Assembly: GCA_009602725.1 (NCBI GenBank)
Contig: WELB01000201.1
Location: 218,149 to 243,497 of the forward strand
From: Spirogloea muscicola
Taxonomy: Eukaryota; Streptophyta; Zygnematophyceae; Spirogloeales; Spirogloeaceae
Direction of reading: 5' to 3'
DNA: 25,349 bases
Part shown: one piece after another, positions 1 to 25,349 of the stretch
How positions within the stretch are numbered: the stretch's first letter is position 1
Layout: every line of letters starts with the position of its first letter
The notes under the pieces: generated by a model
What the model saw: the letters and a program-made list of their open reading frames with translations, nothing else
Told to the model about the DNA's origin: nothing
The model's database searches: none
Translations under genes and position numbers: made by a program

Positions 1-178
1 GCCGCCGCCGCCGGCCGTGGGCGCCGTGTCGGGCGGCCGGTCCTCGGGGCGCGGCAACCAGCGGCCTTCGCCGCGGCGGTGGTGGTGGTCATATGATGTC
101 ACTGCTGGCTCTGCCGTGGGCCCCAACCAACAAGCTCGCACAGCCCTCCAGGCCGGGCCTCATGGGCCGCCTGCGTCG
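1..178 (+). CDS. possible 5' exon of the YihQ-like GH31 gene, cut by window edge
   Basis: This GC-rich stretch ends in a strong donor (CGTCG|GTAAGC, exon end 178). The frame starting at base 3 is open from the window edge to the donor. It contains ATG ATG at 93-98 and ends in phase 2, which matches the phase needed by the exon beginning at 546. The peptide is Arg/Gly/Ala-rich and then MMSLLALPWAPTNK-like, with no recognisable domain. Plant relatives have a long N-terminal beta-sandwich before the catalytic domain, and it does not fit into this segment. The true gene start therefore probably lies upstream of the window, or part of the N-terminus has diverged. Low confidence. Confidence 0.3.
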
Positions 179-545
179 GTAAGCCGCCAAGCACATGGAA
201 TGGCATTTCAGCCACTTGCAGCCCGCCAAGCACAGGCCTTTATTGCTACATCCCCGATCACTTGATGCAGCGCAGTTAACAGCCATTCGCCGTTAAACGC
301 TGAGCTAGTAGAGAATGGGTTTCTGACGTATTTCCATTAGCAATATTTGTTGTCATTATCTACTGTGTTCTGCTTGAATAACATCCTGTCTCTTGATTCG
401 AGTGGTCTTATGCATATTAATCACAATAGCGCCAATCTTTGCTACTAAGAGAATCAAACTGAAAATACAAAATGAAGAAAAAGGTTCTCTGCTGCCGAAT
501 TATTCTGCAGCATAGATTGACATGCAATCACCACCCACCTGGCAG
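179..545 (+). other. presumed intron; no supported gene
   Basis: This AT-richer stretch lies between the donor at 179 (GTAAGC) and the acceptor GGCAG at 541-545. I see no conserved coding segment here. A missing N-terminal exon of the GH31 gene could still be hidden, because that part of the family is poorly conserved. Confidence 0.35.
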
Positions 546-3500
546 GTGGCGCCGTCTGGTCTTGTCAGGCGACCACCGCACGCTGCGGCCGATCCTGCAG
601 CAGTGGAAAGCAGCTGGGAGCGCGACGGACCTCAATCGCATCCAGGTAACCAGACTTCCTGTGCAAGCTCCATCAATACCCTCAATTTCTCCAATCTTTG
701 ACCGATATGTATTTGCTTGCAGGTGCAGCAGATGTAGTCTGTCCTAGCCCTGTGCCTTTGCCAGCCCTATCGGCTCACTTTGGCCCAAGCTCAGGCAGCA
801 TAACGTGCAATTTCCTTTGGGCAGCTGACGTACGTATCGAGCGCGAGCGAGGGCTTCTTTGGCTTTGGCGAGCAGTTTTCGTACTTCGACATGAAGGGCC
901 GCCGCGTCCCCATCCTCGTCCAAGAGCAAGTCCGCTCATCTTGAGCACCTTGTTGGAGGTTCAGAAGTTGGTCTGGAATGTTGGTTGTTGTAAAGGCCAC
1001 TTGCAATCACATCGAAAGTTGAGCAATACTTCGAAGCTCCTCTTGGGCTTGTTAGCTCTGTTATTGCTAAATCTGCAAGAATGGATCCGTAGTAAGTTGG
1101 TTCACATCTGCATTGCATTTGTTGACGCAGGGCATTGGGAGGGGTGATCAGCCGGTGACATGGGCCGCGAACATCCTCTCTAAGAGGGGCGGCGGCTCCT
1201 GGCACACTACGTACGCCCCCGTGCCACAGGTGGAGCTATCGCATGACTGACTCCCTGAATGATTGAAAGCGTCCCTTGAAAGCTCGTGCTTGGCTTGATG
1301 TAGCAAAGTTTCAAGGTCCATCTGGCAATAGTCCAGTACAGCAGAGAAGGCTTGAGGACTAACCACAGTCTATCTTTGAGACGGCAGCGTTGCTGGTCAG
1401 GCTCTTGGGTTTGTTGAGTTGCTTGATTTGCTGACCAGTGGCAGGTTGGATACTGTCATGCAGTACATCACCTCTCATTTGAGATGCGTGTACCTGGACT
1501 GTTATGAGTACTGCTTGTTTGACTTCCGGCGGAAGGACTGCGTGCAGATCCAGGTCGGCTTTGCCCTCCCCTGTGATCCTGGACGTTTTTCTGCCTTTTC
1601 ATCTCCCACAGCTGGAGCCAGGAAGCAAGGCAGGCAGTTGTGATGACAACACCTTAATAGAAAGTATGCATCTGTAACCCAGAGCTTCACCACCTGTTTG
1701 AGAATTTGCAGATTCATGCTGGGCATCTGAGTGGGAGGATAGTACAAGGCGAAACGCCATTGGAGATCATTGAGCACTACACAGAATGCGTGGGGAGAAT
1801 GAGGGAGCTCCCAAGCTGGATAATCTCGGGAGCTGTTGTCGGCATGCAAGGCGGCACTGCCAAAGTGCTTGACGTATTCAGGCATCTGTTGAGTGATCGC
1901 ACACCTGTGGCTGCATTCTGGCTGCAGGTCACTGACAACCCCTTCTAGCTTGTCATCAGTGGGATGACTTAGGACCTAGCCCTTGATAGGTGTTCCTTGT
2001 TGATAGAGGCGTGTAATTGCATCTATTAGCCTTAGGCCCTTGCTGATCAGGTCTTATCATCTTGGTCTAGATTGTCTTCAGCTTGTGCATACTTGTTCGC
2101 TGAAACCCGTGTAGTCCCTGTCGGGTTCAGCTTCAATTTCTGAACGAGCTGCTTCTCTATGCAGGACTGGTGTGGCCAGCGGGACACCAGCATAGGGAAG
2201 CAGCTATGGTGGAACTGGGAGCTTGACCAAGAGCACTATCCCAACTGGTCGAAGCTTGTGCGATACTTAAGGTCCATGGATGTTCGAGTTCTGGCATACA
2301 TCAATCCCTATCTCGCCGAAGTGACTCAGAAGCTCAATAGGAGGAGGGATCTCTTCTCCGAAGCCTTGAGTAAGCTGTGAATGGATGTGCCAGCTTCATA
2401 TAGCTCAGCTTAGGATGCCAGCCTCATGTAGCTGAGTTATTTGGGTTTCCATCTTGCCACATGTACAATCAAATTGTCTTCTGTTGAGCTGTATCCTGCC
2501 ACAACTCAAACTCATATTGGTTCTCCGCCTCGTTTGCAGAGGAAAATCTGGTCGTCGCTGACAAGCAGGGCAGCACAATCATGATACAGAACACGAACTT
2601 CAGCGCAGCAATGATTGACCTGACCAACCCAGCAAGCAAGGCCTGGTACCACAAGCTCATCCAAGGCATGGTCAAGCTTGGGATCAGCGGCTGGATGGCT
2701 GACTTTTGCGAGGCGCTGCCCTTCGAAGCTGCTCTTTTCTCAGGTGAACGTCTCTTTGACTTACTTTCAGGTGGTGAAGTGTGGTTGTGGTTAGGCAGAC
2801 TGCATACTCCCTGCTCTTCAGTCACTGACATCCTGCATCAAGCTGCTGTTTGAGCCCAGGAGAGGATGCCAGGACAGCGCACAACCGTTATCCGGAGATG
2901 TGGGCAGAGCTCAACAGGCAAGTCGTGGAAGAGCTCGAGGCCGGTATCTCAGCTAGTGGTCAGGTGCGACAACAAGCATCAGAAGGAGATGGAGGGAGCT
3001 ACATCTCCAGTATGTTGTCAAATGACTTGTTCCAGAGGAGCCAGACTGAAGTAGAAGCAGCCAACCACTGCCACGAGTGCAATGACAGACCGCTGCCAAA
3101 GCTGGTGGAAGATGAAGTGAAACCACATAGTGTGAATGCTGATCCTACTATGGAGCAGATGGATGGGGACTTCGAGGACGTCGTAGATGTCCCACTGCTT
3201 GAGGACTATGGCAGGGATGTAGATATTGCTGAGTGGTTGGCAGCAGATGGGCACTGGATGAAGAAAGATTTTGTTCAGGAAAATCAGGACCCATGGGAAG
3301 TAGCTAGTGACGAGGATGACAGGTCTCAGGAACTTAGAGAGGAGGGCTTGGTGTTCTTCATGAGGTCAGGCTACCGGGGCAGCCCAAGGCACTGCACTTT
3401 GTTCTGGGCTGGGGACCAAGTAAGCTCCGTGCTGCTCCTGACCTGCAAGTCAAGCACTTGTCATTATGCCCGGGCACTGGCTCGAGATGGAATGATTGTG

Positions 3501-5045
3501 CCACTCATTGGAGGATAATCATCTGACAGGAGCTCTGGTGACCGGCCGTGGATATGGACGCGTCAGGTCTAGACCTTTTGCTAAGTGGTCCATGCTCTAG
3601 CAAGTTGCTCTATTCAGAGAGTGATTGTCAGGTCCATGACTTACTTGGCCCAGAACATATAACCTCGTGCGCAGATGGTAAGCTGGCAACGGCACGATGG
3701 TATCAAGAGTGCAGTCACTGCACTTCTCAGCAGTGGACTCTCTGGCTTTGCTTTCAACCACTCCGATATTGGAGGGTGAAGCCTATGCTCAACCACTTGA
3801 ATGCTTGTGGCATAACCAAGGGCTTAGCCTGTCAAATGTGCCGATTGAAGGTCACTGAGCTGCTCATTCACAGCATCACGCACTGCTTGCGAAGAGAGAG
3901 GTCCTATTACTTTCTTTCTGGCCTTAATTTTGACAGCTATGGTACCTTGGCTGTCAATATCTCTTACTAAAGATGTGGTTCTCTGCTGTGCTTGGTGGCC
4001 TGCTCAGCTATACAACAGTGCCGCACCCTATCATTAAGTACCAGAGGAGTCAAGACCTACTTTTCAGATGGATGGAGCTTAATGCCTTCACTGTCATTTT
4101 CCGGACTCACGAGGTATTTTGTCACTGCCAATCGTATCAGGAAGTCTCTGGAGCATAAGCTATGACCCTCTTTGACGACCAGCTTCTTTGGGCCAATGAC
4201 ATGCATTTACCTTCTGGCTAGTAAGGTCTAGGTTCTTCTTACATGATGACATCGTTTGAGAAGCATAGCAGTACTACCTGTGGGCCAACAGCTGCCAAAA
4301 GCTGATCCTAGTGATGTGTCTTGTGCAGGGAAATCAGCCCTCAGCTAACTCCCAATTTTATAGCAACAGTCTAACTTACTCTCACTTCAACCGCTGTGCG
4401 CGCTTGTACAAAGCCTGGGAGTTTTACCGAGTCCAACTCGTGAAGGTAGTAAAGCTGCACATCTGTATCCTTGTGGCTATGCATGTCACTGCTTGCTATA
4501 TGCTTTTCTGCAAGACCCTGATAGATACTTAGCAAAGTGCTAGTAAAATGTGACGAGCTTGGTGATTGAGACAACAGAGATAGCGCATGCTTACCTGGCT
4601 GGATCCCGGTCTCCTGACTGGTCTGTACAGCAAATTCAGTGGACGAAATAAGGGATAGACATCCAGTGTTCTGGTCTCTTTGCTGCAGGAAGGGGCGAGC
4701 AGAGGGCTGCCAGTGGTGCGCCACCTGTTCTTGCACTACCCCAAGGACACCAACGTGCGGCGCATCACGTACCAGCAATTCCTGGTCGGCTCTGAGCTAC
4801 TGGTTGCCCCCGTTCTGAACCCCCGCACTGTGCGGGTGCTCGTTTACTTCCCGCCAGGCGAGCAGTGGGAGCACGTGTGGACGGGTAAGGTGTACGGAGA
4901 CGTCACGTGGGTGGCAGGCCGTAGGATACGGGTGCCTGCACCACTGGGAGAGCCGGCTGTCTTCGTGAAGAAAATCTCGGTTGTTGGGCAGCGGTTTGTT
5001 GCCAACCTCCGGGAGGATGGCCTCCTCAAGCTCGCTGCAGCATGA
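546..5045 (+). CDS. plant-type GH31 alpha-glycosidase, YihQ/sulfoquinovosidase-like
   Basis: Exons: 546-645, 825-929, 1131-1229, 1464-1553, 1712-1927, 2165-2369, 2540-2743, 2860-3419, 3675-3775, 4008-4113, 4329-4445, 4689-5045; all junctions are GT/AG and in phase (753 codons including the stop). Diagnostic segments in order are FFGFGEQFSYFDMKG, EQGIGRGDQPVTWAA, VVGMQGGT, LQDWCGQRDTS then LWWNWELD, SGWMADFCEALP, AHNRYPEMW, LFWAGDQMVSWQ, NHSDIGGY, FRTHEGNQPSANSQFYS and PVVRHLFLHYP. In the family, the Asp of WMADF is the nucleophile and the Asp of HSDIGG the acid/base; both are present. E. coli YihQ releases sulfoquinovose from sulfolipid derivatives. Plant members are commonly labelled alpha-glucosidase YihQ, and their substrate is less certain. 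Oddities: a Cys follows the nucleophile motif where relatives have Gly (MADFG), Gln replaces the sulfonate-binding Arg, and about 130 acidic residues are inserted. The first listed exon and everything 5' of it are the least certain. No clear targeting peptide is visible in the window. Confidence 0.9.
2387..2440 (+). repeat. imperfect tandem repeat in a GH31 intron
   Basis: Two adjacent 25-nt units, 2387-2411 and 2416-2440, begin TGCCAGC(T/C)TCAT and match at about 19 of 25 positions. They lie in the intron 2370-2539, just after the donor. This is most likely a simple local duplication. Confidence 0.6.
2946..3344 (+). other. acidic insertion inside the GH31 catalytic domain
   Basis: This is part of the exon 2860-3419. 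It lies between the conserved block ending NRQVVEELEAG and the block starting GLVFFMRSG. E. coli YihQ and the plant relatives I recall have only a short linker here (about 10 to 20 residues). This gene encodes about 133 residues, some 34 of them Asp or Glu by my count and only about 10 Lys or Arg. No domain is recognised. The reading frame stays open with no stops and no internal intron is needed, so the segment is probably translated as a disordered surface loop. Confidence 0.75.
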
Positions 5046-6493
5046 TGGTCTTCTCAAGCTGCCTGCTTGTTCCTCGACACCACTGCAAAAGCCGCTCTTC
5101 TGCAAACCATGACAGAGGAGCGATGCAGTGCTGAGAGGTACGACCTTGAGAGAGTGTACAGGTGTACATAGGTATGGAGGTGGCTGGCAGAGGAGGGAGA
5201 TCGCAGCTTGATTATTTCGGCCCAGGCTCGAGCTTGTCTATTGCATTGTCTAGATGGCGATGCTCATTAGTTGCACCATCCAGTCGGGTCACACTTGACT
5301 CTGTCGAGGCAATTGAGAGCTTGGAGCCTAGCTCTGCAGGTGCCCTCGGTTGTCCATGATGGCCGCATGGCAGCTTAGATGGCTGCTGGGCTAGCCGACA
5401 GGGGCCTTTTAGTTGCGCGGATGCAATTAGCATGGACATGTATTTGGGTGCTGCTTTGTAAGGCGGCAGTGGTGCCCCTCTTGATTACCTCTAGGGGCAC
5501 ACCTTGCACACCCGGAAAAGAAGCGGCAAAAGAAGCATAGCTGTATAGACTGCTCATACCACGTAGAAGTACTCGTCCTCTTTGCTAAATAGAAAGATTA
5601 GAGGAGCCTGATTTCGATACGGATCAATCTCATTGGGCCACAAAGTGACCTGGACAAGTCAAGGCCGTAGAGCAGACCAATGATGTCACTGGGGCATTCT
5701 TGTCCATTCCTTTTGGGCTGGCTTCTCCCAGCCACCAGTCAATTCGGCCGCGCTTTTGTTACTGGGGCAGCTGGACAGTGCTCAGGACAATCTTCTGGGG
5801 TGTGAAGGCCAGAGCTGCCTTAAGAGGTGGCGAAGGGTTGAGCTGACCTGTACTAGCTGCTTGTTCATGGTGCTGTTGTTGGCTACACAATGCTGCACCA
5901 CGTACTGTCAGTGCTCTTTTTTGGTTATGCTCGGAAGGGCCATCTCAGACGCTGCAGAGCAGCGACAGCAGAGGTGGGTTTAGCCATGTCTTCAAAAGGC
6001 ATCTGTTGGTAGGTAAATATCGGAGACTAAAGATTCCATGAAACTCATACATATTCCGTTGGAGCATTCTTGGCCTTGGCAAGGAGCCATGGACTTGCAG
6101 CTGAGTGGCAGCATCGTATCCATCTTGCTGAGATTGTCGATCTGATTAGTCGTGCTGCGAAGCATGCGTGGGAATAAACCATAGAGTGTGAGTAATTCCT
6201 ACGATCAGATACGGACTCTTACTGCAGCCTCCACAGTGCCAAAGTAGATCCAAAGTCGTGAGCTATTGCCAGGCACTGACTTGTGCGCCTGGTCCAACGT
6301 TCACAAGTAGCAGAGAGGCATCAGAGATCAAGTAGGTGTCAACATTTGCATGCGGCACGACCACATATTCACATATATGGTCGGCCACAGGCATCGCATG
6401 ATGCTGTCCTTTCCCTTGTTCATCATCTGCCGCTCACAGAAACAAGATATGCATGCATGCCAAAAGAAGAAGGCTCGCCCATAAAGAAAGAGG
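5046..6493. other. 3' flank and intergenic DNA, no supported gene
   Basis: This follows the stop codon of the YihQ-like gene. All open frames are short, lack family motifs and conflict between strands. A TGTAA at 5457-5461 could be a green-algal type polyadenylation signal. I saw no tRNA, rRNA, repeat family or transposon signature. Confidence 0.5.
5457..5461 (+). terminator. candidate TGTAA polyadenylation signal
   Basis: TGTAA occurs 412 nt after the stop of the YihQ-like gene. TGTAA is the usual signal in chlorophyte algae. On the - strand, TGTAA also follows the ABC4 stop (7099-7103, seen as TTACA on +) and lies about 550 nt past the HGL1 stop (16217-16221). The hnRNP gene has none in its 3' flank. 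A 5-mer is common by chance, so this is only a candidate. Confidence 0.2.
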
Positions 6494-6525
6494 GGCTGGC
6501 AAAGCCAGCCCAAAAAGAATGGACA
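6494..6525 (+). promoter_or_regulatory. hairpin element, copy 1 (GGCTGGC-AAA-GCCAGCC)
   Basis: A perfect 7-bp inverted repeat with a 3-nt loop (6494-6510) is followed by CAAAAAGAATGGACA. A similar arrangement recurs at 11009-11040, also in an intergenic region. The AGCCCA core equals the plant site II motif TGGGCT on the other strand, which would suit a promoter. Its position upstream of the open segment at 6596 is consistent but not proof. Confidence 0.35.
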
Positions 6526-6595
6526 ATGTCCAAAGCCGAAGAATGAGAAGCCGAGGAAGGACTCCTCTACTCTACCAATCACGACAACATACTAG

Positions 6596-6931
6596 GGAAG
6601 CTCAGTACCCGCGAGTGAGCAACATCAGGTCCGAGTAACTCGAGGCAGGGAAGGAGGCACTCCGCCGAGACCCGGAGGCCGCGGCCAGAGCGCGTCCTGC
6701 GCGCGTGTGGACAGCGTGGGCAAGGGATCGCTGGAACGATACCGCCAAGCGCATGCGAAAGACCTGGGCGAGCGACCCGGCGGCGTTGAAGCCGGGCAGC
6801 GCCCCGGGCGGACCCGACCACCGATCAATAGCCTGACGAGCAAGCCGCTGGAGGAGATCCAGCCAGCGGCTGCCGAAGGCCCCGTGAACATCTATCGCCA
6901 GGGCCGCGAACTCATCCAGAGGACCTCAATC
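6596..6931 (+). CDS. unidentified GC-rich open segment, possible exon
   Basis: A GC-rich block stands out from its AT-richer surroundings. One + frame is open from 6596 and ends in residues like EGPVNIYRQGRELIQRTSI, immediately before a good donor (ATC|GTAAGA at 6931/6932). In the 5' half a second + frame (6639-6836, ending TGA) looks more protein-like, with GKEALRRDPEAAARARP followed by a WARDRWNDT segment. The two frames would need a frameshift or an unseen intron between them. The opposite strand also has an ATG-initiated frame (6891 down to 6625). I recognise no family. It could be a small gene convergent with ABC4, a decayed gene, or GC-rich non-coding DNA. Confidence 0.22.
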
Positions 6932-6952
6932 GTAAGAGAGACCAATTCATAA

Positions 6953-7295
6953 GCTATATTTGTGCCTAAATGAAGATACTCGTCCAATGTGGCTCAGTAA
7001 AAAATCTCTTATGATTTCATCATGATTCCATGTTACTTTGTACTCAGACAAGGATGCAAGCACCGAAAGACTTTCCGGTCTTGCCCTTGGCCTCATACTT
7101 ACATGGCTGCAAGTGGTCTCATCGTTTGCCCTTGCAAAAACTCAATCTGCGTGATCGTAAGCGTACTATTTTCTAGCAACAACCTGAAGTATTAAGCGCC
7201 TCAATTTTAATTACCATAAGTTCAAGAAGGGCAAGTGGCGATAGCAAGGGTTGACTAATTTTGATAGTAGTATGCAAGCATTTTCCAAATCCAGC
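6953..7295 (-). other. 3' flank of ABC4, no supported gene
   Basis: This AT-rich stretch lies downstream of the ABC4 stop. It holds TTACA at 7099-7103 (TGTAA on the - strand), about 193 nt past the stop, which could be the ABC4 polyadenylation signal. No conserved coding segment is seen. Confidence 0.4.
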
Positions 7296-10200
7296 CTACC
7301 AGAACGGTCTGATGGGGAATGATACGGTTGATGTCAGACTCAAGGCCAGCATGAAGCCAAAGACCACATGCAACCTCACACAGTAATACTTGGCCATGAA
7401 GATGAGGTTCTTGTCCTGGGGAAAGAGCATGTCAACAGCAGGAGTAAGGTTGGGACTATAGCACATCAGTGTTTCAATTGGTGCTGAAACTGCTATCAAA
7501 GTGTGTAAAGAAAGACTGAGAAGCAGCAACACATTCAAATGCCAGAAGTAAGGTGATAGGGATACCATGTAGTTCTTGGAAACAAAGTCAACTACAAGCT
7601 TGCCAAGTGGCAGTGTCACTAAAGCGCCAACCTGATGAAGACGAGACACAAGTTACTGACGTCTGCCTTATCAAATCTAATTATAGGACTGTTTTGCAGG
7701 GTGGCACAAGGACATGGACAGATAGCAAACGAATATCAGCATAAGAAGAGTCTTGGTCAGTAGCAGATTGATCTAGACACATGGCAAATCTGGCGGATGC
7801 TCTCTGCATGTTGCTCATTTGAGGAGTGGCATGCTGGTGAGTGGGTCACTTACAAGGCAATTGGGTGGGAGAAGCTTAAAGAGCACAAGGGCAGCAGTGA
7901 TGATGTATAAGCTAAACACGCCAGCCGTTGCCACCTGCGCACCTTTGGCTGTGCCTATTCTTACCTGAACAAGACAACGCATCTGTCAATAGAAAGATTC
8001 ATTATATATAAATACGATCACCTTTTTAAACAACCTGTGCTCACTGAACCTTATTCCATCTCATCTTGCCAAAGATGCAACACAAAGCAGGAAGCCGTCC
8101 CACATTCATTGCTCACCAGAGGAGACATCTTGCCAACTTGGAGGTCGCCCTCAATCTGCAGCCACCATAGATTCGTGTGAGGTACTGTCACATGCCTACG
8201 ATCTGAGGCAAGGTATCTGAAAGTGAAGGGTTCGTATAGAGGCCAAGAAGGCCAAGCTTCAAAAAGCTTTTTTCTGAGCTCTTCAGAATAGCTATATGAC
8301 ACTTGCTTATCTCCTATCACCTGATCCATTACACAAATGCAGTGAAAGTCACTGGCATGTACCTGATGGAAGTGAGAGCAGAATAGAATCAGTGTTGTTG
8401 TGATTCCGACAAGGACAGATGCTCCAAGGATCTCTGGGGTTACAGGTGCTTGAGTTCTCCCCAGCCTGAGGCACGCAGAAGCATTGATTGAGCTTAATGG
8501 TGACTAAGCAGGGATCACTGTCAAGGTCAATTATCTGATTGTATGTGGGCTTTCACTCCTATAAGCAGCTAATGTAGGCAATGACCTGCCCTGAGCCAGT
8601 GAGAAACTCAGAGTTGCAACCTCTGCAGGGCAAATGATCCACTTGAAGTGTAGGAGACAGTCATTGACTTAAAAACAGCTGAGCAAATATATGTGAAACC
8701 TGATCCACCAGCCTCTGGAACACTTTGCTGAGAATATATCAAGAAGTGTGGTCGCCGTTGCACATCAAAGCACAAGCTTGACATGCAATGTGACTTTGAG
8801 AGCATACGATGCCTGATAGAGGTAGAAAGCTGTGGTCGCAAGGGGTCCAAATGCAAGGAAGCACAAGGGCTCTCCCAACCCCTTGTAGCTCAGTCTGAAA
8901 GGGGGGCACTGTTGATAAGATAGTGCACCATGGTGTCAGAAAGTAGAGCTGCCTGATTATGAGGGACTTGACATGCAAGCAGCACTGCAAATCGACAAGA
9001 AAATCATACTATCAGGAAGGAAATTGACTCACAAGTTGAACATGAGACAAAAGGCAAGCACTTGCTATTTCACAATTATCTCCACTCAGATTGCAGCTGA
9101 CAAGTGCACACACCTGGTACACATATCCGCAAGCGATTGCAGCAGCGAGTAACCATGCCACTCTTAGGTCGCCTGTTGATGCAGCTCCGACGCTTATACC
9201 CCATATACCAGCAACCAGGCACAGATAGGCTGCACCTAATACGAGTGGCTGGCTGCACACAAGTGAAATGGTGCAAATTGAATAGATGCCAACGAGGCCA
9301 AGATTAGGGTTTCAAGTATAAAGTTAGCACAGCATAGAAGTTCATGTGATTTTATCAGATGAGATTTTAAAAAGAACGAATCGACGCATACAAGTCATGC
9401 ATAGGCTGTGCAATGACATGCTTGATTGCATGCTCGGCTTTGACAACACCTTCCTGTCATGTTGACAACCGACTCGGGCTTGTCCTTGTCAACTCCTGTC
9501 TCCGCATCATGAGCGTCATTGCTGCACAGAAGCCAAACATACAACACAGGACCACTGTGAAGCTGTAGTGCTTGAGGTCGACCACCTTCAGACAGCTACT
9601 CTGAAGCGTCCACACAATCACTGATACTTGATTACAGATGAAAAACGTCAAGATGGAGCGTTGACTTGCCTGAGATTCAACCACAGAAGTACAAGGACAG
9701 AGTAGAACAAGAATGACCAATATCGTGACGCCTGAAAGATGCCCGTTTTAAGATAAGCTGCAGCAGCCGCCACCTAGCAAGAGACGCACAATGGTAAGGA
9801 CATCAATGGTAAGGACATCACACTTGCAGCATATTTGCCTATCCAAGCGGTTCTAGGAGCTCAGTCATACCAACTGCTGTACTCGAAATTAGGATATGAG
9901 CACACTTTCTTACAGTGAGAGGGATGAGTCCAACAGTGTACATTGGCAGCTTTGCTGCTCTCCAGATCAAGGTGGCTTGGCTGAGCTTTGGCTTCTCCTG
10001 CACCTCAATTGTTGGCGTGCCAAGCACAGCTTCTGCCAAAGGGGCCTCACCACCTAGAAAAGAACAACAATTCTGCGCTTGAATGGCCTAAATCTCTGAG
10101 ATGATGTAAATCACGGTGGGAAGAGGCAAACTAAAACTGCCTTGCAGGGCTGACTCAAGCCACAGGGCAGCCGCCAACGCTCCACTAGCAACTAGAGCTT

Positions 10201-10902
10201 GGTTCTCCAGGGTCCTGAATTGAATGCAGACTCCAGAGGTGTGCTTGGAGCAGGTACAATGCTTTGTAGAGGCTAACAGCACAATGACACTGCCAAAAAC
10301 GTCCCCAAAACCCCTGCTTTCCTGACGTTCTTTCCCATTTAAGTAGAATTATGTTATGGAGGCCCGGCCGGAGCTGCAGCTCGTATCAGCAAGGTGCTGA
10401 GCCCTCGTCCTCTCACACCTTTGACCTTTCTGTGGAGCTGTGACATTGTTCATTCAGAGCCTAGACTCGACGCAAATGGCAGCCTCACCTGACTCGCCAA
10501 TGGCAAGGCTGGCCAGAGGCACGCCTCTGCACCTACAGCCGCCGTAGCTGGTCCGGCAGTCGGCCGCGCTACGTCGTGGCAGCGGCAAAGGCTGCCGAGG
10601 CGAGCTCCGCCACTGCAGCCCTGCTTGGGAAGGTGTCGCAACCGGAATCCGCCCGAAAGCGCGACCACTTCCACTGAGGGCCGCACAGAGGCACGGCGAT
10701 GAGCACCATGGAGTCGCTTCAAGCACCTAGAGGCTGCAGGGCGCACCGCAGCCTTCAGAAGGGACCGTCTAATCTGCGCTAGGAGTTGCGGTTCCGTGCA
10801 TACCGGATGGTCGAGAGCGCGGCTCGCGCGGTCGTCAGGGCGCGGCGGGATGCGGCCAGCGGCGGCGGCGGCGGCGGCGGCGGCGCCGCGGCGCACCAGC
10901 AT
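7296..10902 (-). CDS. ABC4: 1,4-dihydroxy-2-naphthoate prenyltransferase (ABC4/MenA, UbiA family), phylloquinone biosynthesis
   Basis: Exons in transcript order: 10902-10804, 10726-10489, 10053-9914, 9773-9670, 9521-9450, 9252-9114, 8908-8808, 8465-8363, 8155-8117, 7964-7854, 7631-7566, 7415-7296; 421 residues. The enzyme attaches the phytyl chain to dihydroxynaphthoate in the plastid membrane on the way to vitamin K1 of photosystem I. Recognition rests on LIWRAAKLPMYTVGLIPLT, WLNLSNDAHD..TGVDKDKPESVVN (first Asp-rich prenyl-diphosphate motif, about residues 173-183), ACGYVYQCPPFRLSYKGLGEP, ILFCSHFHQIEGDLQVGK (second motif, 312-319) and FMAKYYCVRLH near the C-terminus. Several hydrophobic segments fit a multispan membrane protein. 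The first about 110 residues are Ala/Arg/Ser-rich with a nine-Ala run, as in a chloroplast transit peptide. The start is inferred: ATG at 10902 joins in phase to exon 2, which has no in-frame ATG of its own. The first exon is less certain than the rest. Confidence 0.95.
8117..8155 (-). other. ABC4: 39-nt microexon of ABC4
   Basis: CAG|ATT...CTG|GTGAGC gives 13 codons (IEGDLQVGKMSPL) in phase 0. It carries the second Asp-containing UbiA motif, so skipping it would keep the frame but remove a catalytic motif. The neighbouring introns are 152 nt (7965-8116, downstream) and 207 nt (8156-8362, upstream). Confidence 0.9.
9522..9669 (-). other. ABC4: GC-AG intron in ABC4
   Basis: The exon 9773-9670 ends AATCTCAG and is followed by GCAAGT, not GT. 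The next exon begins after TGTGCAG at 9522. The join gives NLSND, the conserved family sequence, so this position is well constrained. AG|GCAAGT is the classic context for non-canonical GC donors. Confidence 0.85.
9791..9820 (+). repeat. perfect 2 x 15 nt tandem repeat
   Basis: ATGGTAAGGACATCA occurs twice in direct succession (9791-9805, 9806-9820) within the ABC4 intron 9774-9913. It is a local duplication with no evident function. Confidence 0.9.
10861..10884 (+). repeat. (GGC)8 repeat coding the poly-Ala run of ABC4
   Basis: Eight GGC units on the + strand read as GCC on the - strand and encode most of the nine-alanine run in the predicted ABC4 transit peptide. The repeat length may vary between strains without affecting the mature enzyme. 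Confidence 0.85.
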
Positions 10903-11008
10903 GGCGCCGGGCCCGAGAGTGGCCCCGCCTCCCTCCACCTCGTTCGGCTCCACTTGTACACTCTCGAACACCGTCTGTTAAAAAGCAAGCGCGGCCAGAT
11001 TGAGTGGT

Positions 11009-11040
11009 GGCTGGGAGAGGCCAGCCCAAAAGATTGGACA
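11009..11040 (+). promoter_or_regulatory. hairpin element, copy 2 (GGCTGG-6nt-CCAGCC)
   Basis: A 6-bp inverted repeat (11009-11026) is followed by CAAAAGATTGGACA, closely matching the 6494-6525 copy. On the - strand it contains CCAAT (GTCCAATC), lying about 130 nt upstream of the proposed ABC4 start codon. That is a plausible CCAAT-box position. Confidence 0.35.
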
Positions 11041-11208
11041 AGTTTGAAGGAGTCGGAGTGCTAAGGACTGAGACAGCAGTGACTAGACAATCGCATGCGG
11101 TAGCAGGACAAGCGCTTGCCGGTCGGCCCTTGCAGCAGCCTCTGGCTTGCGCAGCGGGGTTGCTCTTCCTCCCCTCAGCTCATCTGACTTCCTACTGCTG
11201 ACCCGGGG

Positions 11209-11453
11209 NNNNNNNNNNNNNNNNNNNNNNNNNNNNNNNNNNNNNNNNNNNNNNNNNNNNNNNNNNNNNNNNNNNNNNNNNNNNNNNNNNNNNNNNNNNN
11301 NNNNNNNNNNNNNNNNNNNNNNNNNNNNNNNNNNNNNNNNNNNNNNNNNNNNNNNNNNNNNNNNNNNNNNNNNNNNNNNNNNNNNNNNNNNNNNNNNNNN
11401 NNNNNNNNNNNNNNNNNNNNNNNNNNNNNNNNNNNNNNNNNNNNNNNNNNNNN
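11209..11453. other. assembly gap (245 N)
   Basis: This run of undetermined bases directly adjoins the CT microsatellite, which is probably why assembly failed. The true length is unknown. Confidence 1.

Positions 11454-11547
<94 letters not shown>
11454..11547 (+). repeat. (CT)n microsatellite, at least 94 nt
   Basis: Uninterrupted CT dinucleotides run from the gap edge to 11547, followed by a decaying pyrimidine-rich tract to about 11650. The left end is lost in the gap. Confidence 0.99.
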
Positions 11548-11552
<5 letters not shown>

Positions 11553-12032
11553 CCCCCCCTCCCCTCCCTCTCTCCACCTCCCTCTCTATCTCTCCCTCCC
11601 TTTCTCTTCCTCCCTCCTTCCCTTGCTCTCCACCTCCCCGCTCTCCCACCCCCGCCTCATCACCGCAGAATCCACACCGCCAGCAGCCGCCTGCAGGAGG
11701 GAGGCCTCCGGCTGCGGGCGGCGCGTCGCGCAGGCGCGGGGGCCGCCCGCCGCCCGCCGCGCCGCCCTGCAGTGCCGCCAGGAAGTGGTGAAGCGCATTT
11801 GAGGCGGCCGAGAGGGACTGCCACAAGCGAGCAGGCCTCTGGCTGGCGGCGCGAGACTTACTGACACCGCCGACAGCTCTGCTCCTGTGCGACGGGGCAG
11901 CTGAGCAAGGCGCCACAAGGACCCGCATCACTGGCCACCCTGCCGAGAAGACGGCTGGCGAGGAACGTTAGCCTGCAGCGGCACGGAAGCGCTCGCATCC
12001 TGCGCCGGCACAGATATCCCGTCCGAGAGTCC

Positions 12033-12209
12033 CTACTTGCCAACCTGGTCGTGAAGGTGCAAGTGCATGTGTAGGTCTTCCACGACCACAACCTCGTGAA
12101 GCACTTGGCAAGGCGCCTGTACTTCGTCAACTTCGCCTTCCATGCTGGCTGCAAACTCGCCGTAAGCGGAGCCTGCTTCTTTTTCCTCCGCATGCATCTG
12201 GCCAGCCAT
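12033..12209 (-). CDS. weak candidate small ORF/first exon, unidentified
   Basis: An ATG at 12209 on the - strand opens a 58-codon frame (MAGQMHAEEKEAGSAYGEF..., then acidic and His-rich) ending in TAG at 12033, with a possible GACCAG|GTTGGC donor just before it. The + strand over the same bases also has an open, strongly GC-ending frame (VFHDHNLVKHLARRLYF...) that stops at a perfect GTAAGC donor. The two readings compete and neither matches a family I know. It could be a short gene divergent from the hnRNP gene, or an upstream leader exon of it. Confidence 0.2.
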   Translation of the reverse strand: MAGQMHAEEKEAGSAYGEFAASMEGEVDEVQAPCQVLHEVVVVEDLHMHLHLHDQVGK

Positions 12210-13056
12210 ACAAGAAGCAACTGCAAGGATGTTTAGCGGTGGACAAGACGGCCTCATCGAGCAGCAGCATCCGACAGTGTGAATTGAAGGGGCCACAACC
12301 TACTGATGTAGCAAGTTGGCTAGAACTGTCTTCATACACTATTTCTGCCTTTCAGGTTGTTGGTTGGTCAACACTTCTGATAATATCTCGTGATGTATGC
12401 AGGATGTGTTGGATATGCCATTGGACAACACAGCTCATGCTGTACAGCGAGCTGAAGCAGACCTTGACAATCTGACACCTACAAGATCCTTATGTATAAC
12501 AAGTCCCACCCGCATCCAGGCTCGACAACTCTGATCTGGTCAAGCGACCCACCATGCTCCACTTCACCGCTAGCTGATCATTGCTCGGAAGGTTGTGCTC
12601 CTCATTGCAAACATCCACAGGAGATGCCTGTTCCTGTTGTGATCATATGCATATACATGATTGTGATCATAATACTACGCGAATTCTGGGAAGACATGTG
12701 TTCTATGCTGCTGATTGCATGGATGCCAGAAGTAAAGCGAAGGTCAAGAATCAATATGTCGTGATCCGTCCTGCATGTCTACAGACAGTCTACTCGCTAC
12801 CTAGCCAGGCAGATGATGACTGGATGAGCAACTAGGAAATGATGGCGGATGTAAGGCCTCTTGACTTCGGGTGTAGATATTGAGTTCCTTTGTTAGCCTC
12901 TCTTTCATAGTTGCCACTTCAGTGGTAGTAGATCCTGTCACCCACTACCTTGCAGAATGCCAATCAATTAGTGCGGCAGTTGTGGCCCTCATTCAGCATG
13001 TATTAGAGTTCTTGCCAGCTGTTACTCTGCAGAAGAGAAGAAACTCAGGCTCAGAC

Positions 13057-15838
13057 ATGGAAGATGCCACATCTGCGACAGGAGCGCAACTGCAAGTGCA
13101 AAGTGGCGAGACGTGGTGAGAGCCGACACGTTGCCACCGCTGTGTAGCCATCAGCTAACAATCTTATCAGCGCAGACTATCGAGGAACGACTATATCGCT
13201 GGCAACCTTGACAGCGAGGTGCTGGGTCACGGCTATGATGGACCATCTTAATTTATCAAATTACTTCATAGTAGCTGAAACCGTCTATGATAAACTACAT
13301 ACTGACTGCTTGCTTTGGCTACGCTGCATTTTCCAGCCTTCACTGCTTGCTGTACGTCATGCTGTGCCGCTGAATGCTTAGCCCGCTTATTGTCCTACAG
13401 TGCACAATCCCTCAGAGAAACTGGGAAGTCAGTACAACCAGACCTCCTCCCCGTGCAGCACAAGCACGAGAATGGTGAAGACTTGCTTGGGGATGTTGGT
13501 GTCGTGGAAGACTGCAAGATTTTTGTAGGAGGGCTCCCTTGGCAGGTAGTCATTTTTGGCTTCTGGGTCCTCTGCGCCTTCTCTTTTCCCCAAGCTTTCT
13601 TTTGACTTACATAGCTTCTGTGCCTAAGTGATGCCTCAGTCAGCACCTCCTCTTGCTGTGTTTGCTCGTGGCTGCCTGCATGCTTACTGGCTGTCAGACA
13701 ACCACTGAGGATTTGAGCCGTCACTTTGCAAAGTATGGGGAGATTACGGATGCAGGTAATCAGAAGTTGGCGTGGTGATTGCATGCTGTTGTTTATCATA
13801 TAGGTCTACATCCACGAGCTCCTGAATGTGCTGCTTTAAAGTGAGACATGCGGCCACTGCCTACTGAAAGGACTATACAGTAGTGCTTGCAGCTGCCCAT
13901 CAGTTGAGTTGTGGTCCCCACATGCATGTGTATGCAGTCGTAGTGAAAGATCGTGCAACTGGGCGATCTCGGGGATTCGGCTTCGTCACATTCCTTGAGC
14001 AGTATTCCAGTGACGAGGCCCTCCACCAACCCCAGATCATCCAGGGAAGGTAAGGAACAACTTGTCTTGCATAGGTCTCAGCTCTGACTTGTTCGTGCAA
14101 GCTTGCACGAACAAGTGCAAGCTTGCATGGATAGAAATCCTTCATTATCGACATATGTACAACTAATCCAAACCCACTGCCTGAGCAGTGCTCGGGCTCC
14201 CTGTGACAATGTCACAACCAACATCAATGTCCCCTTCACTCTAGACATACTGCCTAGCATAGCTCTTATTAATGCTTGCTGCCGCCCAACTATCATACTT
14301 GGCCACTGCCTGTGCAGGATGGTCGAAGTGAAACTCCCTGTCCCACGAGATGCTGCGCTTCGAATGCAGCAGGTGCAAGCTCTGGGCCCTAGAAGCTCTT
14401 GTAGACAGCGGCCTTTATGCACGCAATCCCTTGACGGCTCCATCCTCCTGCCTGATGAGTGTGACTTCTCAGAAACACTGTTCTTTATCATGTCACAAAC
14501 AGGCAAGAGCCATGCAACCGCCAAGACTAAGAAAGCTCTTCGTAGGAGGTCTTCCCAACCACATCGCAGAAGATGTTATTGTTCTACACTTTGCTCGCTT
14601 TGGTCGGGTAAACAGTCACTCATAACACACTTCAAGGTCATCAGCATTTGCATAATGTATGGATAACTGCGGCTCTGACAGAGACGACTGGATTCAGAAC
14701 ACGTTGTGGAGCAGCAACTCATCTGCATAAATGATCACCACATCTTATCGTCCAGGTCCTAGAAGCCCAGGTCCTACGAGATAGGGAGACCCAGAGATCA
14801 CGAGGCTTCGCTTTCATCACCTTTGAGACAGAGCAAGCTGCAGCAAGGGCCCTGCTTGCTGGAAGGTATGAACAGGAAAGGAGATGCGTTTCACAGCTCG
14901 CCATGCATCAACATTTGATTCCTTTGCAACATTCTGAACGACTAAGTGTAACCTTGTCCAGCGTGTCAGCATGCAGCTAGCTAGGTATGTCTTGGAGCTG
15001 GAATGACAGTCACGAAGTTGCTTCTCCCGCAGTGTACAGGAGATTGGGGGAAAGGGGGTGGAAGTCAAGAAAGCAGAGCCTCGGCGGAGTGTTTCACTAC
15101 CAAGGAGGCAGACTCCAGATCTCTCAGGGAAATTGTCTCCGGCACACAAACTTGCAGGTGATCACAAAGTTGACCTGATAGTGGAGATCTAAGTCCAAGA
15201 ACCTTCTGGTGAAGCCACAGTTGCAGGCACTCGGAAAGCATCACGTGCGACTTGCAAGGCTGATGCATATGAAAGAGCTTCAATTGACATCATGGTTGCA
15301 ATTTACTGCAGAAGTATATGGGCAGACCGTCAGCCCTCCTGGATACAGCATTCCTCAGCCTTATGTTGCAGGTCAACCTGGTCTTCATGCACCAGTGGAG
15401 ATCCAGGCCGGCTCGGAGCGCTGCTTGTCAGCCAACACTTTCCTGCAGGGAAGCTATGGCGTGCAAGTGGGCATGTATGACACGGGACAAGGCTTTGTGC
15501 CACTGGCTTATTGGCCGGCAGCTCCCATGATGCTGGGAAGTGGTTACACGCTGCCTCCAACAGGCAGCGGCCCATCACAGCTGCAGATGGGCTTCTACAA
15601 CCACGGGAAAGATGCCAGCCTAACAGGACCGTTGGATGTAAGTGGTACGTGGCAAGATGACAGGACTATCCATTTTGCAGACTTCCATACTATGGCAGAT
15701 GTCAACCCTGTTTTGCAGCTGCCAGCTTTTACAACGTCCTCGAGACAGCAGCCGCGGCCATCACAGGAGCAGCAACACCCGCGTGAGCTCCAGTCTGTCA
15801 AGGAAGCCGTGAGCAGTGCAGATCGCATCTCAACGTGA
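13057..15838 (+). CDS. two-RRM RNA-binding protein, plant hnRNP1/Musashi-like
   Basis: Exons: 13057-13115, 13401-13545, 13698-13755, 13938-14049, 14318-14372, 14503-14607, 14756-14865, 15033-15157, 15312-15838; 431 residues, all phases close. RRM1 (about residues 59-131) has RNP2 KIFVGGLPW and RNP1 RGFGFVTF. RRM2 (about 154-227) has RNP2 KLFVGGLPN and RNP1 RGFAFITF. Each RRM ends with the typical family phrases (VEVKLPVPRD and VEVKKAEPRR). The C-terminal 175 residues, mostly one exon, are rich in Gly, Tyr, Pro, Gln and Ser (QTVSPPGYSIPQPYVAGQPG), as in hnRNP tails that mediate protein contacts. The family binds pre-mRNA or mRNA in nucleus and cytoplasm; a specific target cannot be read from the sequence. 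The ATG at 13057 (MEDATSATG) was chosen because its exon joins in phase to exon 2. Further non-coding leader exons are likely upstream. Confidence 0.92.
14087..14116 (+). repeat. 30-nt perfect palindrome in an hnRNP intron
   Basis: The sequence reads the same on both strands from 14087 to 14116, with arms ACTTGTTCGTGCAAG and no spacer. It lies in the intron 14050-14317, 38 nt after the donor. Its central TGCAAGCTTGCA (14096-14107) is repeated immediately downstream at 14116-14127. Transcribed, it could fold into a hairpin of about 13 bp close to the 5' splice site. Confidence 0.95.
14752..14776 (+). promoter_or_regulatory. tandem 3' splice acceptors, hnRNP exon 7
   Basis: CCAGGTCCTA occurs twice, at 14752-14761 and 14767-14776, so CAG|GTCCTA acceptors stand 15 nt apart (exon starts 14756 or 14771). 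Both keep the frame. The upstream choice gives FGRVLEAQVLRDRE, which aligns with the family. The downstream one would drop VLEAQ from RRM2. Confidence 0.55.
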
Positions 15839-16773
15839 TTATCAAATCCCACTATATTCAAAGTGGAGAAGCCACATTTGGCTGGTTTGAGAAGTGTGGG
15901 GGCGTGTACCCCATCTTAAACCAAGGGAGACTACCCAGAGTTTTCCAGATAGATCTTGTGCCAGCGCCATCAACACTCCCAAAGTGTGGGGATGGTCTAC
16001 GTAGGTAGCGCCTCTTGAAGGTAGGATCATGATGTGTAGGAGACGTCCATTGAGCAGTCAGGGCAGCTAGGCTGCCAAGTAGCGGCTTGGACAAAACCTT
16101 AGGCTCCGTGACAGCAGTCCAGAGGCAGCGCGACTCGAGCATGATGAGACCCACTTAGTAGCCAGCCTCTATCCTGTCACTGGAGTCCCTGCTACATCCC
16201 TGCTAAGTCCCTGAGGTTTTACATCTGCACCCCGCCTTCCTTCTGCAGTGCTGAGAGCTCGGTTGACAAACATGCTAGCTCATCCAACAAGTTGCTTAAG
16301 CAGTTGTGCTGATTACCGAGGAGCTTTCACTGCCACAATAGGTGTACCCACTGCGAGAGCAATTGCTGCTGTAGATGGTGCCCACTCCAGGTCAAGAGTG
16401 CAACACTCTCACACCCTCGACCACGACATATACAGCCAGATTATTGGGGCGGACTGGGCTTTAATGTGCTCAAGAAAAGAAAGCGGCTGCTGATATGAAA
16501 GAATCGGCTGTGGAGGAGCATGAGCGCCAGTAGCAGCCCCCTGCAGTAAGGAGAGTGAGCAGTCTGCACGAGTGCTCAAAGAATGTCAAGCTTGCACGCT
16601 GCTAAATGCCAGCATAGTAGCCAGTAATCAGGCCCACATTGTAGTACTTTGAGGTGCAAAAGCTGCCATCGTAGTGTGCGCACAGGCACTAAGTACTTAG
16701 GGCTCAATATCTGAAGGAAAGGTCCGCAGCTGTAGAACATGGATTGCAGTGGCAAGGGCGCAGAGACGGCAGG
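15839..16773. other. convergent 3' intergenic region, no supported gene
   Basis: This separates the stops of the hnRNP gene (+) and the HGL1-like gene (-). It contains a short triplicated TCCCTG(C/A) unit (16186-16216). TTACA at 16217-16221 is a possible TGTAA polyadenylation signal for the - strand gene. Short open frames show no conserved motif. Confidence 0.55.
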
Positions 16774-19700
16774 CTACTCCACAAGCTTTGCAACCCGGTG
16801 GGCCTCGTAGGAGTGTGCGACGTGCAGCGGCGTGTCCTTGGACACGGGCCGCTCGGGCGACCAGAGCTCCAGGTTGCAGTAGCCGCCACCCCAGTGCACC
16901 ATGCACGCCTCCACCTCCCTGACGTCGAACCTGCTCACAATGGCCGCACCCTCCGCATGGTCCACCAGCATCCATTCGCCTGCACGGCACTAAGTCTTGT
17001 TACTCGCTCATCGCATGCAGTTGTGCAGGTAAATCCAGCAACTGATGCAATGCCTGGATCTTGTAAGCAATCATTTGCACGTATACAAGTAGAGACAGTC
17101 AGAAGAGGGTACCATTGGGGCGGTCTGTGCCCTTGAGAACCGCCTCCCCAAACTCCGCCCGCAGCTCGTGGGTGCTGCCATCGATTGCCGTGAAGCGCAC
17201 GACCGCGTCTGCTGTGTGGGGCAGCTTGAAGGATGGGTGCGCACGCAGGCACACGGGCCTGCAAACCCGCGAAGCCAAACAGATGGAGCAGTCGACTCAG
17301 CCGTGAGTGTGTCTCTTAAGGTAATTGCTGAAGCCTGAGAGGTCATGGGGTAAGCCATAGCTGCAAATCACGGCAACTAGCCTGGAGGTCAGGGCGCCCA
17401 AGATCACGTAGACATGTTTTTAACAGGAGGTCCTGCGTCTTGGAAGTCATGATCAGACACAGAGCAGTAGTCTGCCCATAATGCCAAGCGGATCCGAGCT
17501 GCAGGCAGGGAAGGTCAGTCACCGAGAGAAGCCGCCCGCGCCGGCCCCAATGGCACGCGCCTCGATGCTTGACGAGATGCAGAGCCTGTGGAGGTTGTCT
17601 GACGGCACTTGGATGGTCCTCAGCAGCACCAGGCCCCCGCCAATGTCGCCCTCCATGGTCACGCTGCTGTCCACGCCCTTCGGCGTCGTCGTCCTCCTGC
17701 TTGGCAGCCCAGAGACAACAGCAGTATCTATCAAGCCAAGGCGGCAGAGAAAACCCAGCTGCAAGATGTACTGTTCCTGCTTGAGGATCACTCTGATGGA
17801 GTCTCTCTGCACGTTCCACTCCAGGAGCTTCAGTGGCTGATGCTAAGCCCCACACGACTACGCTGACTCCATTAGACCCATCAATGTCAAATGCCGAGGG
17901 CTGGCAACTCACTTGACGACCTCGTACGGCTCTGTGCAGCCGACTGCTCGGTACTCAGGCCCGCTGTACTCTTCGTAGCCCCCTTGCTCCAGCTTCGCCT
18001 CCAGCCATTCCCTCCCTGACACAAAAGTGCGCTACTTGCATGAGATGCTTTCCTTGATCTCGATCACACCTGTGAGTGCTCTCCTGTGCAAGCAGCATGT
18101 ACTGTACATTAGCTCGATAAATTGGAAGGTCCATGACTGGCTGATGTTTGGAAGCACCTGTTGGAGCGTGAATGAGCGAGATGATCCTGCCACCAATCCA
18201 GGGCGCCACCTTGGCCAGCCAGTCACCGGCGGCTAGCTCCACGAACGTCTTGAATTCTGGCTCCTGCTCAAGCTGCTCCTCCCTGCTCTCGTCGTCCTCC
18301 AAACCTCTGCCGTTCACTGAAGTTTGCACGAAGGTGGCATTCAGACATATTTCAGATCACACGGTGCTAACTACCATGACTAGAATACTAAATTATAGCA
18401 TAATAAAATTTTGGGAGCTTTCTCAGGCGCACCACTACCACAGAGAAGCTTAACCCACCAGCATGCTGAAGCATCTCCTTTGTGCTGGTCACCATCGTCT
18501 CAGTCTCTGTCCTGTTGGGCAACTTCATCACGAGAAGCTCGCCGTCCACCCCTTCAGCTTCTACCTGCAAAGATGACCACAAGCACGGAGGGTGCACCGC
18601 TTCCTGGTTAAGTTGCATAGAGCAGCAGCGAGATAATAGCAAATAGTGTTCATGAGTGGAGGCTCAGCACTAGACCCCTGCGATTGTAAACCCACAAGAT
18701 GTGCAAGAACATAACAATCTGCATGGCTTCTGGTCCTCAGAATGACAGGCCCTAGCAAAGCTGGACATCATCTAGAACCTCCACAACGGAAGGGCTAAAT
18801 CATCTTATCCTCGGCAAGTGGACAAAGTAGAGATAAATTTTCTCAATGCACCTGCGTGCATTCCCCAAGGAGAAGGCAAGCTCGAAGCGCTCTTCTGGGC
18901 CGCTGGAGTGAGCCCTCAATAGCTTTGACGGAGATGTGAAGCTGCCCGTCTTCCTCAGCGGCGCTGTAGGTGGTAAGCAGGTACTTGCCCTTTTGAAAAC
19001 CATAACCGTCACCACTGTCCTCAAAGAGCTGGCCCTCAGCCTTGCCTGAGAACAATGAGTGGTTTCAATGACGTATATCATGTGGTAGAAGGAAATGATT
19101 GGCGTGCACTAATCTGGTCCACCAGATTTCACTGCTTACTGATGCAAGTTGCTTTCCGCAACTTCGACCTTGATCATCAGCATATGAATGTACAGTGGCG
19201 CAGTCTGCACAAGCTGACAAGTATATTAGATATACACGTTGAAATCACAGGGTCATCACCTTGAGAGTCCAGTGCAATCAGAAGCGTAACTGGATCCTCG
19301 GGCGAGCACTCTGTGACGCTTTGGTGGGGTGGCCCAGTGGGGACAATGGAGCCCCCTCGCAAATACAGAAGTGGGAGGTCCTAAAAACAGGAAACACGCA
19401 ATAAGCAAGTGCACACTCAAAAGCACTGAACATATGAAGGCCAACTTGACCAACACCTGGGCACCCATGAAAAGTGCCATAACTATGGGCTGCAGCTTAG
19501 TACCGGGTGACTGTCGTCAAAGTGGAAGCGTTGCCATATGCCCGCAGGCAGCACCACAGAGCCTGGCTCAGCTGCTCGTCGTTTATCAGTGCTGAAAGAC
19601 ATAAGCAGATCATTAGGACCGAGCCATGTGGCTAGTGAGTCATGTGCATATACAAAGCATCGACCATGCTGCCACACAAGGTATTCCAGGTTGGCCGCAT

Positions 19701-22700
19701 GTACGCGAGGTCCGCCGTTGTAGTAACAGATTGGCTTTGATGAACCGTAACGAGTGGAAAGGTCACCTTGCTGCCACAAGGAGGTTGCCTAGGAGGAAAC
19801 AGTCCTCGATTTCCCTCAGTTTTGGATCCTGTGGGTCTGCATCATACATTGCCCAGGTTAATAGCTTTTACAGAAGGGCTACATATCCAGCACTGATGCC
19901 ACAGCACCCACTTTCACCAGGACCTCCACGCACTAGCTGACTTTTTGTGATACTGATCCTATGAGAGCACCTCAAGGCCTACTTATGTGGTAAAGACTTG
20001 GACTTCGAAATTTGTTGATAATAAACAGAGGGACAGCTGCAAATATCCTGAGTGGTAGACAGTAAAATACTTCAGCAGTGGGCTTTAGTCTGCCAATGCA
20101 CACCTGCAAAGAAGACTGGAGTCATCACAGGTACTCCTGTAGTGTGAGCCTTGTAAAAGAGGGTGTAGAAGTGTGGCAGCAGGCGGTATCTCCTCAGCAA
20201 GGCCGCCCGAGAAACATTCTCGCACTGGATGGCAACCACAGTAAGATGCATACTTTGTTGTAACTCAGGATAGCAATGTCAATATGCACCTGCTGTTCTG
20301 AACCTCAATGCTAAAGGACCACACAAGCTAAGAGCCAACAGTGGCAATCCACTATCAAAGTACCCTCTGAATAATATGACAAAGTCAAGTGGCATGCCCT
20401 GGCAAGACAGATATGAAGCCTCTTTCACATGTGTGCCTATGACTACTTGGTCATAGGTGCATTTGATGCAGTCATAAGTCTGGGCACAGCTGTGCCAGCA
20501 AAGACCATAATTATAATCAGCAGGCCAAGCAACCTTACCTCCTCTCCAAAGCACCAGGGCTCATGGTGCGCTGTGCCTTGCTCGGAGTGACCTCTGGAGA
20601 AAGGAAGCAATGCTCCAATGCCCATCCACCTGACATGCTAGAGCTGCGTGAGTAAGGCCTGAGCAAAGACCTCCTGCACATCACTGTCAACTGCCATAAA
20701 CACAAGCTTATACAGTTTGTGCAGTCCAGTATCTATACCTACTGCTGTCTCTGTGGAATCCCCTAGTCGAGTCTGACCTGGCAAACAGACGGGGCGTTGA
20801 GTCTCCTGCGAAGCCGCCAATGTCTGGCCCAGAAAAGGGTTGTCCACTGAGACCCTGTAGCACACCTCAGGCCACAGCTAAGTCGTTAGGAGCCTTGCAT
20901 ACCTGCTGTACCTTGCAGTGGTGCACGGGCAGTGGTACGAATAGGTGTCAAGTGGTGTCAAGTTTGACAAGTGAAGGACAGTAAATGGTGGAAAAAGTGC
21001 AAACATCTCTGCTCTGTAGTACTGTGTTTGTGTAATAGCAACGCTATCAGAAGAAGTGAAAGGAGTCAAGACTTAGAACAAGCTCTAGATACTGCTACTT
21101 ATTGTCCAAGCTCCAGGCTTTCGTCATTGGAAGTGAGGCTTAGAGGTAGGCAACTCAGACGATTGTCTGACAAATGCAACCTGCATGCTACATGGAGCAA
21201 TGCAAGTGCAAGTATCTCAGATACGTACAAGGTTGAGGCCCATGGCAATGGACATGTGCAGGTGCTCCCAAGAGGCGAGATTGTCGCCCGTCCATGTCGC
21301 AGCATACCGCTGGCTACCAATGTACGCCGCGCGGGTCAGCACAAAGGGGCGACGGTCGGGATCTGCCAGTCGCATGCCCTCAAAGGTGGACCGCGCCATC
21401 AGCATGCCATACACCTGCATATCGAGCACGAACACAGCAATGCAAGCCAGTGAGGAGTACCACCAGCTGCAGCTTAGCCTCAGGTTGCTTAGCACAGACC
21501 TTAGATCTGGAGCCTGAACCTTACAACCTGACACCTTAGAGTAAAACAGTCTGAACACATGACAGCATCTTTTGAACATGCGCCCATTGCTATCTTAACC
21601 TTTGCTGAGCTCACCTCACCTGGTACTTCGACAATCAGGACAACACAAAGCAATTAAGGTGCACGGTGATTAAGCATAGCTCAAGCTCACGTTATGATAG
21701 TGGGCGTGACTCTGCTTGCCACCAAGCTCCTCGTCCCCAAGGTGGACGTTGTTCTCGGGCATCGTCTTGGAGATCGTCTGGACAAGGACAAGCCGAGGGT
21801 CTTCAAGAGTGACCAGCGAGCAAGGTAGTAAATACGGTTTGTGAGACTGCAGGCCTCGCCACCCACCTTCCACCTCTCGTTCCAGACAGTGAAATTCATG
21901 TGCAGAATGCTGTGGGCCAGCCACTAACTCTGCTTGATTGCAGCGCTGCAATCAAATCAATAGTGGAAGTGGATAAGGGGAGCGCAGGCTGTAAATCAGG
22001 AGAGAGGACAAGGGCGTGCAGAATAGTGGTAACTCACGTTGAACACGGCTGGCTCGTTCATGTCGTTCCAGATGCCATCGACTCCCCTGGAGCTGAACTT
22101 GCAGATGAGATCGGCCCACCACTTTCTCACGCGCTCAGCCGTATAATCTGGGAAGACGCATGGGCCGGGCCAGACATTACCTGCACCATAATCATGAGAG
22201 ACACTTGCATAACCTGCTCAATCCCAACAAATCTTCTTGTAACCGGATCCTTTGAGTACTGATTTGACGGCAATGAGCGAAGGTTCAAGAATTAAGGGTG
22301 TTGGGGGGCGCAAGCATCTTCCCGTACAAGATCACGATTCAAAACAGTGAGCTTGACCTGATAACCCATCGTCTGCAGCACCTAATTTACCAGATATCGA
22401 TACTTATTTCTTCTCAGCAAAGGCAGTTAAGTCAGCCACTGCAGCGCTTACCCACAAAGGGCTGGCCATTGGCACGCTGCACCCAGACGTCCTGCTCGGT
22501 GCCCTGACGGAACACTGAGTAGCCCTCGTCGCGTGCAATCCCAGGGTCAATCATCCACACTGCCTTGAAGCCCTGCGTGTGCAGGTCCGCAGCCAGGCCC
22601 TCGGGGTCTGGGAACTTCTTCTGCAAATGCCAGGTCAAGCAGCCACTCCATCACACATGGTTCCAATCGTTTGTAGGTAGGGTAACGAATACCTCTATCA

Positions 22701-24813
22701 TAAGCTTTCTGACTTCCTATTATTGAATTGAAGCTGCAGGCAAGTAAGGACAGCGGCTCAGAAGCCTGAGCCTTGCCATTCATGGCAGGCTTGTGAGAAG
22801 CCATACCAGAAACGGTCTTTGGCACACACTACAATCAGACTTGGAGCAGCAAGACAGCCTTCATCTGGACCTAAGACCAGGGCGAGCATGGCTGCCAAGC
22901 AAGCTTGACTTGATCAAGATCAGCTGGCAAGACTGGAGGCTGGTCGCGCACGGGGTCGAAGGTGAAGCAGCGGAAGCCATCCATGTAGTCAATGTCCATC
23001 CAAATGACATCGCAAGGTATCTGCCGCTCACGGAACTCCCGCGCAACCTGCACCAGGGCACCTCAGCCTTATGGACAGTGACTGGCAAGTCTGCACTTCA
23101 CGCCCATACCTATTGTTGAAACGTGATCTGGAACCCAATAAGGAGGTAATGAAAGGGCTAACATTGCCCAGTAGCGTCAGACAATTGGCGTCCTCCCAGC
23201 AAGTCAGCAACCAGGGGCTCAGGAAAGCTAAGGCTCTCGCAGGATGCAGGTGTGCGCCACAGCCCGTACGATCAGGCCGACTCTTGCCTTGCCAGCTCTT
23301 GCCTTGTTCCGACAGACGTACGCACCTTGCGGACCTGCGAGTCTGGCTCATAGCTAAAGCGACACTGGTGGAACCCGAGCGACCACCGGGGGGGCATGAA
23401 CAGAGTCCCTGTGGGAAGCAAGGGCCGCGGCAGCCTGGCCATTGCTCAGGCGCTGCATCAAAGAGGCGTGCGCATCCCGGAGGACTCTAGACAAGGGGAT
23501 GCTGAGGAGGAAGGAGAGGGCGCGACCCGCGCTGCGCCTGGCGGGAGTACCTCTAGGACCCTGTCAGCACTCTCATAACTCCAGCGGCACTGGTGGTAAC
23601 CCAGCGTCCACTTGGCGGGCATGGGCATCTCACCTGCGTCGCAGCCGACCGCCCGAGCGCAAGGGCCAAACGACCGTAAGGTTCAGGATTTTCGAGTAAC
23701 CGCGGTTAAGAAGGTGCAGCCCTCTGAATCAGATTAACTATCTCAAGAGAGGGGTCAAGGGCAGCCAATATCGCTCATAATCCTTTGCATTGTCAGCTCA
23801 AGCAGCGATTTACTCGACTTGAGCCTCAGCGCGATGATACTGATGGGTTGGCTGCTCAGTGTGTACTCATACCTATGGCGTGCGAGAGGGAGGTCAGGAC
23901 GGCCTCGGGCGTTGAGAAGGGCCCGAATGTGATGACGGGGTATGCTCCTGGTGCGGTGAAGCGGATGACACCCTCCTTGCGCAGGTCCACCTGCCCGCGG
24001 CCGAAGAGGGGCAACCAGTGAGAGAGCGCCATTGGCGGTTGGGAAACGACGTGGGCAACGAAAGCTGAGTCGGAAGCAGCAGATGAAGCATCGTCGGCTC
24101 GGCTCAGCCATGACCGACCTCCACGCGCCGTGTCGTGTCTGCGAGCACGCCGAGCGCGGAGCCATCTGGTAGCACGGCGAGCACCCAGGGGTGCGACTGG
24201 TACAGGGACGACGTGCTGCGGCCGTAACCCCACGCGTCGGTGTTCCACCCGACGATCTGCGCAACAGCAGCAGCGTGCAGGGGAGGGTTTAGGAGCTCCG
24301 AGCTCTGGAATACTGCATGGCCGGCCCTGGCAACAACAAGCGAATCCAGCAAGCTGGATGAGAGTCGAGAGGAGGAGCAGGGCCTGACTCGCCGGCCGGT
24401 GCGCTCGAGCGAGCCGCCGGTCTCGCCAGTGCCGTAGAAGGACGTCCCTGCCGGGAGCTGCCAGGCGAGGTGCACCACTCCACTTGCAGTGTCAGCAAGC
24501 TCTCATGCGGCCTCTCATGGGGGTCACGGAGGCCTCCACTACAAGGCTGGCCACTGCGGCCAACAAGAGGTCAGCTGACCTTGATCGTGACGGCCTGCTG
24601 GCCATTCTCGAGGCGGCAGTGAGGCACGCTCGCCGCGCCGAGGTCGAGGCCAGGATCACCCGCCGCCAGGTCCGGCAGCTCTGCCTCCCTCTTGGCAGCC
24701 TCGGCAAAGGAGAGCGACGGGGCGGCCGACCGCCGGGCTGCCTCGCTCGCGTCCCACCGCCGGACGCCGGCCTCCAGGATTGGCACCGCGACCATCTTCT
24801 TCGGCGGCGACAT
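16774..24813 (-). CDS. HGL1: GH31 alpha-glucosidase, heteroglycan glucosidase 1 (HGL1)-like
   Basis: Exons: 24813-24580, 24457-24389, 24256-24119, 23990-23873, 5a 23633-23551 or 5b 23408-23326, 23047-22952, 22620-22452, 22180-22038, 21777-21691, 21414-21229, 20854-20778, 20629-20539, 20224-20104, 19836-19767, 19591-19504, 19380-19260, 19045-18852, 18564-18459, 18316-18158, 18015-17913, 17696-17523, 17258-17113, 16979-16774. All junctions are GT/AG in phase, giving 992 residues; Arabidopsis HGL1 (At3g23640) is about 990. Motifs in order: PAGTSFYGTGETGGSLERTG, NTDAWGYG, SLYQSHPWVLAVLP, VIWMDIDYMDGFRCFTFD, GIWNDMNEP (nucleophile Asp about 342), SQRYAATWTGDN (acid/base Asp about 423), SGPDIGGFAG, RGHSEQG, FEDSGDGYGF. 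The C-terminal 300 residues (VAPWIGGRIISL, GYEEYSG, SSIEARAIGAGAGGFSR, LELWSPERPVSKD) are the HGL1-type extension. It should hydrolyse alpha-glucosidic bonds of soluble heteroglycans linked to starch turnover; the compartment is undecided. Confidence 0.95.
23326..23408 (-). other. HGL1: alternative exon 5b of the HGL1-like gene
   Basis: CCCACAG|GG...CGCAAG|GTGCGT, 83 nt, entry phase 1 and exit phase 0. It encodes (G)TLFMPPRWSLGFHQCRFSY then EPDSQVRK. Its start (GTLFMPP) resembles plant HGL1 more than exon 5a does, but it has Phe where plant HGL1 has Trp in CRWSY. Splice sites look functional and there is no stop or indel. Confidence 0.85.
23551..23633 (-). other. HGL1: alternative exon 5a of the HGL1-like gene
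   Basis: GACGCAG|GT...CTAGAG|GTACTC, 83 nt, entry phase 1 and exit phase 0. It encodes (G)EMPMPAKWTLGYHQCRWSY then ESADRVLE. It keeps the CRWSY and RVLE parts typical of plant HGL1. Only 142 nt of intron separate it from 5b. Residues map to about 187-214, the first strand-helix unit of the catalytic barrel, just before VIWMDIDYMDGF. Confidence 0.88.
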
Positions 24814-25349
24814 GGCTGCGTCGTCGGTGCTAACGAAGCGCGTGGCCGCAGTGCCGGACGGGGGCGACGAGCGCGGCGCAGCCGCCGACGAGGAGGAGGG
24901 GCCCGAGGCCGCCGACGCCCGCGGCGGCAGGCCGAGCGATCCGCCGGCTGCAGCGGCGGCGATGGCACTGACCAATCTCAGTGGGCCTTTCGTTGCGACG
25001 GCTAACGAGTTCCACGGCGTCGGCGGCGGCGCTTGCCAGCGGCAACTAGCGCCGGCAGCCGAGCCGGATCCACGCAGCTCCACCGAGCTGCCTGGCTGCA
25101 AATCGCAGCAATGGGGCGGCTCGCGGGCTCCGCTTGCGCTCTGGCCGTCGCGTCTATGGCGGGCCTAGAGGATACCAGGTGGCGGCGAGCGCAGGACCTG
25201 GGGAGTGGAGCGGCCGGCCGGCGGGCGAGGGCCGAGCAATCGCGCAGGCCGGCGGCGTGCACAGCGGCGTCGATGGCAGGAAGGAGCGCCTCGCCGGCAG
25301 CAGCCTCGCCGTCCCGAGAAGCCGCCGCGGCAGCAGGCGGCGGCTCGCG
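24814..25349 (-). other. 5' region of the HGL1-like gene with open, transit-peptide-like frame
   Basis: Upstream of the ATG at 24813 the coding frame stays open for about 94 codons to an acceptor-like TTTGCAG (25098-25096). It is rich in Ser, Ala, Pro and Arg (GPLRLVSAIAAAAAGG, PPRASAASGPSSSS) and has no ATG. A possible 80-nt intron (25096-25175, donor CTG|GTATCC) would join it in phase to a further open frame of 58 codons reaching the window edge (AIDAAVHAAGLRDCSALARR). It may be GC-rich 5' UTR, or an N-terminal plastid-targeting extension whose start codon lies beyond the window. Confidence 0.35.

Follow-up and report, generated by a model that had tools for sequence, protein, structure and literature searches.

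Tandem and putatively mutually exclusive exons encoding part of the catalytic barrel of a predicted GH31 alpha-glucosidase in Spirogloea muscicola

Exons 5a and 5b of a predicted GH31 alpha-glucosidase gene are tandem copies of one exon, which encodes part of the catalytic barrel, and we consider it most likely, with a probability of roughly 0.6, that the copies are used singly and yield two isozymes that differ in linkage or chain preference. The exon would have been duplicated in tandem and its two copies would now be spliced in one at a time, while transcripts with none or both would run into early stops and presumably be lost by nonsense-mediated decay. Sequence differences between the two proteins would be confined to 28 residues at the beginning of the barrel, where isoform a would carry W and isoform b F, and one locus would supply both isozymes, with splicing shifting their ratio.

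The window, that is, the whole stretch of 25,349 nucleotides analyzed here, lies on contig C201 (C201:218149-243497), and the genome searched comprises 153 Mb in 471 contigs. The features under discussion, in window coordinates, are as follows.

19260-24478, minus strand: GH31 gene, modelled part from E2 to E16; 559 residues when either 5a or 5b is included
23873-23990, minus strand: exon E4, constitutive, upstream of the pair; leaves in phase 1
23551-23633, minus strand: alternative exon 5a, 83 nt; peptide GEMPMPAKWTLGYHQCRWSYESADRVLE including the split first codon; 82 of 83 columns invariant among the three gene copies
23581-23583, minus strand: codon TGG (W) in 5a at the GH31 linkage-specificity site, placed by alignment
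23409-23550, minus strand: intron separating 5a and 5b, 142 nt; first in conservation among the 15 introns measured (123 of 136 columns)
23326-23408, minus strand: alternative exon 5b, 83 nt; peptide GTLFMPPRWSLGFHQCRFSYEPDSQVRK including the split first codon; 82 of 83 columns invariant among the three gene copies
23356-23358, minus strand: codon TTT (F) in 5b at the same GH31 site, placed by alignment
22952-23047, minus strand: exon E6, constitutive, downstream of the pair; enters in phase 0 and carries MDIDYMD

The predicted GH31 gene and its paired exons

Exons E2 to E16 were placed visually, with GT/AG borders at their joins; exon 1 and the 3' exons lie outside the model. In the junction region of exon 1 and E2 (window 24585-24470, minus strand), no AG stands at the modelled start of E2, and the two frames have no simple connection. 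Pfam domains PF01055 (barrel), PF13802 (N-terminal), and PF21365 (C-terminal) scored above their cut-offs with either exon, the GH31 barrel reaching 418.4 bits with 5a and 416.1 bits with 5b. D161, D271, R336, D352, and H410 are invariant between the gene product and PDB 5djw, its best match among solved structures, and the roles of catalytic nucleophile, acid/base, and substrate binding were assigned by motif and spacing from residues named in the text consulted of PMC9612090. We class the gene product as a predicted GH31 alpha-glucosidase. Among the sequences compared, its best matches were bacterial GH31 proteins, and the name HGL1 would fit the gene. We also assume a likeness of the gene product to the Arabidopsis HGL1 protein.

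As the first-pass annotation had described them, exons 5a (23633-23551) and 5b (23408-23326) on the minus strand are both 83 nt long, have AG and GT borders, are entered in phase 1, and are left in phase 0, between an E4 that ends at 23873 and an E6 that starts at 23047. The identity given there was also reproduced: the exons match at 52 of 83 bases and in 13 of 27 full codons, or 14 of 28 residues when the split first codon is counted. Codon shuffles of 5b matched 5a at a mean of 23.7 bases and at most at 40 (n = 20,000). Differences between the two peptides fall on 14 of 28 residues, comprising the W/F aromatic and 13 others. Estimates of dN/dS between 5a and 5b were uninformative (NG86, dN 0.43 and dS 0.94, with a resampled ratio of 0.14 to 1.33 in 476 of 500 resamples; LWL85, 0.49 and 0.46).

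Because the exons share both the 83-nt length and the phases, the frame is kept by exactly one of them. With 5a alone or 5b alone, the modelled reading frame ran through 559 residues with no stop; with neither exon, the first stop came after residue 121, and with both, after residue 225, in all three gene copies found in the genome. The earlier claim that both or neither would break the frame thus held in every copy, whereas a single exon left it open. Exclusive use of 5a or 5b in the cell is, in our judgement, likely. From the sequence we infer exclusive splicing in the cell, production of both proteins, and a change in substrate preference together with its direction; that direction, from one isoform to the other, is a guess.

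The window contains other features as well. A second GH31 gene (window 2488-5045, plus strand) includes an open reading frame with a barrel match (2488-2853) and another with a GH31 C-terminal domain (4659-5042), and we take it to read like the YihQ/sulfoquinovosidase type. The open reading frame at window 14332-14622 (plus strand) has a weak RNA recognition motif, at 23 bits with a cut-off of 27, and at window 11210-11453, a stretch of N precedes a long CT repeat, marking an assembly gap at a simple repeat.

Conservation of the pair and the question of splicing control

DNA searches identified two further gene copies, on contigs C63 and C33. Across the 308 bases that take in both exons, identity is 95% for either copy, and BLAST pieces across the wider region of these copies showed 83-89% identity. 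Searches of the organism's own genome with the 5a and 5b peptides returned three loci only, with both exons at each, and AG/GT borders, phases, and both exon frames were intact in all three. In a three-way alignment, 82 of 83 columns were invariant in 5a and the same number in 5b; the change in 5a exchanges S and T, and that in 5b is silent. The twelve introns away from the pair had 2062 of 2665 columns invariant (77%), and none of the 2476 windows of 83 columns within them reached 82, the best having 76. Taken together, 5a and 5b (164 of 166 columns invariant) exceeded the introns on either side of 5b (365 of 413; P = 1e-5), and synonymous change affected 1 of their 56 codons versus 80 of 531 in the other exons (P = 0.0035); at fourfold sites alone there was no significant difference (1 of 25 versus 46 of 279; P = 0.15).

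Intron conservation was uneven along the gene. The intron after 5b, up to E6, had 242 of 277 columns invariant, while intron 4, before 5a, was among the least conserved (164 of 226), and the introns differed by substitutions and indels among the three copies. A run of 39 consecutive invariant columns in the intron before 5b (23453-23415, minus strand), which includes GGCCAGGCTGCCGCGGCC, may hold a splicing control element. As all three copies reside in one genome, exchange between copies may have raised their likeness; within this one-genome comparison, the pattern argues that both exons have been kept by selection.

GH31 matches on C8/C126/C2, on C201/C63/C33, and on other contigs come in groups of about three diverged copies, a sign that the genome may be triplicated. 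Triplication of the genome is known for Spirogloea muscicola. For one gene of this species, the three copies are all mentioned in the text consulted of PMC11096116. Two GH31 barrel matches of equal score, C33:168976-169200 and C33:320089-320313, lie 151 kb apart and reflect a recent duplication or an assembly effect. Rubisco small-subunit (rbcS) genes on four contigs, one reading GYYDGRYWTMWKLPMFGC, indicate a photosynthetic eukaryote; that reading and the ranking of solved small subunits suggest the streptophyte side. rbcL was not found in the assembly.

For many known tandem exons, control by rival RNA pairings has been proposed (PMC6071210, in the text consulted). Among intron 4, the 5a-5b intron, and the intron after 5b, complementary invariant segments were no better than ordinary (reached by 464, 249, and 422 of 500 shuffles), as were duplex energies for candidate intron pairings (203 of 1000 and 394 of 1000 shuffles). 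A 6-nt partner common to the introns upstream of both exons was weak (28 of 1000 shuffles). The 9-mer GGCCCTTGC, present upstream of both exons (2 of 1000 shuffles), was set aside as a control element, since it occurs five times in the window (at 2035, 11125, 14843, 23418, and 23659) where 0.44 occurrences are expected, and it thereby loses its force. An RNAalifold structure prediction was given no weight, and Rfam gave no match in the window at gathering scores and none in sequence set L001 up to an E value of 1. A short intron is unlikely to exclude one exon sterically: 142 nt separate 5a from 5b, and the other introns of the gene have 123 to 374 nt. Mixed U2/U12 sites were rejected, given that the donors of E4 (GTATGA), 5a (GTACTC), and 5b (GTGCGT) are unlike the established U12 donor motif used in the comparison. 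Wrong products would be removed by frame logic alone.

The W/F site and the fit of both exons to the family

Counted back from the first Asp of MDIDYMD, the W/F site is 28 residues away, and both units of mouse MGAM have Y at the aligned position. With the mouse MGAM stretch as the query, the site corresponds to position 299 (Y) in human NtMGAM and 327 (W) in NtSI, in agreement with the published numbering. As described in the text consulted of PMC9612090, Y299 of NtMGAM lies in subsite -1, W327 is considered central to NtSI's specificity for alpha-1,6 bonds, Trp in place of Y299 or of Y1251 of CtMGAM increases isomaltose hydrolysis, and W169Y switches the specificity of the Ruminococcus obeum enzyme, alpha-1,6 in the original form, to alpha-1,4. 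NtMGAM Y299, CtMGAM Y1251, NtSI W327, and R. obeum W169 are here treated as one site, for NtMGAM and NtSI by alignment and for R. obeum W169 by its numbering. Those alternatives are separate genes or mutants and concern W/Y, whereas here one gene offers W/F (PMC9612090, same text).

Relatives were the best 80 of at least 586 confirmed bacterial loci, with 47-58% identity in the best segment, and were aligned with both isoforms and 5djw; the search patterns, PCDVIWM and DIDYMDG, exclude the W/F site. By alignment, the best 80 of at least 586 relatives carry Y in 39, F in 26, and W in 15 cases, counts in which F may be slightly favoured by the ranking of relatives on likeness to an F-bearing first sequence. 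This alignment of all 80 replaced a fixed text pattern that had reached 53 of the 80 loci (Y, 24; F, 21; W, 8). Neighbouring residues are nearly constant in the same set (Q130, 80/80; R132, 78/80; S134, 80/80; Y135, 80/80), with C131 in 67/80. On a quick tree of 81 rows, from which the exon-5 columns were left out, W/F/Y need at least 16 changes; shuffled letters gave a mean of 34.2 and were as low in 0 of 200 trials, so that the letters are clustered and yet repeatedly changed. The W/F/Y residue therefore switches again and again among the bacterial relatives, and two of these three residues are available within the one gene studied here. 5djw, which we take to be BT3299, has F at this site. 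An alpha-mannosidase role has been predicted for BT3299 from its regulon (PMC3878776, in the text consulted).

On the family columns, 5a scored 70.0 bits and 5b 72.2; the best 80 of at least 586 relatives ranged from 52.3 to 97.5 with a median of 87.3, and both exons fell under this median on a profile built from the same relatives. All 5000 shuffles of each exon scored below zero. Nine columns hold one residue in at least 95% of the relatives, and 5b keeps 9 of 9 and 5a 8 of 9, having A for P at 122; one residue in 5a and two in 5b were unseen in the 80 relatives. When the whole genome was scanned with the GH31 barrel model, 5a was matched in all three copies (E = 3.9e-4 to 6.6e-4) and 5b was not matched at 1e-3. 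No relatives of the gene were found among viral contigs with exon E10 as the query.

Neither exon looks like a relic, since both are conserved in three copies and fit the family similarly. The first-pass annotation's placing of tandem alternative exons in a GH31 barrel is supported by these same results, the three copies being diverged from one another. Its further suggestion, of isozymes with different substrate preference, now has firmer ground: the W/F site is the published W/Y linkage site and W, F, and Y all occur among the bacterial relatives, while the effect of W versus F is something we infer. That the exchange changes linkage preference is plausible, and we hold the odds to be about even.

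Competing explanations, precedents, and meaning

Other explanations place the significance of the pair elsewhere. Both exons may be alternative and the W/F difference irrelevant to linkage, the forms then differing in stability, in regulation, or in nothing measurable. The 13 other residue differences would allow this, as would F in 26 of 80 bacterial relatives (best 80 of at least 586), which makes F compatible with the fold, and the mutants in print exchange W and Y at this site rather than W and F (PMC9612090, in the text consulted). We nonetheless regard it as unlikely, because the site is a published linkage determinant at which the aromatic varies amid near-invariant Q130, R132, S134, and Y135. 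The pair might instead tune the amount of enzyme, with transcripts of none or both exons being destroyed and the second exon kept for that purpose; early stops with none or both in 3 of 3 copies and the unusual conservation of the 5a-5b intron (123/136) agree with such a role. A decoy, however, need not keep a GH31 peptide, and 5a retains 8 of 9 and 5b 9 of 9 of the columns that are at least 95% constant, making this account very improbable. One exon could also be an unused relic whose conservation stems from recent exchange among the three gene copies, all of which lie within one genome; the introns from 5a to E6 are likewise raised (123/136 and 242/277, versus 2062/2665 elsewhere). Yet the exons still exceed the adjoining introns (164/166 versus 365/413), the introns carry substitutions and indels among the copies, and both frames and every splice border remain intact in 3 of 3 copies, so that we give a relic even less weight.

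The preferred reading, two isozymes from singly used exons, has partial precedents. Human CYP4F3 uses exon 4 or exon 3 to give CYP4F3A or CYP4F3B with altered substrate preference (PMC12380495, in the text consulted). As in the GH31 gene, one gene has alternative exons, and in CYP4F3 the swapped segment sets substrate preference; CYP4F3, however, is an animal cytochrome P450 with an experimentally shown effect, whereas the GH31 case is known from sequence alone. Volvox carteri cyn23 has two mutually exclusive 106-nt exons, with isoforms verified by RT-PCR (PMC4378016, in the text consulted). It resembles the pair here in having adjacent exons of equal length in a green alga, with cyn23 proteins of equal length, but it encodes a cyclophilin, and the text consulted describes no swap of an enzyme specificity residue. 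Dscam-type clusters (PMC6071210, in the text consulted) share tandem, similar, equal-length exons and raised intron conservation in the cluster; they use docking/selector pairing, whereas no such pairing was supported for the GH31 pair. HGL1, heteroglycan glucosidase 1 (At3g23640), has bacterial proteins as its nearest non-plant relatives (PMC3087550, in the text consulted). It is like the gene here in being a GH31 enzyme with bacterial nearest relatives (here at 47-58% identity in the best segment, for the best 80 of at least 586); the HGL1 group of that paper consists of embryophytes only, and the text consulted mentions no duplicated exon. Searches of openly licensed PMC papers brought up no earlier report of alternative exons in HGL1 or in a GH31 gene.

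Alternative-exon swaps in enzymes are already known; what is new is that the W/F difference falls on the GH31 linkage-specificity site. The pair is set apart from the CYP4F3 and cyn23 precedents by a swapped segment that includes the enzyme family's own specificity residue. Tentatively, and with somewhat less confidence than an even chance would warrant, we propose that splicing acts as a linkage switch: the choice of 5a or 5b would place W or F at the GH31 site, and one gene would thereby provide two enzymes for glucan turnover, one tolerating alpha-1,6 bonds and the other preferring alpha-1,4 bonds, in an alga that is probably near the land-plant root. The same linkage choice is made in mammals through separate enzyme units and in bacteria through point substitution.

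If the preferred reading is true, splicing would exchange the residue by which a whole enzyme family sets linkage specificity. The test would be sharp and cheap, since the two proteins match outside one 28-residue segment, and they would let W and F be compared in natural proteins at the position where W/Y mutants have been reported (PMC9612090, in the text consulted). The pair would also provide a handle on the role of HGL1-type enzymes and a well-conserved case, from the green lineage, of mutually exclusive coding exons.
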